NCBI GenBank assembly: GCA_021821945.1
Contig: JAJZTF010000008.1
Coordinates: 1-64,000, forward strand
Source: Pseudomonadota bacterium
GTDB taxonomy: Bacteria > Pseudomonadota > Gammaproteobacteria > Burkholderiales > Gallionellaceae
Direction: 5' to 3'
DNA length: 64,000 bases
The translations under genes and the position numbers were made by a program. The notes beneath the pieces are model-generated. The model ran no database searches. It worked only from the letters and a program-made list of their open reading frames with translations, and had not been told where the DNA came from. Positions 1 through 64,000 of this stretch are shown here, one piece after another (the first letter of the stretch is position 1; every line of letters starts with the position of its first letter).

Positions 1-171
1 GCAATGAATCAGTTCGCGATTCTGTACGATGATCGCTTTATTCGTTCAGTACGGTAAAATGCAGTCAGGCGAATCTGATGTGGGATCGTCTCAACTCGCC
101 TCACACACAGAATTTCTGACACTCCCGAGAAGCGTCCCCTTTACGCCCCCGTAGCTTTATGTCCGCAATAC

Positions 172-1142
172 CGAATAGACCTAGCCCTCAAGATCTGACC
201 ATTGCACATCCTGCTTGCGGCCTCTGATAAGCGTTTCCCTACGGATTTTCTCCTGATGGACTACGTTTAATGAATTCGTCTAACTCTCTCAATAATTCCT
301 CAACCGACTTTGGCGGCATTGGCTCATCTGATTTTGTCGGGGCGCTGCGAATTGTTGCCTTAACGATGATTGCTTCCTCCTCCTCTACTTCTTCTTTGGT
401 AATTGGTATTTCAAAATGCTTCAATGCCTCTGAAAGCTTTGTGTAAAGCAAAATTTTTCGTTTTCGGCTGACTCTTTCTGAGAACTCTTGGCGGAGATGG
501 TCATTGATATACGCTTTATCCTCGAATACCAAACCATAATCAGCATCGCGAGAAACAATAACTAGTTCTGCTTCTTTTCGAAGTGCACATTCAATCATCC
601 ACTCCCAATTTAGTGCGTCTCCGATGGAGGTATCATTCTTCTTTCTTGGAGGACATCCGTGGATAAAACGCCGGAATGCACGTCTCCGGATTGTGTGACG
701 AAATGAGTTTTCCCTCGTAAGAATTAAATCAGTATCAGCATGAAACAGTCGCTGACAGACTTGATATACGGGGTCATTTTTTACTGGATCAGCAAGAACC
801 TTACCCAACTTCACCTTCAGCGCCTTAACTCGATCTGTTGCCGCCTTTAAGTTGCTTTGCATCGCCTTAACTGCTTTTGCATCAGAGAACAAACCAGGAC
901 GCGGAATATTAGTTGGCGGCTTGAGCTCCTGAATACCTTCAATAATTGCGGCTTGCCGATTTCTCTTATATTCCATTTCAAGTTGGTAATGAACTATCAG
1001 CCTATCCGATACCTTCTCAAGGTGTTTAAGCAGCGCTAAACCGGCCTCCGTCCTTGCACGGTAGAAATCCAACCAAATATTGGTATCCACAAAGATCAAT
1101 TTCTGTATTGCCATCTCACTTCTCGATCCCTAACGAATAGAC
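172..1142. repeat. 9-bp direct repeat flanking the PIN-like gene
   Basis: The nonamer CGAATAGAC occurs at 172-180 and again at 1134-1142, in the same orientation, on either side of the AT-rich PIN-like gene. It could be a target-site footprint of an insertion, but a 9-mer can recur by chance and no inverted repeats or mobility gene were seen. The first 238 bases hold no gene that I can support. Confidence 0.3.
239..1114 (-). CDS. PIN-like domain protein (DUF4935-type)
   Basis: This 291-residue protein looks like a PIN-like nuclease. The N-terminus has a hydrophobic strand followed by VDTN with Asp10, then acidic residues in the LEMEY segment (44-49), GDALNW at 165-170 and SRDADYG at 188-194, which is the usual spacing of the acidic metal-binding residues in PIN-like proteins of the DUF4935 group. 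No antitoxin gene lies beside it, so a classic VapBC role is not supported. RNA cleavage or phage defence is only inferred. The DNA is clearly more AT-rich than the genes that follow and is flanked by a 9-bp direct repeat, which suggests recent acquisition. Confidence 0.7.
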   Translation of the reverse strand: MAIQKLIFVDTNIWLDFYRARTEAGLALLKHLEKVSDRLIVHYQLEMEYKRNRQAAIIEGIQELKPPTNIPRPGLFSDAKAVKAMQSNLKAATDRVKALKVKLGKVLADPVKNDPVYQVCQRLFHADTDLILTRENSFRHTIRRRAFRRFIHGCPPRKKNDTSIGDALNWEWMIECALRKEAELVIVSRDADYGLVFEDKAYINDHLRQEFSERVSRKRKILLYTKLSEALKHFEIPITKEEVEEEEAIIVKATIRSAPTKSDEPMPPKSVEELLRELDEFIKRSPSGENP

Positions 1143-1316
1143 ACCAATATTTAAAGACATAATCTTTTAGCGGGCCGGGTGTCTAAATGGTTTTGAAGAA
1201 TAACAATCTGTTTCATGCCCATCATCTGCGCAATTTTAGCGCGCCCCAAATATTGAGAACCAGAAACCCGATGCTTTCCGGAACTGTACCATTTCTCAAA
1301 TGCCCACGGGAAAAAA

Positions 1317-2048
1317 CTATATACCCTGTTCTTGCAGCAACCTGTTGATCACCGCACCCGCCAGCATGTAGCCGAAAAGCGGCGGCATGTAGCTGATGGT
1401 GCCGTTCACCGCGCGCGGACGGCCCTGCGAGGTGGGCTCGGGCGGCCTGGGATCGCGCGGATGCTCGTCGGAATACACGGTGAGTATGCCGCGACGTATG
1501 CCGTGGTGCTTCAGAAGGCGCTTTCTCATCTGGCGCGCGAGCGGGCACATCTGCGTTTGACTGATGTCGGCAATCCTTATCTTCGTTGGGTCGAGACGGT
1601 TTCCTGCCCCCATGCTGGATGCGACCTTCAGCCCGCGTTTGAAGCTCTCCGCCACCAACGCCTCCTTGCAGGACAGGGAATCTATGCAGTCGATCACGTA
1701 ATCGCAATCGGGCACGATGTCGTTGACGTTCTCGGTGGTCAGGAAAACTTTCAGGATCGTCACCCGGCAATCGGGATTGATGTCCGCGATGCGCGACTTC
1801 ATCAGTTCGGCCTTGGGTTGTCCGACGGTGGACAAGAGCGCCGGCAGCTGGCGGTTGAGGTTGCTCAAGGCCACCACATCGTGGTCGAGCAAGGTAAGCC
1901 TGCCTATTCCGGCACGGGCCAGCGCCTCTGCGCAATAGGAGCCCACGCCGCCCAGCCCCGCGACGAAAACATGCTTTTCGGCAAGACGCTTCACGCCTTC
2001 AGCGCCCATGAGGATTTCGGTGCGTTCGAATTGCGGTAGCACTTTCAT
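1317..2048 (-). CDS. tcdA: tRNA threonylcarbamoyladenosine dehydratase
   Basis: This 243-residue ThiF/MoeB/E1-type enzyme should dehydrate and cyclise t6A at position 37 of ANN-decoding tRNAs, using ATP. The nucleotide-binding loop GLGGVGS is at 31-37, followed by LLDHD and the NLNRQ motif that holds the adenylating arginine. The C-terminal part with SMGAGNR and the late hydrophobic helix fits TcdA (CsdL) better than ThiF or MoeB. It lies 6 bases downstream of the pseudouridine synthase gene on the same strand, so the two probably share a transcript. Confidence 0.9.
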   Translation of the reverse strand: MKVLPQFERTEILMGAEGVKRLAEKHVFVAGLGGVGSYCAEALARAGIGRLTLLDHDVVALSNLNRQLPALLSTVGQPKAELMKSRIADINPDCRVTILKVFLTTENVNDIVPDCDYVIDCIDSLSCKEALVAESFKRGLKVASSMGAGNRLDPTKIRIADISQTQMCPLARQMRKRLLKHHGIRRGILTVYSDEHPRDPRPPEPTSQGRPRAVNGTISYMPPLFGYMLAGAVINRLLQEQGI

Positions 2049-2054
2049 GACGCT

Positions 2055-2786
2055 TCAGAACTGCTCGTTTTCACCCAGATAGCGCCACTGCCCCAAAGGC
2101 AGCTTGCCAAGCTTCACCCTTCCGATGCGGATGCGCTTCAAACCCGTCACGGTCAGTCCCACGAGCTCGCACATGCGTCGTATCTGGCGCTTCTTTCCCT
2201 CGCGCAGCACGAAGCGCAGCTGATCCTCATTCTGCCATGTGACCTTGGCAGGTTTGAGGTATTCGCCATCCAGCTTCAAGCCCTGGCAGAGCAGGGCTAG
2301 CCCGCCCTCTTCCAGCCTGCCTTTCACGCGCACCAGGTACTCCTTGTCCACTGTGGAATCCTCACCTATCAGCTGCTTGGCGATGCGGCCATCCTGGGTC
2401 AGCACCAGCAGTCCCTGGGAATCGATGTCGAGGCGCCCCGCCGGGGCGAGGCCCACGAACTGGCTGCGATGGAACCTGATGGGCGATGGGTCCTCCGCCC
2501 AGTGCGTGGATTCATCGATCAGCGCGGATGCGGGCTTGTAACCGTGTTCCGCCTGTCCCGAAACATAGCCTATGGGCTTGTTGATCAATATGGTCACGCG
2601 CTGCTGCTGGGCCGTCTGGGCTGCAGCGCGCAATACCACCTTCTGGTCCGGATAGACCTTGTAGCCCAGCTCGCTGACGGTCTTGCCGTCGACTTCGACC
2701 AGTCCCTTTTCGATGTAGCCATCGGCCTCGCGGCGCGAACACAGCCCCAGTTCGGACATGCGTTTCGAGAGTCTGATTTTTTCCAT
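2055..2786 (-). CDS. rluF: 23S rRNA pseudouridine synthase, RluF-like
   Basis: This 243-residue pseudouridine synthase of the RsuA/RluB/E/F family has an N-terminal S4 RNA-binding domain (about 3-50, with LCSRREAD) and a catalytic domain with [11 protein letters not shown], where Asp120 is the catalytic aspartate. The segment [11 protein letters not shown] (68-78) followed by GYKPASALI resembles RluF, which acts on 23S rRNA near position 2604. The choice of RluF over RluB is by motif only. It is transcribed towards tcdA. Confidence 0.8.
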
Positions 2787-2831
2787 GTGAGTGCGGCGAG
2801 TTTATCAAGACGCGCATTTAATCACAGGATC

Positions 2832-2851
2832 GCGAAATACAGAAATTTCGC
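2832..2851 (-). terminator. Hairpin just after soxB
   Basis: A perfect 7-bp inverted repeat (GCGAAAT, 6-nt loop, ATTTCGC) begins 8 bases beyond the soxB stop codon on the minus strand. There is no following U-tract, so it may stabilise the 3' end or be a weak terminator of the sox unit rather than a standard intrinsic terminator. Confidence 0.35.
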
Positions 2852-2859
2852 CGGAAAAA

Positions 2860-4572
2860 TCAGGCGATGCCCTGGTTTCCTTCCACGCCGATCAGCTTTG
2901 GCAGATTGAGCCTTCTTGGCGCAACGGTCTTCTTGTCGCGCAGATAGCCCGAAACCACATCCCAGATCGGCTCGCCCGTCACGCCCTCAGCGACAGGCGC
3001 CCAGCCTGCGACCTTGTATTTCCTGTCAGGATCGAGCGCCTTGCCGTTCAGCATCATGTTGTTGATGCGCGATCCCATGGTCTTCGTGAGATCGCAGGTA
3101 TAGCTGATGCCGCCGACCCTCACCATGTCCCCGCCCTGCTGCTTGTATGGGTCCGCGTTGAACAGGTTGTCGCACACGTCTTCCATGATGCCCTTGATGG
3201 TAGATCCAGTCATCTCGGTCAGCGTGGTCTGCGGATAGGTGATCGCCGTCTGGTCCATCAGGTGCTCCATCGTGATGGCTTCGCCCGGAAGCAGCGAAGT
3301 TCCCCAGCGGAAGCCCGGCGAAAAGGCGGCTTCGGCCCCCTTCACTTCCATCAGCGCGTCGAGTATCAGCTGATCGAAGGTGCCGTTGAAATTGCCGCGG
3401 CGGTAGAGCAGCCCCTCGGTGACCGCAAGCTTCTCGGAAAGCTTGTCCTCATAGGGCGCGCGCACCTTCGCAATCAGCGCGCTCATCTCGGCATCAGGCG
3501 CAATCAGGTTCGCGAACACCGGCAGGAGCTTGTACCTGAAGTCTGCGACCTTGCCGTTTTTCACATCGAAGTCCAGAACGCCCAGGAATTTCCCGTTCGA
3601 GCCCGCATTGGTGACCAGCGTCTGTCCTCCCGGATTCTTGACGGTGACCGGCTGGGGAACGCCGTCATGGGTATGGCCGCCCATGATCGCGTCTATCCCT
3701 GTCACGCGTCCTGCGAGCTTCAGGTCCACATCCATGCCGTTGTGGGAGAGCAGCACCACGACCTGCGCGCCCTTCGCGCGAGCGTCGTTGACGGTCTTCT
3801 GAAGATGATCTTCCTGTATGCCGAATGTCCAGTCCGGCGTCATGTAGCGGGGATTGGCGACGGGCGTGTAGGGAAACGCCTGGCCTATGATCGCTACGGG
3901 AATGCCGTTGACCTGCCTGATCGTGAAGTCCTCGAAGACCGGATCGCCGAAATCGGCCGTCTTGATGTTCTGGGCGACGAAATCGATCTTGCCCTTGAAG
4001 TCGTTGTCCACCACATGCCTGACCCGGTCGGCGCCCAGCGTGAATTCCCAGTGGCCCGTCATCACGTCCACGCCCAGGAGCTTGCCTGCATCGACCATGT
4101 CCTGCCCCTTGGTCCAGAGCGCCGTGGCGGATCCCTGCCAGGTGTCGCCGCCGTCCAGCAGCAGCGAACCCGGCCGGCTCGCGCGCATCTTCTTGACGAG
4201 CGTCGCAAGGTGCGCGAACCCGCCCACCTTGCCATAGGTCTTGGCCGCGCTTTCGAAGTCGAGATAGGTGAATGCATAGGCATCTCGGGAGCCCGGCTTG
4301 ATGCCGTAAGCCTTCAGCAGGTATTCGCCCACCAGATGGGGCGCACGGTTCCTGCTTGCGCCAAGTCCTATGTTGACGTTGGGCTCCCTGAAATAGACAG
4401 GCAGAAGCTGCGCGTGGCAATCCGTGATGTGCAGAAGCGAGACGTTGCCGAAAGCCGGCAGGTCGTAGAATTGATCGGCATTGCCGGCAAGCGCGGAACG
4501 GCTGTTCAATGCGAATCCGGAAGCAGCGGCCATTGCCAGGAGCTGCATGAATTCACGGCGGTTCATGGACAT
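2860..4572 (-). CDS. soxB: SoxB thiosulfohydrolase
   Basis: SoxB releases sulfate from the cysteine S-thiosulfonate carried on SoxYZ in the periplasm and is the marker enzyme of thiosulfate oxidation. The 570-residue protein begins with a twin-arginine signal (MNRREFMQLLAMAAASG). Metallophosphoesterase motifs follow: HITDCHAQ near residue 50, DGGDTWQGS, TGHWEFTLG, LLSHNGMD and GGHTHDG, which together bind the dimanganese centre. The 5'-nucleotidase-type C-terminal domain is complete. The start is supported by CAGGAG six bases upstream. It lies 16 bases after soxA and ends the apparent sigma/anti-sigma/sox unit. Confidence 0.97.
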   Translation of the reverse strand: MSMNRREFMQLLAMAAASGFALNSRSALAGNADQFYDLPAFGNVSLLHITDCHAQLLPVYFREPNVNIGLGASRNRAPHLVGEYLLKAYGIKPGSRDAYAFTYLDFESAAKTYGKVGGFAHLATLVKKMRASRPGSLLLDGGDTWQGSATALWTKGQDMVDAGKLLGVDVMTGHWEFTLGADRVRHVVDNDFKGKIDFVAQNIKTADFGDPVFEDFTIRQVNGIPVAIIGQAFPYTPVANPRYMTPDWTFGIQEDHLQKTVNDARAKGAQVVVLLSHNGMDVDLKLAGRVTGIDAIMGGHTHDGVPQPVTVKNPGGQTLVTNAGSNGKFLGVLDFDVKNGKVADFRYKLLPVFANLIAPDAEMSALIAKVRAPYEDKLSEKLAVTEGLLYRRGNFNGTFDQLILDALMEVKGAEAAFSPGFRWGTSLLPGEAITMEHLMDQTAITYPQTTLTEMTGSTIKGIMEDVCDNLFNADPYKQQGGDMVRVGGISYTCDLTKTMGSRINNMMLNGKALDPDRKYKVAGWAPVAEGVTGEPIWDVVSGYLRDKKTVAPRRLNLPKLIGVEGNQGIA

Positions 4573-4588
4573 TCTGGACTCCTGAAGA

Positions 4589-5401
4589 TTATTTTCGATA
4601 GACCGGGGTCTGCATGGGCAGGCCGTTGCTCATGTAAGTCATGAAGTATTCCAGGTCGTTGTATGTTTCGCTGTTCAGCGCCTGGGGCCTGGCGTGCATG
4701 TTTCTGCCGCACTGCGTGAAGCGCTGCTGCAGCGTCGTGATGTCGGTCCCGCCGAGGAACACCGGGTAATGGGTCGCCTGCCCCACCAGCATCGAGATGT
4801 GCTCGTCGTTCAGGATCTTTCCTGCATTGTCCACATGGCAGCCGGCGCAGGATCCCTTTCCGTGCTTCTCGTAATAGTAGGCCTTGCCCTTTTCATAGGC
4901 CGCAAGCGCGCCTTTGCCCTCGACCTTGACGTCTACCTTCATTCCGTCCGACAGGCTCTTCGCATAGGCGGTCAGAAGGCCCAACTCAACGCTGCCATAG
5001 GGCAGCGTCTTTTCGCCGTTTTTCTCAAGACATGCATTGATCGCGTTTTCGAAGGTCACGACGCGGTTCGCAGCCTCGTCGAAATAAGGGTAGTTGCCCG
5101 CGACGTTCCTGCCACCATCAGGAAAGCACGAGGAGAACTTCCTGCCGTTTGCGAAAGGCTGCTCCCATGCCTTCTGCCCCTTTTCCAGATCCATGGAATA
5201 GGAAGGGAACGACATGAAGTCGTCGTACTGGCTTTTCGCCCCCGGGTTCATCGAAAGCGAACCGTATATATAGTTCTCGAATCTGACGTCAGGTAGGATC
5301 TTTCTGTAGTGGTCGATCAGCGCCTCGCGGTCCTCCATCGGGCCCGCGAGCGCGTTGGAACCAGTCGCCAGCAGAAGGAGCGCGGCCAGAAGTTTGCGCA
5401 T
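4589..5401 (-). CDS. soxA: SoxA cytochrome (mono-haem type)
   Basis: SoxA is the catalytic half of the SoxAX complex, which joins thiosulfate oxidatively to the SoxY cysteine. From this start the protein has 270 residues: a Sec signal peptide ending near ALA, a first domain in which Cys92 and Cys124 are present but no CxxCH, and a second domain with one haem site CAGCH (185-189) and the ligand cysteine in QCGRNMHARP (Cys231). It is thus the one-haem form. A second ATG at 5416 is possible, but AAGGGGAAC directly precedes the ATG at 5401. No soxX is found in the window. Haem attachment would need the ccm genes at 36818-43732. Confidence 0.95.
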   Translation of the reverse strand: MRKLLAALLLLATGSNALAGPMEDREALIDHYRKILPDVRFENYIYGSLSMNPGAKSQYDDFMSFPSYSMDLEKGQKAWEQPFANGRKFSSCFPDGGRNVAGNYPYFDEAANRVVTFENAINACLEKNGEKTLPYGSVELGLLTAYAKSLSDGMKVDVKVEGKGALAAYEKGKAYYYEKHGKGSCAGCHVDNAGKILNDEHISMLVGQATHYPVFLGGTDITTLQQRFTQCGRNMHARPQALNSETYNDLEYFMTYMSNGLPMQTPVYRK

Positions 5402-5417
5402 GTTCCCCTTCAGCATG

Positions 5418-5732
5418 TCAGGCTGCGGCTATCTCGACTTCGCCGTCGAAATGCGCATCGAGGTTGTCCACCGCATGCACGGCGATCTTGTCGCCCGCCT
5501 TAGCGCCCTTGATCTTGAATTCGAAAAAAGGATTCTTGGCGACGCCGACCCCCCACTGCGCCTCGAGCACCGGCGTGCCATTCAGGGTCGCCGTGACGAG
5601 GTTGATGAAATGGGCCGGAATGAATTTCCCCGTCTCCTTGTCCTTGCGCAAACCGGTTTCCATGTCGTGCTGCATCAGTACCTTGACGGTTGCGACATCG
5701 CCATCCACCGTCGCGCGCATTCTCATTGCCAT
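5418..5732 (-). CDS. soxZ: SoxZ sulfur-carrier partner
   Basis: SoxZ is the small immunoglobulin-fold partner of SoxY; together they form the carrier on which thiosulfate sulfur is processed. The 104-residue protein has no signal peptide, as expected, since SoxYZ is exported on SoxY's Tat signal. KNPFFEFKIKGAKAGD is typical of the family. The start has AAAGGA seven bases upstream. It sits 48 bases after soxY and immediately before soxA, in the common soxYZAB order. Confidence 0.95.
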   Translation of the reverse strand: MAMRMRATVDGDVATVKVLMQHDMETGLRKDKETGKFIPAHFINLVTATLNGTPVLEAQWGVGVAKNPFFEFKIKGAKAGDKIAVHAVDNLDAHFDGEVEIAAA

Positions 5733-5780
5733 GCTGTTGTCCTTTTCAATTGATGTAAATTCCGCGGCCCCGAGCCTGCA

Positions 5781-6239
5781 TCAGCCGCCGCATCCGCCCG
5801 CCGTCACCTTGACATCGCGGCTCGCCGTGTAGACCTTGCCGCCGGCCTTCACCATGATGCGGACGGGCGCGGTCTCTGCCATCTTGATGCGCACCGAGAT
5901 GAAAGGCTCCGCGCCATTGAGGAAATTGAACTCGGCGATCATGGGGTTGGGGTTCTTATCGGAAAAGATCGCGATCGAAGTGGTTCCGGGAATACTGCTG
6001 CTCGCCTCGACCGGCACCAGCGCGCCGTTTTCCGCAATCTCGGGGACCTTGATGTCGATGTCGTCGCTCGCTGCCGCATTGGCATATCCCGAACTCTTCA
6101 ACGCCTCATCCAGCTTTTTCGCGGTAAAAGCCGCGCTGTTCCATTCCAGTGCGAATGCCCTGCCCACCCTAAGCACCCCGGAAAGCATCGCGACCGCGAC
6201 GGCAGTGCCCTTCAAAAATGTTCTACGTGCCTGATTCAT
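5781..6239 (-). CDS. soxY: SoxY sulfur-carrier protein
   Basis: SoxY carries sulfur intermediates on a C-terminal swinging-arm cysteine. This 152-residue protein has a twin-arginine signal (ARRTFLKGTAVAVAML) and ends in GGCGG, whose cysteine is the attachment site. AAGG lies six bases before the start. Only 27 bases, without a terminator, separate it from the anti-sigma gene upstream. This strongly suggests that sox transcription is set by the sigma factor at 6992-7546. Confidence 0.96.
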   Translation of the reverse strand: MNQARRTFLKGTAVAVAMLSGVLRVGRAFALEWNSAAFTAKKLDEALKSSGYANAAASDDIDIKVPEIAENGALVPVEASSSIPGTTSIAIFSDKNPNPMIAEFNFLNGAEPFISVRIKMAETAPVRIMVKAGGKVYTASRDVKVTAGGCGG

Positions 6240-6266
6240 TTGATGCCTTTCATATCGGTTAATCCC

Positions 6267-6995
6267 TCACACCCTGACATAGTCCCAGCCCTGCTGCAGA
6301 CGCATGTTGATTTCGTCAAGCGCCGAAGAGGCGACCCTGACATTCGGCAGAAGCTTCACGACCACCCCCTTCTTCTTCAGCGCATCCATGCTCTGCTTGC
6401 AGCCGACGACGTCCAGATTCGGATATTCCTTCTGCAGCGCGCTGATGCGGTCCCTGTAGCGGGTCACATCCGACCGCAGAAGATCGAGCCCCCCTCCGCT
6501 GGCGATGATTTCCATCTTCAGGTTCTGGCCCTTCTGCCGGTAGCTGTTCAACAGGCTCTCCGTCTCGTCAAGCGCGGTCTTGAGCCTCAGGGGGTTCGCA
6601 TCGCTGACCTGAACGATGATCTTGCCCGCACCCTGCTTGACATCGCTGTTCTGGATGACCCTGAACAGGCTCAAGACCTTGTGGTATTTCGTCGCATCAT
6701 GCTTCTCGGAAACGGTCCAGCCCAGTATGCCGCCCAGCAGGAGCAGGAACAGCGAGGCTGCAAGCGTCTGGACATAGCGGGTCCAGTCGCGCATTTTCGG
6801 CAGGCTTTGCATTTTCGGGCTCTCATGCTGCTGATAGGCATGCCTCACCATCTCCTTGAGGCCGCGCAGCTCGCACACGCGCATCTTCAAAACATCGTCC
6901 TGCTCCAGGCTGCCGAAGAGTTCGCTCTTCTCCTCTGGGCCTATCTCGTCGTCCACGAATGCATTGAGCAATTCATCGGAAACAGTATTCTTCAT
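6267..6995 (-). CDS. Membrane anti-sigma factor with a periplasmic DsrE-like domain
   Basis: This 242-residue protein starts at an ATG overlapping the sigma factor stop (ATGA), so the two are translationally coupled. Residues 1-60 resemble an anti-sigma domain (AFVDDEIGPEEKSEL, then a helix rich in charged residues). Residues 74-95 form one membrane segment. Residues 120-242 are a DsrE-like domain that aligns with the exported protein encoded at 7691-8125: IIVQVSDANP versus VILQVSDSVP, GCKQSM versus ACQNTM around Cys199, and a C-terminus GWDYVRV versus GWSYVRP. The predicted topology puts the DsrE-like part in the periplasm, beside the SoxYZ carrier. I infer that it senses periplasmic sulfane sulfur or a DsrE partner and releases the sigma factor. 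I know of no described anti-sigma factor of this architecture, but could not search. Confidence 0.85.
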   Translation of the reverse strand: MKNTVSDELLNAFVDDEIGPEEKSELFGSLEQDDVLKMRVCELRGLKEMVRHAYQQHESPKMQSLPKMRDWTRYVQTLAASLFLLLLGGILGWTVSEKHDATKYHKVLSLFRVIQNSDVKQGAGKIIVQVSDANPLRLKTALDETESLLNSYRQKGQNLKMEIIASGGGLDLLRSDVTRYRDRISALQKEYPNLDVVGCKQSMDALKKKGVVVKLLPNVRVASSALDEINMRLQQGWDYVRV

Positions 6996-7546
6996 ATGAC
7001 TCTCCTTATCAGCCTTGCCGGCTGTTCGGGTGCAAACTCCTGCAAGTGCAGCTTCAGCGCCTGACGGGCACGGCACAATCGGCTCATCACGGTGCCGACC
7101 GGGATTTCGAGAATGTTCGCGACCTCGACATAGGAAAACTCCTCGAGATCGACCAGGGTCAGCACCTGGCGCTGGCCCATCGGCAATCTGGCCACCGCCT
7201 CCTGCACGCGATTGACCACCTGCAACTGCGCATGATCCTTTTCGGGATCTGCATCATCTATGCAGCAGTGATCCTCCAGCTCGTCGATGTCTTCCATCGC
7301 CCTGGTCTGACGGAAATGGTCACGCCAGCAGTTTGCCAGTATGCTGAAAAGCCAGCTGCTCATCCTTTCGCTGTCCCGCAGCTGATTCCTGCTCTTCAGG
7401 GCCTTGATCAGCGTTTCCTGGACCAGATCGTCCGAAAGCGCGGCGTTGTGGCTCCAGGAAAAGGCCACACGGTAGAGCTTGGGGCGAATCTGCCTCAATT
7501 GCTCCTGGAATGCGTCCACCTGACAGAATAAGGATAGAATTTTCAT
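6992..7546 (-). CDS. ECF-type RNA polymerase sigma factor
   Basis: This 184-residue ECF sigma factor has region 2 at about 21-82 (DDLVQETLIKAL, then SSWLFSILANCWRDHFR) and region 4 at about 115-168 (LPMGQRQVLTL, then YVEVANILEIPVGTVMSRL, the helix-turn-helix). There is no region 1.1 or region 3. It heads a minus-strand unit with its anti-sigma factor and soxYZAB. The ECF-type promoter upstream of it (7575-7603) is the same as the one driving the divergent DsrE-like genes, which points to autoregulation. A Cys-Cys pair at 94-95 in the linker is unexplained. Confidence 0.93.
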   Translation of the reverse strand: MKILSLFCQVDAFQEQLRQIRPKLYRVAFSWSHNAALSDDLVQETLIKALKSRNQLRDSERMSSWLFSILANCWRDHFRQTRAMEDIDELEDHCCIDDADPEKDHAQLQVVNRVQEAVARLPMGQRQVLTLVDLEEFSYVEVANILEIPVGTVMSRLCRARQALKLHLQEFAPEQPARLIRRVI

Positions 7547-7574
7547 CTGACACCCATTGAACTCGGCTTGCGCT

Positions 7575-7603
7575 TAAGACGCGACAAATGTGCAGAATAT
7601 TCC
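7575..7603 (-). promoter_or_regulatory. ECF-type promoter of the sigma/anti-sigma/sox unit
   Basis: On the minus strand, GGAATA (7603-7598), a 16-bp spacer and CGTCTTA (7581-7575) match the usual ECF layout of a GGAA-type -35 and a CGTC -10. The -10 lies about 29 bases before the sigma factor start. The same two boxes with the same spacer occur on the other strand of this gap. Confidence 0.75.
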
Positions 7604-7629
7604 ATCGATGCCGAATAATCCAGAAATTC

Positions 7630-7658
7630 GGAATAAAAACCGGGCCTCCTTCGTCATA
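7630..7658 (+). promoter_or_regulatory. ECF-type promoter of the two exported DsrE-like genes
   Basis: GGAATA (7630-7635), a 16-bp spacer and CGTCATA (7652-7658) precede the first DsrE-like gene by 32 bases. The match to the promoter on the opposite strand (GGAATA-N16-CGTCTTA) makes recognition by the adjacent sigma factor likely. Confidence 0.75.
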
Positions 7659-7690
7659 AGCTGAGACCAACCCGAAAAGGAACACCCCCA

Positions 7691-8125
7691 ATGAAACACA
7701 TCCGGACACTCGCCTATGCATTCCTGCTTTCCTTTTCCTCGTTGGCCGCTCAGGCGGCGGATCAGGGCGACGTTCCCGTCGAACATCAGAAAGTGATTCT
7801 GCAGGTGAGCGATTCGGTGCCTTCAAAATGGAACCTGACTCTCAGCAACGCAAGCAACCTCCAGGAACTGCTCGGCAAGGACAACGTCGACATCGAGATC
7901 GTGGCCTACGGTCCCGGCATTGACATGCTCAGGCTGGAATCGGAGGTCGGCGACAAGATAGACAAGGCCATAAGCAATGGCGTGAAGATCGTCGCATGCC
8001 AGAACACCATGAAGGCCAAGAAGCTCACCAAGGACGACATGCTGACCTCGATAGACTATGTGCCGGGCGGCGTGCTCGAAATCATGCGCAAGGAAAAGGC
8101 AGGCTGGTCGTACGTCCGCCCATAA
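7691..8125 (+). CDS. Exported DsrE-like protein 1
   Basis: This 144-residue protein has a Sec signal peptide (about 1-23, ending AAQAAD) and a single DsrE/DsrF-like domain with Cys103 in VACQNTM, the position of the reactive cysteine in the family. Known DsrE and TusD proteins are cytoplasmic persulfide carriers, whereas this one should be periplasmic. It closely matches the outer domain of the anti-sigma factor, including the C-terminal GWSYVRP. The start has AAGGA eight or nine bases upstream. It is expressed from the ECF-type promoter at 7630-7658. A role as periplasmic sulfur carrier, or as the ligand-bearing partner of the anti-sigma factor, is inferred. Confidence 0.85.
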   Translation: MKHIRTLAYAFLLSFSSLAAQAADQGDVPVEHQKVILQVSDSVPSKWNLTLSNASNLQELLGKDNVDIEIVAYGPGIDMLRLESEVGDKIDKAISNGVKIVACQNTMKAKKLTKDDMLTSIDYVPGGVLEIMRKEKAGWSYVRP

Positions 8126-8150
8126 TTTTTTAATCCAACCGGAGAAATCA

Positions 8151-8651
8151 ATGAGAAAATTTCAACTCGCAGCAGCCATCCTCGCAGCAGCCCTGACATC
8201 TTTCCCCGCATGGGCAGACACCCCGGCGCCGCAGATACACGTCGACGTGCCCGTGACGCTCAAGTCCGCGAAGATCGTCTTCAACATGGATCACGCGGCA
8301 TTCAACGGCGACATGCCCATCGGCATCAGGCACATGCAGCTCGTGGTGCAGCGCTTCGACAAGATGGGCGCAGAACTCAGCATGGTGGGCGTATTCCACA
8401 GCGATGCAGGTTACATGCTGCTCAACGACGAGACCTACAACAAGGTGCGCAAGACCAAGACCGGCAATCCTTATGCGCCGCTGATCGAGGACCTGATCAA
8501 GCACGGCGTGCAGATCGAGGAGTGCGCCGTCACCATGAAGGGCAACGGCTGGGGCAACGAGAACCTGCTGCCCAACGTGAAGGTCAATACCGGTGCGATC
8601 GGCCGCATCGTCCAGCTGGAGCAGAACGGCTACATCATGATACAGCCCTGA
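8151..8651 (+). CDS. Exported DsrE-like protein 2
   Basis: This 166-residue protein has a Sec signal peptide (about 1-22, ending AWAD) and a DsrE-like domain with Cys125 in EECAVTM, aligned with Cys103 of the upstream protein. It is more diverged and longer, and ends GYIMIQP. The ATG at 8151 follows GGAGAAATCA and begins a good signal peptide; an in-frame start further upstream would lie inside the previous gene and has no such signal. It is 25 bases after the first DsrE-like gene and is followed by a strong terminator, so the two form a bicistronic unit. Confidence 0.83.
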   Translation: MRKFQLAAAILAAALTSFPAWADTPAPQIHVDVPVTLKSAKIVFNMDHAAFNGDMPIGIRHMQLVVQRFDKMGAELSMVGVFHSDAGYMLLNDETYNKVRKTKTGNPYAPLIEDLIKHGVQIEECAVTMKGNGWGNENLLPNVKVNTGAIGRIVQLEQNGYIMIQP

Positions 8652-8666
8652 TTTCCTGCAACCCGT

Positions 8667-8698
8667 AAAGAAGGACTGGCCAAAGCCAGTCCTTCTTT
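8667..8698 (+). terminator. Strong intrinsic terminator after the DsrE-like pair
   Basis: A perfect 14-bp inverted repeat (8667-8680 and 8685-8698) with loop CAAA ends in CTTCTTT, 15 bases after the stop codon. The A-rich 5' side may let it also serve the convergent gene at 8709-9473. Confidence 0.88.
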
Positions 8699-8708
8699 AT
8701 GCCGCATA

Positions 8709-9473
8709 TCATCCGGCCCCGGTCTTCCCATCCCGCAATTCGGTGCTTGCAAGCCGCATCAGGATATCCTCGAACGTATAGAATCCATTGCTGAAATTCA
8801 CAAGCTGGGACAGCGCAAAGGCGACTCCAGTGCCGAAGGCCTCCCTGCGGATAGACTCGTGGGTAAGCCGCACGGTCTGATGCGGAAAACCGAAAATCAC
8901 TTCATGATGGCCGACGATACCCCCAAGCCTCAGCGAAGTAATCCTCTCGCCGTCCACATCCAGCACCTCGGCAATCTTCCGCGCAGTACCGGAAATGTCT
9001 GGCTTCTCCCTGAAGTGCTGTTCGAGTATTTCCACATCCGCAAAGGGCGCGATCTTGCGCAGCAATTTTGCCGCGACGATCAGAAAGTTGATGCCAAGCG
9101 TGATATTTGGGGAACACAGCACGCGCGTATCGGCGGCGAGGGCTCGCGCATAGTCCAGATCGCCTTGCGAATAGCTTGATATCGCGCTGACCAGCGTGAT
9201 GCCGCGTCTCCTCAGTTCCTCACCATAGCCATGTATGCTCAACGGAGAAGAAAAATCCACCAGCGCATCGACCGGCATCTCCTCGAACAATTCAGCATAG
9301 GGTTTCTGTTCAATGCCGATGACGTTGATGCCATCCCGTTCCTGAAGCACTGCACTTGCCGAGCGGCGCAAAGCCCAGCGCAATTCGAAACGGGAATCGT
9401 CAGCCAGCACGCTGGCGACTGCACGGCCAGCCTTCCCATAGCCGACCAGTCCGACCCTTATTTTCCCGGACAT
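8709..9473 (-). CDS. DapB-like (dihydrodipicolinate reductase family) protein
   Basis: The 254-residue protein has a Rossmann nucleotide-binding start (VGLVGYGKAGRAV) and a DapB-type C-terminal domain, with EQHFREKPDISGTA at 151-164 and GIVGHHEVIFGF. In true DapB the equivalent motif is HHxxKxDxPSGTA; here the first His (153) and the Lys (157) are kept, but the second His is Phe154 and the Gly-rich loop is altered. It may therefore reduce another substrate, or be a second copy beside a normal dapB elsewhere. The start at 9473 has AGGGGGAG seven bases upstream. It converges on the DsrE-like unit. Confidence 0.72.
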   Translation of the reverse strand: MSGKIRVGLVGYGKAGRAVASVLADDSRFELRWALRRSASAVLQERDGINVIGIEQKPYAELFEEMPVDALVDFSSPLSIHGYGEELRRRGITLVSAISSYSQGDLDYARALAADTRVLCSPNITLGINFLIVAAKLLRKIAPFADVEILEQHFREKPDISGTARKIAEVLDVDGERITSLRLGGIVGHHEVIFGFPHQTVRLTHESIRREAFGTGVAFALSQLVNFSNGFYTFEDILMRLASTELRDGKTGAG

Positions 9474-9694
9474 GTAATGCTCCCCCTCTTTCCATAGCCC
9501 TCTCATGACGGCTAGGCATCATCAGGACTCATGGATTTGTTATCGAGATGCGCCAGACAGAAGATCGCGCACCGTAATGCAGGAAACAGCACATCCGGCC
9601 ATGCAGAACCGGATATGCTGCTTGAAACAGGCATTCAGATCGCACGCTCAGCCATGACAAAATACCATTCATCGCCGGGCGTGCTCTGGTCCAG

Positions 9695-9886
9695 CTAATT
9701 CTTTGCCGCAGCCTCCTTGGCCTTTTTCTCCGACTTTTTGGACTTCACCGCATGCGCCTTCTTGACAGTCTCATGCTTGGCTTCGGCAGCCGGCTTGGCG
9801 TCGGTCTTGACTTCATCCGCTGCGCTGGCGGCAACCGAGACGGTTGCAAATGCTGCGGCGACAAATACTGGCAATAACTTGTTCAT
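9695..9886 (-). CDS. Small exported Lys/Ala-rich protein
   Basis: This 63-residue protein has a Sec signal peptide of about 22 residues (ending ASAAD) and a mature part made almost only of Lys, Ala and Glu. AGAGGA precedes the start at good spacing. Similar short basic exported proteins are common in betaproteobacteria, but I do not recognise a function. The neighbouring stretches 9474-9694 and 9887-10128 contain no further gene that I can support. Confidence 0.6.
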   Translation of the reverse strand: MNKLLPVFVAAAFATVSVAASAADEVKTDAKPAAEAKHETVKKAHAVKSKKSEKKAKEAAAKN

Positions 9887-10032
9887 GACTCGTCCTCTAT
9901 AAGTGATTTAAGTTGGCCTGCAAAGCGAACCTTGCCCGGCATGAACTTAAAAGCAAGTGCCGTGCCAGCCTATGAAACAACATACAAAACAATGAATTGC
10001 TGAATTTATCGAGAACAGTGCGAACTGCAGCC

Positions 10033-10113
10033 GTCTCCGGGCGGAGACAGTCCGGACAGGTTAATATGCAACACAATGATATAAAAGAGAAATTCATGTC
10101 GCCGGGCGGCGAC
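10033..10113. repeat. Twin hairpins with identical loops
   Basis: Two palindromes, GTCTCC-GGGC-GGAGAC at 10033-10048 and GTCGCC-GGGC-GGCGAC at 10098-10113, share the same loop and similar flanks (CCGGACAGG and CCGGAACAGG follow). One stem change is compensated on both arms. The second lies just beyond the tlpA-like stop. They could be REP-like units, RNA structures or protein-binding sites; no U-tract supports a standard terminator. Confidence 0.5.
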
Positions 10114-10128
10114 ACCCGGAACAGGCGG

Positions 10129-10599
10129 TCAATTCCTGAAAAGCGCGTTCGCCTTTCCTTCCAGCGCCTGCCTGATTTCATCGCGGGTCAGCGGGCCTTC
10201 ATGCCTGCCCACCAGCTGCCCTGTGGATGTATAGAGGAAAGTCGTCGGCAGGGCCGCAACCCCACCGAAATCGGCGGCGGTGTCTTCATCCCCCAACACG
10301 ACCGGGTAATTGATCCCCAGCCTGCCCGCCATATCGGTCACCTCGCGGCTCGACTTGTACATGATCGCAACGCCTATCACGTCAACCTCATGCCCATTCT
10401 GGAGCGCAACGAAGTCGGGAATCTCCTGTATGCAAGGCGGGCACCAGGGCGCCCAGAAGTTGACCAGAACCCATTTCCCGCGCTCACCCGAAAGGGTGTG
10501 AGTTACCCCCGCGACATCCTTTAGCGACCAGTCTCCGGCTGCGGCGCTGAATGACAACAGTGCCAGCAGCCAACCTGCAAAGATATGTCTCAATGTCAT
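10129..10599 (-). CDS. TlpA-type periplasmic thiol-disulfide protein
   Basis: This 156-residue protein has a Sec signal peptide (about 1-21) and a thioredoxin fold of the TlpA/ResA/DsbE group, with the redox motif WCPPC (Cys53, Cys56) and the cis-proline segment ALPTTF. It should reduce disulfides or deliver electrons in the periplasm. It begins 9 bases after the outer membrane protein gene, whose mature N-terminus carries a Cys cluster, so that protein may be its substrate. That link is inferred from adjacency. Confidence 0.85.
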   Translation of the reverse strand: MTLRHIFAGWLLALLSFSAAAGDWSLKDVAGVTHTLSGERGKWVLVNFWAPWCPPCIQEIPDFVALQNGHEVDVIGVAIMYKSSREVTDMAGRLGINYPVVLGDEDTAADFGGVAALPTTFLYTSTGQLVGRHEGPLTRDEIRQALEGKANALFRN

Positions 10600-10608
10600 G
10601 ATTTCCCG

Positions 10609-11628
10609 TCAGTCCAGAGCCTTGCGAAAACCTATCGTTGCCGTATATTGTGGCACAAGTTGCAGCGAACTGACATTCTGGTATACGGGTATCTGCACGA
10701 AGCCGTATATCGACATTCCATGTCCCGCCCGCACCGACACCCCTGGCGCAATATAGGCGAGCGTGCCGCCGCTGACCGAAGCCCCGGTGAATACATCCAA
10801 TGGCACGCTGGTTCCGGTATCGGCCTTGCGTTTGATGACGTTCAACTGCAGCATCGGCGTCACCCTGCTTCCGAAGGTGGCGGAGCGTATGCCGGCATTG
10901 AGCGCGTAGGCATCTCCCGGGCGATAGGTCAGGCCGCCCAGCGCCGGCTCGGTCGCGATGGCGTGCTGCACGGTTCCCTGCATGAACCAGCCATAGGTGC
11001 TGATGAGTCCGGAAGTGAAAGCGCCGAAGATGACATCGGTCGATCCTGTGCCTAACTGCAGCCCGGAATCAAGCGCCGAACCGGCCCCCACTCCGCCGTT
11101 GAAATAGGTGCCCGTGCCGCCCGTCGGCAGCTTGATTCCAGCGATGATGCCGGATGTCCTGTCGGACGAGAAACCGGTGTAGTTTCCCAAAAGGCGTATG
11201 TCGCCCATGCCGCGATCCGAAGAAGTCGTGTAGTTTGAGCCCAGCGGTGCATTGGGGCTGTTGATCACCCCGTCCGTAGAATGCGTCCGGTAAAGATATG
11301 GCACCAGCAGCATGAAGCCCCCGTTTTCACCCGTATAGTTGAGCGATACGTTCACCATCTGCGTCTGCGTCAACGTTTCGATCTCCTGCCCGTTCGCATA
11401 AAGGCTGGCAATCTGCGCGCCCGAAGCCCTGCTGGAGCCGTATATCAGCCTGTTCTGGTCGACATAGGAATAGGAAATATCGGTCGAGTAACCCTGTTTC
11501 GTGCTGATCTCCTGCCCTATTCCCTGATTGCCCCAGTCGGTCGACAGCGTGCAACCGCATGCCGCGCATGCATGCGCGTTGCCGACGGCAACCAGCGCCA
11601 TTATCCCGATCAAACCTGCCAGCTTCAT
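10609..11628 (-). CDS. Outer membrane beta-barrel protein with N-terminal CxxCxC
   Basis: From the ATG at 11628 the protein has 339 residues. A Sec signal peptide of about 20 residues is followed at once by CAACGC, then alternating beta strands rich in Gly, Ser, Thr and Tyr, with a C-terminus TIGFRKALD. It resembles barrels annotated loosely as transporters, of unknown substrate. A TTG nine bases upstream has better ribosome-binding spacing (GAGAGG) and may be the true start. The N-terminal Cys cluster could bind a metal or form disulfides handled by the TlpA-like protein encoded next. Confidence 0.68.
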   Translation of the reverse strand: MKLAGLIGIMALVAVGNAHACAACGCTLSTDWGNQGIGQEISTKQGYSTDISYSYVDQNRLIYGSSRASGAQIASLYANGQEIETLTQTQMVNVSLNYTGENGGFMLLVPYLYRTHSTDGVINSPNAPLGSNYTTSSDRGMGDIRLLGNYTGFSSDRTSGIIAGIKLPTGGTGTYFNGGVGAGSALDSGLQLGTGSTDVIFGAFTSGLISTYGWFMQGTVQHAIATEPALGGLTYRPGDAYALNAGIRSATFGSRVTPMLQLNVIKRKADTGTSVPLDVFTGASVSGGTLAYIAPGVSVRAGHGMSIYGFVQIPVYQNVSSLQLVPQYTATIGFRKALD

Positions 11629-11775
11629 GGTGCGCAACACTTGCCTCTCCCTGATGAATTGCTGGCGGTATTCTATAGAAGCGCACCGCATGGGCCCTGC
11701 GGCATATTGTCGCACCCCGCCCGTGAAACTTTGAATGTGGCAGCGCGCCGAATCGGTTATCCTTGCGGCTTGGCA

Positions 11776-13257
11776 ATGGGCAAACTGATGAAATTTTCGA
11801 AACACGGATTAGCGCTGCTGGCAGGCGCATCATGCGTCGCGGGCTTTGCGCCCGTGGACTACTATCCCGTCCCGGTGCTTGCGCTCTCCCTGCTCTTTGT
11901 CTTCTGGAGTCAGGCCCGGTCGCCGCGGGAGGCGGCGGGCCTGGGATACTCCTTCGGCATGGGTCTTTTCGGCGCGGGCGTGAGCTGGATCTATGTCGCA
12001 TTGCACGACTACGGCGACATGAACTTCTGGCTCGCCGGGCTTGCCACCCTGATTTTTTCATCCTTCCTCTCCCTGTTTACCGCGCTGGCGGGATACCTTC
12101 AGGCGCGCACCGGCAAAGGCACGCTGCGCATCGCGCTTGCGATGCCTGCCGCCTGGGTGCTTCTCGAATGGGTGCGTGGCACGATATTCACCGGTTTTCC
12201 CTGGCTGACCCTGGGCTATGCCCAGATCAACAGCGCGCTCGCAGGTTATGCGCCCATCCTGGGCGCCTATGGCGTATCGCTCGTCGCTGCGATATGCGCA
12301 GGCCTCATCGCGCTGTCTTGGCGCGAAAGGCGGCCTCTTCCGCTCGCGGTTTTGGCAGGCATCCTGATCGCGGGCGCGTTCCTGCGCAGCGTCTCCTGGA
12401 CCCACCCCGTCGGCCAGCCATTTTCGGTCGCGCTCGTGCAGGGAAACATCCCCCAGGACATCAAGTTCAACCCGGATTCGCTGAACGAGACGCTAAACAT
12501 CTATCAAGACCTCGTGCTTCGGCATCCCGCAAGGCTCACCGTACTGCCTGAAACCGCATTTCCGATGATGGAAGACGAAGTGCCGGAACCCCTGATGGAG
12601 GAGCTGAGCCGGCATGCGAGGAAGCATGGCGGGGACATCCTGATCGGCGCATTCGAGCGGGATAACGGAAGCTATTACAACAGCGTGTTTTCGAGAGGCA
12701 GTTCGGAAAGCCAGCACTACCGCAAGCATCATCTCGTGATCTTCGGAGAATTCATCCCGATGAGGCCCATCCTGGGCTGGCTGATCAACGATGTGCTGAA
12801 CATCCCCATGGGCGACCTGGCACGAGGCCCCTCGAATCAGCCCCCTCTTTCCGTTGCCGGCCAGCGCATTTCGGTCGACATCTGCTACGAGGACGTGTTC
12901 GGCGAGGAGATCATCGGGTCTCTTCCCGATGCGACCCTGCTCGTGAATGCGACCAATGACGCCTGGTACGGCGATTCATTCGCCGCCGCCCAGCACAGGC
13001 AGATGTCGCAGATGCGCGCGCTGGAAACCGGACGCATGATGCTGCGCGCGACCAACACAGGGGAGACCGTCATCATAGGTGCCGACGGCCGCATGCTAGG
13101 GAGACTGCCAGAGCATGAAAAAGCCGTGTTGCAAGGCATGGCCCGGGGTTATGGCGGGGAGACGCCCTATGTGCACTTCGGCAACGCTTCCGTTTTGATC
13201 CTGATCGCGCTGATGCTTTCCATCACGGGATGGAAAGCAGGCCCTAAAAGATCCTAG
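11776..13257 (+). CDS. lnt: Apolipoprotein N-acyltransferase
   Basis: Lnt adds the third acyl chain to lipoproteins in the inner membrane. The 493-residue protein has about six N-terminal membrane segments (to about residue 210) and a periplasmic nitrilase domain with the catalytic Glu in LPETAFP, a Lys after HYRKHHLV and the catalytic Cys in VDICYED, then a final membrane helix near the C-terminus. ATG 11776 is chosen; ATG 11788, four codons later, is an alternative, and neither has a clear ribosome-binding site. Its stop overlaps the rhodanese stop by 3 bases on the opposite strand. Confidence 0.95.
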   Translation: MGKLMKFSKHGLALLAGASCVAGFAPVDYYPVPVLALSLLFVFWSQARSPREAAGLGYSFGMGLFGAGVSWIYVALHDYGDMNFWLAGLATLIFSSFLSLFTALAGYLQARTGKGTLRIALAMPAAWVLLEWVRGTIFTGFPWLTLGYAQINSALAGYAPILGAYGVSLVAAICAGLIALSWRERRPLPLAVLAGILIAGAFLRSVSWTHPVGQPFSVALVQGNIPQDIKFNPDSLNETLNIYQDLVLRHPARLTVLPETAFPMMEDEVPEPLMEELSRHARKHGGDILIGAFERDNGSYYNSVFSRGSSESQHYRKHHLVIFGEFIPMRPILGWLINDVLNIPMGDLARGPSNQPPLSVAGQRISVDICYEDVFGEEIIGSLPDATLLVNATNDAWYGDSFAAAQHRQMSQMRALETGRMMLRATNTGETVIIGADGRMLGRLPEHEKAVLQGMARGYGGETPYVHFGNASVLILIALMLSITGWKAGPKRS

Positions 13258-13676
13258 TACTCGGCTTCGCGCACGACAGGCAAACCTTCGGACTCCCAGC
13301 GGGTATAGCCTCCGGCCAGGTTCAGCACATTCCTGTAGCCCATCATCTGCAACACCGCTGCCGCCATCGCGGAACGGCCGCTGGTCGCGCAATAAACCAC
13401 GACCTGGCGATCGCGCGCGCCGGACAGGGGCGGATAATGCTTGGGGTAGCTAGTGTCGGCTGCCGCTTCGATGATGCCGCGCGGGACGAGATGAGCGCTG
13501 CTGATGTGGCCATGCTCGAACTCGGCGGATTCGCGCACGTCGACCAGCAGGAAGTCTTCCTTCGCATCCAGCTTGGCCTTGAGTTCTGCAGGCGAAATCT
13601 CCTTCACGCAGGATTTGGCGGCCTTGACGAAGTCCATCAGGCCGACCGGATTTTCGGGTTTGAAAGTGTTGTACAT
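13254..13676 (-). CDS. Single-domain rhodanese
   Basis: The 140-residue protein has a rhodanese domain with the conserved LLVDVRE and the active loop CATSGRS (96-102) around Cys96, typical of sulfurtransferases that move sulfane sulfur or clear persulfides. No signal peptide is seen. ATG 13676 is preferred, since AGGA is nine bases upstream; the ATG at 13685 abuts that sequence. In a thiosulfate-oxidising cell it may handle thiosulfate or polysulfide sulfur in the cytoplasm. This is inferred from family only. Confidence 0.85.
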   Translation of the reverse strand: MYNTFKPENPVGLMDFVKAAKSCVKEISPAELKAKLDAKEDFLLVDVRESAEFEHGHISSAHLVPRGIIEAAADTSYPKHYPPLSGARDRQVVVYCATSGRSAMAAAVLQMMGYRNVLNLAGGYTRWESEGLPVVREAEY

Positions 13677-13744
13677 GTTGAGCATTCCTGTTGTTGGATT
13701 GATGAACTATATCATTTTACCGGAAGCGGCATCCCGTCCAGAAT

Positions 13745-14212
13745 TTACTTGAGCGCCGCGTCGGTGAATTTGTCTATGGTTTCGTCGATGTCCTTCGCGG
13801 CCTTTGCCGCACCCTTGATCGCATAGCGCTGATCGAGATAGGTGCCATCGGTGAAGCTCAGCCAGACCTTGCCGTCCGCATCCTGCCAGGCGACCGCCTT
13901 GAAAGGAATGTCCAGCGAAGCAAGCGGTGCTTCCTTGATGATGTATGGTCCGCCCTTGCCGCGGCCGAATATCAGAAGCTCATTGGGCGGAATATCCACG
14001 CCAACTTTCTTGGACATGGCCTGCCAGTCTATCCGGCTGAAGATCGTCACACCCACCGCCTTTGCCGCGGCCTCGACGCGATCCATGGTCTCATGAACCG
14101 AATATTTGCTGGCCTTAGTGACGATGCCCATATTGCTTTCCAGAACCCCGCCTGGCGCAGCACAGGCGGCGAAGGAAAATGCGAATGCAAAAAAACCCGC
14201 GATCAGTTTCAT
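13745..14212 (-). CDS. Exported DUF302 protein
   Basis: This 155-residue protein has a Sec signal peptide (about 1-18) and a DUF302 domain, recognisable by the helix VHETMDRVEAAAKAVGVTIFSRIDW and by ELLIFGRGKGGPYI and VWLSFTDGTYL. DUF302 proteins are small alpha/beta proteins of unknown role, often found in sulfur- and metal-oxidising bacteria. GAGGG seven bases upstream supports the start. No operon partner is evident. Confidence 0.78.
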   Translation of the reverse strand: MKLIAGFFAFAFSFAACAAPGGVLESNMGIVTKASKYSVHETMDRVEAAAKAVGVTIFSRIDWQAMSKKVGVDIPPNELLIFGRGKGGPYIIKEAPLASLDIPFKAVAWQDADGKVWLSFTDGTYLDQRYAIKGAAKAAKDIDETIDKFTDAALK

Positions 14213-14343
14213 TCTTAGTCCCTCAGGTTGCATTGAAAGATTGTATCGCAATTCTGGAATGACCCGCTTGCCGAAGTTATGCACTTTCAATCCAAGCATG
14301 CTGAAGTGGCTGGAGTCTGCCTTGCGGCACAAAGCCCGGAAAT

Positions 14344-14372
14344 AAAAAAGCCTTGCATCGCTGCAAGGCTTT
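14344..14372 (-). terminator. Intrinsic terminator of tRNA-Asn
   Basis: On the minus strand an 11-bp perfect stem (14372-14362 and 14357-14347, loop of 4) is followed by a run of six Ts, starting 8 bases after the tRNA 3' end. Confidence 0.88.
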
Positions 14373-14379
14373 ATCTGTC

Positions 14380-14455
14380 TGGCTCCCCGACCTGGACTCG
14401 AACCAGGGACCTGCGGATTAACAGTCCGTCGCTCTACCGACTGAGCTATCAGGGA
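14380..14455 (-). tRNA. tRNA-Asn (anticodon GTT)
   Basis: A 76-nt cloverleaf reads on the minus strand with encoded CCA. The acceptor stem TCCCTGA pairs with TCGGGGA (one T-G pair). The D-loop has AGCTCAGTCGGTAGAGC, the anticodon loop is CTGTTAA with GTT, and the T-arm is GGTTCGAGTCC. An intrinsic terminator follows. Confidence 0.98.
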
Positions 14456-14566
14456 ATTGAAGAGGTGCGCATCATATAGATTCGGGCATCCCAGGTCAAC
14501 ACGAAATTTGAATTTCGGTTAAAAATTTTTCAAAAAGTGGCAGGCAAGGCCATCAGACGCGAGTCT

Positions 14567-15310
14567 TCACCCAAAACCGGAGTGATCGATCCAGATGAAG
14601 GTGCCCATGCGCCCCGTTGCGCCATCCCTGCGATAGGAAAAGAAATGTTCGGGCTCGCCGTATGTGCAGCGGTCGCCGCCATAGATCTGCGTGATGCCGA
14701 GGAGATTGAGCCTTCTTCTGGCAAGCCGATAGATGTCGGCCTGATATTTTCCTGCAAGGCCTTCCAAAAAGGCGGATTCATTGCCTGCATCGGAACCCAC
14801 GAATGCGGAGCGCACGTCCTCCCCAACCTCGAATGCCGCCTGGCTGATCGCGGGTCCCAGCCATGCCATCAGGCTCTCCGCCTTCACATCCATCGCGGCC
14901 ACCGCAGCCTCGACGACCCCCGCCGCAAGCCCCCGCCACCCCGCATGCACCGCGCTCACGACCGTTCCATCCCTGTCGCAAAGCAGGATGGGAAGACAGT
15001 CTGCTGTCATCACCACGCATACGCCGCGACGCGCCACGCAGGCATCCGCGACAGGAAGGCAGCCTGCATGATCTGCATCTGCAACCATCCTGCCATGAAC
15101 CTGCTCGAGCCAGACAGGCTCGCTCGGAAACAACCGGTTAAGCCTCATGCGGTTCCTTTCCACGGCCAAAGCGGAATCGCCCACGTGCATTCCGAGGTTC
15201 AGGGTGTCGTAGGGGGCGCCGCTCACCCCTCCCCGCCTCGTGGTCTGCACCGCCCTGACGTTTTCAGGGGCCGGCCAGTCCGGGATGATGAGATGATCAT
15301 TCAGTTTCAT
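14567..15310 (-). CDS. pgeF: PgeF/YfiH-type copper-dependent peptidoglycan editing factor
   Basis: This 247-residue protein belongs to the YfiH family (COG1496), described as polyphenol oxidase or laccase domain proteins and, in E. coli, as a factor that prevents mis-incorporation of serine into peptidoglycan. The metal-site motifs TADCLPILL and VHAGWRGLA are present, as is the late GxDRCT segment. Its start lies inside the end of rluD (14-base overlap), the same arrangement as in E. coli, so it should be translated from the rluD transcript. Confidence 0.92.
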   Translation of the reverse strand: MKLNDHLIIPDWPAPENVRAVQTTRRGGVSGAPYDTLNLGMHVGDSALAVERNRMRLNRLFPSEPVWLEQVHGRMVADADHAGCLPVADACVARRGVCVVMTADCLPILLCDRDGTVVSAVHAGWRGLAAGVVEAAVAAMDVKAESLMAWLGPAISQAAFEVGEDVRSAFVGSDAGNESAFLEGLAGKYQADIYRLARRRLNLLGITQIYGGDRCTYGEPEHFFSYRRDGATGRMGTFIWIDHSGFG

Positions 15311-16286
15311 CGAGCACCCTGTCCATCCGCCTTAAAAGCTGTTCCATGTCATAAGGCATGGGCGCATGCCATTCCATCCTCTGTCCGCTTGCGGGGTGAT
15401 CCAGCGCAAGCCGGGTCGCATGCAGCGCCTGGCGCGGAAAGCCCGAAAGCAGGTCGCGCAGCGCTTGGATGCATTTCTGCTGCCCCTTGAGGTATAGCGC
15501 ATCGCCCACCAGCGGATGCCTGAGATGGCTCATGTGCACGCGTATCTGGTGGGTGCGCCCGGTCTCCAGCGTGCAGCGCAAAAGCGTGCAGCCGGGATAG
15601 GATTTTTCGACCCTGTAATGCGTAACGGCAGGCTTGCCGCTTTCAGTCACTGCCATCTTGATGCGATTCGTCGGATGCCTGCCTATGGGCGCATCGATCG
15701 AGCCACTGCCGCGCAATTCTCCGTATACCAGGGCGAGATATTCGCGCTTCACGCTGCGCTCCTGCAGCTGGCGCACGAGATTGGTCTGTGCGGTCAGCGT
15801 CTTTGCCACCACCATAAGGCCGCTCGTGTCCTTGTCCAGCCTGTGCACGATGCCGGCCCGCGGCACCCCGGAAAGCCCGGCTTCGTGATACAGGAGCGCA
15901 TTCAAAAGCGTGCCCTGCCAGTTGCCGCTTCCCGGATGAACGACCAGCCCGACGGGCTTGTTGATCACCATGATCTCATCGTCTTCATGGATGATGTCGA
16001 GCGGGATGTTTTCCGGCAGATAAGGGTGGTCGGACGGGTCAACCTGCGGCAGCACCGCCAGCCTCTCGCCCCCCCAGACCTTGTGCTTAGGGACTGCAGG
16101 GTCGCCATTCAGCAGAACCTGCTGCTGCGCGATCCATTCCTGCAGACGGCTGCGCGAATATTCAGGAAGCAGCCTCGCCAGCGCCTGATCCAGGCGCAAT
16201 CCGGCGCATTCGTCGGGCACGACGAAATGAATGATATCTTCGTCTTGTGCGCTATAATCCAGCAAATTTTTTTCGGATTCAGTCAT
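15297..16286 (-). CDS. rluD: 23S rRNA pseudouridine synthase RluD
   Basis: RluD makes the pseudouridines of the helix 69 loop of 23S rRNA (1911, 1915, 1917). The 329-residue protein has an N-terminal S4 domain (about 30-90) and the catalytic motif HRLDKDTSGLM with its Asp. Its ATG shares the CATG palindrome with the ATG of bamD on the other strand, so the two start codons overlap by two bases and each promoter must lie within the other gene. It is coupled to pgeF. Confidence 0.95.
   Translation of the reverse strand: MTESEKNLLDYSAQDEDIIHFVVPDECAGLRLDQALARLLPEYSRSRLQEWIAQQQVLLNGDPAVPKHKVWGGERLAVLPQVDPSDHPYLPENIPLDIIHEDDEIMVINKPVGLVVHPGSGNWQGTLLNALLYHEAGLSGVPRAGIVHRLDKDTSGLMVVAKTLTAQTNLVRQLQERSVKREYLALVYGELRGSGSIDAPIGRHPTNRIKMAVTESGKPAVTHYRVEKSYPGCTLLRCTLETGRTHQIRVHMSHLRHPLVGDALYLKGQQKCIQALRDLLSGFPRQALHATRLALDHPASGQRMEWHAPMPYDMEQLLRRMDRVLDETE
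16253..16258 (+). promoter_or_regulatory. Possible -10 box of the bamD promoter inside rluD
   Basis: A perfect TATAAT lies 27 bases before the bamD start, within the rluD coding sequence. No good -35 hexamer is seen at 16-18 bp, so the call rests on the -10 and on the need for a promoter here, because no intergenic space exists. Confidence 0.45.
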
Positions 16287-17079
16287 GCGCCATAGTTTAG
16301 CTTTATTTTTGCTGCTTACGTTATCTGCCTGCAGCCTGTTCACTCCGCTGCCGACCGAGGAAACTCCGGATGCTTCGAACCACCTGTCCGCAGAACAGCT
16401 CTACCGCGCGGCAAAGAGCGAACTGGACGACGGCGATTACACGGCCGCGATCAAGACCAACGAAAAGTTGCAGTCGCGGTTCCCTTACGGGCAGTATGCC
16501 CAGCAATCCATGCTGGAGATGGCTTATGCGTACTACAAAAACGGCGAGCCTGATTCGGCGATATCGACTGCCGACCGCTTCATCAAGCAGTTTCCAAATC
16601 ATCCTCATATCGACTATGCCTACTACGTCAAGGGACTTGCGACCTTCAACGGTGAAATCACCTTCCTGAACTCGCTGTCAGGGCAGGACTCCGCTGAGCG
16701 CGATCCCCAGTCACAGAAAGATTCATTCAACGCCTTCAAGGCGCTCATCACGCGCTTCCCGAACAGCCCTTATGCTGCGGATGCGCGGATACGCATGGAT
16801 TACCTGACCAACGAACTGGCGCGGCACGATTTGCGCATCGCCGAATTCTACCTGCGCATAGGCGCATACATCGCGGCGGCAAACCGGGCCCAGAGCATCC
16901 TGACCGACTACCCGAACAGCCCATCGACGAGGGATGCGCTGAAAATCATGATCAAGTCCTATGACGCGATGGGGCTGACCAACCTGCGGGACGACGCAAA
17001 GCGCGTGCTGGCCAAGAACAGCTCGGAAATACAGAACAGCACCGGCAGGCCCGCAAAATCCTGGTGGCAATTCTGGTGA
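16285..17079 (+). CDS. bamD: BAM complex lipoprotein BamD
   Basis: BamD (ComL/YfiO) is the essential TPR lipoprotein that works with BamA in outer membrane protein assembly. The 264-residue protein has a lipoprotein signal (LTLSAC, Cys16) and TPR repeats from about 35 to 230, with typical AEQLYRAAKSELDDGDY and FPNHPHIDYAYY segments. It lies divergent from rluD with overlapping start codons, and its stop overlaps the start of the Nudix gene (TGATG). Confidence 0.95.
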   Translation: MRHSLALFLLLTLSACSLFTPLPTEETPDASNHLSAEQLYRAAKSELDDGDYTAAIKTNEKLQSRFPYGQYAQQSMLEMAYAYYKNGEPDSAISTADRFIKQFPNHPHIDYAYYVKGLATFNGEITFLNSLSGQDSAERDPQSQKDSFNAFKALITRFPNSPYAADARIRMDYLTNELARHDLRIAEFYLRIGAYIAAANRAQSILTDYPNSPSTRDALKIMIKSYDAMGLTNLRDDAKRVLAKNSSEIQNSTGRPAKSWWQFW

Positions 17080-17630
17080 TGAAATATTGTCCTGATTGCG
17101 GAGGCACGATAGCGCTGCGCATCCCGGATGACGACAACAGGGTGCGCCACATCTGCACCTCATGCAACAGGATACACTACCAGAACCCCAAACTCGTGAT
17201 CGGCGCCATCCCTGCATGGGAAGACAAGGTGCTGCTGTGCCGCCGCGCGATCGAGCCCCAGTATGGCAAGTGGACACTGCCCGGCGGCTTCATGGAAAAC
17301 GGGGAAAGCACGGCCCAGGCCGCCATGCGAGAAACGCTGGAAGAGGCCTCGGCGCGCATCGCCATCATCGATCTTTACTCGATGTACAGTCTGCCCTACA
17401 TCGATCAGGTTCACCTGCTGTTCAGGGCTGAACTGCTCGACATGGATTTTTCGCCCGGACATGAAAGCCTCGAGGTCAGGCTATTCTCCGAAGCGGAAAT
17501 CCCCTGGGATGAACTGGCCTTCAGGCCGGTGCGCTACAGCCTCGAACATTATTTTGCAGAGCGCAAATCCGGCAGGTTCACCCTGCACATGGGCGAGCTT
17601 GCTCCCGTCGCCGCCGCAACCGCTATATAA
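17079..17630 (+). CDS. Zinc-ribbon Nudix hydrolase
   Basis: This 183-residue protein begins with a zinc ribbon (CPDCGG, then CTSC) and carries a Nudix box from GGFMENGES to ETLEEAS (about 70-92). The family includes NADH and ADP-ribose pyrophosphatases, but the full NudC extension is absent, so the substrate is not assigned. The ATG at 17079 overlaps the bamD stop by one base. An in-frame ATG at 17064 would overlap more. Confidence 0.88.
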   Translation: MKYCPDCGGTIALRIPDDDNRVRHICTSCNRIHYQNPKLVIGAIPAWEDKVLLCRRAIEPQYGKWTLPGGFMENGESTAQAAMRETLEEASARIAIIDLYSMYSLPYIDQVHLLFRAELLDMDFSPGHESLEVRLFSEAEIPWDELAFRPVRYSLEHYFAERKSGRFTLHMGELAPVAAATAI

Positions 17631-17657
17631 TCGGCATAATCTTTCATCCGGACCGCC

Positions 17658-18416
17658 ATGAATCCGACACGCATCTTCATCGCATTCGCCATGCTCATCC
17701 TGACAGGATGCGCATCGACGCACCCTTCGAACCCGGCCGACCCTCTGGAACCGTTCAACCGTGGCGTGTACAAGTTCAACGACACCCTGGACCGCGCCAT
17801 CGCCAAGCCGGTCGCGAAAGGCTACGACAAGATCGTGCCCGATCCTGCGAAGATGATGATCAGCAACTTCTTCTCCAACCTCAACGATGTGGTCGTGACC
17901 TTGAACGACCTGCTTCAGCTGAAATTCAGGCAGGGTTTTTCCGATGGCATGCGCGTCCTGGTCAACTCGACCCTGGGGATAGGCGGGCTTGTCGATGTTG
18001 CATCCAAGCAGCTTCCGAAACATGACGAGGATTTCGGTCAGACGCTGGGCTACTGGGGAATCAAGAGCGGCCCCTACCTCATGCTGCCCGTATTGGGCCC
18101 CAGCTCCTTCCGTGACGGCATAGGCCTTTACGCAGACGGCATCACAAGTCCGCTATACCGCGACGTCCCCAAGATACGCACACGCAACCAGCTTTATCTG
18201 ACCGAAATGGTGAATCGCCGCCAGCAATTGCTGGGAGACGAGAAGATCATGGAAGGCGCCGTGCTGGATCGCTATGCCTTCATCCGCGACGCCTATCTGC
18301 AGCACAGGCAGAATCTGGTGTACGACGGCCATCCTCCCCAGCCTTCGTATGATGACTACGACGACACGGACAGCGAACCGGCAGGGAATGCAAAACCGCC
18401 CGCCCCCCAGAAATGA
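17658..18416 (+). CDS. mlaA: MlaA (VacJ) outer membrane lipoprotein
   Basis: MlaA is the outer membrane component of the Mla system, which removes phospholipids from the outer leaflet. The 252-residue protein has a lipobox LTGC (Cys18) and the family signature DPLEPFNRGVYKFND, followed by GPYLMLPVLGPSSFRD and a disordered acidic/Pro-rich tail. The other mla genes are not in this window. The gene follows the Nudix gene by 27 bases. Confidence 0.95.
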   Translation: MNPTRIFIAFAMLILTGCASTHPSNPADPLEPFNRGVYKFNDTLDRAIAKPVAKGYDKIVPDPAKMMISNFFSNLNDVVVTLNDLLQLKFRQGFSDGMRVLVNSTLGIGGLVDVASKQLPKHDEDFGQTLGYWGIKSGPYLMLPVLGPSSFRDGIGLYADGITSPLYRDVPKIRTRNQLYLTEMVNRRQQLLGDEKIMEGAVLDRYAFIRDAYLQHRQNLVYDGHPPQPSYDDYDDTDSEPAGNAKPPAPQK

Positions 18417-18509
18417 TCATGAAATCATTTGCTCTCGCACCGGATTGAGCAGATAATTTTGCAGGTGCAGGCGGAGACTTCAGGATAGCCACTCAAAAAG
18501 GAGGAGGAC

Positions 18510-19166
18510 ATGTCGAACGACACACTGGAAGCCGACGTAAGAAATGCAATCGAACAGGGGCATGACGTGCAGGAACAGGTCAAGCAGCTGACGCTGCGCC
18601 GCATCGATGCTCGCTCTTTGGACATCGAGTCCCTGCAGAAGATTTCGGCCAGCGTGCTGCGCGGCGCAAGGGCCGCGGTGCAGAAGGAATTGAATCTGTC
18701 CTCCGCCCAGCTCGACACTGCACGCACGCAACTCAAGCAGGCGGTCGCAGGCCTGGACAGCGCGCTCGCCCAGGTCGTTTCAGCCGCCAAGCTCGCAGTC
18801 GAGGAAGCCGCAGGGCGCGCGCAGAAATTTTCCAGCGAAGATCTTTCGCATGCGCGCGAGAACCTCGAGAACATCGAGACCATGTTCCTCGAGACGCTGC
18901 AGACCTCGGCCTCGAGCGCGAAGGATGCTGCCAGCGACATTCTTCGCGACATCGTGGCCCACAGCCGCACTCATGGTTCAGCAGTGGGCGCCCAGCTCAA
19001 GGAAACGCTTTCCATCATCACACACCAGATCGGTGCGGCCGGCAAAACACAGGCGATCGCGGGCCTGCATCTTGCGCAGGCGACTTCCGATCTCCTGCGT
19101 CAGGTCGCCGCCGGCGTGCTCACCGGAGTAGCCGAACACATCAAGCCCTCCGACAAGGGAAGCTGA
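18510..19166 (+). CDS. Helical protein, DUF6781-like, paired with an ABC1 kinase
   Basis: This 218-residue protein is almost entirely alpha-helical, rich in Ala, Gln and Glu, with no signal peptide and heptad-like stretches suggesting long helical bundles. AAGGAGGAGGAC before the ATG is a very strong ribosome-binding site. Its stop overlaps the start of the ABC1 kinase gene (TGATG), so the two should be made together. The DUF6781 name is from memory of similar proteins; function is unknown. Confidence 0.7.
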   Translation: MSNDTLEADVRNAIEQGHDVQEQVKQLTLRRIDARSLDIESLQKISASVLRGARAAVQKELNLSSAQLDTARTQLKQAVAGLDSALAQVVSAAKLAVEEAAGRAQKFSSEDLSHARENLENIETMFLETLQTSASSAKDAASDILRDIVAHSRTHGSAVGAQLKETLSIITHQIGAAGKTQAIAGLHLAQATSDLLRQVAAGVLTGVAEHIKPSDKGS

Positions 19167-20866
19167 TGCTATTGCAGGCCCTGGCGGCGGTGCGGGACCT
19201 CTCCCGCCTGCACGACATCGCCACCATCATGATCCGCTACGGTTTCGGCGACATCGTCAACCGTATGGGCGTGACACACGCGCTCGACCGCGCAGGATTT
19301 CACCGCAACGGCAAGTCCGAACATGCGCACCTTCCCGCACCCGTCAGGGTGCGTCGCGCACTCGAGGAAATGGGTCCGACCTTCGTGAAGCTGGGCCAGC
19401 TTCTGGCCACACGCGTGGACATGTTCGATCCCGAATGGATAGCGGAATTCGGCAAGCTGCAGGACAGCGCCCCGCCCGTTCCCTATGAGGACATCCGGCA
19501 GCAGCTCAAGGAAGACCTTGGCGCACTGCCGGAAGAGGTGTTTGCGCACTTCGATCCGGAGCCCCTGGCAGCAGCCTCCATCGCCCAGGTCTATCGCGCA
19601 AGGACCGAGGATAACAACGAGGTGATCCTCAAGGTGCGCCGCCCCGGCATAAGGCCCGTGATCGAGGCTGACCTGCGCTGGCTTTCCAGGCTGTCGGAGC
19701 TCGCCGAATCGGAAAGCCCGGAGCTTCGCAGCTTCCGCCCCAAGGAAGTGGTTCGCCAGTTCGCACTCTCCTTGAGGCGCGAACTGGATTTCTCCGTCGA
19801 ATGCCGGAATGCCGAACGCATCTCGCAGAATTTTGCCGGCTACAAGGATGAGTCGGGACTGCCCATCATCGAGATCCCGCGCGTTTACTGGCAATGGACC
19901 GGCGAAAGGATATGCGTGCAGGAATACATATCCGGCATACCGGGGCGCCAGCTGAAGGCTGTTGACGAGGCGGGGCTCAACCGTAAGCTGCTGGCACGCC
20001 GCGGCGCGCACGCGGTATTGAAGATGATAGTCGAGGACGGATTCTTCCACGCAGATCCCCATCCCGGCAATGTCTTCTATCTGCCAGACAACCGCATCGC
20101 CTTCATCGATTTCGGCATGGTGGGAAGGCTGACCGAAGAACGGCGTGAACAGCTGATCCACTTCCTGCTGGGGCTCGTAAGGCACGACCCCAGGAAGGTG
20201 ATGGACGTGCTGCTAGACTGGACCGGGGACGGGGTGCAGGATGAGGCCTCGCTCACGCTGGAAATCCAGACCTTCCTAGACCAGTACCACGGCGTTCCCC
20301 TGAAACAGCTGAGCCTGGGCACGATGCTTACGGACACGGTGGCGATTCTGCGCCAGCATCAGCTGATGCTGCCTGCGGACCTTGCCCTGCTGATCAAGGC
20401 TTTCATCTCTCTCGAGGGCATGGGACGCGAGCTCGACCCCGACTTCGACATCGCAGGAGAGGCGATGCCCATGCTGGAAGAGATGCTTAGGGCGAGGTAC
20501 ACGCCTTCCGCACTGATCAGACGCGGCGGGAAGGCGCTGACCGAAATGATGTCTCTGATCGCAGGACTTCCACACGACCTTTCCAGGCTGCTGCGCGCCG
20601 CGAGGCGCGGCAGGCTGGAAATCCACATCGACGTCACCAATCTGAGGCATGTCGGCAATCAGCTAGACAGCGCCGCGAACCGCCTTGTGATCGGCATCGT
20701 GGTGGCCGCGCTCATCGTGGGCTCTTCCATCGTGATGACCGTGCCGGGAGGCCCGCATCTCTTCGGGCTGCCTGCGCTGGGACTTCTGGGGTTCACCAGC
20801 GCGGCCATCGGCGGGGTGTGGTTGATGCTTTCCATCTGGAAGAGCAACCGCGCCGACCGCGAATAG
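19166..20866 (+). CDS. UbiB/AarF-type ABC1 family kinase
   Basis: The 566-residue protein is an atypical kinase of the ABC1/UbiB family, linked to ubiquinone or other quinone-lipid metabolism. The KxGQ motif (FVKLGQLLATR, about 70-80), the Ala-rich nucleotide loop AAASIAQVY, the catalytic-loop HADPHPGN and metal-binding FIDFGMVG are intact, and two C-terminal membrane helices anchor it. It is not in a ubi operon here, so the symbol ubiB is not assigned; it may be a paralogue working with the helical protein encoded upstream. Confidence 0.88.
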   Translation: MLLQALAAVRDLSRLHDIATIMIRYGFGDIVNRMGVTHALDRAGFHRNGKSEHAHLPAPVRVRRALEEMGPTFVKLGQLLATRVDMFDPEWIAEFGKLQDSAPPVPYEDIRQQLKEDLGALPEEVFAHFDPEPLAAASIAQVYRARTEDNNEVILKVRRPGIRPVIEADLRWLSRLSELAESESPELRSFRPKEVVRQFALSLRRELDFSVECRNAERISQNFAGYKDESGLPIIEIPRVYWQWTGERICVQEYISGIPGRQLKAVDEAGLNRKLLARRGAHAVLKMIVEDGFFHADPHPGNVFYLPDNRIAFIDFGMVGRLTEERREQLIHFLLGLVRHDPRKVMDVLLDWTGDGVQDEASLTLEIQTFLDQYHGVPLKQLSLGTMLTDTVAILRQHQLMLPADLALLIKAFISLEGMGRELDPDFDIAGEAMPMLEEMLRARYTPSALIRRGGKALTEMMSLIAGLPHDLSRLLRAARRGRLEIHIDVTNLRHVGNQLDSAANRLVIGIVVAALIVGSSIVMTVPGGPHLFGLPALGLLGFTSAAIGGVWLMLSIWKSNRADRE

Positions 20867-20868
20867 CA

Positions 20869-21750
20869 TCAGCGCCCCGCCCTGAGCGCCGCGATGCGCT
20901 CATCCAGAGGAGGATGCGTCATGAACAGCCGGCTCATGCCGTGCCCTCCCGAAATGCCGGAAGCAGCCATCTGTGAAGGCAGCGATACCTGCTCGTGATT
21001 GATCTTCAGTCTCTCAAGCGCCGCGATCATCTTGTCCCTTCCCGCAAGCGCCGCTCCTCCCGCGTCTGCGCGAAATTCGCGGTGGCGGGAAAACCACATC
21101 ACGATCATGCTTGCCAGCACGCCCAGCACGACCTGGGCTGCGATCTCGGCGATGAAAGAACCTAGGCCAGGCCCGCGCTCTTCGCTGTCACGACGCAGCA
21201 GGGAATCCACGAAGATGCCGATCAGCTTCGCAAAGAACACGACGAAGGTGTTCACCACGCCCTGAATCAGCGTCAATGTCACCATGTCTCCATTGGCGAC
21301 GTGGCTGATCTCATGGCCCAGAACCGCCTCGGCCTCATCCCTGTTCATGCTGCGAAGAAGCCCGGTGCTCACCGCCACAAGCGCATCGTTCCTGTTCCAG
21401 CCCGTGGCAAATGCGTTGACATCGGGCGCATCATAGATCGCCACCTCGGGCATGCCTATTCCGGCGCTTTTTGCCAGCCTGCCCACGGTCTCCAAGAGCC
21501 ACTGCTCGGTCGCATTTCCGGGAGTCGTGATGACCTCTGCCCCCACCATGCGCTTGGCTGACCACTTGGACATGAACAAGGAAATGATGGAGCCCGAGAA
21601 CCCGATCACGAGCGACATCAAAAGCAGCGCGTTGAAATCGATAGCTCCGCTCTGATTCAGGATGCGATCGACGCCCAGTATCCTCAGCGTGATGTTGATC
21701 ACGAAAAGAACGGCGAGATTGGTCAGGACAAACAAAAAGATGCGTTTCAT
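20869..21750 (-). CDS. htpX: Membrane metalloprotease HtpX
   Basis: HtpX is an inner membrane zinc protease for quality control of misfolded membrane proteins. The 293-residue protein has two N-terminal membrane helices, the zinc site HEISH (146-150) and two more hydrophobic segments. The family signature [11 protein letters not shown] precedes the active site and [12 protein letters not shown] follows it. GAGGGTGG lies upstream of the start. It converges with the ABC1 kinase gene with no space for a terminator. Confidence 0.95.
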
Positions 21751-21854
21751 GATACACCACCCTCTTCAATCACAGGTCACCTGTATGAGGGCAAATGTTC
21801 ATTTTTCAAGCATGTTTCTTGACAGCCGCCACTCATGCCTAATAAGCTCCGTCC

Positions 21855-23165
21855 ATGCTTCACTTAAGTCATCAGAACATACAGGCTGCGTCGATCGACC
21901 CGATCACCGGCTTTCCGAATCGCGCCGCTTGTTTCAACAAGATTTCGCAGCTCGCCAAGCAACCCGCATCCGAGAAAAGGCTCACCGTCATCTGGATAGG
22001 ACTTGACCGGTTCAAAAGGGTCAACGAATCCTGCGGGCATCAGGGCGGAGACTTGCTGATCTTTCAGATCGCAAGCCGGCTGCGCGACAGGACAGGGCAT
22101 CACACGCTGTGGTTCAGAATGGCTGGCGATGAGTTCGTCCACCTTTCTTGGGCCGAAGACCCGGACCAGACGGAGAAGCTTGCCTCCGCATTGCTAGATG
22201 AAATCGGGGTTCCCCTTGCCCTGAACAATCTTACGCTCCATCCTACGGCGAGTCTTGGCATCGCAGCATTCGAACCCGGCGAATTTCCTCATGCCTGCCT
22301 CGAAAGGGCTGACCATGCGATGCAGTCGGCCAAGCGCGCAGGCGGGAACCGTATCGTCACCTCAGGCAAGGAGCTCGTCCCGGGCAGGCTGGGCATACGT
22401 CTGGCGCAAGATGAGCTGCAGATCGAGAACAAGCTGCATCTGGCCATCGATCATGGAAAGCTGCATCTGCAGTACCAGCCTATTGTCGCAGCGGACGGCA
22501 GCCTGCTTTCCGTCGAAGCGTTGATGCGCTGCAACAGCGACCAGATTTCGCCTGGCGAATTCATCCCCATCGCCGAAAAAACAGGCCTGATCATCCGCCT
22601 TGGCGAATGGAGTTTGCTTGAAGGCGCAACCTTTGCTCGCAGGCTGCAGTCTGCCGGCCAGAAGAGCAGCGTTTCCATCAACATTTCCCGCGCGCAGTTT
22701 TCCATGCCACATTTTCCGCAGACGCTGCATGCCGCGCTGCTTTGCGCCAATGTCGCCCCGGAACAGGTGGAACTCGAACTCACCGAATCACTGTTCATGG
22801 ACAATTCCAGCATCGTGCAGATCAATCTGCGCGCAACCAAGGACACTGGTGTTAGAATCAGCATTGATGATTTCGGAACCGGCTTCTCCTGTCTTGCAAC
22901 CTTAAAAGACATCCATGCCAACAAACTCAAGATAGACCGGGCCTTTGTCGTTGCTCTGCCGCATGACAGACGTGCATTTTCCGTCGTCAGCGCAATCGCC
23001 CGCCTCGGCCAGGATCTGGGCATGCTGGTTGTCGCCGAAGGCGTGGAGAGCCGTGAGCAGGCGGACGCGCTGCTCGAAGCCGGCGTTCATGCGATACAGG
23101 GATATATTTTTGCAAGACCCATGCCGGAAGATGCGTTACTAAAATGGATACGGAACAGAAAATGA
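21855..23165 (+). CDS. GGDEF-EAL protein, copy 1
   Basis: This 436-residue soluble protein has a GGDEF domain (about 12-170) with the active site written AGDEF (90-94), and an EAL domain (about 190-430) with EAL at 221-223. The EAL metal and catalytic residues are all visible (INIS, ELTES, DDFGTGFS, KIDRAF, AEGVE, QGY), so c-di-GMP hydrolysis is expected. Cyclase activity is uncertain, although AGDEF can be active in some enzymes. No sensor domain precedes it. It overlaps an HDOD gene by 4 bases, and the same pair occurs again at 34131-36285. Confidence 0.93.
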   Translation: MLHLSHQNIQAASIDPITGFPNRAACFNKISQLAKQPASEKRLTVIWIGLDRFKRVNESCGHQGGDLLIFQIASRLRDRTGHHTLWFRMAGDEFVHLSWAEDPDQTEKLASALLDEIGVPLALNNLTLHPTASLGIAAFEPGEFPHACLERADHAMQSAKRAGGNRIVTSGKELVPGRLGIRLAQDELQIENKLHLAIDHGKLHLQYQPIVAADGSLLSVEALMRCNSDQISPGEFIPIAEKTGLIIRLGEWSLLEGATFARRLQSAGQKSSVSINISRAQFSMPHFPQTLHAALLCANVAPEQVELELTESLFMDNSSIVQINLRATKDTGVRISIDDFGTGFSCLATLKDIHANKLKIDRAFVVALPHDRRAFSVVSAIARLGQDLGMLVVAEGVESREQADALLEAGVHAIQGYIFARPMPEDALLKWIRNRK

Positions 23166-24025
23166 CACCTCATCACTCTGCTCTCGAAACGCAACTGGAA
23201 ATATCGCTGAACAAGATCGGCATTCCCCCTCGCCCTGCGATCCTCGAGACCATCAGCGCAGAGATGAAGAAGGACGAGCCGGACATCAACCACCTCTCAG
23301 CCATTATTTCTGCAGACGTGGCGCTGGCCGCCAGCCTGATCAGCATCACCAATTCCCCCTATTTCGGCTTTCGCGGCCGCGTGCATACGGCTCGCGAGGC
23401 CTTGATGGTGCTGGGCCTCAATGTCGCAAGCAAGGCGATCGCCGGACTCGTGATGCGCCGCGCATTTCCAAGCTCCCCGCACCTCGAGCGCTTCTGGGAT
23501 TCCTCTGCCCGCATCGCCCGGCTTTCAGGCTGGCTTGCGCAGCGCATCAGAAACAGCACGCTGCGTGCGGATGACGCCTACACTTTCGGCCTGTTTCGCG
23601 ACTGCGGCATACCCATATTGATCTCGAGGTTCCCCGACTACCCGAACATACTGAAGGAGGCAAACCAGGACGCCTTGCGCAGCTTCACGGACATAGAGGA
23701 TCAGTCGCTTCCGACCAACCATGCGGTGATAGGCTATGTGCTTGCGCAAAGCTGGTGGCTCTCGGAAGAAACCATACTGGCGATCCGTCGCCATCACGAC
23801 GTGGACACGCTCAAAAGCACGTCCATTCCGCCTTCCATTAACAGCCGGCACATGATCGCAGTTTCCCAGCTGGCGGAATATCTGCTGCAGAAGCACTCGG
23901 GTCTCAGCCAGACCCAGGAGTGGGCAAAGCTCGGGCCTGCCTGTCTGCAGTTGCTCAATCTCAACAATGAGGGCCTCGATAGGGTCATGGCGGAGGCAAC
24001 CGAAGTCATCGAGATCGAAAATTGA
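23162..24025 (+). CDS. HDOD domain protein, copy 1
   Basis: The 287-residue protein is a single HDOD domain (about 15-220; NHLSAIISADVALAASLI, then YTFGLFRDCGIP). HDOD proteins act in signalling and second-messenger control, and lack the full HD hydrolase metal site. The start at 23162 gives an ATGA overlap with the GGDEF-EAL gene, has GGAAC upstream, and yields exactly the length of its paralogue at 35422-36285; an ATG at 23144 is less likely. Confidence 0.88.
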   Translation: MTPHHSALETQLEISLNKIGIPPRPAILETISAEMKKDEPDINHLSAIISADVALAASLISITNSPYFGFRGRVHTAREALMVLGLNVASKAIAGLVMRRAFPSSPHLERFWDSSARIARLSGWLAQRIRNSTLRADDAYTFGLFRDCGIPILISRFPDYPNILKEANQDALRSFTDIEDQSLPTNHAVIGYVLAQSWWLSEETILAIRRHHDVDTLKSTSIPPSINSRHMIAVSQLAEYLLQKHSGLSQTQEWAKLGPACLQLLNLNNEGLDRVMAEATEVIEIEN

Positions 24026-24050
24026 GGCGGGCGGGGGCGTTTTGCCGCTT

Positions 24051-24067
24051 TTTAATGTAACATTAAA
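24051..24067. promoter_or_regulatory. 17-bp AT-rich palindrome (possible operator)
   Basis: TTTAATGT-A-ACATTAAA is a perfect palindrome with 8-bp arms in the gap between the HDOD gene and the FimV-like gene. Its size and symmetry fit a dimeric regulator site; it is not followed by a U-tract. No regulator gene is adjacent, and it does not match an operator that I know. Confidence 0.45.
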
Positions 24068-24221
24068 GGCCTGATTCAACTAGCCCTCCCGGAATGGGCC
24101 TCTTGAAACTGTCGGGTGCATTGCCGGGGGCACATGCCAATTGGAGGAGCGTAATGCGGGGTTACAATGTAGCGCCTTGCCTGGTCTGCCATGCAACCCC
24201 CTCTCCACCGCCCTGCAATCG

Positions 24222-25343
24222 ATGAACGCCTTGAAGGAAATAATGCTCGCTCTATGTGGGTTGTTTGCCTGCTTTTCGGCAAACGCTTCAGCCCAAGATG
24301 ATCAGGCCAAGCCGGATATCGGCAATCGGATGACCATGTCGGTTTCCATCCCCCTTTCCCAACCCGAGCAGGCCTCGCCAGAGACCAGCCAGAAGGCATT
24401 GAGCTCCCGTGAACAGCAGATAGAAAACCTGAATGCCCAGATCGAACAGATGCAGGCGGTGCTCAAAAACCTGAAATCCAGCCTGCCCTCTTCTGCGCCC
24501 GCAGCTCCCGCGAGCGCCGTTCCCAAGGCTCCTGTCCTGCCTGCCTCCCCCCCTGCACCACACGCCGAACCGTTCCGCATGAGCACGGCAAACACAATCT
24601 GGCTTCTGGCCGCATCCGCATTCACCATCTGGCTTTCAAGGAAATGGGCAACCCGCAACAGGACGGGCAAGGCCGAATCCCCGCCCGACATCCAGCAAAG
24701 CCCGATCAGGACGCCTGCCGCCCGGCCCGTGCATGGGCATTTTGCAGGCTCCATCACGCACAAGCACGCCATCAAAGCCGATGAGGTCGACTCCATGATC
24801 GAGGAGGCAGAGCTTTACGCGATCCACGGCCACCTGAACAATGCGATCGAGCTGTTGCGCAACATCACCCTCCAGCATCCCTCAAGAATCGAGGCCTGGC
24901 TGCTGCTGCTCTCCATCTTCCGCGGAAACGTCCGTGAATTCGAGGTCAACGCCAGGAGGTTCCTGGAGGCGGTTGGGGAAAACGACGCCTGGCGCGAAAT
25001 ACAGGAAGTCGGCCGCGGCATGGACCCGGAAAATCCGCTGTATTCGGATCCGGAAATTCGCCAGCACAACGGGCCCGATGAAGCAATGCAATCAGGGGAT
25101 AAGAAAAAAAACCGGCCAGCAAATCCGCCGGAAAGCCTGGGCAGCCCCCGTTCGATCAGCGATGTCCTGGTCAGAATGGGGGCGGTCACGGAGCCAGAGC
25201 TCGAGCATGTGCTGACCGACTTCGACCCCAAGCGCCACGGCCACTGCGGCAATTATCTCGCATCGTCCGGACTCATCACCCAAAAGCAGCTGTATGCCGC
25301 ACTGCTTCGACAGTTGAGCGGCGCGTCGCAAGATGGAGCATAA
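24222..25343 (+). CDS. FimV-like membrane protein with C-terminal MshEN-like domain
   Basis: This 373-residue protein has an N-terminal hydrophobic signal (about 1-24), a coiled coil (58-86), a Pro/Ala linker, a membrane segment (122-140) and a FimV-type TPR module (187-250, VDSMIEEAELYAIHGHLNNA). A C-terminal domain (311-365) resembles the type II secretion E N-terminal (MshEN) fold, with two repeats of an L-G-like, L, G, L, L pattern (VLVRMGAVTEPELEHVL and YLASSGLITQKQLYAALLRQ). Some MshEN domains bind c-di-GMP, which is notable beside the GGDEF-EAL/HDOD pair. The ATG at 24243 has a better ribosome-binding site (AAGGAAATA), but 24222 gives a better signal peptide. Confidence 0.65.
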   Translation: MNALKEIMLALCGLFACFSANASAQDDQAKPDIGNRMTMSVSIPLSQPEQASPETSQKALSSREQQIENLNAQIEQMQAVLKNLKSSLPSSAPAAPASAVPKAPVLPASPPAPHAEPFRMSTANTIWLLAASAFTIWLSRKWATRNRTGKAESPPDIQQSPIRTPAARPVHGHFAGSITHKHAIKADEVDSMIEEAELYAIHGHLNNAIELLRNITLQHPSRIEAWLLLLSIFRGNVREFEVNARRFLEAVGENDAWREIQEVGRGMDPENPLYSDPEIRQHNGPDEAMQSGDKKKNRPANPPESLGSPRSISDVLVRMGAVTEPELEHVLTDFDPKRHGHCGNYLASSGLITQKQLYAALLRQLSGASQDGA

Positions 25344-25397
25344 TGTCGCCGGCCAATCAAACCGCTGCGCCCTTAGGCGGGCGCCCACGGAGGAAAG

Positions 25398-25769
25398 ATG
25401 CAAACCATAGACACGGCGGGCCTGTTTTCGCGCTACCCCCATCTCGCCAAGAAAATCTCGATGACATGGGGAACGCAGGAATGCAGGGAGATTCTGGTTT
25501 CGCTGATGAGCGATTCGCGATCGAGCGTTCGCACGGGTTTTTCGCACGAGGATGCCAAAACAATATTCATGCTGCTGGACCGGCATGACGCGCTTTACCC
25601 TCAATTCGACAAGGAGCCCGAAATCGCCGCCCCTGCAAGACCTGCCGTCGCCGCGCGCCAAGCCATGACCAAACAAAGCGAAGGAAACGGGCTGATGCGG
25701 TATATATACCCGTTTCTCGCCTTAATAGGATTTGCTGCGACATTCAAGGCATACAAGATATTTTTCTGA
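25398..25769 (+). CDS. Small protein with C-terminal membrane anchor
   Basis: This 123-residue protein has a soluble helical N-terminal part (about 1-65, with SRYPHLAKKISMTWGTQECREIL), an Ala/Pro linker and a C-terminal membrane segment (about 102-120) ending FKAYKIFF. GGAGGAAAG before the ATG is a strong ribosome-binding site. I do not recognise the family. It lies 54 bases after the FimV-like gene and 6 before uvrB. Confidence 0.6.
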   Translation: MQTIDTAGLFSRYPHLAKKISMTWGTQECREILVSLMSDSRSSVRTGFSHEDAKTIFMLLDRHDALYPQFDKEPEIAAPARPAVAARQAMTKQSEGNGLMRYIYPFLALIGFAATFKAYKIFF

Positions 25770-25775
25770 TGCGGC

Positions 25776-27800
25776 ATGGAGATCAGGACTTTTCCAGACA
25801 GCCCTTACCGCCTGCACCAGCCTTTCGAACCCTCCGGCGATCAGCCCGATGCGATAGCAAAGCTGGTCGAAGGTGTCAGGGACGGCCTCTCCTTTCAGAC
25901 CCTGCTCGGCGTAACCGGATCCGGCAAGACCTACACCATGGCCAACGTGATCGCCAGGCTCGGGCGGCCGGCGATGGTGATGGCGCCGAACAAGACGCTG
26001 GCGGCCCAGCTCTATTCCGAGTTCCGCGAGTTCTTTCCGGAAAATGCGGTGGAGTATTTCGTTTCCTATTATGACTATTACCAGCCGGAGGCCTATGTTC
26101 CTTCGCGTGACGTGTTCATAGAGAAGGACTCCGCGATCAACGAACAGATCGAACAGATGCGCCTTTCTGCAACCAAGGCGCTTCTCGAGCGCGAAGACGC
26201 GATCATCGTGGCCACCGTATCCGCGATCTACGGCATAGGCGATCCTGTCGACTACCACGGCATGATCCTGCATCTCAGGAACAACGAAAAGATGCACCAG
26301 CGGGACGTGATCAGGCGTCTGGTCGAGATGCAGTACGAGCGCAACGACATGGATTTTTCACGCGGCAAGTTCCGCGTGCGGGGTGACGTGATCGATGTAT
26401 TCCCTGCAGAGAACAGCGAGCTCGCCCTGCGCATAGAGCTTTTCGACGACGAGGTCGAGACGCTCTCTCTGTTCGACCCATTGACAGGCCGCATCCAGCA
26501 GAAGGTTCCTCGCTACACGGTCTATCCTTCGAGCCACTACGTCACACCCCGCAGCACTGTCCTTCATGCGATAGAGACCATCAAGGAGGAGCTGAAAGAG
26601 CGCATCGACTATTTCGTGCGCGAAAACAAGCTCATCGAGGCGCAGCGCATAGAGCAGCGCACGAGGCACGATCTCGAGATGCTCGCCGAGATCGGCTTCA
26701 CCAAGGGCATCGAGAATTATTCCAGGCATCTTTCAGGCAGAAAGCCGGGCGAACCACCCCCCACGCTGCTCGACTATCTTCCGCCGAATGCACTGATGTT
26801 CCTGGACGAAAGCCATGTGATGATTCCCCAGATCGGCGGCATGTACAAGGGGGATCGCGCGCGCAAGGAAAACCTCGTGAATTACGGTTTCCGTCTCCCT
26901 TCAGCGCTGGACAACCGCCCTTTGCGCTTCGACGAGTTCGAGCGCATCATGCGCCAGAGCATCTTCGTCTCGGCAACTCCCGCCGCCTATGAGGCGGAAC
27001 ATGCAGGCCAGGTGGTCGAACAGGTGGTGCGCCCCACCGGACTTGTCGATCCCGTGATCATCGTGCGTCCGGCAACCCACCAGGTCGACGACCTGATGTC
27101 GGAAATCAGGCAGCGCATCGCTCAAGAAGAGCGCGTTCTGGTCACGACCCTGACCAAACGCATGTCAGAAGACCTGACCGAATACCTGACCGAACACGGC
27201 ATCAAGGTGCGCTACCTGCATTCCGACGTCGACACGGTTGAGCGGGTCGAGATCATCCGCGACCTGCGCATCGGGCAATTCGACGTGCTGGTCGGCATCA
27301 ACCTTCTGCGCGAAGGCCTGGACATACCCGAAGTATCCCTGGTTGCAATACTCGATGCAGACAAGGAAGGTTTTCTGCGCTCGGAACGCTCGCTGATCCA
27401 GACCATAGGGCGGGCCGCGCGCCATCTGCACGGCACGGCCATCCTCTATGCCGACAAGATCACCGATTCGATGAAACACGCGATGGACGAGACCGAGCGC
27501 CGCCGCGCGAAGCAGATGGCATACAACGAAGCGCATGGAATCACCCCTCAGGGCGTGCAAAAGCGCATCAAGGACATCATAGAGAGCGCCTATGACATGG
27601 AAGACGTGCGCCATTTCCAGCAGGCCGTAAAGGAACAGGAGAAATACCTTGCGATGAGCGAAAAGCAGATTGCGAAGGAAATCGGCAGGCTGGAGAAGGA
27701 AATGCTGGCCGCTGCAAGAAACCTCGAATTCGAGAAGGCGGCGGAACTAAGGGACCAGATGAAGAAGCTGCGCGAGAGCGTGCTGATCTCCCCTCTGTGA
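25776..27800 (+). CDS. uvrB: Excinuclease ABC subunit B
   Basis: UvrB verifies DNA damage and loads UvrC in nucleotide excision repair. The 674-residue protein has Walker A GVTGSGKT (45-52), the beta-hairpin [12 protein letters not shown], the DEAD-like LDESH, helicase motifs V and VI ([21 protein letters not shown]) and the C-terminal UVR domain. Length and motifs are complete. It is followed by recJ after 20 bases. Confidence 0.98.
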
Positions 27801-27820
27801 TCTGACACCAAGGCCCTGTC

Positions 27821-29524
27821 ATGCAGATCACAAAGAGAAAAATTCCGGAAGGTGCAAAAGCATCCCTGATATCGGAAGGATTGCCACCCGGGATGGCAGG
27901 GATTTTCGCGGCTCGCGGCATCGAGAGCCGTTCACAGCTTGATACCACTTTCGCTCATCTTCATTCCTTCCATGAACTGAAGAACGCAGGTCAGATGGCC
28001 TCCATGCTGGCCGACGCGATAGCGGCGCGCAAGAAGATGCTGGTCGTTGCGGACTACGACTGCGACGGTGCTACGGCCTGTGCGGTCGCAGTCAGAGGCT
28101 TGGGCGCATTCGGCGCCCATGTCGACTTCATCGTGCCAAACCGCTTCGAGTACGGTTACGGCCTGACGCCCGAGATCGTCAGGCTGGCGGCGCAATCAGG
28201 GCCGGACATCCTGATCACGGTCGACAACGGCATTGCCAGCGTGGATGGGGTCCTGGAGGCCAACCGCCTTGGCATGCAGGTGCTCGTCACCGACCATCAT
28301 CTGCCCGGAGACTTCCTTCCCGAAGCGGCATGCATCGTCAATCCGAACCAGCCCGGTTGCAGATTCCCGAGCAAGAATCTGGCTGGCGTTGGCGTCATGT
28401 TCTACGTGCTGCTTGCGCTTCGCGCAGAGCTGCGCAGCAGGGGCGAGATGCCCGATGAAAAGGGAAAGAAGCTGCTCGAGCTTCTCGATCTCGTGGCGCT
28501 TGGCACGATAGCCGACGTCGTGAAACTCGATCAGAACAACCGCATACTGGTGCAGCAAGGTTTGCAGCGCATACGGTCCGGCCGGGCCTGCGCAGGGCTC
28601 AAGGCACTCGCGCAGGTGTCCAGGAAGGATCCCGCCAGGATCACGAGTCTTGATCTCGGCTTTGCGCTGGGTCCGCGCCTGAATGCGGCCGGAAGGCTGG
28701 ACGACATGCGGCTCGGGATCAACTGCCTGTTGTGTGCGGACGAAGGCATCGCGATGGAGATGGCAACGAAGCTGGACAGCCTGAACCGCGAGCGGCGCAG
28801 CATAGAAACGGACATGCAGGACAGCGCATTGGCCTCGCTCGAGTCTGTCGACCCGCATGACAATTTCAGCCTCACGCTTTTCGATTCATCCTGGCATCAG
28901 GGCGTGATCGGCATACTCGCCTCGCGCCTCAAGGACAAGTTTCACAGGCCTGTAATCGCATTTGCGGAAGCATCGCACGGAATGCTCAAGGGTTCCGGCC
29001 GTTCCATCCCGGGACTCCATCTAAGGGATGCGCTCGATCTCATAAGCAAGCGCAGCCCCCATCTCATCGAAAAATTCGGCGGACATGCCGCAGCCGCAGG
29101 CCTGAGCATCTCGAAAAGCAGTCTTTCCGGATTCTCGGACGCCTTCGAGCAGGTAGCCCGGGAACTACTGAGCCCTGACGACCTCATGATGCAAATCGAA
29201 ACGGACGGCGGAATGGATGCCCAGGCATTAAGCCTCAGCGCTGCAGCAGAGCTCGAAGAACAGGTATGGGGACAGGGTTTCCCTGCCCCCCTGTTCGACG
29301 ACACATTCACCGTTCTGGGCCAGCGCATCGTGGGGGAGAAGCATCTGAAACTCAAGCTGTCCAGGGACGGCGTCGCTGTCGATGCGATGCTTTTCGGCCA
29401 GACAGAATTTCTGCCGCCAACCTGCCGCATCGTGTACAGCCTGAGCATCAACGAATACAAGGGCAGCCAGAGCCTGCAACTTTTCGTCAGGCATTGGCAG
29501 GCGCCGCCCTCTCAGAACCGGTAG
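27821..29524 (+). CDS. recJ: Single-strand DNA exonuclease RecJ
   Basis: RecJ degrades single-stranded DNA 5' to 3' in recombination and repair. The 567-residue protein has the DHH-family motifs DYDCDG (78-83), the VDNG segment and TDHH (156-159), and the later DHHA1-type part with GGHAAAAG. AAGG seven bases upstream supports the start. Its 3' end overlaps the convergent gene at 29512 by 13 bases. Confidence 0.97.
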   Translation: MQITKRKIPEGAKASLISEGLPPGMAGIFAARGIESRSQLDTTFAHLHSFHELKNAGQMASMLADAIAARKKMLVVADYDCDGATACAVAVRGLGAFGAHVDFIVPNRFEYGYGLTPEIVRLAAQSGPDILITVDNGIASVDGVLEANRLGMQVLVTDHHLPGDFLPEAACIVNPNQPGCRFPSKNLAGVGVMFYVLLALRAELRSRGEMPDEKGKKLLELLDLVALGTIADVVKLDQNNRILVQQGLQRIRSGRACAGLKALAQVSRKDPARITSLDLGFALGPRLNAAGRLDDMRLGINCLLCADEGIAMEMATKLDSLNRERRSIETDMQDSALASLESVDPHDNFSLTLFDSSWHQGVIGILASRLKDKFHRPVIAFAEASHGMLKGSGRSIPGLHLRDALDLISKRSPHLIEKFGGHAAAAGLSISKSSLSGFSDAFEQVARELLSPDDLMMQIETDGGMDAQALSLSAAAELEEQVWGQGFPAPLFDDTFTVLGQRIVGEKHLKLKLSRDGVAVDAMLFGQTEFLPPTCRIVYSLSINEYKGSQSLQLFVRHWQAPPSQNR

Positions 29525-30105
29525 CTTGCCTTGAAGCCTATCTGGTTGATGTAGGGTTTCGTCGTGGTCATCAGACCCACCGGCCCGGTTGTGGTGCTCA
29601 CACCTGCAAGACCTGTCAGATCCCATTTCGGGTCAACGTGATAATCCACTCCGACGTGAAACCCGTCAGGCTTTTCGACGGGCGTGATCAGCGCGCTATC
29701 AGGCATGGGCATGGGAAGGCCCTTGCCTATGTCCACCCCGATGTCGTCTTCCTGAGGCTTCTTGTCGGACTTGCCAAACGCGATGACCGGCCTTGCCTTC
29801 TCGCCGGCTGCAGTTTCCCTGAGCAGCCTTTCCACGGGCACCATCCTGATGTCGGATTGAGGCGCTGGAGTCACCCGCCTCTCGGGCCTCTCCACCGCTT
29901 TGGCAACCTTGGGCGCGCCATGCTCCGCCGGACCCTGCACAGAGACCGCTTTCGGCAGAGGAGCATCAGGCCTGGGTATTTGGGTTTCGGCATGAAGAAT
30001 CCTGGCGGCAGTCTGTGCAACGGGCAAAGGATCCCGCTCACGCTCGACACTCCATAGCGCAAAGGCTGCCATTGCCACGACCCAGATTTTCGATGCCGTC
30101 TTCAT
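29512..30105 (-). CDS. Exported protein with a short strand-rich C-terminus
   Basis: From the ATG at 30105 the protein has 197 residues. A hydrophobic segment (about 5-18) may be a signal or anchor. A long Pro/Ala/Lys-rich linker (about 25-120) follows. The C-terminal 45 residues (GVDYHVDPKWDLTGLAG to QIGFKASYRF) end in phenylalanine, like outer membrane strands, but are too few for a full barrel. A periplasm-spanning or outer-membrane-contacting role is possible. The family is not recognised. Confidence 0.55.
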   Translation of the reverse strand: MKTASKIWVVAMAAFALWSVERERDPLPVAQTAARILHAETQIPRPDAPLPKAVSVQGPAEHGAPKVAKAVERPERRVTPAPQSDIRMVPVERLLRETAAGEKARPVIAFGKSDKKPQEDDIGVDIGKGLPMPMPDSALITPVEKPDGFHVGVDYHVDPKWDLTGLAGVSTTTGPVGLMTTTKPYINQIGFKASYRF

Positions 30106-30160
30106 AGCTGTCCGACCATCAAAATTGCCTAAAAGTTCTCCATCCCCCCGTCCCTTGAGG

Positions 30161-31201
30161 CTACATCGCACCTTGTTCCTGCTCCCGGGTCATGTCGTGC
30201 CACATCATGGTGACCAATGCCATCAACGCAGGTCCGACGAAGAGCCCGATCAGACCGAACACTTCGACACCACCCAGGATGCCGAAGAGCACCCACAGGA
30301 ATGGCAGTTCGACAGAGCCGCCGATGATCTTGGGGCGCACAAGATGGTCCCCGATCGACAGCACCAGCATGCCGAAGATGAACACGCCGACAGCGCCGAC
30401 CATGTTTCCCTGCGCGATCAGGATCAGGGATACGCCGGTGAAGATCAGGGGGGCGGCAAAGGGTACCATCGCAAGCGCGCCGGTCAGCAACCCCAGCATC
30501 GCGGCGTGAGGCGCGCCGGCAACCCAATAGGAAATGCCGATGATGAGCCCCTCGCCCAGCCCCACCAGCACCACGCCGTTGACGGTCGCCCTGATCGCAA
30601 CAGCAGCCTGCAGCCCATATCTCCTGCCTGTATCGCCAGTCAGCCTCTGCAGCAGCACAAGCGACTTTCTCGCCAGATGTTCGCCCTGTTCGTAAAGGAA
30701 GAAAAGCGTGGTCACGGTGAACACCAGTGTGATCAACCGGTGCGCCGCCTGCGCGCCCAGATTCTGCGCGACAGACTTGACCCATGCGTTGTCGAACCTT
30801 CCAAGGAAAACGGAGAGGTTCCCGGGATCGGTCAGGTTGGCCGCCCACCACCTGGCGGCCTGCTCCCCCATGACGGGAAGCGTTTGCAACCATGGGGGCG
30901 CCGCTATTCCGGTCTGCTGTGCAGCCACCATCCATCGCGTCAACGCGCCCATGTCGGATGCAGCGCGAAATAGCGCATAGATGATCGGAAAGAAAAGCAG
31001 GATGGCCACGGCAGCGGTCATGATGGCCGCGACTTTCGTGTTGCCCCGGATGGATGATCCGAGGCGCACGCGCAGCGGCCATGTGGCGATGGCAATGACT
31101 ATGGCCCAGAGCATCGCAGGTATGAAACCGTGCACCAGCCAGATGGCTGATGCCAGTATGATCATGGAAAAATAATTTTTTAACGTATCCTGTGTCAGCA
31201 T
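30161..31201 (-). CDS. AI-2E family membrane protein
   Basis: The 346-residue protein has about eight membrane segments and the AI-2E/PF01594 pattern (FLYEQGEHL, ATVNGVVLVGLGEGLIIGISYW, LIGLFVGPALMALVTMMW). Members include the AI-2 exporter TqsA and Na+/H+ antiporters, so the substrate cannot be given. Start at the ATG 31201, with AGGG six bases upstream. The gap to the sigma factor gene at 31374 is a divergent promoter region. Confidence 0.88.
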   Translation of the reverse strand: MLTQDTLKNYFSMIILASAIWLVHGFIPAMLWAIVIAIATWPLRVRLGSSIRGNTKVAAIMTAAVAILLFFPIIYALFRAASDMGALTRWMVAAQQTGIAAPPWLQTLPVMGEQAARWWAANLTDPGNLSVFLGRFDNAWVKSVAQNLGAQAAHRLITLVFTVTTLFFLYEQGEHLARKSLVLLQRLTGDTGRRYGLQAAVAIRATVNGVVLVGLGEGLIIGISYWVAGAPHAAMLGLLTGALAMVPFAAPLIFTGVSLILIAQGNMVGAVGVFIFGMLVLSIGDHLVRPKIIGGSVELPFLWVLFGILGGVEVFGLIGLFVGPALMALVTMMWHDMTREQEQGAM

Positions 31202-31373
31202 CTCGGGCCCTGGTATCCGGTTCGAACTTCTGCCAAGAGGCAGCATCAGCGCATCTCATAGAATATCATCAATTTCGGCAACGGACCGCGGGACATACCC
31301 TGCCGCCGTGGACGAAAGCTGCAATAAACGCTATGCTTTGCGTTGTTGATCTACATTGATTGACGATTCCGCC

Positions 31374-31910
31374 ATGAACTCAACCTTCTTCTGCGTAACT
31401 CAAGCCTGGCGTACTCACGAAAGCGAATTGCGGGCCTACCTCGTGCATCGCCTGGGCAACAGCCATCTTGCCGAGGATTTGCTGCAGGAGGTATTCATCA
31501 AGGCGATGCGGCAGGGAGATGGCTTTTGCAGCCTGGACAATCCGCGGGCATGGCTGTTCCAGGTGGCGCGCAACGCGATCATCGATCATCAGCGCCTGCA
31601 CCGGGAAACAGCCGAGTTACCGGATGACATGCCCGAACCGGATGAGCAAGCCGAACCGATCGTGGCGCTGGGCGAATGTGTCGGGCGCGTATTGACCGAA
31701 CTTGCTGCGGAAGACCGCGACATCATCGAGCAGTGCGATCTGAACGGCATCAAGCAAAAAGCCTATGCCGACATGCATGGCCTGACGCTGGCTGCAGTCA
31801 AATCGCGCCTGCTGCGCGCCCGGCAGAAGATGCGCGAAACACTGGCCACCAATTGCAAAGTGCACTTCGACACGGAGGGTCACGTCGAGGGGCATGTTCC
31901 GCGCAGATAA
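31374..31910 (+). CDS. SigZ-like ECF sigma factor
   Basis: This 178-residue ECF sigma factor has region 2 (AEDLLQEVFIKAM, then NPRAWLFQVARNAIIDHQR) and region 4 (LAAEDRDIIEQCDLNGIKQKAYA, then TLAAVKSRLLRARQKMR). It is close in type to SigZ. No anti-sigma gene is adjacent; instead a permease and two thioredoxin-fold genes follow on the same strand, which may be its targets. The ATG 31374 is used; an in-frame TTG at 31356 is possible. Confidence 0.9.
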   Translation: MNSTFFCVTQAWRTHESELRAYLVHRLGNSHLAEDLLQEVFIKAMRQGDGFCSLDNPRAWLFQVARNAIIDHQRLHRETAELPDDMPEPDEQAEPIVALGECVGRVLTELAAEDRDIIEQCDLNGIKQKAYADMHGLTLAAVKSRLLRARQKMRETLATNCKVHFDTEGHVEGHVPRR

Positions 31911-31994
31911 TTTGCATCCTTTTTCGGTTTCATTCGTCTCCTCGGTACGGGACCATCAGGTTTGACTATCTTGGACGCACAGGAATATCGGAAC

Positions 31995-33032
31995 ATGAAG
32001 ACATATGCAATGAAACTGCCTCACACCCAGCCGCGCACCTTCCTGATCATCGCTGCGGCACTGTGGTTTGGGCTATACCAGACACTGGAGCAGCTGTCCT
32101 ACTCGATTGTAAATGCCCTGTCTGTCGGGAAAGGCAGCCATCTCTACGATACCCTGCAATTCTTCTTCTATGACACCCCCAAGGTATTGATGCTACTGGT
32201 CGGCGTGGTCATGGTGATGGGCATGGTGAACTCCCATTTCACGCCAGAACGCACCCGCGCACTGCTCTCGGGGCGGCATGAGGGTGTGGGCAACGTCATG
32301 GCGGCTTTGCTCGGCATCGTCACGCCATTCTGCTCCTGTTCCGCCGTGCCGCTGTTCATCGGCTTCGTGCAGGCGGGTGTGCCGCTGGGCGTGACGTTCT
32401 CCTTCCTGATTTCCGCACCGATGGTAAACGAGGTTGCGCTGGCACTGCTGTTCGGCCTGTTCGGCTGGAAGATCGCTGCGCTGTATCTTGGACTGGGCTT
32501 GTCGATCGCGATCGTCGCAGGCTTCATCATCGGCAAGCTGAGGATGGAACATCATCTGGAGGATTGGGTGCGCAACATGGCCCACGTGCAAGCGACTGTC
32601 AGTGCAGACGAGCTGACATTGTCCGACCGCATCGAGGCCGGGTTTTCCAGCGTGCGCGAGATCGTCGGCAAGGTCTGGCTTTATGTGCTGGCCGGCATTG
32701 CCATCGGCGCGGGAATTCACGGTTATGTGCCCGCAGAATTCATGGCGGGTTTCATGGGCAGCGAGAACTGGTGGTCGGTCCCGCTCTCGGTGCTGATCGG
32801 CGTTCCGTTGTACAGCAATGCAGCCGGCATCATCCCCATCGTCGAGGCGCTGCTGGCCAAGGGCGCATCTCTGGGCACCGTGCTGGCCTTCATGATGAGC
32901 GTGATCGCGCTATCCTTTCCGGAAATGGTGATCCTGCGCAAGGTGCTGAAACCCGCACTGATCGCGACATTCATCGCGGTGGTATCGATAGGCATCATGC
33001 TGGTCGGTTATGTGTTCAATGCGGTGGTGTAG
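31995..33032 (+). CDS. DUF318-type permease with FCSCS motif
   Basis: The 345-residue protein has about eight membrane segments and the DUF318/YraQ family motif PFCSCSAVPL (111-120; Cys113, Cys115). Related permeases export organoarsenicals (ArsP) or have been linked to Cu/Zn efflux, so a metal(loid) efflux role is likely but the substrate is open. The later SAPMVNE and VPLYSNAAG motifs are intact. ATG 31995 is chosen, with GGAAC just upstream; a TTG start at 31962 would add residues with no family match. Confidence 0.85.
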   Translation: MKTYAMKLPHTQPRTFLIIAAALWFGLYQTLEQLSYSIVNALSVGKGSHLYDTLQFFFYDTPKVLMLLVGVVMVMGMVNSHFTPERTRALLSGRHEGVGNVMAALLGIVTPFCSCSAVPLFIGFVQAGVPLGVTFSFLISAPMVNEVALALLFGLFGWKIAALYLGLGLSIAIVAGFIIGKLRMEHHLEDWVRNMAHVQATVSADELTLSDRIEAGFSSVREIVGKVWLYVLAGIAIGAGIHGYVPAEFMAGFMGSENWWSVPLSVLIGVPLYSNAAGIIPIVEALLAKGASLGTVLAFMMSVIALSFPEMVILRKVLKPALIATFIAVVSIGIMLVGYVFNAVV

Positions 33033-33033
33033 C

Positions 33034-33393
33034 ATGCCTGTCTGCGCCACGCCGCCAGCGCCTGTGATCCGTCTCACTCTGGTGGGAACAGGTGAAATGC
33101 TGCTGCGCATGGAGAAGCGATTGTCCTGTGCGGCTGCCGGCCTGGGTGTCAGGCTGGACATGGCGATACGCAAGGATGCCAATGCGATGGGTATTTCATA
33201 TCCGCAAACGCCTGCCGTGTTGCATGAGGGGAAAGTGATTTTCAACGGGCTACACCGTACCGAAGAAATTGAAGTGTGGCTCAAGAATTTGGTCAATCGA
33301 GGAGAGCAGGATGAAAAACATCAAGGTATTGGGAACCGGCTGCGCGAACTGCAAGACGACACTCAAACTGATAGAAGCGGCAGCAAAAAATAA
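33034..33393 (+). CDS. Thioredoxin-fold protein lacking its CxxC
   Basis: The first 85 residues align with the next gene's product (LVGTG at 17-21 versus VLGTG; YPQTPAVLHEGKVIFNG versus MSTPGVVVDGKVVHAGG), but the position of its CANC is EMLL, so the redox pair is gone. The last 35 residues are low-complexity and polar and come from an 83-base overlap with the next gene in another frame, as if an original stop near 33300 had been lost. It begins 1 base after the permease stop. Probably a non-redox partner or binding protein. Confidence 0.65.
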   Translation: MPVCATPPAPVIRLTLVGTGEMLLRMEKRLSCAAAGLGVRLDMAIRKDANAMGISYPQTPAVLHEGKVIFNGLHRTEEIEVWLKNLVNRGEQDEKHQGIGNRLRELQDDTQTDRSGSKK

Positions 33394-33541
33394 AGGCGTG
33401 GAAATCCAGCTGGAGAAAGTTGAAGACATTCAGGCGATCATGGGCTACGGCGTGATGTCCACGCCCGGCGTGGTTGTGGACGGCAAGGTGGTGCATGCGG
33501 GTGGCGTGCCGAGCCAGGACAAGATCGCCGGGTGGCTATGA
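33311..33541 (+). CDS. Small thioredoxin-fold protein with CANC
   Basis: This 76-residue protein is a short redox protein of the thioredoxin_3 family, with the CxxC motif CANC (11-14) right after the first strand and a cis-proline in STPGVV. GGAGAGCAGG precedes the ATG. Such proteins commonly accompany DUF318 permeases, possibly delivering or reducing the metal(loid) substrate. It overlaps both neighbours: 83 bases upstream and 4 bases (ATGA) downstream. Confidence 0.88.
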   Translation: MKNIKVLGTGCANCKTTLKLIEAAAKNKGVEIQLEKVEDIQAIMGYGVMSTPGVVVDGKVVHAGGVPSQDKIAGWL

Positions 33542-33972
33542 TGGACAGCGCAGCAGCCTTTCATTCGCGTCTGAATGGAAACTTCTCGGGCATCCTGCAA
33601 TGGAAGCAGCTGGATGAACTGTGGGCGCGCGTCAAAACCGGCCTGTGGTTTTTCTACCAGGTGGGCGAGGAGTTGCCAGAAACCCCGCTGAATGGCGAAT
33701 CGCTCGCGGTGCGCATCGACGCACTGAACACGCTGCTGCGGCATGACCACGACTGCCATTACTGCGGGATCGTCTATGTCGACGATGTGGAGGTGCCCTC
33801 CTTGATCAAAGTCTATGACCCAAACAGCCTGGGTTCTTCATGCAGCCACAGCGCCACGCCCACTCCGCCGCGCTGGATACTCAGCATCTCGCCGCCGGCA
33901 TCCATCGAGACCCACATTCCGGCTCCCCAAAGCCGCAAGCGCTGGTGGCAGTTATTTGCTCATCGGGGATAG
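33538..33972 (+). CDS. Hypothetical protein of the permease cluster
   Basis: This 144-residue soluble protein starts at an ATG that overlaps the thioredoxin-like stop (ATGA). It has a CHYC pair near the middle (DHDCHYCG), aromatic residues (KTGLWFFYQVGEELP) and a basic C-terminus. I do not recognise the family. Tight coupling suggests that it works with the permease, perhaps as a metal-binding accessory protein. Confidence 0.6.
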   Translation: MMDSAAAFHSRLNGNFSGILQWKQLDELWARVKTGLWFFYQVGEELPETPLNGESLAVRIDALNTLLRHDHDCHYCGIVYVDDVEVPSLIKVYDPNSLGSSCSHSATPTPPRWILSISPPASIETHIPAPQSRKRWWQLFAHRG

Positions 33973-34130
33973 CGATGAGGAATCCGTGTCGCGACGGTGC
34001 AAGCGCATAAAAACAATGCACTGTTCTAAATTTCAGAGATGATGCACAATACATGCATGATTTTGCAATCCGGTTTGATTTGAAGCGCTCTGTTTAAGGC
34101 TTTCCTGCATAACTTGACTCGCGAATACGC

Positions 34131-35429
34131 ATGGCTAACATAGACCCCCTGACCGGATTTCTCGACCGATTCGGCTGCCTGCACGAGGCAGAACGTTTCA
34201 CATCAAATGCAAAAAGCAACCGCGAGCCGTTTGCCGTCATCTGGGTCAATCTCGATCGGTTCAAGAAAATCAATGATTCCTTCGGACATCCCGGCGGGGA
34301 CGAGGTGATACAGAGCCTTTCGGTGCGCTTTCGAACGCGCGCAAGCGGACGGGCAGAAATCGCGCGCATGGGAGGCGACGAGTTCGTTTTCCTGATTCCC
34401 AGATGCAACCAGACCCAGGCGGAAAGCTTCGCCCGGGAAATGGCCAGCACGGTCGAGGAATTCATCCCGCTGGGAAATCTGATCCTGTGCCCCACTGCCA
34501 GCATAGGCATCGCGATCTACGAACCCGGGGAGGATTCGCTCTCCCTGCTCGAGCGTGCGGATCGCGCGATGTTCACCGCCAAGACACGGGGCGGGAACAG
34601 CATCGTGTGCTCAGGGGACGACGCTGTGCACGGACGCATGGGTGCGACGCTCGCGCGCGAGGAGCTCTCGATCGAAAGCGCCCTGCACACCGCCCTGGGT
34701 ACCGGGGGGCTTTCCTTGCACTACCAGCCCATCATGCTTGCAAACGGCGAAGTCGACTCGGTCGAAGCGCTGATGCGCTGTTCGGTCAACGGCGACCAGA
34801 TCGTGCCCGGGAAATTCATCCCGGTCGCCGAAAGGACAGGCATCATCGTGCGCCTCGGTGAATGGAGCCTACTGCAGGGCGCATTGCAGGCGCGGGAACT
34901 GCAAAGTGCGGGACATAACATCAAGGTCTCCATCAACGTCTCCAGAGCCCAGCTGATCTCGACGAAATTCACTCATGCGCTGCATGCGGCGCTGATCTGT
35001 TCGAACGTCAAACCGGAACTGGTCGAACTGGAACTCACCGAATCGCTCTTCATGGATGTCTCGGACGTAGTGCAGAAAAACCTGAAGAACATCATGACCA
35101 CCGGGGTCAGCCTTTCCATAGACGACTTTGGAACCGGCTATTCATGCCTTGCGAACCTCAAGGACATACCCGCAAAAAAACTCAAGCTGGACCGCGCCTT
35201 CATCAACGTGCTGCCGGAAAACCGCCGGGCGCTGTCCGTCGTCAGGGCGGTGATACAGCTCGCGCACGAACTCGGCATGACCGTCGTGGCCGAAGGCTGC
35301 GAAAGGCAGGAAGAAGTCGATGCGCTTGTAAATTCCGGGGTCGATGCGATCCAGGGATTTTTTTGCGCAAAACCGATGCCAGAGGAAGTATTGATCAACT
35401 GGCTGAAAACAAGGGAAAAAAATGACTGA
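34131..35429 (+). CDS. GGDEF-EAL protein, copy 2
   Basis: The 432-residue protein is a paralogue of the one at 21855-23165. Here the GGDEF motif is canonical (81-85) and the EAL residues are complete (EAL at 212-214, INVS, ELTES, DDFGTGYS, KLDRAF, AEGCE, QGF), so both synthesis and hydrolysis of c-di-GMP are possible. No sensor or membrane segment precedes the GGDEF domain. It overlaps the HDOD gene by 8 bases. Confidence 0.94.
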   Translation: MANIDPLTGFLDRFGCLHEAERFTSNAKSNREPFAVIWVNLDRFKKINDSFGHPGGDEVIQSLSVRFRTRASGRAEIARMGGDEFVFLIPRCNQTQAESFAREMASTVEEFIPLGNLILCPTASIGIAIYEPGEDSLSLLERADRAMFTAKTRGGNSIVCSGDDAVHGRMGATLAREELSIESALHTALGTGGLSLHYQPIMLANGEVDSVEALMRCSVNGDQIVPGKFIPVAERTGIIVRLGEWSLLQGALQARELQSAGHNIKVSINVSRAQLISTKFTHALHAALICSNVKPELVELELTESLFMDVSDVVQKNLKNIMTTGVSLSIDDFGTGYSCLANLKDIPAKKLKLDRAFINVLPENRRALSVVRAVIQLAHELGMTVVAEGCERQEEVDALVNSGVDAIQGFFCAKPMPEEVLINWLKTREKND

Positions 35430-36285
35430 CAACCAGCAAGATACCTCTGGCCTCGACGCCCTGATCGAAAGGTCGCTCGCCGACATCGGCATCCCTCCCT
35501 GTCCTGTGATACTGGACCGCTTCATGACCGAAGCGCGCAAGGACGAACCGGATTTCAACCTGATGGCCAGCATCATCAGCAGCGATGTCGCGGTTTCAGC
35601 AGGGCTCATCAAGACAGCCAATTCCGCATACTTTGGCATACGCCAGCATGTGCGCTCGGTCAACGAAGCCCTCGCGATGCTCGGCATGAGGACAGCAAGC
35701 CGCGCCGTGGCAGGCATCATACTGCGCAAGACCTTCCCGAATGTGAAGAATCTCGAGCGCTTCTGGGATGCCTCGGCGCGCATATCCCATCTGTCGGGCT
35801 GGCTTGCGCTGCACCTGCGCATCGCGGGCCTGCACGCCGAAGACACCTATACCTTCGGACTCTTCAGAGACTGCGGGATTCCCGTTCTGCTCGGCCGGTT
35901 CCCGGAATATGAAAAAATACAGCTGGCGGCATCCAGCGATCCCGCGCACAGCTACACCGACGTGGAAAATGCCTCGCTGCCGACCAACCATGCGATGGTG
36001 GGCTGCATACTGGCCCAGAACTGGTGGCTGCCCAACGAGCTCTGCCTTGCCATACGCAACCACCACAACCTCGCCGCATTGAAGTCCGACAAGCTGCCGA
36101 TCCTGAGCCGCCGCCTCATCGCAACCGCACAGCTCGCCGAACACATCCTGTCGAAACAGATGAAGTCGGATCTGACCCAGGAATGGCCCAAGCTGGGCGC
36201 GGCCTGTTTGCAGGTGCTGGGACTCGACGAAGCCGAGCTCGAGGCATTGTGCGAGGAAGCCGCCTCCATCCCGACTGCGGAATGA
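35422..36285 (+). CDS. HDOD domain protein, copy 2
   Basis: This 287-residue single-domain HDOD protein is a paralogue of the one at 23162-24025, with shared segments such as DEPDFNLMASIISSDVAVSA, YTFGLFRDCGIPVL and NASLPTNHAMVG. The purine-rich AAGGGAAAAAA precedes the ATG. Co-translation with the GGDEF-EAL protein suggests that the two proteins act together, for instance with HDOD as a scaffold or effector for c-di-GMP turnover. That is inferred from the conserved pairing. Confidence 0.9.
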   Translation: MTDNQQDTSGLDALIERSLADIGIPPCPVILDRFMTEARKDEPDFNLMASIISSDVAVSAGLIKTANSAYFGIRQHVRSVNEALAMLGMRTASRAVAGIILRKTFPNVKNLERFWDASARISHLSGWLALHLRIAGLHAEDTYTFGLFRDCGIPVLLGRFPEYEKIQLAASSDPAHSYTDVENASLPTNHAMVGCILAQNWWLPNELCLAIRNHHNLAALKSDKLPILSRRLIATAQLAEHILSKQMKSDLTQEWPKLGAACLQVLGLDEAELEALCEEAASIPTAE

Positions 36286-36341
36286 TTGATCCCCCCGAGC
36301 CTGAAATCTCCCTTGGAAACTAATGCACGGAAGTCCTGACT

Positions 36342-36371
36342 AATCCCGTTGAAGCAATTCGCAACGGGATT
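36342..36371 (+). promoter_or_regulatory. Perfect hairpin masking the psiE-like ribosome-binding site
   Basis: AATCCCGTTG (36342-36351) and CAACGGGATT (36362-36371) form a perfect 10-bp stem with a 10-nt loop, ending 4 bases before the ATG. The only Shine-Dalgarno-like sequence, CGGGA, lies in the 3' arm. There is no U-tract, so translational control such as a thermosensor or protein-regulated site fits better than a terminator. Confidence 0.55.
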
Positions 36372-36375
36372 CGGA

Positions 36376-36792
36376 ATGGAAGACGAAAAGAAGACGCTTT
36401 ACCAGAGATTCGAGCAGGCTGTCACTGCAGTGCTTGCAATGCTGATTTCCATCATGGTCCTTGCGGCATTATGGGGACTCATCGTGGAAATCTATCATCT
36501 GGTGCTGCACGGCGCGAACCATCTGGACCATCAGGCCTTCCAGGCCGTGTTCAGCATGATCTTGACGCTGCTGATCGCTTTGGAATTCAGCCATTCCATC
36601 ATTCACCCGACGTCGAGAAGCGGGGGAATGATCAAGACACAGACGATCGTGCTGATAGCCATACTCGCGATATCAAGGCAATTCATCGTCTTTGAGCTTC
36701 AGTCCGATTCCGCGGCCATTCTTGCGGCCCTTGCAGCATCGCTATTGGCGCTCGGAATCGTGTACAGGCTGATCAGGGAAAACCAGGATTAG
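36376..36792 (+). CDS. PsiE-like membrane protein
   Basis: This 138-residue protein has four predicted membrane segments (AVLAMLISIMVLAALWGLI, then SMILTLLIALEF, TIVLIAILAIS and AALAASLLALGIV) and the conserved EFSHSI...R motifs of the PsiE family (phosphate-starvation-inducible E), whose function is unknown. It begins just after a perfect hairpin that covers its ribosome-binding site. No Pho box was seen directly upstream. Confidence 0.78.
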   Translation: MEDEKKTLYQRFEQAVTAVLAMLISIMVLAALWGLIVEIYHLVLHGANHLDHQAFQAVFSMILTLLIALEFSHSIIHPTSRSGGMIKTQTIVLIAILAISRQFIVFELQSDSAAILAALAASLLALGIVYRLIRENQD

Positions 36793-36817
36793 ACCTCGTC
36801 TCACCCACGGTCCGTCA

Positions 36818-38068
36818 TCACTTCACCTGTGTGTCGATGCTGATATCGAGCCCCTTCGCACCCGGCTTGACGACCCCTGCCGTGCCCTCGATGTCGCCGG
36901 GCTGCGCAACCGGCATGCCGGATTTGGAAACGCGCGCAACCACCACCACCTTGTCGAATCCGGAGAGCTTCATCTGCGGCTGCATGGCCATGCTGTCATC
37001 CAGCGTGAAGTCCATCGGCAGATCCTTGACCTGCTTGCGTATCACCGCAAGCGGCATCTTCGGGCCTTCCGCGGCACGGGCTAAGATGAACACGTAATCA
37101 TTCGGCGACACCTGGCCTTTCATCGCAGCACTCAAAGAGACACGGCCGCTGATCGCCTTGGCAGGATCCGCCTTGGCGACTTCAGGTGCGGCAGGAAGCT
37201 TTGCAAGCTTTTCCTTGCCGCCTGGCTGTCTTGACAGGAAGTCTCTCGCCTGAGCAACACCTTCCCGTATCATCTGTATCTGCGGGAAATCCGGAGGTAG
37301 CAACGTGAGCAGCTTTTGCCAGTGCGTGATGGCCGCGACATAGTCGCCCCGCTCCATGTCCGCCGATCCGATCAGTGCAAGCGCAGTGGTGTTCTCGGGA
37401 TCGAGCTGCAGCGCCTTGTCCAGAAGCCTGGTAGGCTCGCCGAGCAGGGACTGATTGTTGGTCATCGCCAGCGCATCGGCATATTCCGTCCATGCCTGCG
37501 ATTCGTTGGGCACCAGATTGACCAGCTGCTTGTACGCGCGCACCGCATCCGGGAAGCGCTGAAGCTCGCTGTAGGAGCGCCCGAGCGTCAGCCAGCCGTT
37601 CGGATTGTTCGGATTCTTTGCAAGCTTGCCTTCGAGTTCCTGCAGGGCCGCTTCGGACTTCAAGGTTCCAAAGCCTGCTGCAGATTCGGCCTGCTGCTGA
37701 TCAGGCGGCTGCATCGCACCCACATTGCCGAGCTTGAGATAGAACAGCACGCTGCCTATCGGGATCAAAAGCGCCAGCACGACCGCCAGTTTGCGCGCAT
37801 TCCTTGCGGGCGACGGCGCATCGCTGCCTTTCACTTCCTCGAGCAGGCGCGCCTGCAGTTCGCGTTTCCCCTGCTCGAAAGCATCCTGCGTCAGGAGCCC
37901 GCTCTTCAGGTCCGCTTCGAGCTCGCTCGCCTGGTCGCGCAAAATCTCCAGATTTGCGGCATCACGCAACACCTGGTTGTCGGCAGACGATTTGCGCCAA
38001 AGCGGCCAGACCAGGAAAGACAAAGCCAGCGCGAGCAGTGCCGCGCAAAGTATCCAGAATAAAGTCAT
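36818..38068 (-). CDS. ccmI: Cytochrome c maturation protein CcmI
   Basis: CcmI recruits apocytochrome c for haem ligation. The 416-residue protein has two N-terminal membrane helices (about 2-22 and 93-113) around a cytoplasmic loop with a leucine-zipper-like helix, then a periplasmic TPR domain (about 140-290) and a C-terminal beta-rich domain (SGRVSLSAAMKGQVSPNDYVFI). Its start overlaps the ccmH stop by 4 bases. It is the last gene of the ccm operon. Confidence 0.93.
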   Translation of the reverse strand: MTLFWILCAALLALALSFLVWPLWRKSSADNQVLRDAANLEILRDQASELEADLKSGLLTQDAFEQGKRELQARLLEEVKGSDAPSPARNARKLAVVLALLIPIGSVLFYLKLGNVGAMQPPDQQQAESAAGFGTLKSEAALQELEGKLAKNPNNPNGWLTLGRSYSELQRFPDAVRAYKQLVNLVPNESQAWTEYADALAMTNNQSLLGEPTRLLDKALQLDPENTTALALIGSADMERGDYVAAITHWQKLLTLLPPDFPQIQMIREGVAQARDFLSRQPGGKEKLAKLPAAPEVAKADPAKAISGRVSLSAAMKGQVSPNDYVFILARAAEGPKMPLAVIRKQVKDLPMDFTLDDSMAMQPQMKLSGFDKVVVVARVSKSGMPVAQPGDIEGTAGVVKPGAKGLDISIDTQVK

Positions 38069-38538
38069 GCTTGGGGATCTTTCGAAGTGGTTTCGTTGAG
38101 GAGCTCTGCAGCGCGTTGCTGGTCCTGGGGTGTCAGTGTCACATCGACCACCTTGCCGCGGCGTTTTTTCAGCTGATAGAACAGCAGGCCGCCACCGATG
38201 AAGAGCATCACGAAGGGTGCGACCCAAAGCGGGGCGGTTTCGTCGTCAACGGGCGGATCATACAGCACAGACTTCCCAAAACGGGCCACCAGCATGTCGA
38301 GTATCTGCTGATCGGTCGCGCCCTCCTTCATCTTCTGCAGCATGATGTTGCGCACATCATGCGACCATTCCGAATGGGAAGTCGAAACGGGTTCGCTCTG
38401 GCAAACCAGGCATCTGACCTTTTCGGCCAGATGCATCATGCGCATCTCGATCTTGGGATCTTCGGCGATGTCTTTCGCCACTGCAGCAAAGGAAAGACTG
38501 GGCAAGAGACAGAAAATCGCGATCAGGAGATATCTCAT
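38065..38538 (-). CDS. ccmH: Cytochrome c maturation protein CcmH
   Basis: CcmH is the thiol protein that helps reduce apocytochrome cysteines and forms the haem lyase with CcmF and CcmI. The 157-residue protein has a signal peptide (1-18), the redox motif RCLVCQ (Cys43, Cys46), and a C-terminal membrane helix (about 102-120). ATGA overlaps join it to ccmG and ccmI. Confidence 0.94.
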   Translation of the reverse strand: MRYLLIAIFCLLPSLSFAAVAKDIAEDPKIEMRMMHLAEKVRCLVCQSEPVSTSHSEWSHDVRNIMLQKMKEGATDQQILDMLVARFGKSVLYDPPVDDETAPLWVAPFVMLFIGGGLLFYQLKKRRGKVVDVTLTPQDQQRAAELLNETTSKDPQA

Positions 38539-39062
38539 TTGGCTTGCAGCTCCGCAATCAATGGCATCAGCTTGTCGCGCAGGTTTTCCGGCGTGATCGG
38601 GCCGATCTGCTTGAAGCGGATGATCCCTGTCTTGTCGATCACATAGGTTTCGGGCACACCATAGACGCCGTAGTCGAAGCCCACCTTGCCGTCCGCATCC
38701 GAGATCACCTGATCGTAGGGATTCCCGGCATTCTTGAGCGTATCCATGCCCTGGTCGCGCTTGTCCTTGTAATCCACGCCGATGATGGGCAGCATCTTCT
38801 GCATGGAAAATTCCATCAGGACGGGGTGCTCGTCCTTGCACGCCTCGCACCAGGAGGCCCAGACGTTGAGCAGCCAGACCTTGCCCAGCATCTCCTTGGG
38901 TGAGAACTGCTTTGCCGGATCCTGCAGCGTGGGCAGCTGGAATTCGGGTGCCGCCTTGCCTATCAGCGGGGAAGGCACTTCGCGGGTATCGCGCCCCAGC
39001 CCCTTGTACAGGAATACGGACAGGATCAGAAAGAGCACGAGGGGCAGGATGAAACGCATCAT
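38535..39062 (-). CDS. ccmG: Thiol:disulfide interchange protein CcmG (DsbE)
   Basis: CcmG is a membrane-tethered thioredoxin that keeps apocytochrome cysteines reduced. The 175-residue protein has an N-terminal anchor (about 3-20), the motif WCEAC (Cys72, Cys75) and the family segment GVYGVPETYVID with the cis-proline. The start overlaps the ccmF stop (ATGA). Confidence 0.95.
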   Translation of the reverse strand: MMRFILPLVLFLILSVFLYKGLGRDTREVPSPLIGKAAPEFQLPTLQDPAKQFSPKEMLGKVWLLNVWASWCEACKDEHPVLMEFSMQKMLPIIGVDYKDKRDQGMDTLKNAGNPYDQVISDADGKVGFDYGVYGVPETYVIDKTGIIRFKQIGPITPENLRDKLMPLIAELQAK

Positions 39063-41077
39063 GATGTTTGTCCTTGAAGATTGCCGACTATGGTGCCGTT
39101 GCCCGCGCGGGCGACTGCCTTCTGGTGGATGCGGTAACGGCGGTCCGAGATCGCCAGCACCCCTCCCAGCGCCATCATCAGACAGCCTGCCCATATCCAG
39201 TCGACGAAGGGCTTGATGTAGATGCGCACGGCCCATGCGCCATCCGATTCGGGTATCGGTTCGCCAAGGGAAACGTATAGGTCGCGGAACAGCCCCGGCT
39301 GTATGGAAGCCTCGGTCAGCGGCATCCCGGAAACGTTGTATACGCGCTTTTCAGGATGAAGCTCGGTCACGAGGCGGCCGTCCTTGTGCACCGTCACGCT
39401 GCCCATGCCAGAAACGTAATTGGGGCCTGTCACCTGGGAAACCCCGTTGAAGCGGAACTCATAGCCTCCTGCTGCGAGCGTATCGCCGACATTCATGCGC
39501 ACGTCGCGCTCGGTCTCGTAGCCCTTGACCATCGTCACGCCGATGATGAATACCGCAACCCCGAGATGCGCGAGCTGCATCCCGTAATAACTGGGGCTCT
39601 GCCGGCGCAGTTTCTGCACGAAATCACCCTCGCCGGACAGGCGCTGCTTGAGGCTGATCACCAGCGATGCGATGATCCAGAAGGACATCAGCAATCCCAG
39701 CGCGATCAGGAAAGACCACTTGTGGGATTCGAGCGAGAGAATCTTTCCCATCGTAAAAGGAAGCAGGAGCGCAACCACCAAAGCCCCGGCAAATCCCCAC
39801 TTCACGCGGCTGGCCAGATCAGGTGCGGCCATCTTCTTCCAGCGCGCCAATGGACCCAGTCCCATCATGAAAACCATGGGCACCATAAGGGGCACGAACA
39901 CCGCCTGGAAATAGGGCGCGCCCACGGACAGCTTGCCGTATCCCAGTGCATCCATGAACAGCGGATAAAGGGTGCCGATCAGCACCGAGGCGGAAGCCAC
40001 GGAAAGCAGCACATTGTTGGAAAGCAGCAGCGACTCGCGGGAGAGCATGTCGAACTTGCCGCCCAGCCCCACCTTGGGCGCACGCCATGCGAAAAGCAGC
40101 AGGGAAGCGCCCACCACCACGACCAGGAATCCCAGGATGAAGATGCCCCGCCTTGGGTCGGATGCGAAAGAATGCACGGAAGTCAGCACGCCCGAACGGA
40201 CCAGGAAGGTTCCCAGAAGGCTCAAGGAAAACGCGCCTATCGCGAGCAGCACGGTCCAGCTCTTGAATGCGCCGCGCTTTTCCGTGACTGCGAGCGAATG
40301 GATCAGCGCGGTGCCCAGCAGCCACGGCATGAACGAGGCATTTTCGACCGGATCCCAGAACCACCAGCCACCCCAGCCCAGCTCGTAATAGGCCCAGCCG
40401 CTGCCCAACGCAATGCCTATGGTCATGAAAACCCAGGCGACCGTGGTCCAGGGGCGCGACCAGCGCGCCCATGTCGCATCCAGCTTGCCACCCAGCAGGG
40501 CCGAGATCGCAAACGCATAGGCGACGGAGAAGCCGACATAGCCCATGTACAGCATGGGCGGATGGATCACGAGTCCCGGATCCTGCAAAAGCGGATTCAG
40601 GTCCGCCCCGTCCGCGGCGGCAGGAAGCAGGCGGGTGAAGGGATTGGATGTGAGCAGCATGAAAAGCAGGAAACCCGCCTCGATCAGGCCCATCACGCCA
40701 AGCACGCGCGCGACCATCTCTTCCGGCAGATGGCGGCTGAAGGTCGCGACCGAGGCGGCCCAAACGGACAGAAGAAGCGCCCACAGAAGAAGCGATCCTT
40801 CGTGCCCGCCCCAGATCGCAGCGAAGCGATACTGTCCCGGCAATTGCGAATTCGAATGCTGCGCGACATACAACACGGAAAAGTCGTTGCTCAGGAAGGC
40901 GTGCGCCAGAACGCCGAAGGCCAGGGCCACGAATACGAACATCCCGTAAGCCAGCGGGCGGGCGACTCCCATCAGCGCGCGACTGTTGCGCTGCGCACCC
41001 AGGATGGAAAGCACGCCAAGTGTGGTCGCGAGAAACAGCGCAATGATGAGTGAAAAATGACCTAGCTCTGGAATCAT
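39059..41077 (-). CDS. ccmF: Haem lyase subunit CcmF
   Basis: CcmF is the core of the haem lyase that attaches haem b to CxxCH motifs. The 672-residue integral membrane protein has about 15 membrane segments and the WWD signature GGWWFWDPVENASFMPW, with conserved histidines before and after it. The large periplasmic loop near the C-terminus is present. It starts 15 bases after ccmE. Confidence 0.97.
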   Translation of the reverse strand: MIPELGHFSLIIALFLATTLGVLSILGAQRNSRALMGVARPLAYGMFVFVALAFGVLAHAFLSNDFSVLYVAQHSNSQLPGQYRFAAIWGGHEGSLLLWALLLSVWAASVATFSRHLPEEMVARVLGVMGLIEAGFLLFMLLTSNPFTRLLPAAADGADLNPLLQDPGLVIHPPMLYMGYVGFSVAYAFAISALLGGKLDATWARWSRPWTTVAWVFMTIGIALGSGWAYYELGWGGWWFWDPVENASFMPWLLGTALIHSLAVTEKRGAFKSWTVLLAIGAFSLSLLGTFLVRSGVLTSVHSFASDPRRGIFILGFLVVVVGASLLLFAWRAPKVGLGGKFDMLSRESLLLSNNVLLSVASASVLIGTLYPLFMDALGYGKLSVGAPYFQAVFVPLMVPMVFMMGLGPLARWKKMAAPDLASRVKWGFAGALVVALLLPFTMGKILSLESHKWSFLIALGLLMSFWIIASLVISLKQRLSGEGDFVQKLRRQSPSYYGMQLAHLGVAVFIIGVTMVKGYETERDVRMNVGDTLAAGGYEFRFNGVSQVTGPNYVSGMGSVTVHKDGRLVTELHPEKRVYNVSGMPLTEASIQPGLFRDLYVSLGEPIPESDGAWAVRIYIKPFVDWIWAGCLMMALGGVLAISDRRYRIHQKAVARAGNGTIVGNLQGQTS

Positions 41078-41092
41078 GTCGGCACCTCTAAA

Positions 41093-41524
41093 TTATTGAA
41101 CGGACTTCGCCTTCTTCAGCGCATCGGCCGCCTCTGGCGGCATGTAGTTCTCGTCGTGCTTGGCCAGCACTTCCGAGGCATGCATCACCCCGTCGGCTTC
41201 CATCTTGCCCTGGGCAACCACGCCTTTTCCTTCCTTGAAAAGATCCGGCAATATGCCCTTGTACACCACCGGCAGGCTCTTCTTCAGATCCGTGATCACG
41301 AAATGCACGGTAAGGCCGTCGCCTTCCCGCTTCATGCTGCCCTTTTCGACCAGACCGCCTATGCGGAAGCTGCGGTCGATCGGCGCCTCCTTGTTGTAAA
41401 CCTGGGTCGGCGTGAAATACAGGCTGACGTTGTCCTTCAGCGCGTTCAGCACGAGACCCACTGCAAGCCCCACGGCTGCCAGCGCAACAACGATATATAC
41501 CAATCTTTTCTGACGCGGCTTCAT
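41093..41524 (-). CDS. ccmE: Haem chaperone CcmE
   Basis: CcmE carries haem covalently from CcmC to CcmF. The 143-residue protein has an N-terminal membrane anchor (about 8-27), an OB-fold periplasmic domain and the haem-binding motif [12 protein letters not shown], with His123 as the attachment residue. Its start overlaps the ccmD stop by 4 bases. Confidence 0.96.
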
Positions 41525-41682
41525 TCGCTCTCCTCAACATCCAGCAACTGGCGCACCTCTTGCAGGGTGGCTTTTCTCTTGTGCACGACCAGCGCGATCT
41601 CGACCGCAAGGACCAGAAACGCGACCGCATAGGAACCTATCCATACATAGGTCAGCGGATTTTCCCTCATCCATATGTCCAT
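41521..41682 (-). CDS. ccmD: Small membrane protein CcmD
   Basis: CcmD helps release holo-CcmE from the CcmABC transporter. Translating the gap between ccmC and ccmE on the minus strand gives a 53-residue protein with one membrane helix ([20 protein letters not shown]) and a charged tail with [11 protein letters not shown], both typical of CcmD. It starts 2 bases after ccmC and overlaps ccmE (ATGA). Confidence 0.9.
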
Positions 41683-41684
41683 GC

Positions 41685-42422
41685 TCACAGCGCCACCTCC
41701 GGCAATTCAGCAACCCACTTGGTATGACGCTCGCGCTCCAGGATGATGCTGCGCACGCGGGAGAGCACGACCGCAACCGCATAAAGCCAGCAGGCGGCGA
41801 GCATGGTGAACATCGCGTGCTGCATGGTGACCTGCATCGAGGTGCCGGTAAACTTGATGGTCGACCCCTGATGCAGCGTGTTCCACCACTTGACCGAGAA
41901 ATAGATGATAGGCACGTTCACCGAACCCACGATCGCAAGCAGCGCGGAGGCGCGGTCTGCGCGGCGCGGATCATCGATGGACGCATGAAGCGAGATGAAG
42001 CCGAGATAGAGAAAGAGCAGTATCAGCTCGGAGGTCAGCCTGGCATCCCACACCCACCAGGTTCCCCACATCGGCTTTCCCCAGAGCGCGCCAGTCCAGA
42101 GCGCGATGAACGCAAAAAGCGCACCCGTTGGCGCCAGGGCGCTTGCCATCATCGAGGAAAGCCTGGTGTTGAAGATCAGGCCCAGCGCGGCATAGCCCGC
42201 CATCACGAGGTACAGGAACATCGAGAGTATCGAGGCGGGCACATGGATATAGATGATGCGGTAGAACTCCCCCTGGGTCGCATCGGTGGGCGCGACGAAA
42301 AAGCCGAGATACATGCCCACCGCAAACAGAATCGCCGATGAAACTGCAAACCAAGGAACCAGCTTGCCCGCCAGCGGATAGAACATGGCAGGTGCTGAAT
42401 ATTTAAACCAGTTTATTGCCAT
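41685..42422 (-). CDS. ccmC: Haem handling protein CcmC
   Basis: CcmC loads haem onto CcmE. The 245-residue protein has six membrane segments and the tryptophan-rich WWD motif (WGTWWVWDARLTSELIL) with flanking histidines. The ATG at 42422 is used; a TTG four codons earlier is less likely. It follows ccmB by 15 bases. Confidence 0.95.
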   Translation of the reverse strand: MAINWFKYSAPAMFYPLAGKLVPWFAVSSAILFAVGMYLGFFVAPTDATQGEFYRIIYIHVPASILSMFLYLVMAGYAALGLIFNTRLSSMMASALAPTGALFAFIALWTGALWGKPMWGTWWVWDARLTSELILLFLYLGFISLHASIDDPRRADRASALLAIVGSVNVPIIYFSVKWWNTLHQGSTIKFTGTSMQVTMQHAMFTMLAACWLYAVAVVLSRVRSIILERERHTKWVAELPEVAL

Positions 42423-42437
42423 AAAAAATCTCAAAAA

Positions 42438-43115
42438 TCATTCCATCGAAATGCGCAGCGCCTGCGCCGCAACCCACGGCGTGAACGCAACCGCCAGCAC
42501 CAGCAAGGCCCCGAGCAATGAAAGATGCGAGGAAAAACCCATCCCGCTGGTTGCAGCGCCGACCGCACCCGTGCCGAAGATCAGCACGGGTATGCACAAA
42601 GGCAGCACCAGCAAAGACAGAAGCACCCCTCCTCCCCGCAACCCCAGGGTCAATGCGGCGCCTATCGCGCCTATCATGCTCAAAACGGGCGTGCCCAGCA
42701 ACAGACTCAACATCAGCACGCCGACAGCCTCAAGCGGCATGTCGAACTGCAATCCCAGCACCGGCGTCATCAACACCAGCGGCAACCCCGACACCATCCA
42801 GTGGGCAACCATCTTGCCAAGCACCACAACCGAAAGGGGCTGGGGCGCCAGCAGCATCTGCTCTAGCGTACCATCCAAATGGTCCGCCGAGAACAGCCTG
42901 CCCAACGATAACATTGAAGCGAGCAAGGCTGATACCCAAAGCACGCCAGGCGCCATCTTGCGCAGCATCTCCGGCTCCGGCCCCACTCCGAGCGGGAAGA
43001 GGCTTACCACCATCACGAAAAAGATCAGCGTGGTCAGTACATCCGCACGGCGCCGCATCGCCAGAATCAGATCGCGGCGCACCACCACGAAAAACAACCA
43101 TAATATCTTATTCAT
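42438..43115 (-). CDS. ccmB: Haem exporter membrane subunit CcmB
   Basis: CcmB is the membrane part of the CcmAB transporter, whose ATP hydrolysis releases holo-CcmE. The 225-residue protein has six membrane segments and the family pattern RRRADVLTTLIFFVMVVSLFPLGVGP and DGTLEQMLLAPQPL. The ATG 43115 overlaps the ccmA stop (ATGA). Confidence 0.95.
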   Translation of the reverse strand: MNKILWLFFVVVRRDLILAMRRRADVLTTLIFFVMVVSLFPLGVGPEPEMLRKMAPGVLWVSALLASMLSLGRLFSADHLDGTLEQMLLAPQPLSVVVLGKMVAHWMVSGLPLVLMTPVLGLQFDMPLEAVGVLMLSLLLGTPVLSMIGAIGAALTLGLRGGGVLLSLLVLPLCIPVLIFGTGAVGAATSGMGFSSHLSLLGALLVLAVAFTPWVAAQALRISME

Positions 43116-43732
43116 GGCGCCGACAGGGACAAACAAATCGTTTCCGCTCCGGCCACCAGAAGCGGCTGATGCGTGGTGAATATCACCATGCCCTGTCTTG
43201 CCAGATGTTCGCCGAAGAGTTCCTCGATCAGCGACACGGCGTTGACATCCAGGGCAGCCAAAGGTTCATCCAGTATCCAAAGCGCCGCATCGCTCACCAG
43301 CAGCCTTGCCAGCGCGGCACGGCGGCGCTGCCCCTGGGACAGCACCTTGACAGGCAGCCGCTCCCGCCCTTTCAGCCCCATGCGGCGAAGCGCCGAAATC
43401 GCTGCCGACTCGCCAAGCTCCATGCCGGACACAGCGGCCGATATCTTCAGGTTCTCGAGCGCGCTCAGTTCGTCCTTGATCGCGTTCAAGTGCCCAAGAT
43501 ACAGCACCCTTGAAAAATACGCCTCGGCAAGTTCGCCCACGTCTTTCCCTTCCCATGCGATCCTTCCCTCGTCAGGCTGGATGAAGCCGCACAGGGTGCG
43601 CAAAAGGCTGGTCTTGCCGCTGCCGTTCTCACCCTGAACCTGCATGATCTGCCCGGGCGAGAGCGCAAAGCCCAATCCCGAAAACAGCCGATGATCACCC
43701 CGGCTACAAGCTAGGTTGCTGACTTCCAGCAT
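43112..43732 (-). CDS. ccmA: Haem exporter ATPase CcmA
   Basis: CcmA is the ATPase of the CcmAB complex. The 206-residue protein has Walker A GENGSGKTSL near residue 34, the signature LSQGQRRRAALARL, and Walker B LWILDEPLAALD. It is the first gene of the ccm operon; a TATAAT about 30 bases upstream on the minus strand is a candidate -10. Confidence 0.96.
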   Translation of the reverse strand: MLEVSNLACSRGDHRLFSGLGFALSPGQIMQVQGENGSGKTSLLRTLCGFIQPDEGRIAWEGKDVGELAEAYFSRVLYLGHLNAIKDELSALENLKISAAVSGMELGESAAISALRRMGLKGRERLPVKVLSQGQRRRAALARLLVSDAALWILDEPLAALDVNAVSLIEELFGEHLARQGMVIFTTHQPLLVAGAETICLSLSAP

Positions 43733-43761
43733 GGAGACAAACCTGAATTGACAAGCTGCCG

Positions 43762-43806
43762 ATTATATACGATTGCCTCTGCCGATTGCGCATCATGCTT
43801 TATAAT
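43762..43806. promoter_or_regulatory. Candidate divergent promoters for ccmA (-) and fabI (+)
   Basis: The gap between ccmA and fabI has one TATAAT on the minus strand (43767-43762, about 30 bases before ccmA) and one on the plus strand (43801-43806, 30 bases before fabI). Neither has a good -35 at standard spacing, so these are -10 candidates only. Confidence 0.4.
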
Positions 43807-43836
43807 CGCCGCCGCACAACTTCACAAGGACCGCAC

Positions 43837-44625
43837 ATGGGATTTCTCGACGACAAACGCATCCTGATCACAGGCATGATCAGCAACCGCTCCATCGCCT
43901 ACGGGATCGCCCAGGCGATGCGCCGCGAGGGCGCGGAGCTCGCCTTCAGCTATCAGGGCGAACGGGTGCGCGATCGGGTCGTCGAGCTTGCCCGCCAGTT
44001 TGACAGCGAACTGGTCTTCCCATGCGATGTCGCCTCCGACGAGGAGATCGACAGGCTTTTCGCAGACCTAAAGCAGCATTGGGAAAAATTCGACGGGTTC
44101 GTGCACGCGATCGCCTATGCGCCACGCGAGTCGCTCGACGGGCAGATACTCGACGGCCTGAGCCGCGAGGCATTCCGCATCGCGCACGAAATCAGCGCAT
44201 ACAGTTTTCCGGCAATGGCCAAGGCAGCGCTGCCGATGATGGAAGGCAGGAATGCAGCGCTTCTGACCCTGAGCTATCTCGGCGCGGTTCGCACCATGCC
44301 GCACTACAACGTGATGGGGCTTGCAAAGGCGAGCCTCGAGGCCTCGGTCCGGTACCTTGCGATGCAGCTGGGCGCAAAGGGCATAAGGGTGAATGCGATA
44401 TCCGCAGGCCCCATCAGGACGCTCGCGGCGGCAGGCATCGCCGATTTCAACAAGCTTCTGGGCTTCAATGAACAGCATTCCCCATTGAAGCGCAACGTCA
44501 CCGCGGAAGAGGTGGGAAATGCGGCGGCATTCCTCTGCAGCGACCTGGCAAGCGGCATCACGGGAGAGATCACCTATGTAGACGGCGGCTTCAACACCAC
44601 ATCGCTTGGCGCAACCGAAGCCTAG
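43837..44625 (+). CDS. fabI: Enoyl-ACP reductase FabI
   Basis: FabI catalyses the last step of each fatty acid elongation cycle, using NADH. The 262-residue protein has the modified Rossmann start [15 protein letters not shown], and catalytic Tyr147, Tyr157 and Lys164 in the FabI spacing Y-x6-K. The C-terminal [10 protein letters not shown] is standard. AAGGA eight bases upstream supports the start. Confidence 0.97.
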
Positions 44626-44639
44626 CGCCCCGATGACGG

Positions 44640-44673
44640 CAGTCATAAAACTGAAACAAACCTGCAGCATAAT
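44640..44673 (+). promoter_or_regulatory. Pho-box promoter
   Basis: CAGTCATAAAACTGAAAC (44640-44657) matches the PhoB box half-sites CTGTCAT and CTGTCAC, 11 bp apart, with one and two changes. After exactly 10 bp comes CATAAT (44668-44673) as a -10. This is the same geometry as classic Pho promoters such as phoA. Transcription would begin near 44680. Confidence 0.6.
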
Positions 44674-44679
44674 GAAACC

Positions 44680-44773
44680 CTGATGAAGCAAAGAATGAAA
44701 GTGAGTTACGACGCCCTCCCCCGTCACACTTTTATGTTTTCATCTTGGGCATCCATGCGGATGCCCTTTTTTT
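44680..44773 (+). ncRNA. Candidate PhoB-dependent small RNA
   Basis: A transcript from the Pho-box promoter would meet a strong intrinsic terminator (44747-44773) after about 94 nt, with no convincing ORF in between. A 39-codon frame from 44683 runs through the terminator stem and into the next gene, and is not gene-like. The alternative is that the terminator belongs to fabI and the promoter serves the PLD-type lipoprotein gene by read-through. Confidence 0.4.
44747..44773 (+). terminator. Intrinsic terminator
   Basis: The stem GGGCATCC/GGATGCCC (44747-44754 and 44759-44766) with loop ATGC is followed by seven Ts. It lies 121 bases after the fabI stop and 23 bases before the next gene. Confidence 0.9.
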
Positions 44774-44795
44774 GTCCAGTCACTCCTGAAACGCG

Positions 44796-46322
44796 ATGTT
44801 AGGACGCTTCATTCTTTTCGCAGCCCTGCTCTCGATTCTTGCGGGATGCGCATCGGTTCCACCCGGAGCAGACTATCCGAAGGCGAGATCCGCCGCACTG
44901 CAAGATCCTGAAAATACCCGCCTGGGGGGCAAATTCGAGGCTGCCGCAAAAGCCCATGCCGGAAACTCCGGGTTTCGCATCATTCCTGACGGCAAGGACG
45001 CGCTTTCGCTGCGCATGCAGATGATCGATGCGGCAGAGAAGACGCTCGACCTTCAGTATTTCATTTTCCGCGGGGACCACACCGGCAAACTGCTCACTGA
45101 CGCGGTGCTGCGGGCCGCTGCCCGAGGGGTGCGCGTGCGCATCCTGATCGATGACGGTGAAACCCGGCCGGACGACGATCAGATCGCAAGGCTCGAATCC
45201 CACCCTTCGATCGAGATCAGGATATTCAACCCCTTTGCATACCACGGCCACAGCATGCTCATCAGGGCTGCCGAATTTCTTTTCAACGCGCGCCGGCTGG
45301 ACTACCGGATGCACAACAAGCTTCTCGTTGCAGACAATGCAGTCGCGCTGATAGGCGGGCGCAACATAGGCGACCAGTATTTCCAGATGGATCCCTCCTC
45401 CCAGTTCGCCGATGACGATGTATTCGCGGCAGGACCCATCGTAAAAAAGCTTTCGGAAAGCTTCGATGAATTCTGGAACTGCGACCTTTCCATCCCGATC
45501 GAGGCGCTCGCCTTGGGCCCGGATCAACCCCAGCCAGCCAATGATCCCCCGTACATCAGCGGCATTGCGACTGGAGAACCGCTTTCCGGCATACTCTCCG
45601 GACGCCTGCCGCTGACCTGGGCGCATGCCACACTCGTCTACGACAGCCCGGACAAGAAAAACGTGGAGAGCGGCAAGATGGCGGGGAACCTGATGAATCG
45701 CTCCATCGTCGATGCCGCTTCGGAGGTAAAGGATGAGCTGCTGATCATCACGCCCTATCTGGTTCCCGGAAAGGAAGGCATGGATCTGATCGGAAGCCTG
45801 CGCGATCGCAAGGTCAACATCCGCATCCTCACGAGTTCGCTCGACTCCTCAACCGTATTGCTGGCGCAGGCTGGGTACATGCATTACAGGATTCCTCTGC
45901 TCGAGAAGGGCGTCGGGCTCTATGAAATCCGCTCAAGGCCGGAAAACAGCAGAGGGAGTGGCGAGAGCAGAGCCCTGCTGCGCTATGGCAATTATTCGCT
46001 GCATGCGAAACTCTTTGTCTTCGACCACAAGCGCGTATTCATCGGTTCGATGAATTTCGACCAGCGCTCCATGCATCTCAACACCGAGATCGGCCTGATC
46101 ATCGATTCCCCGCTTCTGGCAGCGCAGATCTCATCGAGGTTCGACGCGATGACCCAACCGGAAAACGCATACAGGCTCTTGCTGACGCCACAAAACCGCA
46201 TCGTCTGGCTCACGCAGGAGAAAGGAAAAAGGATCGAGTATCTAACTGAGCCTGCAAGGAGCGACTGGCAGAGAATCGAGGCGGACACGCTCTCGCTTCT
46301 GCCCGTGGACGACGAACTCTGA
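44796..46322 (+). CDS. PLD-family lipoprotein, cardiolipin synthase C-like
   Basis: This 508-residue protein carries two phospholipase D active sites, HNKLLVADNAVALIGGRN and HAKLFVFDHKRVFIGSMNFDQRS, in the ClsC/YmdC arrangement. The N-terminus has a lipobox (LAGC, Cys18), so it should be a lipoprotein, probably in the periplasm or the outer membrane. It may make or remodel cardiolipin, but phospholipase activity cannot be excluded. It lies downstream of the Pho-box region, and phospholipid turnover would fit phosphate stress. Confidence 0.85.
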   Translation: MLGRFILFAALLSILAGCASVPPGADYPKARSAALQDPENTRLGGKFEAAAKAHAGNSGFRIIPDGKDALSLRMQMIDAAEKTLDLQYFIFRGDHTGKLLTDAVLRAAARGVRVRILIDDGETRPDDDQIARLESHPSIEIRIFNPFAYHGHSMLIRAAEFLFNARRLDYRMHNKLLVADNAVALIGGRNIGDQYFQMDPSSQFADDDVFAAGPIVKKLSESFDEFWNCDLSIPIEALALGPDQPQPANDPPYISGIATGEPLSGILSGRLPLTWAHATLVYDSPDKKNVESGKMAGNLMNRSIVDAASEVKDELLIITPYLVPGKEGMDLIGSLRDRKVNIRILTSSLDSSTVLLAQAGYMHYRIPLLEKGVGLYEIRSRPENSRGSGESRALLRYGNYSLHAKLFVFDHKRVFIGSMNFDQRSMHLNTEIGLIIDSPLLAAQISSRFDAMTQPENAYRLLLTPQNRIVWLTQEKGKRIEYLTEPARSDWQRIEADTLSLLPVDDEL

Positions 46323-46333
46323 ATGAAGGAAAG

Positions 46334-46984
46334 TCAGCCCGCCTTGTGCAATGTCATGCAAAAAAGCGTCCCGCCGCCAGCCACGTTCTCGAGCGAAATC
46401 GAGCCTGAACCATGCGCCTTGGCGACCGCTTCGCACAGCGCAAGCCCCAGGCCGGTAGAAGAAGATTTCTCGCCGCGCTGCACCGTTTCATCCACCATGC
46501 CGACCCCGATCCCGTCGTCACACACCTTGAAGGTCAGCACGCCGCCTTGCCGCTCGGCCCATATCCTGACCTCGCGATGCGCATAGCGGACCGCATTGTT
46601 GAGCGCGGATTCCAGCGCCAGTTCGACCAGGTTCTGATCGAAGAAACCGACGTTGGCGTTCCCGCCAGGCCCGATTTTTACCGAAACCGGATGTCCCTGG
46701 CGACTCCTTCCCATCTGCACGGACTGGCTGGCATCCACCAGATCCTCGAGAAACTCTGCAATGTCGACCTCCGAGACCATGGGATTCAGTCCCGACTGGT
46801 CATGCTTGTATAGCGTCAGAAAGCCCATCAGGCGGCTTTTCAGTTCCAGGCAGCGCCGGTATGCGCGCTGCCCCTCGACGGGCACGCCTTCATGGTGGTT
46901 CAGCTGCTCGAGTTCGATCTCCAATAAAGCCAGCGCATTCTTGATGTCGTGGATGACCAGAGCGGAGAGCGCATTCTGCATCAT
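46334..46984 (-). CDS. Small soluble sensor histidine kinase
   Basis: The 216-residue protein is a minimal kinase: phosphoacceptor helix IHDIKNAL with His12, then the ATPase domain with the N box (LNNAVRYA), the G1 box CDDGIGVG and the G2 box STGLGLAL. There is no sensor or membrane segment, so input must come from a partner. The start overlaps the stop of the response regulator gene upstream by 4 bases. Confidence 0.9.
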   Translation of the reverse strand: MMQNALSALVIHDIKNALALLEIELEQLNHHEGVPVEGQRAYRRCLELKSRLMGFLTLYKHDQSGLNPMVSEVDIAEFLEDLVDASQSVQMGRSRQGHPVSVKIGPGGNANVGFFDQNLVELALESALNNAVRYAHREVRIWAERQGGVLTFKVCDDGIGVGMVDETVQRGEKSSSTGLGLALCEAVAKAHGSGSISLENVAGGGTLFCMTLHKAG

Positions 46985-48648
46985 TCGCTCACGATCTCGT
47001 TGAAGAAGCGATAAAAGTTCATCACCTTCTGATTGTTGGGAAGCAGCCTGTCCAGCCTCATCAGATAGTCCTTGGCGCGCTCCACAATCGCCTCATTCAT
47101 GCCGCCCTGCTTCAGCCACAAGAGATGGAGCTGGGCTGCGGTCATCAGCGCATCCAGGTTCTCTCCATGGATGGCAAACGCTTCCTTCACCTTGAGGTAA
47201 GCCTCGTCGAAATGCGCGGTGCGCATAAGCCTATTCGCCTCCTCCACCAGATTCAGGATGCGCTTTCTACCCCCGTCTATCACGTCCTCGACCTTGTCGT
47301 CGTGTCCCGTGTCCTTCATGGATTTTTTGACATGGCGCGCAATGCGCTTCTCATCCTTGCCGCTGACCTGTATCGCCTCCGTCATCATCTTGAGGCCCAG
47401 AACCACATCCCCAGCTTTCAGCGCCGACTTTCCGAGTGCAGTCATCACGAAGCTGTTCTTCCGGTTTGCCAGGAGCGACTTTGATCTCTCTAACAGCTTT
47501 TGCGATTTTTCATGGTCGCCCAGGTCAAAATATGCCTGAGCCAGTATCGCATTCTTGGCTACGCCGAAGAGCCCCACCTCGCCGTGCTTTCTTGCCGTTT
47601 TTTCCAGCGTCTCTATCGCCCCCTTCTGGTCTCCCATGTCGACCTGGACCTGAGCCAGGGAAAGATAATCACCGGTCCTCTCCACCATGGACCCAGTCGA
47701 CAATTTTATGGCCTCAAGTGAATTCGATTTCGCCTCCTCGAGTTTCCCCATCAGGAATGCTGCTTGGGATAGGTCCCTGAAGCGCTTGGCGCTCGGCAAT
47801 ATTGCAGATGAGCGGCAAAGGTATTCATAGGCGCCGTCCTCGTCATCCATATCGATGGCTATCCTGGAAAGCAGCTCATAGGCTGAGACATAGTTCTTGT
47901 TCATTTCGACGATCTGCTTTGCAATCTTTGCCGCAGCCTCAAGCTCTCCCAGCGCATAATGCGCGCGCGCCTGCCCCATCATGATCCAAGGAACATCGCT
48001 GCGCAAACTTGCCGCGCGATCAAAAGTCTCGAGGGCCATAGCATAATCCTGCATCGCAAGTTCGGAATCCGCCTTGCGCCTTAACACATCCAACATCCTG
48101 CGCTCGTCTGGCGCAACTCCCAGCAACCTGTTGCATTCACGAACGGCCACATCGTACTGCTTTGCATTGATCGCCTTCAAAACCGGCATCAGGAAGGCGC
48201 GTTTGTCCAGAAGCCGCATCAGGCGGGAACGCAGCTTCTTCTCCGGGCATGGTTTTAAAAGATAATCGTCCGGGATGAATTCGACCGCGCTTGCGACAAA
48301 GTCGTATTCGGTCTCTGCCGTGAGCATCACGAAGATGGAAGTCGCGCTAAGCAGGTTTTCGCTGCGCAGATGCTCCAGGAAATGCTGCCCCGAGCTGGCA
48401 TTGTTCAGGTTATAGTCGCATATGATGATGTCGAAGGCATTCGCTTCCACCTGAACGAGCGCCTCCGTTGCGGTGCTTGCGAGCTTGACGCTATTGATGC
48501 CCAGGGACTGAAGCTGGGAACGGACCGCATGCCGCATCGAACTGATATCGTCGATGACCAGCGCGGACAGCTTACCGAAATCGATGTACTCATTTTCAAC
48601 GGCGTTGCGCCCTTGAACCAGGGCTTCCATGCCACTCATTTCGTTCAA
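46981..48648 (-). CDS. Response regulator with long TPR domain
   Basis: The 555-residue protein has a receiver domain (about 27-145; acidic pair Asp33-Asp34, phosphoacceptor Asp78 in ICDYN, Lys132) followed by about ten TPR-like repeats to the C-terminus and no DNA-binding or enzyme domain. Similar REC-TPR proteins include VieB of Vibrio, so control by protein-protein contact is likely. The start is probably the TTG at 48648 (GAGAGGTGC upstream); ATG 48639 is the alternative. Coupled to the histidine kinase gene. Confidence 0.85.
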   Translation of the reverse strand: MNEMSGMEALVQGRNAVENEYIDFGKLSALVIDDISSMRHAVRSQLQSLGINSVKLASTATEALVQVEANAFDIIICDYNLNNASSGQHFLEHLRSENLLSATSIFVMLTAETEYDFVASAVEFIPDDYLLKPCPEKKLRSRLMRLLDKRAFLMPVLKAINAKQYDVAVRECNRLLGVAPDERRMLDVLRRKADSELAMQDYAMALETFDRAASLRSDVPWIMMGQARAHYALGELEAAAKIAKQIVEMNKNYVSAYELLSRIAIDMDDEDGAYEYLCRSSAILPSAKRFRDLSQAAFLMGKLEEAKSNSLEAIKLSTGSMVERTGDYLSLAQVQVDMGDQKGAIETLEKTARKHGEVGLFGVAKNAILAQAYFDLGDHEKSQKLLERSKSLLANRKNSFVMTALGKSALKAGDVVLGLKMMTEAIQVSGKDEKRIARHVKKSMKDTGHDDKVEDVIDGGRKRILNLVEEANRLMRTAHFDEAYLKVKEAFAIHGENLDALMTAAQLHLLWLKQGGMNEAIVERAKDYLMRLDRLLPNNQKVMNFYRFFNEIVSE

Positions 48649-48720
48649 AGCACCTCTCCGACCGACGACTGTGGGCCTGTCAATGGCAGAAGATTAGCAC
48701 AGCCAGCCTGAAATCCACAA

Positions 48721-49287
48721 TCAGATCACATCGCGGACCGGCTTGAAGCTCCTGCGATGCTCGGAACATGCGCCGTGTTTTTTCAGTGCCTCGATGTGCA
48801 TCGCGGTGGGATAGCCTTTGTGGATAGCGAACCCGTATTGGGGATATCGCCCGTGCAACTCCAGCATCCATTCATCCCTTGATGTCTTGGCAAGAATCGA
48901 GGCTGCGGAAATCGCCGCGATTTTGCTGTCACCCTTCACGACCGCTTCGCATGGCACATCGATCTTTGGGCAGTAAAGGCCATCCACCAGGACGAGGGCG
49001 GGCTCGATGTCCAACGCCAGCACGGCGCGCTTCATCGCAAGCAGCGTCGCATTCAGGATGTTCAGGCGGTCTATCTCCTCGACGGATGCATATGCGACAG
49101 CCCAGGCCAGCGCAGATTCCCTGATCAGCGGGGCGAGCTTCTCGCGTTGTCTTTCCGTCAGCTTCTTCGAGTCGTTCAGGCCCGGGATGGGCCGGGCCTC
49201 GTCCAGAATCACCGCGGCTGCGCTCACGGGCCCCGCCAGCGGGCCGCGTCCCGCCTCGTCCACCCCGCAGATCAGGGTTTCAGTCAC
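48721..49287 (-). CDS. rnhB: Ribonuclease HII
   Basis: RnhB removes ribonucleotides from DNA and RNA from RNA-DNA hybrids. The 188-residue protein has the motif [14 protein letters not shown] near the N-terminus, followed by LNDSKKL and [18 protein letters not shown]. The start is a GTG that overlaps the lpxB stop (GTGA). It ends the lpx-rnhB part of the operon. Confidence 0.95.
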
Positions 49288-50423
49288 GGCAGATGGGACA
49301 GGACTGCTTCGGCCGCCTTCTGCGCGGTGTTCTGCCGCAGGGTCTCGTGCAGTCCTTCGAAGATCGACTCGAGCTGTTCCAGCGCATCGCCATCGTTCAG
49401 GAGGTTGAGCAGCGCCTGCGCCAGGTTTTCCGGCGTCGCATCCGACTGCATCAGCTCGGGCACGACAAAGCGCCCGAGCAATATGTTGGGCAGTCCGAAA
49501 TAGGGAAGATAGCTCTTGCGCCTCATGATGCGCCAGGTCAGGCTGTTCAGCCTGTAGGTGATGACCATGGGGCGCTTGAGCAGCGCGCACTCGAGCGTGG
49601 CCGTGCCCGATGCGACAAGAACGATGTCGGCTGCCGTCATCGCATCCTGCGCATGCCCGAACAACAGGGAAAACGGCAGCTCCTCGGCCTTGCAATCGTA
49701 TAGCGCCTGCTCGAAAATTGCCCGCGTCTCCCGGCTGACCAGCGGGACCAGGAACCGCGCATCGGGGATGCTTTGCAAGATGATTTTCGCCGTCTCGATG
49801 TAGAGTGCGGCAAGCTGCCTGACCTCGGACTGGCGGCTCCCGGGAAGGAATGCGAACACCTTCGCGTGCAAAGGGATGCGCATCGTCTCCCTGATGCCGG
49901 CCCGATCAGGATGCATCGGAAGCATGTCGGCAAGCGGATGCCCCACATAGGTCACGGGCACGCCCGCATCCTGGTATATCCGCGGCTCATGAGGAAAAAG
50001 TGCGAGCATGTGCGTCACGGCCCGCCTGATCTTCTTGATGCGCTCCCCGCGCCAGGCCCATATCGAAGGGCTGACGTAATGTATCGTCGGGATGCCGTGT
50101 TTCTTGAGCGCATGCTCGAGACCGAAATTGAAATCGGGCGCATCCACCCCGATGAAAAGCGCCGGCCTGCTGGACAGAAAATGCGCGCGCAGCTTGCGGC
50201 GTATGCCGACCAGCTCGAGATAGTGACGCAGCACTTCGACATAGCCGAACACCGCGAGCTTTTCCATCGGGAACAGCACGCGCATCCCCACGGACTGCAT
50301 CTTAGGCCCGCCTATCCCGACGAATTCCACATCCGGGCGCGCGCGTCTGATCGCCGCCATCAGATGGCTCGCAAGCAGATCCCCCGAAGCCTCACCCGCA
50401 ACGATGCCGATTACCTGTGCCAT
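49284..50423 (-). CDS. lpxB: Lipid A disaccharide synthase
   Basis: LpxB joins UDP-2,3-diacylglucosamine and lipid X to form the lipid A disaccharide. The 379-residue protein has the N-terminal [13 protein letters not shown], the SPSIWAWR segment and the C-terminal [12 protein letters not shown] nucleotide-binding motif. The start at 50423 lies 4 bases after lpxA. Confidence 0.96.
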
Positions 50424-50427
50424 GAAA

Positions 50428-51198
50428 TCAACGTGTGATGCCGCGCGTCGCAACGGCCAGAAAATCCGCGAGCAGCTGCAATTCCGCGCATTCCGCCACC
50501 TGGCCCTCGATCGCCTGTTTGGCCTCATCCAGGGCAAGGCCCGACTTGTAGAGCGTCTTGTATGCGCGCCTGATCGCCATGATGGACTCATTGGTAAAAC
50601 CGCGCCGCTTGAGCCCCTCGGAATTGATGCCGTACGCCGAGGCGGGATTGCCCGCCGCAGTGACGAAGGGAGGCAGGTCCTGGGCCAGCCGGGTCTGAAA
50701 ACCGGTCATCGCATGCGCCCCTATGCGCACGAACTGGTGCACGCCTGAAAGACCGCCCAGGAACGCCCAGTCTCCGACATGTACATGGCCGCCCAGGGTA
50801 GCGCCGTTTGCCATGATGGTGTGATTGCCGACCTGGCAGTCGTGCGCGACATGCACATAGGCCATGATCCAGTTGTGACTGCCTATGCGCGTCACCCCGA
50901 CATCCTGGACCGTTCCGATATTGAAGGTGCAGAATTCGCGTATCGTGTTGTGGTCGCCGATTTCGAGGCGGGTGGGTTCGTTCGCGTATTTCTTGTCCTG
51001 CGGGATCTCTCCCAGGGAACAGAACTGGAAGATGCGGTTGTGGGCGCCGATGCGCGTGTGGCCTTCGATGACCACATGCGGGCCGATCACCGTGCCCTCA
51101 CCTATCTCGACATGCTCGCCTATGATCGAGTAGGCCCCCACCGAGACATGCCCGGCGAGTCTCGCATTGGGATGAACAATCGCGGTTTCGTGTATCAT
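50428..51198 (-). CDS. lpxA: UDP-GlcNAc acyltransferase LpxA
   Basis: LpxA catalyses the first step of lipid A synthesis. The 256-residue protein has hexapeptide repeats forming a left-handed beta helix (about 1-185) and the catalytic region HVAHDCQVGNH, then a helical C-terminal part. The ATG overlaps the fabZ stop by one base. Confidence 0.97.
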   Translation of the reverse strand: MIHETAIVHPNARLAGHVSVGAYSIIGEHVEIGEGTVIGPHVVIEGHTRIGAHNRIFQFCSLGEIPQDKKYANEPTRLEIGDHNTIREFCTFNIGTVQDVGVTRIGSHNWIMAYVHVAHDCQVGNHTIMANGATLGGHVHVGDWAFLGGLSGVHQFVRIGAHAMTGFQTRLAQDLPPFVTAAGNPASAYGINSEGLKRRGFTNESIMAIRRAYKTLYKSGLALDEAKQAIEGQVAECAELQLLADFLAVATRGITR

Positions 51199-51668
51199 CA
51201 GTCCACCGTCTTGACCGTGCACATCAGCTCCGCCTCGGCCACCAGCTGCCCGTCCACTTCGGCTTCCGCCTTGAACTTGTATACGCCGCGCATGCTGCGC
51301 GTGAGTTCCGCCTTGATGACCAGCTGGTCCCCTGGCGCAACGGGCTTCTTGAAGCGTGCGCCGTCTATGCCCGCGAAATAGTACACGGACTTTTCGTCCA
51401 GTTTTCTTTCCATGCTCTGGAAGGAAAGCAATGCGGCCGTCTGCGCCATTGCCTCTATGATCAGGACGCCTGGCATCACGGGATGATGGGGATAGTGCCC
51501 TGGAAAGAACGGCTCGTTGATGGTGACGTTTTTCAGCGCGACGATGCGCTTTCCGGGCTCGATGGAAAGCACCCTGTCCACCAGCAGGAAGGGATAGCGG
51601 TGCGGCAGATTCTCGAGTATGGCATGGATGTCCATCACCGGCACTGCGGATGTCTTTTGAGTATTCAT
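51198..51668 (-). CDS. fabZ: 3-hydroxyacyl-ACP dehydratase FabZ
   Basis: FabZ dehydrates 3-hydroxyacyl-ACP and sits at the branch between fatty acid and lipid A synthesis. The 156-residue hotdog-fold protein has [16 protein letters not shown] with the catalytic His, and the Glu in IIEAMAQ. ATGA overlap with lpxD. Confidence 0.97.
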
Positions 51669-52705
51669 CTTTGATCCTTTAACGATTCCTGTTTAGCCAA
51701 TTCCTGCTCAAGCTTCCTGATGCGCCGGTTCATCTCGTCGAGATGACGCAGGTGAACCGCGTTCTTGCGCCAGTCCTCGGTTTTTCCGAAAGGATAGATC
51801 GCGGCATAGGAACCGGCCTCATGTATGGATTTGCCGATCAGCGTGAAGGATGCGATCGTGACGTCGTCCGCAATCTCGAGATGCCCCAGTATTCCGGCGC
51901 TTCCGCCTATCTGGCAGCGCCTCCCTATCGTCGTGCTCCCCGCGATGCCGACGCAACCCGCGATCGCGGTGTGCGCGCCTATCTTCACGTTGTGTGCGAT
52001 CTGAATCTGGTTGTCCAGCTTCACCCCGTCCTCGATCACCGTGTCGTCAAGCGCGCCCCTGTCTATCGTCGTATTCGCGCCGATCTCGACATCGTTGCCG
52101 ATGACGACCCGCCCTATCTGCGGGATCTTGATCCAGCGCCCATCGTCCATCGCGAAGCCAAAGCCATCGGCACCTATCACGGCGCCCGAATGGGCGATCA
52201 GGTTGTCGCCCAGCACGCAGTCGTGATAGACCACGACGCGCGGATAAAGACGCACGCCCTTGCCGACTTTCACGTTCTCGCCTATGAAGCAGCCCTCGCC
52301 GATCACCGAATGCGCGCCTATCACGGCACCGGAACCGATGACCGCCGTCGCTGCGATGCTTGCTGTCGGATCTATCGTGGCGTCAATCGATACGACCGCA
52401 TGCGGATGCACGCCGGGCAACGCCCTGGGCGCCGGATTCAGAAGGGCGGAGACCCTTGCAAAATAGGCATAGGGATTGCTCGACACGATGCGCGGCAAAT
52501 CGGTCGCATCGGCATCCGCATCGGACAATATCAATGCCCCTGCCCCGGTCGACGAGAGCTTGCTTCTGTACTTGCTGTTCGCAAGAAAGCTGATCTCGCT
52601 GGAAACAGCCTCCTCGAGTGTGGCGACCTGGGCGACTTCAGTTCCGGGGTCGCCAAGTACACGGCCGCCCAGACGCGCCGCAATCTGTTCCAGGGTATAA
52701 GCCAC
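51665..52705 (-). CDS. lpxD: UDP-3-O-acylglucosamine N-acyltransferase LpxD
   Basis: LpxD adds the N-linked 3-hydroxyacyl chain in lipid A synthesis. The 346-residue protein has an N-terminal uridine-binding domain (with [14 protein letters not shown]), hexapeptide repeats (about 105-305) and the catalytic region around [12 protein letters not shown]. The start is a GTG overlapping the skp stop (TAGTG). Confidence 0.96.
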
Positions 52706-53214
52706 TATTTGCTGTCGGTCTTGTCAGAGGCTAGGCTCTTGATCACCTTGTCGGTAATGTCGATCTTGGGATTCCGGTATACCGCCTCCTGCAGGATCAG
52801 GTCGTATTTCTCGGATTCGGCTATCGCCTGTATCGCCTTGTTCGCGCGCTCGAGCACGACCGCAAGCTCCTCGTTCTTCCTGAGGCTCAGGTCTTCGCGG
52901 AATTCGCGCTGCAGCCGCTGCAGGTTGACATTCAGCGCATTGAGCTCGCGTTCCTTGTTGCGCCTGTCCACCTCGCTCAAAGTCCCAGAATCCTTGTCCA
53001 GCAGCAGCTGCAGATCCTTGGCCTGTTTCATTTCCTTCTTGATTTCCTGATCGCGGCCGGAGAATTCCTTTTCGATCTTCTTCTCGGCCGCAATCGCCGG
53101 AACGGACTCCCTCAGGATGCGCTCGGTATCGACCACTCCCACCTTGAAATCGCCGGCAAGCGCTGATCCCGCGCACATGAGGCCAGCAAAAAGCAAACAG
53201 AATTTCTTTTTCAT
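52705..53214 (-). CDS. skp: Periplasmic chaperone Skp (OmpH)
   Basis: Skp holds unfolded outer membrane proteins on the way to the BAM complex. The 169-residue protein has a Sec signal peptide (about 1-20, ending ALAGD), the start strand VGVVDTERIL and long coiled-coil arms (about 45-125). AGGTGGGAG lies just before the ATG. It follows bamA by 40 bases. Confidence 0.94.
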   Translation of the reverse strand: MKKKFCLLFAGLMCAGSALAGDFKVGVVDTERILRESVPAIAAEKKIEKEFSGRDQEIKKEMKQAKDLQLLLDKDSGTLSEVDRRNKERELNALNVNLQRLQREFREDLSLRKNEELAVVLERANKAIQAIAESEKYDLILQEAVYRNPKIDITDKVIKSLASDKTDSK

Positions 53215-53254
53215 CGCTCCCACCTCTTTAATCGTCGCCATCAAATCATCGGCA

Positions 53255-55540
53255 TCAGAACATCGAACCCATGGTGAACTGGAAAGCCTGCAGCATGTCC
53301 TGGGGCTGTGCATTCAAGGGCTTGGCGAAACTCAGCTTCAAGGGGCCCATGGGGGACATCCAGGTCACCGCAATACCCGCAGAGTAGCGCATGCCTGCCG
53401 TGCCGGGCAAATATCCCTGATTGGCGACATAGCCCGAGACGATACCCGAGTCGATGAAGCCGCTCACGCGCACCGACTTGTCCTTGACGCCGGGCATCGG
53501 CGTCATCAGCTCCATGCTCGCAATCCCCATGCGCGTGCCACCGACCGGCAGGTCCGTCGAATCCCGCGGTCCCAGAGAATTGATCTGGAAGCCCCGCACG
53601 GATCCCACGCCGCCCGCATAGAAGTTCTTGAAGAAGGGCAGTTCCTTCCCGCCGTAACCATGACCATATCCGAACATCGCATTGGTCATGAAGGTCCAGT
53701 CTGCATTGATCGGGTAAAACCACTGGTTATTATAATTCAGCTTGTAGTAGCGCATGTCCATCACGGGCAGCGCGATTTCCGTATAGGCTTGCTGCATCAT
53801 GCCCTTTGTGGTGTATATCGCACTGTCCCGCGTATCGCTTCCCCAGCCCACCGTCGTCAGCACCGTGCTGTTCGTTCCGCCGAATGTGTTCACGTAATTG
53901 ACATAGCTGATGGGGCTCAGGCTGGTCAGGCCTATCGTCGTCTGTTCGACCGAACCGCCGAAGCGGATGTACTGATCCTCGCTGATCGGCACGACATAGC
54001 GTATGCCGGCACCCAGGGTATCCGAGGTAAATGCGCTCAACGCAATGCTTGTGGTATTGAGGACGTTCTTGTAGATGTCGAACCCCCTGCTGACGCCCTC
54101 ATCGGTGTAATAGGGGTTGGTATAGGAAAGCGAGATGTTCTGGTTGATGACGCTGGTGTTGAGCTGCAGGGAGAGCGTATTGCCGCTGCCGAACAAATTG
54201 GTCTGAGATACGCCGCCCGACAGCACGAGACCCTCGCCGCTGTTGACGCCGGCGCCTATCGTGAAGCTGCCCGTGGACTGTTCCTTGACGGACACGTTGA
54301 CGTCCAGCTGGTCGGCCGTTCCCTGCACGGCGGGCGTCTCGATGTTGACCTCCGAGAAATAGCCCAGGCGGTCCGTTCGTTGCTTGGATTTCTTGACCTT
54401 AGTCGAATCGAACCAGGAGTTCTCCACCTGACGGAATTCGCGGCGTATCACCTCATCGCGCGTCTTTGAGTTGCCAGAAATGTTGATGTGGCGCACATAC
54501 ACGCGGTGCCCCGGATCGACCACGAAGTTGAAGGACACCTCGTGCTTGTCCTTGTCGACATCGGGATTCGCATTGATGTTGGCAAACGCATAACCCTCTT
54601 CCGCCAGGCGCTCGCCTATCATCTTGGTGGTGTCGGTCAGCGCCTTGCGCGAGAAGGTGTCATTAGGCTTGATCTGGATCAGCTTGTCCATCTCCTCCTT
54701 GGAGATCAGAGTATTGCCGGTGACCTCAACCTTGGAAACCTTGTATTTGTCGCCTTCCGTCTCGTTGATCGTGATGTAGACGTCCTTCTTGTCCGGCGTG
54801 ATCGAGATCTGCGTGGAGTTGATGTTGTACTCCAGATAGCCGCTGTCCATGTAATATGAACGCAGCGTCTCGAGGTCGGCTGACAGCTTCTGCTTCGAAT
54901 ACTGGTCGTTCTTGGTCAGGAAACTCAACCAGGTCGGCGTGCTCAGCTTCATCAGCCCCACGAGATCCGATTCCGGGTACACCTTGTTGCCTATGATGTT
55001 GATCTGCCTGATCTTGGAGGTTTCCCCCTCGTCCACGTCGAACACGATGCTCACGCGATTGCGCTCGAGCTTGGTCACCTTGGTGGTCACCGAGACGCCA
55101 TACTTTCCCCGGGCAATGTACTGCATCTTGAGATCGTGCACCGCCTTCTCCAGCGCGCCCTTGTCAAAGATGTGCGCCTCGACCAGGCCTGCGAATTTCA
55201 TGTTTTCCTTCAACTGATCCTTGGAGAAGGATTTGACGCCGTTGACTTCTATGCTGGCGATGGTCGGACGCTCGCGCACCAGCACGATCAGCACGCCCTG
55301 TTCGACTTCCAGCCTGACATCCTTGAAGAATCCGGTTCCATACAAGGCGTGAATCGCGGCCTTCGCCTTCTCGTCATCCATCGTGTCGCCGACCTTGACC
55401 GGCAGATAGCTGAACACCGTTCCGGCCTCGGTGCGCTGTATCCCTTCGACGCGTATATCCTTCACGGTAAAAGGCGTGATCGCCCAGGCCGGTGTGACAA
55501 ATAACAGCGAGAGTATTCCTGCAAGTCTTGATTTCTTCAT
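53255..55540 (-). CDS. bamA: Outer membrane assembly factor BamA
   Basis: BamA inserts beta-barrel proteins into the outer membrane. The 761-residue protein has a signal peptide (about 1-20), five POTRA domains (about 21-420) and a C-terminal barrel with the VRGF motif (GVGSVRGFQ) and a terminal phenylalanine (FQFTMGSMF). It lies between rseP and skp as in most Proteobacteria. Confidence 0.97.
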   Translation of the reverse strand: MKKSRLAGILSLLFVTPAWAITPFTVKDIRVEGIQRTEAGTVFSYLPVKVGDTMDDEKAKAAIHALYGTGFFKDVRLEVEQGVLIVLVRERPTIASIEVNGVKSFSKDQLKENMKFAGLVEAHIFDKGALEKAVHDLKMQYIARGKYGVSVTTKVTKLERNRVSIVFDVDEGETSKIRQINIIGNKVYPESDLVGLMKLSTPTWLSFLTKNDQYSKQKLSADLETLRSYYMDSGYLEYNINSTQISITPDKKDVYITINETEGDKYKVSKVEVTGNTLISKEEMDKLIQIKPNDTFSRKALTDTTKMIGERLAEEGYAFANINANPDVDKDKHEVSFNFVVDPGHRVYVRHINISGNSKTRDEVIRREFRQVENSWFDSTKVKKSKQRTDRLGYFSEVNIETPAVQGTADQLDVNVSVKEQSTGSFTIGAGVNSGEGLVLSGGVSQTNLFGSGNTLSLQLNTSVINQNISLSYTNPYYTDEGVSRGFDIYKNVLNTTSIALSAFTSDTLGAGIRYVVPISEDQYIRFGGSVEQTTIGLTSLSPISYVNYVNTFGGTNSTVLTTVGWGSDTRDSAIYTTKGMMQQAYTEIALPVMDMRYYKLNYNNQWFYPINADWTFMTNAMFGYGHGYGGKELPFFKNFYAGGVGSVRGFQINSLGPRDSTDLPVGGTRMGIASMELMTPMPGVKDKSVRVSGFIDSGIVSGYVANQGYLPGTAGMRYSAGIAVTWMSPMGPLKLSFAKPLNAQPQDMLQAFQFTMGSMF

Positions 55541-55546
55541 TTATTG

Positions 55547-56902
55547 CTAACCTGAGATGAGGCGATTTATATCGTTATAAAATGCAAGAACCATCAACGT
55601 GCCCAGCAGCGCGATGCCGATTTTCTGGCCGTTTTCCCATGCCCTCTCCGACACCGGACTGCCCTTGACCGATTCGGCGACATAATACAGCAAGTGCCCG
55701 CCATCCAATAAAGGAACGGGCAGCAAATTCAGAACCCCCAGGCTGATGCTGATCAGTGCAAGGAATCCAAGATAGGCGATCACCCCCATGTGCGCTGACT
55801 GGCCCGCATAATCCGCAATCGTGACCGGACCGCTCAGATTTTTCACCGACACCTCGCCCACCACCATCTTGCCCAGCATCTTCAGGCTGATGAAGGAGGT
55901 CTCCCATGTCTTGGAAAGCGACTGGCGCATGGCATCCACGGGGCCGTAACTGACCGTCGTGACCACTGCCTGCCATGCCTTCTCGTCGAACCTGGGGGCG
56001 GCGCCTATCCTGCCTATCGTCCTGCCCGATTCGACAATGGCTTCCGGTGTCATGTCGAAGCTCAAGGTCTCTTGTCCGCGCCGCACTTCCATGCTTATCG
56101 GGCGCCTTGGACTTTCGCGCACCAGCTTCACCATCTCTTCCCAGTCATGCACGGGGGCGCCATTCGCGCTCAGGATCAAATCCCCCACACGCAGGCCCGC
56201 CTGTCTTGCCACCCCCTTCTCTGTCAGCATGCCGATCACGGGCGAAATCGAAGGCTGCTCGGAATGCAACCCGAGTTTTTCCAGGAAGTCGCCTTCCAGA
56301 TCCTTGATCGAGATCCCGTTCATGTCGAGCCGATGATGCAGGACCTGACCGCCGGCAGTTCCCTCCACCTCCACCTCGCGATCGGCCTTCAGCGATTCCG
56401 TCATCAGCGTCCACCGCAACTCCTGCCAGCTCGGGATGGCCACCCCGTTGACGCTCAGTATCCGTTCCCCCTTTTGCATGCTGGCCTGCGCGGCCGGCGT
56501 GCCTTGCGGCACATCCCCCAGGACAGGCTTCAGCCCTTCTATGCCGTGCATGAACAGCACCCAGTAAAGCAGTATCGCGAGTATGAAGTTGGCAACCGGG
56601 CCCGCCACGACGATCGCCATGCGCTGCAGGACGGGCTTGCGGTTGAACGCCCTGTGCAGCTCTTCGGGCGCCACCTCGCCTTCGCGCTCGTCCAGCATCT
56701 TCACATAGCCGCCGAGCGGGATCGCGGAGATCACCCATTCGGTCTCTGAATTTGCAAAGCGCTTCCGGTAGATCACCTTTCCGAAGCCCAGTGAAAAGAC
56801 CAGCACCTTCACGCCGCAGCGGCGAGCAACCCAGTAGTGCCCATACTCGTGAAACATCACGAGCAGCACGACTGCAACGACAAATGCAAACAAGGTCATC
56901 AT
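55547..56902 (-). CDS. rseP: Site-2 protease RseP
   Basis: RseP is the intramembrane zinc protease that cleaves anti-sigma factors such as RseA and remnant signal peptides. The 451-residue protein has HEYGH (18-22) in the first membrane helix, two PDZ domains (about 125-300) and the [14 protein letters not shown] motif. It could in principle also cut the DsrE-type anti-sigma factor of this window. Its start overlaps the dxr stop by 4 bases. Confidence 0.96.
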
Positions 56903-58080
56903 AGGCTAAACCGCATAACTTGTTGGATGGCAATGCGTCGCGCGCTGGCGTCAGCCTCGAGCACATCTTCAAGGCAGGCAACGTCCTGTACCGGCAGAAG
57001 CTCGAGCACGGACTCGATCACGCGGGCGATGGAAAGAAAGGAAATCTCGCGATTCAGAAATGCCGAAACTGCAATTTCATTTGCGGCATTCAGCACGGCA
57101 GGCGCCGTGCCGCCCGCTTTCAATGCTTCATAGGCCAGGGCAAGGCAGGGGAAGCGCCCGAAATCGGGCTCTGCAAAATCCAGCCTTGCGATCCTGAAAA
57201 GATCGAGCGATGCCACGCCGGAAGCGATGCGTTCGGGATAGGCAAGTCCATAGGCGATCGGCGTGCGCATGTCAGGATTGCCCAACTGCGCGATCACCGA
57301 GCCATCTATGTATTCGACCAGGGAATGTATCACGCTCTGCGGATGAACCACGACCTGTATGTCTTCGGCTGCGACATTGAAAAGCCAGTGCGCCTCGATG
57401 ACTTCAAGGCCCTTGTTCATCATGCTCGCGGAGTCCACCGAAATCTTGCGCCCCATGGACCAGTTCGGATGGGCGCACGCCTGCTCCGGCGTGACCTTCT
57501 CAAGCTCCCCAAGCAGGGTATTGCGGAAAGGGCCTCCCGATGCGGTCAGCAGGATGCGGGAAACGCCCGAGCTCTCCATGTCCCCGCGATAGTCATGCGG
57601 CAATGCCTGGAAGATCGCATTGTGCTCGCTGTCGATCGGCAGAAGTGCCGAACCGCTCGCACGCACCGCCTCCATGAACACGTTGCCGGCCATCACCAGC
57701 GTTTCCTTGTTCGCCAGGAGTATCTTCTTGCCCGCATGCGCGGCGGCAATCGTGGGCCGCAAGCCTGCAGCCCCGACGATGGCGGCCATCACCGTGTCCA
57801 CCTCCGGCAGCGTGCACACGCCCTCCAGCGCATCCAGGCCGCACAGCACCTGGGTCTTGAGTCCGGAACCGGCAAGCATCGCGGAAAGCTGCAATGCGGC
57901 TGCCTCGTCGAGCAGCACGGCATAGGCGGGATTGAATTCCACGCACTGCCTGTACAGCAAATCGATCTGCCTGTTTGCCGTCAGCGCAACCACGCGGTAC
58001 CTGTCGGGGTGGCGCGAAACCACATCCAGTGTGCTGGTGCCTATGCTTCCTGTCGATCCCAGTATCGTGAGCGATTGCAT
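56899..58080 (-). CDS. dxr: 1-deoxy-D-xylulose 5-phosphate reductoisomerase
   Basis: Dxr makes 2-C-methyl-D-erythritol 4-phosphate in the non-mevalonate isoprenoid pathway. The 393-residue protein has the NADPH motif LGSTGSIG (8-15), [11 protein letters not shown], the metal and substrate segment [12 protein letters not shown] and SGGPF, and [22 protein letters not shown]. It lies 1 base after cdsA. Confidence 0.97.
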
Positions 58081-58081
58081 G

Positions 58082-58873
58082 TCATCCCCTCATCAACAAG
58101 GCCATCGCCGCAAAAGGCAGCGTCGAAGTCAGCGCATCGATGCGATCCAGAAGACCGCCATGCCCGGGCAGCAGCGAACCGCTGTCCTTCACGCCTGCCT
58201 GGCGCTTGATCAAGGACTCGAAAAGATCGCCGATCACCGACAGCGCAACCCAGGCCAGGACCGCCGGAAGAACCACAGCCAAAGAGGGAACTGCCATCCT
58301 CGAACCCACTTCATGCCAGACGAAAAGCGCATAGAGGGAAGTGCAAAGCACGGCACCCAGCACGCCTTCCCAGGTTTTTCCAGGGCTGATGGCGGGTGCG
58401 AGCTTGTGCTTGCCGAATCTGCGGCCTGAAAAATAGGCGCCGATGTCCGCAACCCACACGAGGCTCATCGCAAGCAGCAGCAGCCATGGGCTCGCGGCAC
58501 GCAAATCCAGCATCGCCAACCCCGTGGGCAACAGGACCGCCCATCCCGTCAGGCTCAGGACAAGGCGGTTTTCGATCCTGAATCCCCTGGCCATCCAGAC
58601 CGGCACGAGAACGGCCCAGAGCAGTGCAGACGCTGCATAGATCCACATGCGGGGAAAAGCCGATGCGATCAGCACCGGCATCAAGAGCAGCGTGAGCGCG
58701 AGGTAGATGAAGGTCTGCGCGCGGGTGAGCCTTGAGAGGCCCGACCATTCGACCGCACCCTGCAAGACCAGCAGCAGCACGACCAGCGACCACAAGCTTT
58801 TGGGGAGCGCAAAAAGCACCAGCAAAAGCAGCAGCAACAGTATGACAGCAGTGATGATCCGGGACTTGAGCAT
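58082..58873 (-). CDS. cdsA: Phosphatidate cytidylyltransferase
   Basis: CdsA makes CDP-diacylglycerol for phospholipid synthesis. The 263-residue protein has about eight membrane segments, [18 protein letters not shown], and the family signature [24 protein letters not shown]. It starts 1 base after uppS. Confidence 0.95.
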
Positions 58874-58874
58874 T

Positions 58875-59621
58875 TTATTTGTTCGCCGCCAGCTGATCGC
58901 TGGTCCGGCCAAAGCGCCTTTCGCGGTGCTGATAGGAGGCGATGGCCAGCTCCAGCGCGCGGCGGTTGAAGGCAGGCCACAGTGTATCCGTGAAATAGAG
59001 CTCGGTATAGGCAAGCTGCCACAGCATGAAATTGCTGATCCGCTTCTCGCCCCCCGTGCGTATGAAGAGATCGGGCTCCGGCGCATCCCCCATCGAAAGA
59101 TAGGGCTGCAGATCCGACTCGGTGAATGAGGTCGCCAATCCGGGATGCTCCTTCAGCATCTGCTGCACGGCATGCATCACATCCCAGCGTCCGCCATAGT
59201 TCGCGGCAATGGTCAGCGTCAATCCGGTATTGTTCGCCGTGAGCGCCTCGGCATCGGAAATGGCGCGCTGCAGCTTTTCATCGAAAAAACTCCTGTTTCC
59301 GATGATCTTCAGACGGATGTTGTTCTCATGTATGCTCGCAACCTCCCGCTCCAGCATCTTCATGAAAAGCGACATCAGGAAGGAAACCTCGTCGGGCGGA
59401 CGGCGCCAGTTCTCGCTGCTGAAGGCGAACACCGTGAGATATTTCACGCCGAGCTCCCGGCAGGCCTTGACGATGACGCGCAGAGACTCGACGCCCCGCT
59501 GATGCCCCATGATGCGCGGCATCAGCCTGCGCTTGGCCCAGCGTCCATTGCCATCCATGATGATGGCGATGTGACGCGGTATCTTTGAAACATCAGGGAT
59601 GGTCAGCGTTGAGCTCGTCAC
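58875..59621 (-). CDS. uppS: Undecaprenyl diphosphate synthase
   Basis: UppS makes the C55 lipid carrier for cell wall and surface polysaccharides. The 248-residue protein has the motif IIMDGNGRWAKRR with the catalytic Asp, the FAFSSENW segment and the C-terminal LFIRTGGEKRISNF. It starts 1 base after frr. Confidence 0.96.
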   Translation of the reverse strand: MTSSTLTIPDVSKIPRHIAIIMDGNGRWAKRRLMPRIMGHQRGVESLRVIVKACRELGVKYLTVFAFSSENWRRPPDEVSFLMSLFMKMLEREVASIHENNIRLKIIGNRSFFDEKLQRAISDAEALTANNTGLTLTIAANYGGRWDVMHAVQQMLKEHPGLATSFTESDLQPYLSMGDAPEPDLFIRTGGEKRISNFMLWQLAYTELYFTDTLWPAFNRRALELAIASYQHRERRFGRTSDQLAANK

Positions 59622-59622
59622 A

Positions 59623-60180
59623 TTACACGGCCATCAAATCGACTTCTTTGGCTGACAGCATCTGGTCGATTTCGGAAACGAACTTGTCTGTGAGCTTCTG
59701 GATGTCATCCTGCATTCGGCGCTCGTCGTCCTCGGAGATTTCCTTCTTCTTGAGCAGTTCCTTCAAGCCGTGGTTTGCATCGCGGCGTATGTTGCGCACC
59801 GCGACCTTCGCGTTCTCGCCCTCGGACTTCACGAGCTTGATCAGATCGCGGCGGCGTTCCTCGGTCAGCATCGGCATGGGCACGCGTATCAGGTCGCCGC
59901 TAGCCGCAGGATTCAGCCCCAGATCCGAATCCCTTATCGCCCGCTCGACCTTGCCCACCATGCTCTTTTCATAGGGCTGCACGCCTATGGTCCGCCCATC
60001 CACCAGGGTGATGTTTGCCACCTGGTTGACCGGCGTGGGATTTCCATAATAGTCGACCATCACATGGTCCAGCAGGCCGGTATGCGCGCGGCCCGTCCGT
60101 ATCTTTCCGAGATCTGTGCGCAGCGCATTGAGCGACTTGCGCATTCTCTGCTCGGTATCCTTCCTGATTTCAGCGATCAT
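59623..60180 (-). CDS. frr: Ribosome recycling factor
   Basis: Frr splits post-termination ribosomes together with EF-G. The 185-residue protein has the typical start (about 10-30, [19 protein letters not shown]), [10 protein letters not shown] and the C-terminal [13 protein letters not shown] helix. It lies 15 bases after pyrH. Confidence 0.97.
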
Positions 60181-60195
60181 GCTCTCTCCTCAATA

Positions 60196-60915
60196 CTACT
60201 CAACCCTGACCAGCGTACCCTCGCCTTCGCCGGTCAGCACGCGCTTCAGGGCGCCCGGCTTGAAGATGCTGAACACGATGATGGGCAGCTTCTGGTCGCG
60301 GCACAGCGTCAGCGCGGTGGCATCCATGACCTGCAGATTCTTGCTGATCGCCTCCGAAAAACTCAGGGACTGATAGCGCACCGCATGCGGATCCTTCTTG
60401 GGGTCTGCCGTGTAGATGCCGTCGACCTTGGTCGCCTTGATCACCACTTCCGCGCCCATCTCGACGCCGCGCAATGCAGCCGCCGTATCCGTGGTGAAGA
60501 AGGGGCTGCCTATACCCGCTGCAAATATCACCACCTTGCCCTCCTCGAGGTAGCGCAGCGCCTTGCCCCGTATGAAGGGCTCGGCAACCTGCTCAAGGTT
60601 CAGGGCCGACTGCACGCGGCAATCCAGCCCGGCACGGCTCATCGCATCCTGCAGAGCCATCGAATTCATCACCGTGGCCAGCATGCCCATGTAATCGGCC
60701 GTCGCCCTGTCCATGCCGGCTGCGGCAGGGGCCACGCCCCTAAAGATGTTGCCGCCGCCGATCACCAAAGCCACCTGAACGCCCATCCCGGCCACTTCCG
60801 CAATCTCGGCCACAATGCGCTCGATCACCTGACGGTTGATGCCATAGCTGTCATCGCCCATCAGCGCTTCGCCGGAAAGCTTCAAAAGTATGCGTTTATA
60901 GACAGGCGCCGTCAT
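60196..60915 (-). CDS. pyrH: UMP kinase
   Basis: PyrH phosphorylates UMP to UDP and is the hexameric bacterial type. The 239-residue protein has [21 protein letters not shown] and the aspartokinase-like [17 protein letters not shown] segment. It starts 6 bases after tsf. Confidence 0.97.
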
Positions 60916-60921
60916 GACTCA

Positions 60922-61821
60922 TCATCCCTTTGCCGCGGCGATCGTTGCGGCCACTTCCGCCGCATAGTCCTCGACCTTCTTCTCGATGCCCTCGCCCACG
61001 ACAAACATCCTGAACGAGGAAACCGTAGCCCCCCTGGACTTCAGGAGCTGCTCTATGGTCTGCTTGCCATCTTCCGCCTTGACGAAAACCTGACCCAGCA
61101 GCGTGACCTCCTTCAGGAATTTCTGCACGGTTCCTTCGGCGATCTTCTCGAGCATCGCCTCCGGCTTGCCGGATTCCTTTGCCTTCTCGATCGCAATGCG
61201 GCGCTCCGTCGCTATCTCTTCAGGATCCACGCCGGTGGCATCGACCGACTTCGGCTTCGAAGCGGCGATGTGCATGCAGATGTCGCGGCCGAGCGCATCG
61301 TCGCCGCCGGAGAAGTTGAGCAGCACGCCGATCTTGCTGCCGTGCAGATAGCTCGAGAGCCTGCCCGTCGCAGTCTCGTAGCGCTCGAAGCGGCGCACCG
61401 AAATGTTTTCGCCAAGCTTCATCACCAGCGCCTTGCGGGTCTCTTCCACAGTCCCGTCGCCATTCGCGATCTTCATTTCCGAAAGCGCCGCGATGTCGGC
61501 CGGATTGTTCCGGGTCACCGTTTCTGCAACCTGTTTTGCGAATGCGGCAAAATCCTCGTTCTTCGCCACGAAATCGGTTTCGCAGTTCACCTCGACCACA
61601 GCACCGGTCTTTGCATCGGGCGAAATGAACGTGCTGACCACGCCTTCGGCCGTCACGCGCGAGGAAGCCTTGCTGGCCTTCGCGCCGCTCTTGATGCGCA
61701 GCTGTTCTTCGGCAACCTTGAAATCGCCATTCGCCTCGACCAGCGCCTTCTTGCATTCCATCATGCCAAGGCCAGTCGCCTCGCGCAGTTCCTTGACCAT
61801 ACCTGCAGTGATTTCTGCCAT
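60922..61821 (-). CDS. tsf: Elongation factor Ts
   Basis: EF-Ts exchanges GDP for GTP on EF-Tu. The 299-residue protein has the N-terminal UBA-like part with [11 protein letters not shown] and the core with [12 protein letters not shown] and HIAASKP. It is separated from rpsB by a hairpin with a T-run that may lower its expression relative to S2. Confidence 0.97.
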
Positions 61822-61852
61822 GCTAACTCCTAAATTCAGATAATAAACCTAT

Positions 61853-61876
61853 AAAAAAAGGGGCTTGCGCCCCTTT
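61853..61876 (-). terminator. rpsB-tsf intergenic terminator (attenuator)
   Basis: On the minus strand AAAGGGGC (61876-61869), loop GCAA and GCCCCTTT (61864-61857) end in a run of seven Ts. It lies between rpsB and tsf, so partial termination would set the ratio of S2 to the genes downstream. Confidence 0.8.
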
Positions 61877-61891
61877 GTGCGCCGAATTTCC

Positions 61892-62623
61892 TCAGGCTGC
61901 CTGCTCCGGCTCTTCCGAAACCTGCTGAACCAATTCATTCAGCGACTGCGCGCGACCTTCGAGCACCGCATCCGCGATGCCGCGCGCATAAAGGCGGATC
62001 GCCTGGGTGGAGTCATCGTTGCCGGGTATCACGAAATCCACACCGATGGGCGAATTGTTGGTATCCACCACGCCGATCACCGGTATGCCAAGCTTCTTGG
62101 CCTCGACGATCGCACCCTTCTGGTAGCCGACGTCGATCACGAATATCGCATCCGGCAGGCTGACCATGTCCTTGATGCCGCCCAGGCTGCGATTCAACTT
62201 CTCAAGCTCGCGGTTCATCATCAGCAGTTCCTTCTTGGAAACGCCCTCAACCGCCCCTTCCGCCATGATGGCTTCGAGATCACGCAGGCGCTTGATGGAT
62301 TGCTGAACCGTCTTGTAATTGGTGAGCATGCCGCCCAGCCAGCGGTGATTCACATAGGGGGAATTCGCGCGCGTGGCCTCCTCCTGCAAGATCTCGCGCG
62401 CCTGGCGCTTGGTTGCCACAAAAAGGATGGTGCCCTTCTTTGCGGCAAGCTTGCGCACGTAGTTTTCCGCCTCCGCGAACATCGAGACGGTCTTTTCCAG
62501 ATTGATGATGTGTATGCGGTTGCGATGACCGAAGATGAAAGGAGCCATCTTCGGGTTCCAGAAACGGGTTTGATGACCGAAATGGACTCCGGCATCGAGC
62601 ATTTGACGCATTGTTACAGCCAT
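61892..62623 (-). CDS. rpsB: Ribosomal protein S2
   Basis: S2 is a 30S subunit protein. The 243-residue sequence has [19 protein letters not shown] at the N-terminus and VPLI-type ribosomal S2 segments such as [11 protein letters not shown] and [17 protein letters not shown] before the ATG supports the start. It leads the conserved rpsB-tsf-pyrH-frr run. Confidence 0.98.
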
Positions 62624-62639
62624 GATTATTCCTATATGT

Positions 62640-62676
62640 CAAGGGTTAGAACTGCCGTCCGCGAGCCTGACCCTTG
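62640..62676 (-). promoter_or_regulatory. Structured rpsB leader
   Basis: On the minus strand CAAGGGT (62676-62670) and ACCCTTG (62646-62640) form a perfect 7-bp stem enclosing a GC-rich loop, ending 17 bases before the rpsB start. Leaders of rpsB are often bound by S2 in feedback control. Whether this one is comparable was not tested. Confidence 0.4.
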
Positions 62677-62761
62677 CGGGCACCCCAACCTGCGCGAACG
62701 GGAAATTTGCACCGGCCTATTCCGATGCGATGTGCATTTTAACACGAACAGGAATCCCGCC

Positions 62762-63061
62762 TCAACCCGGATTTTGGCGCACCCATTCCTCATGCACCGT
62801 GGACTTCGAATACCAGAAGAGTCCCGCCGTCAGCAATGCGCCTATCACCAGGGCAAGCCAGGGATATCCGGCCAGGCTGTAATGGATGAAAGGAAATACC
62901 ACGAGGGGAAGCGCCAGGATCGCCCAAAGCAGAAGCAGCACCATGCCGAACCACCCCACCAGCACGCCCACGGCAGTCCTGACATAGACGCGGACCGCGC
63001 CGCAATGGCTGCAGACATCCACATTCGAATCGATCTCGGCACGACAGACAGGACATTGCAT
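62762..63061 (-). CDS. Zinc-ribbon membrane protein
   Basis: The 99-residue protein has an N-terminal zinc ribbon (CPVC at 3-6, CSHC at 17-20) and two membrane segments (about 30-58 and 64-85). GGGAAGCC precedes the ATG. Its role is unknown. It occupies the place downstream of fabG where acpP is usually found. Confidence 0.7.
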   Translation of the reverse strand: MQCPVCRAEIDSNVDVCSHCGAVRVYVRTAVGVLVGWFGMVLLLLWAILALPLVVFPFIHYSLAGYPWLALVIGALLTAGLFWYSKSTVHEEWVRQNPG

Positions 63062-63090
63062 GATGGCTTCCCAGGTAAATTAAAGACGAT

Positions 63091-63107
63091 GGGCGCTTTT
63101 CGCGCCC
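63091..63107 (-). terminator. Hairpin after fabG
   Basis: On the minus strand GGGCGC, loop GAAAA and GCGCCC form a perfect 6-bp stem 5 bases after the fabG stop, followed by a T-rich but interrupted stretch. It may terminate the fabD-fabG transcript. Confidence 0.45.
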
Positions 63108-63111
63108 CTGA

Positions 63112-63855
63112 CTACTCCATATACATCCCGCCGTTCACATGCAGCGTGACGCCCGTGATGTACGAGGCGGAAGGACCGGCCAGAAAGGCGACGGCTGCAG
63201 CGATGTCGGCCGGCTGCCCCAGGCGCTTCAAGGGCACATGTTCGACCAGTTTTGCGCGCTGCTCCTCCCCCAATGCATGCGTCATGTCGGTATCGATGAA
63301 ACCCGGCGCAACGCAGTTCACCGTGATATTGCGGCTGCCGACCTCCTGCGCCAGGGATCTTGTAAAACCCGCCATGCCCGCCTTGGCCGCTGCATAGTTG
63401 GTCTGCCCCGCGTTGCCCATGCTTCCAACCACGGAAGAGATGCTGATGATGCGCCCGCTCCTCGCCTTCATCATCGCGCGCAAAACCGCGCGCGAAAGAC
63501 GAAACACCGACTTCAGATTGGTTGCCAGCACATCGTCCCACTCCTCGTCCGTCATGCGCGCCAGAAGGTTGTCGCGCGTGATGCCGGCATTGTTCACGAG
63601 TATCGTGATCTCGCCAAACCGCCCGCGAAGATCCTCCAGCACCTTCTCGGTCTGAGCGGCATCGTTCACGTTCATCTCATAACCGCAACCCTTGATGCCG
63701 GCTTCAGAGAGATAGGCGCTGATCAGAGCCGCCCCCCTGTCCGTCGTTGCCGTGCCGATCACCGTCGCCCCCTGGCGCCCGAGTTCCTGAGCGATCGCCT
63801 GGCCGATGCCGCGAGATGCGCCGGTCACCAGCGCGATTTGTCCCTGTAGTGTCAT
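63112..63855 (-). CDS. fabG: 3-oxoacyl-ACP reductase FabG
   Basis: FabG reduces 3-oxoacyl-ACP with NADPH in fatty acid elongation. The 247-residue short-chain dehydrogenase has GASRGIGQ (13-20), NNAGITRD, catalytic Ser in ISSVVG and Tyr/Lys in YAAAK. The start overlaps the fabD stop by 4 bases. Confidence 0.96.
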   Translation of the reverse strand: MTLQGQIALVTGASRGIGQAIAQELGRQGATVIGTATTDRGAALISAYLSEAGIKGCGYEMNVNDAAQTEKVLEDLRGRFGEITILVNNAGITRDNLLARMTDEEWDDVLATNLKSVFRLSRAVLRAMMKARSGRIISISSVVGSMGNAGQTNYAAAKAGMAGFTRSLAQEVGSRNITVNCVAPGFIDTDMTHALGEEQRAKLVEHVPLKRLGQPADIAAAVAFLAGPSASYITGVTLHVNGGMYME

Positions 63856-64000
63856 GCCGTTTCCTTGAGTTTAGTCAGCGTCTCCATCAGCGATGCGCCG
63901 TCATTCATTGCCAGCGCCTGCTGATTCGCGTCTATGCGCTTGTTGAGCCCGGCAAGCACCCTGCCCGGCGCGCACTCGACATTATAGGCGATGCCCATCT
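63852..64000 (-). CDS. fabD: Malonyl-CoA:ACP transacylase, 3' end
   Basis: Translating the window edge on the minus strand gives the last 48 or so residues of a protein ending VECAPGRVLAGLNKRID...LKETA, which matches the FabD C-terminus (usually GPGKVLTGLxKRI). Its stop overlaps the fabG start (ATGA), the normal fabD-fabG order. The rest lies outside the window. Confidence 0.88.
   Translation of the reverse strand, partial: MGIAYNVECAPGRVLAGLNKRIDANQQALAMNDGASLMETLTKLKETA

Follow-up and report, generated by a model that had tools for sequence, protein, structure and literature searches.

ECF sigma factors are sequestered at the membrane by anti-sigma factors. The same arrangement is described in PMC3445524, in the available text of which ECF sigma2 of Arcobacter butzleri activates sox genes, DsrE is unmentioned in the main text and no sensor of the kind presented below is described. 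Among the described systems closest to ours, RpoE4 of Sinorhizobium meliloti and SigE of Starkeya novella likewise combine an ECF sigma factor, a co-transcribed anti-sigma factor and a small sulfur-oxidation regulon. Their targets, as far as the accessible texts go, are sorT and sorAB (sulfite dehydrogenase). The promoter consensus of SOE-linked ECF26 systems has been given as GGAAT at -35 and CGTC at -10, with sulfite as the signal (PMC6527743, available part). Promoters of this GGAAT/CGTC type were reported to precede sorT, sorA and rpoE4, but not St. novella sigE (available parts of PMC6527743 and PMC3511301). ECF26-linked anti-sigma factors are mostly described as COG5662 in the accessible text of PMC3511301, where a DsrE domain is unmentioned, and the word DsrE is absent from the accessible text of PMC6527743. 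ECF26 switches are also treated in PMC10880074, the available text of which contains no promoter letters.

Sulfur oxidation genes are also controlled by proteins of other types. SoxR and sHdrR (ArsR-type) respond to sulfane sulfur, as is proposed here for the anti-sigma factor, and SoxR reportedly relies on the membrane protein SoxT1B for its signal (PMC11582611). They are, however, transcriptional repressors, whereas in our system the anti-sigma factor itself would read the signal (PMC10451225, PMC12423496, PMC11582611, each in its accessible part). TspS/TspR of Acidithiobacillus resembles our system in its membrane-based control of sox genes, but consists of a histidine kinase and a sigma54-dependent regulator instead of an ECF/anti-sigma pair, and its proposed signal is thiosulfate (PMC6335251, available part).

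The locus analysed here lies in a window of 64 kb, by which we mean the whole stretch of DNA under study, and its candidate targets are sox genes and genes for exported DsrE-like proteins instead of sorT or sorAB. The ECF sigma factor (184 aa; 6992..7546, minus strand) contains sigma-70 regions 2 and 4 only, in about 180 aa, which places it among the ECF sigma factors, and both Pfam models were above cut-off (Sigma70_r2, 1e-13; Sigma70_r4_2, 2e-15). Its sequence relatives in the PDB are SigH, SigE, SigW and RpoE, and among the NCBIfam matches listed for it (25 of 99 models) only the superfamily model TIGR02937 exceeded the cut-off. The ECF26 promoter consensus was matched in the window and in relatives of the locus. 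The promoter type is therefore not new, since the same boxes have been reported for the sulfite-responsive ECF26 systems of Sinorhizobium and Starkeya; a beta-proteobacterial SOE-linked group, by contrast, is reported without this consensus in the text available. The likeness to RpoE4 and ECF26 is one of promoter letters and published descriptions.

The gap between the sigma gene and the dsrE1 gene holds two outward-facing, putative ECF-type promoters, the -35 boxes of which are 26 bases apart. On the minus strand, GGAATA (7603-7598), a 16-base spacer, CGTC (7581-7578) and TTA ending at 7575 make up the site that faces the sigma factor, the anti-sigma factor and soxYZAB (7575..7603). On the plus strand, GGAATA (7630-7635), again a 16-base spacer, CGTC (7652-7655) and ATA ending at 7658 make up the site that faces dsrE1 and dsrE2 (7630..7658). 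A preliminary description of this DNA had named both GGAATA-N16-CGTC sites, had put them about 30 bases from the two starts and had judged their coincidence unlikely by chance. The sites were recovered exactly where it had placed them, and the distances from CGTC to ATG were 31 bases for the sigma gene (ATG at 7546) and 35 bases for dsrE1 (ATG at 7691). The improbability was borne out by five matches of GGAATA-N15..18-CGTC in the 64-kb window against a mean of 0.23 after shuffling, with none of 100 shuffles reaching five, and by an expectation from base composition of 0.11 per 64 kb for the N16 form. The genome scan that it had suggested was specific only in a stricter form. Loose GGAATA-N15-17-CGTC matched 26 times in the whole genome against 7 times for the reversed pattern, and several matches were inside genes among the six loci with genes listed (L001-L003, L005-L007), so that the loose motif alone is insufficient to define a regulon, whereas GGAATA-N15..17-CGTCWTA matched five times and its reversed pattern not at all. 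Three of these five strict matches had the N16 spacer (0.075 expected), one N15 and one N17, and the three N16 sites were the pair in the window and one site before a porin gene. A match to the looser form, at 6405-6429 on the minus strand, was rejected as a promoter: it lies inside the anti-sigma coding sequence (EYPNLDVV), has an N15 spacer without TTA or ATA, and is regarded as a coding coincidence.

On the minus strand, the anti-sigma gene overlaps the sigma gene by 4 bases, and its stop is 27 bases from the start of soxY (5781..6239; TIGR04488, 164 bits, cut-off 125). Then follow soxZ (5418..5732; TIGR04490, 124 bits, cut-off 76), soxA (4589..5416; TIGR04484, 190 bits, cut-off 110) and soxB (2860..4572; TIGR04486, 891 bits, cut-off 550), all on the same strand and all four above the cut-offs of NCBIfam equivalog models. 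A scan of the minus strand from the sigma gene to soxB found no terminator-like and no sigma-70-like promoter site, in agreement with the terminator-free unit of sigma, anti-sigma and soxYZAB claimed previously, and the same scan found one plus-strand promoter-like site in the operon. The soxX model TIGR04485 had no match in this genome (G000) at E 1e-3, though soxA is present, and the genome may encode a divergent SoxX. On the plus strand, dsrE1 (144 aa; 7691..8125; PF02635, 28.7 bits, cut-off 22.7) and dsrE2 (8151..8651, searched as 8148-8651; PF02635, 34.6 bits), which starts 25 bases past dsrE1, both encode DsrE-like proteins with a signal peptide, that of DsrE1 being read from the sequence.

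The anti-sigma factor (242 aa; 6267..6995, minus strand) consists of a weakly MucA/RseA-like N-terminus, one predicted membrane helix and a DsrE-like C-terminal domain, the last of which had escaped the preliminary description, and no Pfam family exceeded the cut-off on it. Its predicted cytoplasmic sigma-binding part (aa 1-54; 6834..6995, minus strand) is helical in the model, and the profile matches of the N-terminus were weak (MucA 6in7, E 0.11, aa 4-49; RseA 8z6g, E 0.2, aa 6-48). The predicted membrane helix (about aa 72-95; 6711..6782, minus strand), which spans aa 72-98 in the model, ends in a nearly universal GW. A gene beside that of an ECF sigma factor and a single predicted membrane helix are features that the protein shares with class I (RseA/MucA-type) anti-sigma factors, to which it may belong, with the membrane role of the helix read from the sequence and the model confidence there low to moderate. 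The sensor domain (aa 124-242; 6270..6626, minus strand) has a DsrE fold and is homologous to DsrE1; PF02635 gave no match on the anti-sigma factor at E 0.1, and DsrE1 and DsrE2 were both above its cut-off. Cys199 (codon 6399..6401, minus strand) is the only Cys after the membrane helix, and a single Cys after W93 was found in 223 of 223 aligned anti-sigma sequences. This residue aligns with the Cys of MTH1491 and ST0148 and with that of the stand-alone partners, and it is common to 103 of 103 sensor rows and 83 of 83 stand-alone DsrE-like rows. DsrE/DsrEFH, TusBCD and MTH1491 are separate proteins without an anti-sigma part, whereas here the DsrE-like domain forms one polypeptide with a membrane-bound anti-sigma part, in contrast also to the COG5662 description of most ECF26-linked anti-sigma factors. 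None of the literature searched was found to describe an anti-sigma factor of the DsrE type. A protein search for the anti-sigma factor on plasmids gave 8 records that matched the DsrE-like half only, and these were not accepted. Three full-length DsrE-type anti-sigma copies in one genome were seen in G330, G279 and G403, hinting at several parallel sulfur switches.

To compare this locus with its relatives, homologous loci were located by alignment of the anti-sigma factor, and the best 80 named loci of 204 relatives were used. The sigma gene was present in 79 of the 80 (the record of L111 starts at the anti-sigma gene), and 77 loci were usable in having both a sigma gene and enough upstream DNA, L045, L056 and L111 being left out. 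The preliminary description had made its reading depend, among other things, on the pair recurring at the same locus in related genomes, and there it recurs. The sigma-strand GGAATA-N15/16-CGTC was found at 73 of the 77 usable named loci (66 with N16 and 7 with N15; absent at L059, L069, L075 and L108), the outward partner at 49 and both motifs at 48, against the reversed pattern on 0 of 154 strands at the same loci. No convergent motif pair within 250 bases was found across the 80 loci. Dozens of related bacteria, mostly sulfur oxidisers, keep the promoter pair at this same position. Across the 23 order-level genomes that carry the full-length anti-sigma factor, the strict motif matched 33 times against 3 times for the reversed pattern, with a match in 20 of the 23; the loci of the other three (G047, G079 and G187) carry looser forms. 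With its clean promoter signature, the motif can serve to search for members of the regulon.

In the relatives, the gene in the outward direction mostly encodes a DsrE-like protein; totals from the automatic calls of divergent genes (41 genes, 11 of them unassigned and several in a wrong frame, e.g. at L043, L044 and L046) were not used. An outward motif stands directly before soxY at L012/L043, L050 and L014/L055 (a slash joins two names of one sequence), and sox genes lie downstream of the anti-sigma gene on the same strand at L017/L053 (one sequence), L040, L041, L042 and L058. At L053, the order along one strand is motif, dsrE, porin, motif, sigma, anti-sigma, soxYZ and soxB. For nine called genes, at loci mostly titled Gammaproteobacteria or similar, dsrE is downstream of the anti-sigma gene instead. 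Because sox genes were found in the fetched flanks, some of them short, of only 11 of the 80 named loci, the conserved core consists of the sigma, anti-sigma and DsrE-like genes, with sox genes added in some lineages. The sox match at L112 probably represents a paralogue resembling SoxB.

Contig C9 carries the genome's third N16 site (L149:6845), flanked by a DsbC-type gene (L149:6061-6762; PF10411 and PF13098 above cut-off) and by a porin-like gene (L149:7029-8405; narrowly under the cut-off of PF07396), the start of which is 155 bases away. This DsbC-type gene is 48% identical to that of L040, which lies just upstream of the sigma gene and is preceded by the motif at a distance of 35 bases (CGTC to ATG); the DsbC-type gene of L041 is placed likewise, with the motif 40 bases before its ATG. 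The porin is 61% identical to the porin located after the anti-sigma gene at L039 and 54% identical to the one between dsrE and the sigma gene at L053. Since relatives of both genes stand beside the module, the dsbC-type and porin genes are likely members of the regulon, despite the distance of the site from the porin start.

The distribution of the anti-sigma factor was compared with that of SoxB. Among 200 order-level genomes, 23 (our own included) encoded the full-length anti-sigma factor and all 23 had SoxB above the curated cut-off, against 73 genomes among the remaining 177 (Fisher p 1e-8). Across the class, the anti-sigma factor had a match at E 1e-20 in 80 of 369 genomes, and the module was present at full length in 66 of the 369 sampled (our own included). 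SoxB was found in 51 of the 65 class-level carriers other than our own versus 9 of 65 non-carriers, and by genus in 39 of 51 carrier genera versus 9 of 65 non-carrier genera, both comparisons being unmatched for kinship and genome size. Thiosulfate oxidation is not the only setting of the module, since 14 of the 65 class-level carriers were without SoxB. Conversely, G024, G071 and G154, which belong to the same family as the genome studied here, encode SoxB but lack this anti-sigma factor. G140 matched only the N-terminal part of the anti-sigma factor (E 1.5e-6) and was not counted as a carrier. The module occurs in records named Sulfuricella, Sulfuriferula, Thiobacillus, Thiohalobacter and Sulfurisoma.

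The midpoint-rooted tree of sensor and stand-alone domains placed 101 of 103 sensors in one group (support 0.79), and the sensors of L030 and L031 fell among the stand-alone DsrE proteins, which hints that the fusion of DsrE and anti-sigma domains may have arisen twice. The same split was recovered in a second tree, built from 56 rows (25 of the 103 sensors and 31 of the 83 others). An independent second fusion was not accepted as established, since a single origin was not rejected (p-AU 0.44).

We consider it probable that the adjacent ECF sigma factor recognises both sites as promoters, and that an anti-sigma factor with a periplasmic DsrE-like sensor tethers it to the membrane. The autoregulated ECF regulon proposed in the preliminary description, joining sox genes and two DsrE-like proteins, is supported by position here and in the relatives, with the promoter pair, the predicted autoregulation, the divergent DsrE-like unit and soxYZAB downstream in the putative sigma operon as its parts. 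According to the mechanism that we envisage, the anti-sigma factor would hold the sigma factor at the membrane, and its periplasmic half would be the DsrE-like domain with one essential-looking cysteine. Reduced sulfur in the periplasm would load or modify Cys199, either directly or via an exported DsrE-like partner, and this would weaken the binding between anti-sigma and sigma factor or trigger cleavage of the former. The freed sigma factor would then raise expression of its own operon, with soxYZAB, and of the exported DsrE-like proteins, which could take up sulfur or hand it over and might complete a feedback loop. In Allochromatium vinosum, Cys78 of DsrE binds sulfur, and DsrEFH, a heterohexamer, could be loaded in vitro by sulfide, whereas neither thiosulfate nor glutathione persulfide loaded it (PMC3397948, available part), so that direct loading by small molecules cannot be taken for granted. 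Our tentative proposal, which we hold to be plausible rather than probable, is that the anti-sigma factor is a new transmembrane sulfur sensor, the periplasmic DsrE cysteine of which would be loaded with sulfane sulfur, possibly by its exported paralogues as a periplasmic relay and feedback sink, so that the extracytoplasmic flux of sulfur would directly set sox and dsrE expression. The DsrE-bearing sigma/anti-sigma pair suggests an unfamiliar mode of sulfur sensing outside the cytoplasm and offers a possible role for the exported DsrE-like proteins. The single conserved Cys on the presumed periplasmic side makes the question of sensing testable by one point mutation.

Several other explanations were weighed against this proposal. 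That the two motifs coincide by chance or through coding constraints is hardly credible: looser motif forms do stand elsewhere in the genome, some of them inside genes, but conservation at the same locus and the control counts speak against it. It also seems quite improbable that the sigma factor controls only itself, the anti-sigma factor and the DsrE-like proteins, and that sox is a chance neighbour under another promoter. Such a separation would fit the 69 of 80 named loci whose retrieved flanks, in part short, contain no sox match, and the same-family genomes with SoxB but without the module. It fits poorly with the 27-base gap between the anti-sigma gene and soxY, with a minus strand free of sigma-70-like promoters and terminators from sigma to soxB, with the motif directly before soxY in several relatives and with the co-occurrence with SoxB.

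The signal could instead be sulfite or thiol redox, Cys199 being modified by sulfite or forming a mixed disulfide with an exported DsrE-like protein. The promoter consensus is that of the sulfite-signalled SOE-linked ECF26 systems (PMC6527743, available part), and the motif stands at the gene of a DsbC-type disulfide isomerase in L040 and L041, a relative of which adjoins the third N16 site. We nevertheless regard this as rather unlikely, given that the ECF26-linked anti-sigma factors are mostly COG5662, with a DsrE domain unmentioned in the accessible text (PMC3511301), and that the DsrE family is known for binding sulfane sulfur (PMC3397948, available part). Unlikely, in our judgement, is also a receptor role for the exported DsrE-like protein, in which the anti-sigma domain would only dock the loaded or empty partner, as in the heteromeric DsrEFH. 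The homology of the sensor and DsrE1, their position as neighbours under the paired promoter, the Cys in all sensor and stand-alone rows and the heterohexamer of DsrEFH (PMC3397948, available part) would all suit such docking, but the sensor's own Cys, kept in 223 of 223 sequences, would be needless for a pure docking site.

Some further features were observed around the module and its motifs. On the contig of the third N16 site, up to L149:8851, the opposite strand holds a DsrE-like gene with a signal peptide (from 8561 onwards), in convergent orientation with the porin gene. At L057, a Sulf_transp membrane protein (3996-5111; PF04143, 206 bits), of a family that we take to be linked to SoxT, is encoded behind the outward motif, with soxYZ further along. 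SoxT proteins, which are YeeE/YedE-like, take part in sulfur import and signalling (PMC11582611, available part). At L116 and L118, the latter titled Acidiferrobacter sp., the gene after the anti-sigma gene resembles by eye that of a YVTN beta-propeller protein, and the RpoE1 genes of Starkeya likewise have a YVTN gene nearby (PMC6527743, available part). The gap between the two -35 boxes at the 49 loci with an outward partner (L039-L118) was 21-27 bases at 19 and 32-40 bases at 18, with none of 28-31; these two clusters, counted regardless of kinship, are about one helical turn apart, and the window falls into the shorter one.
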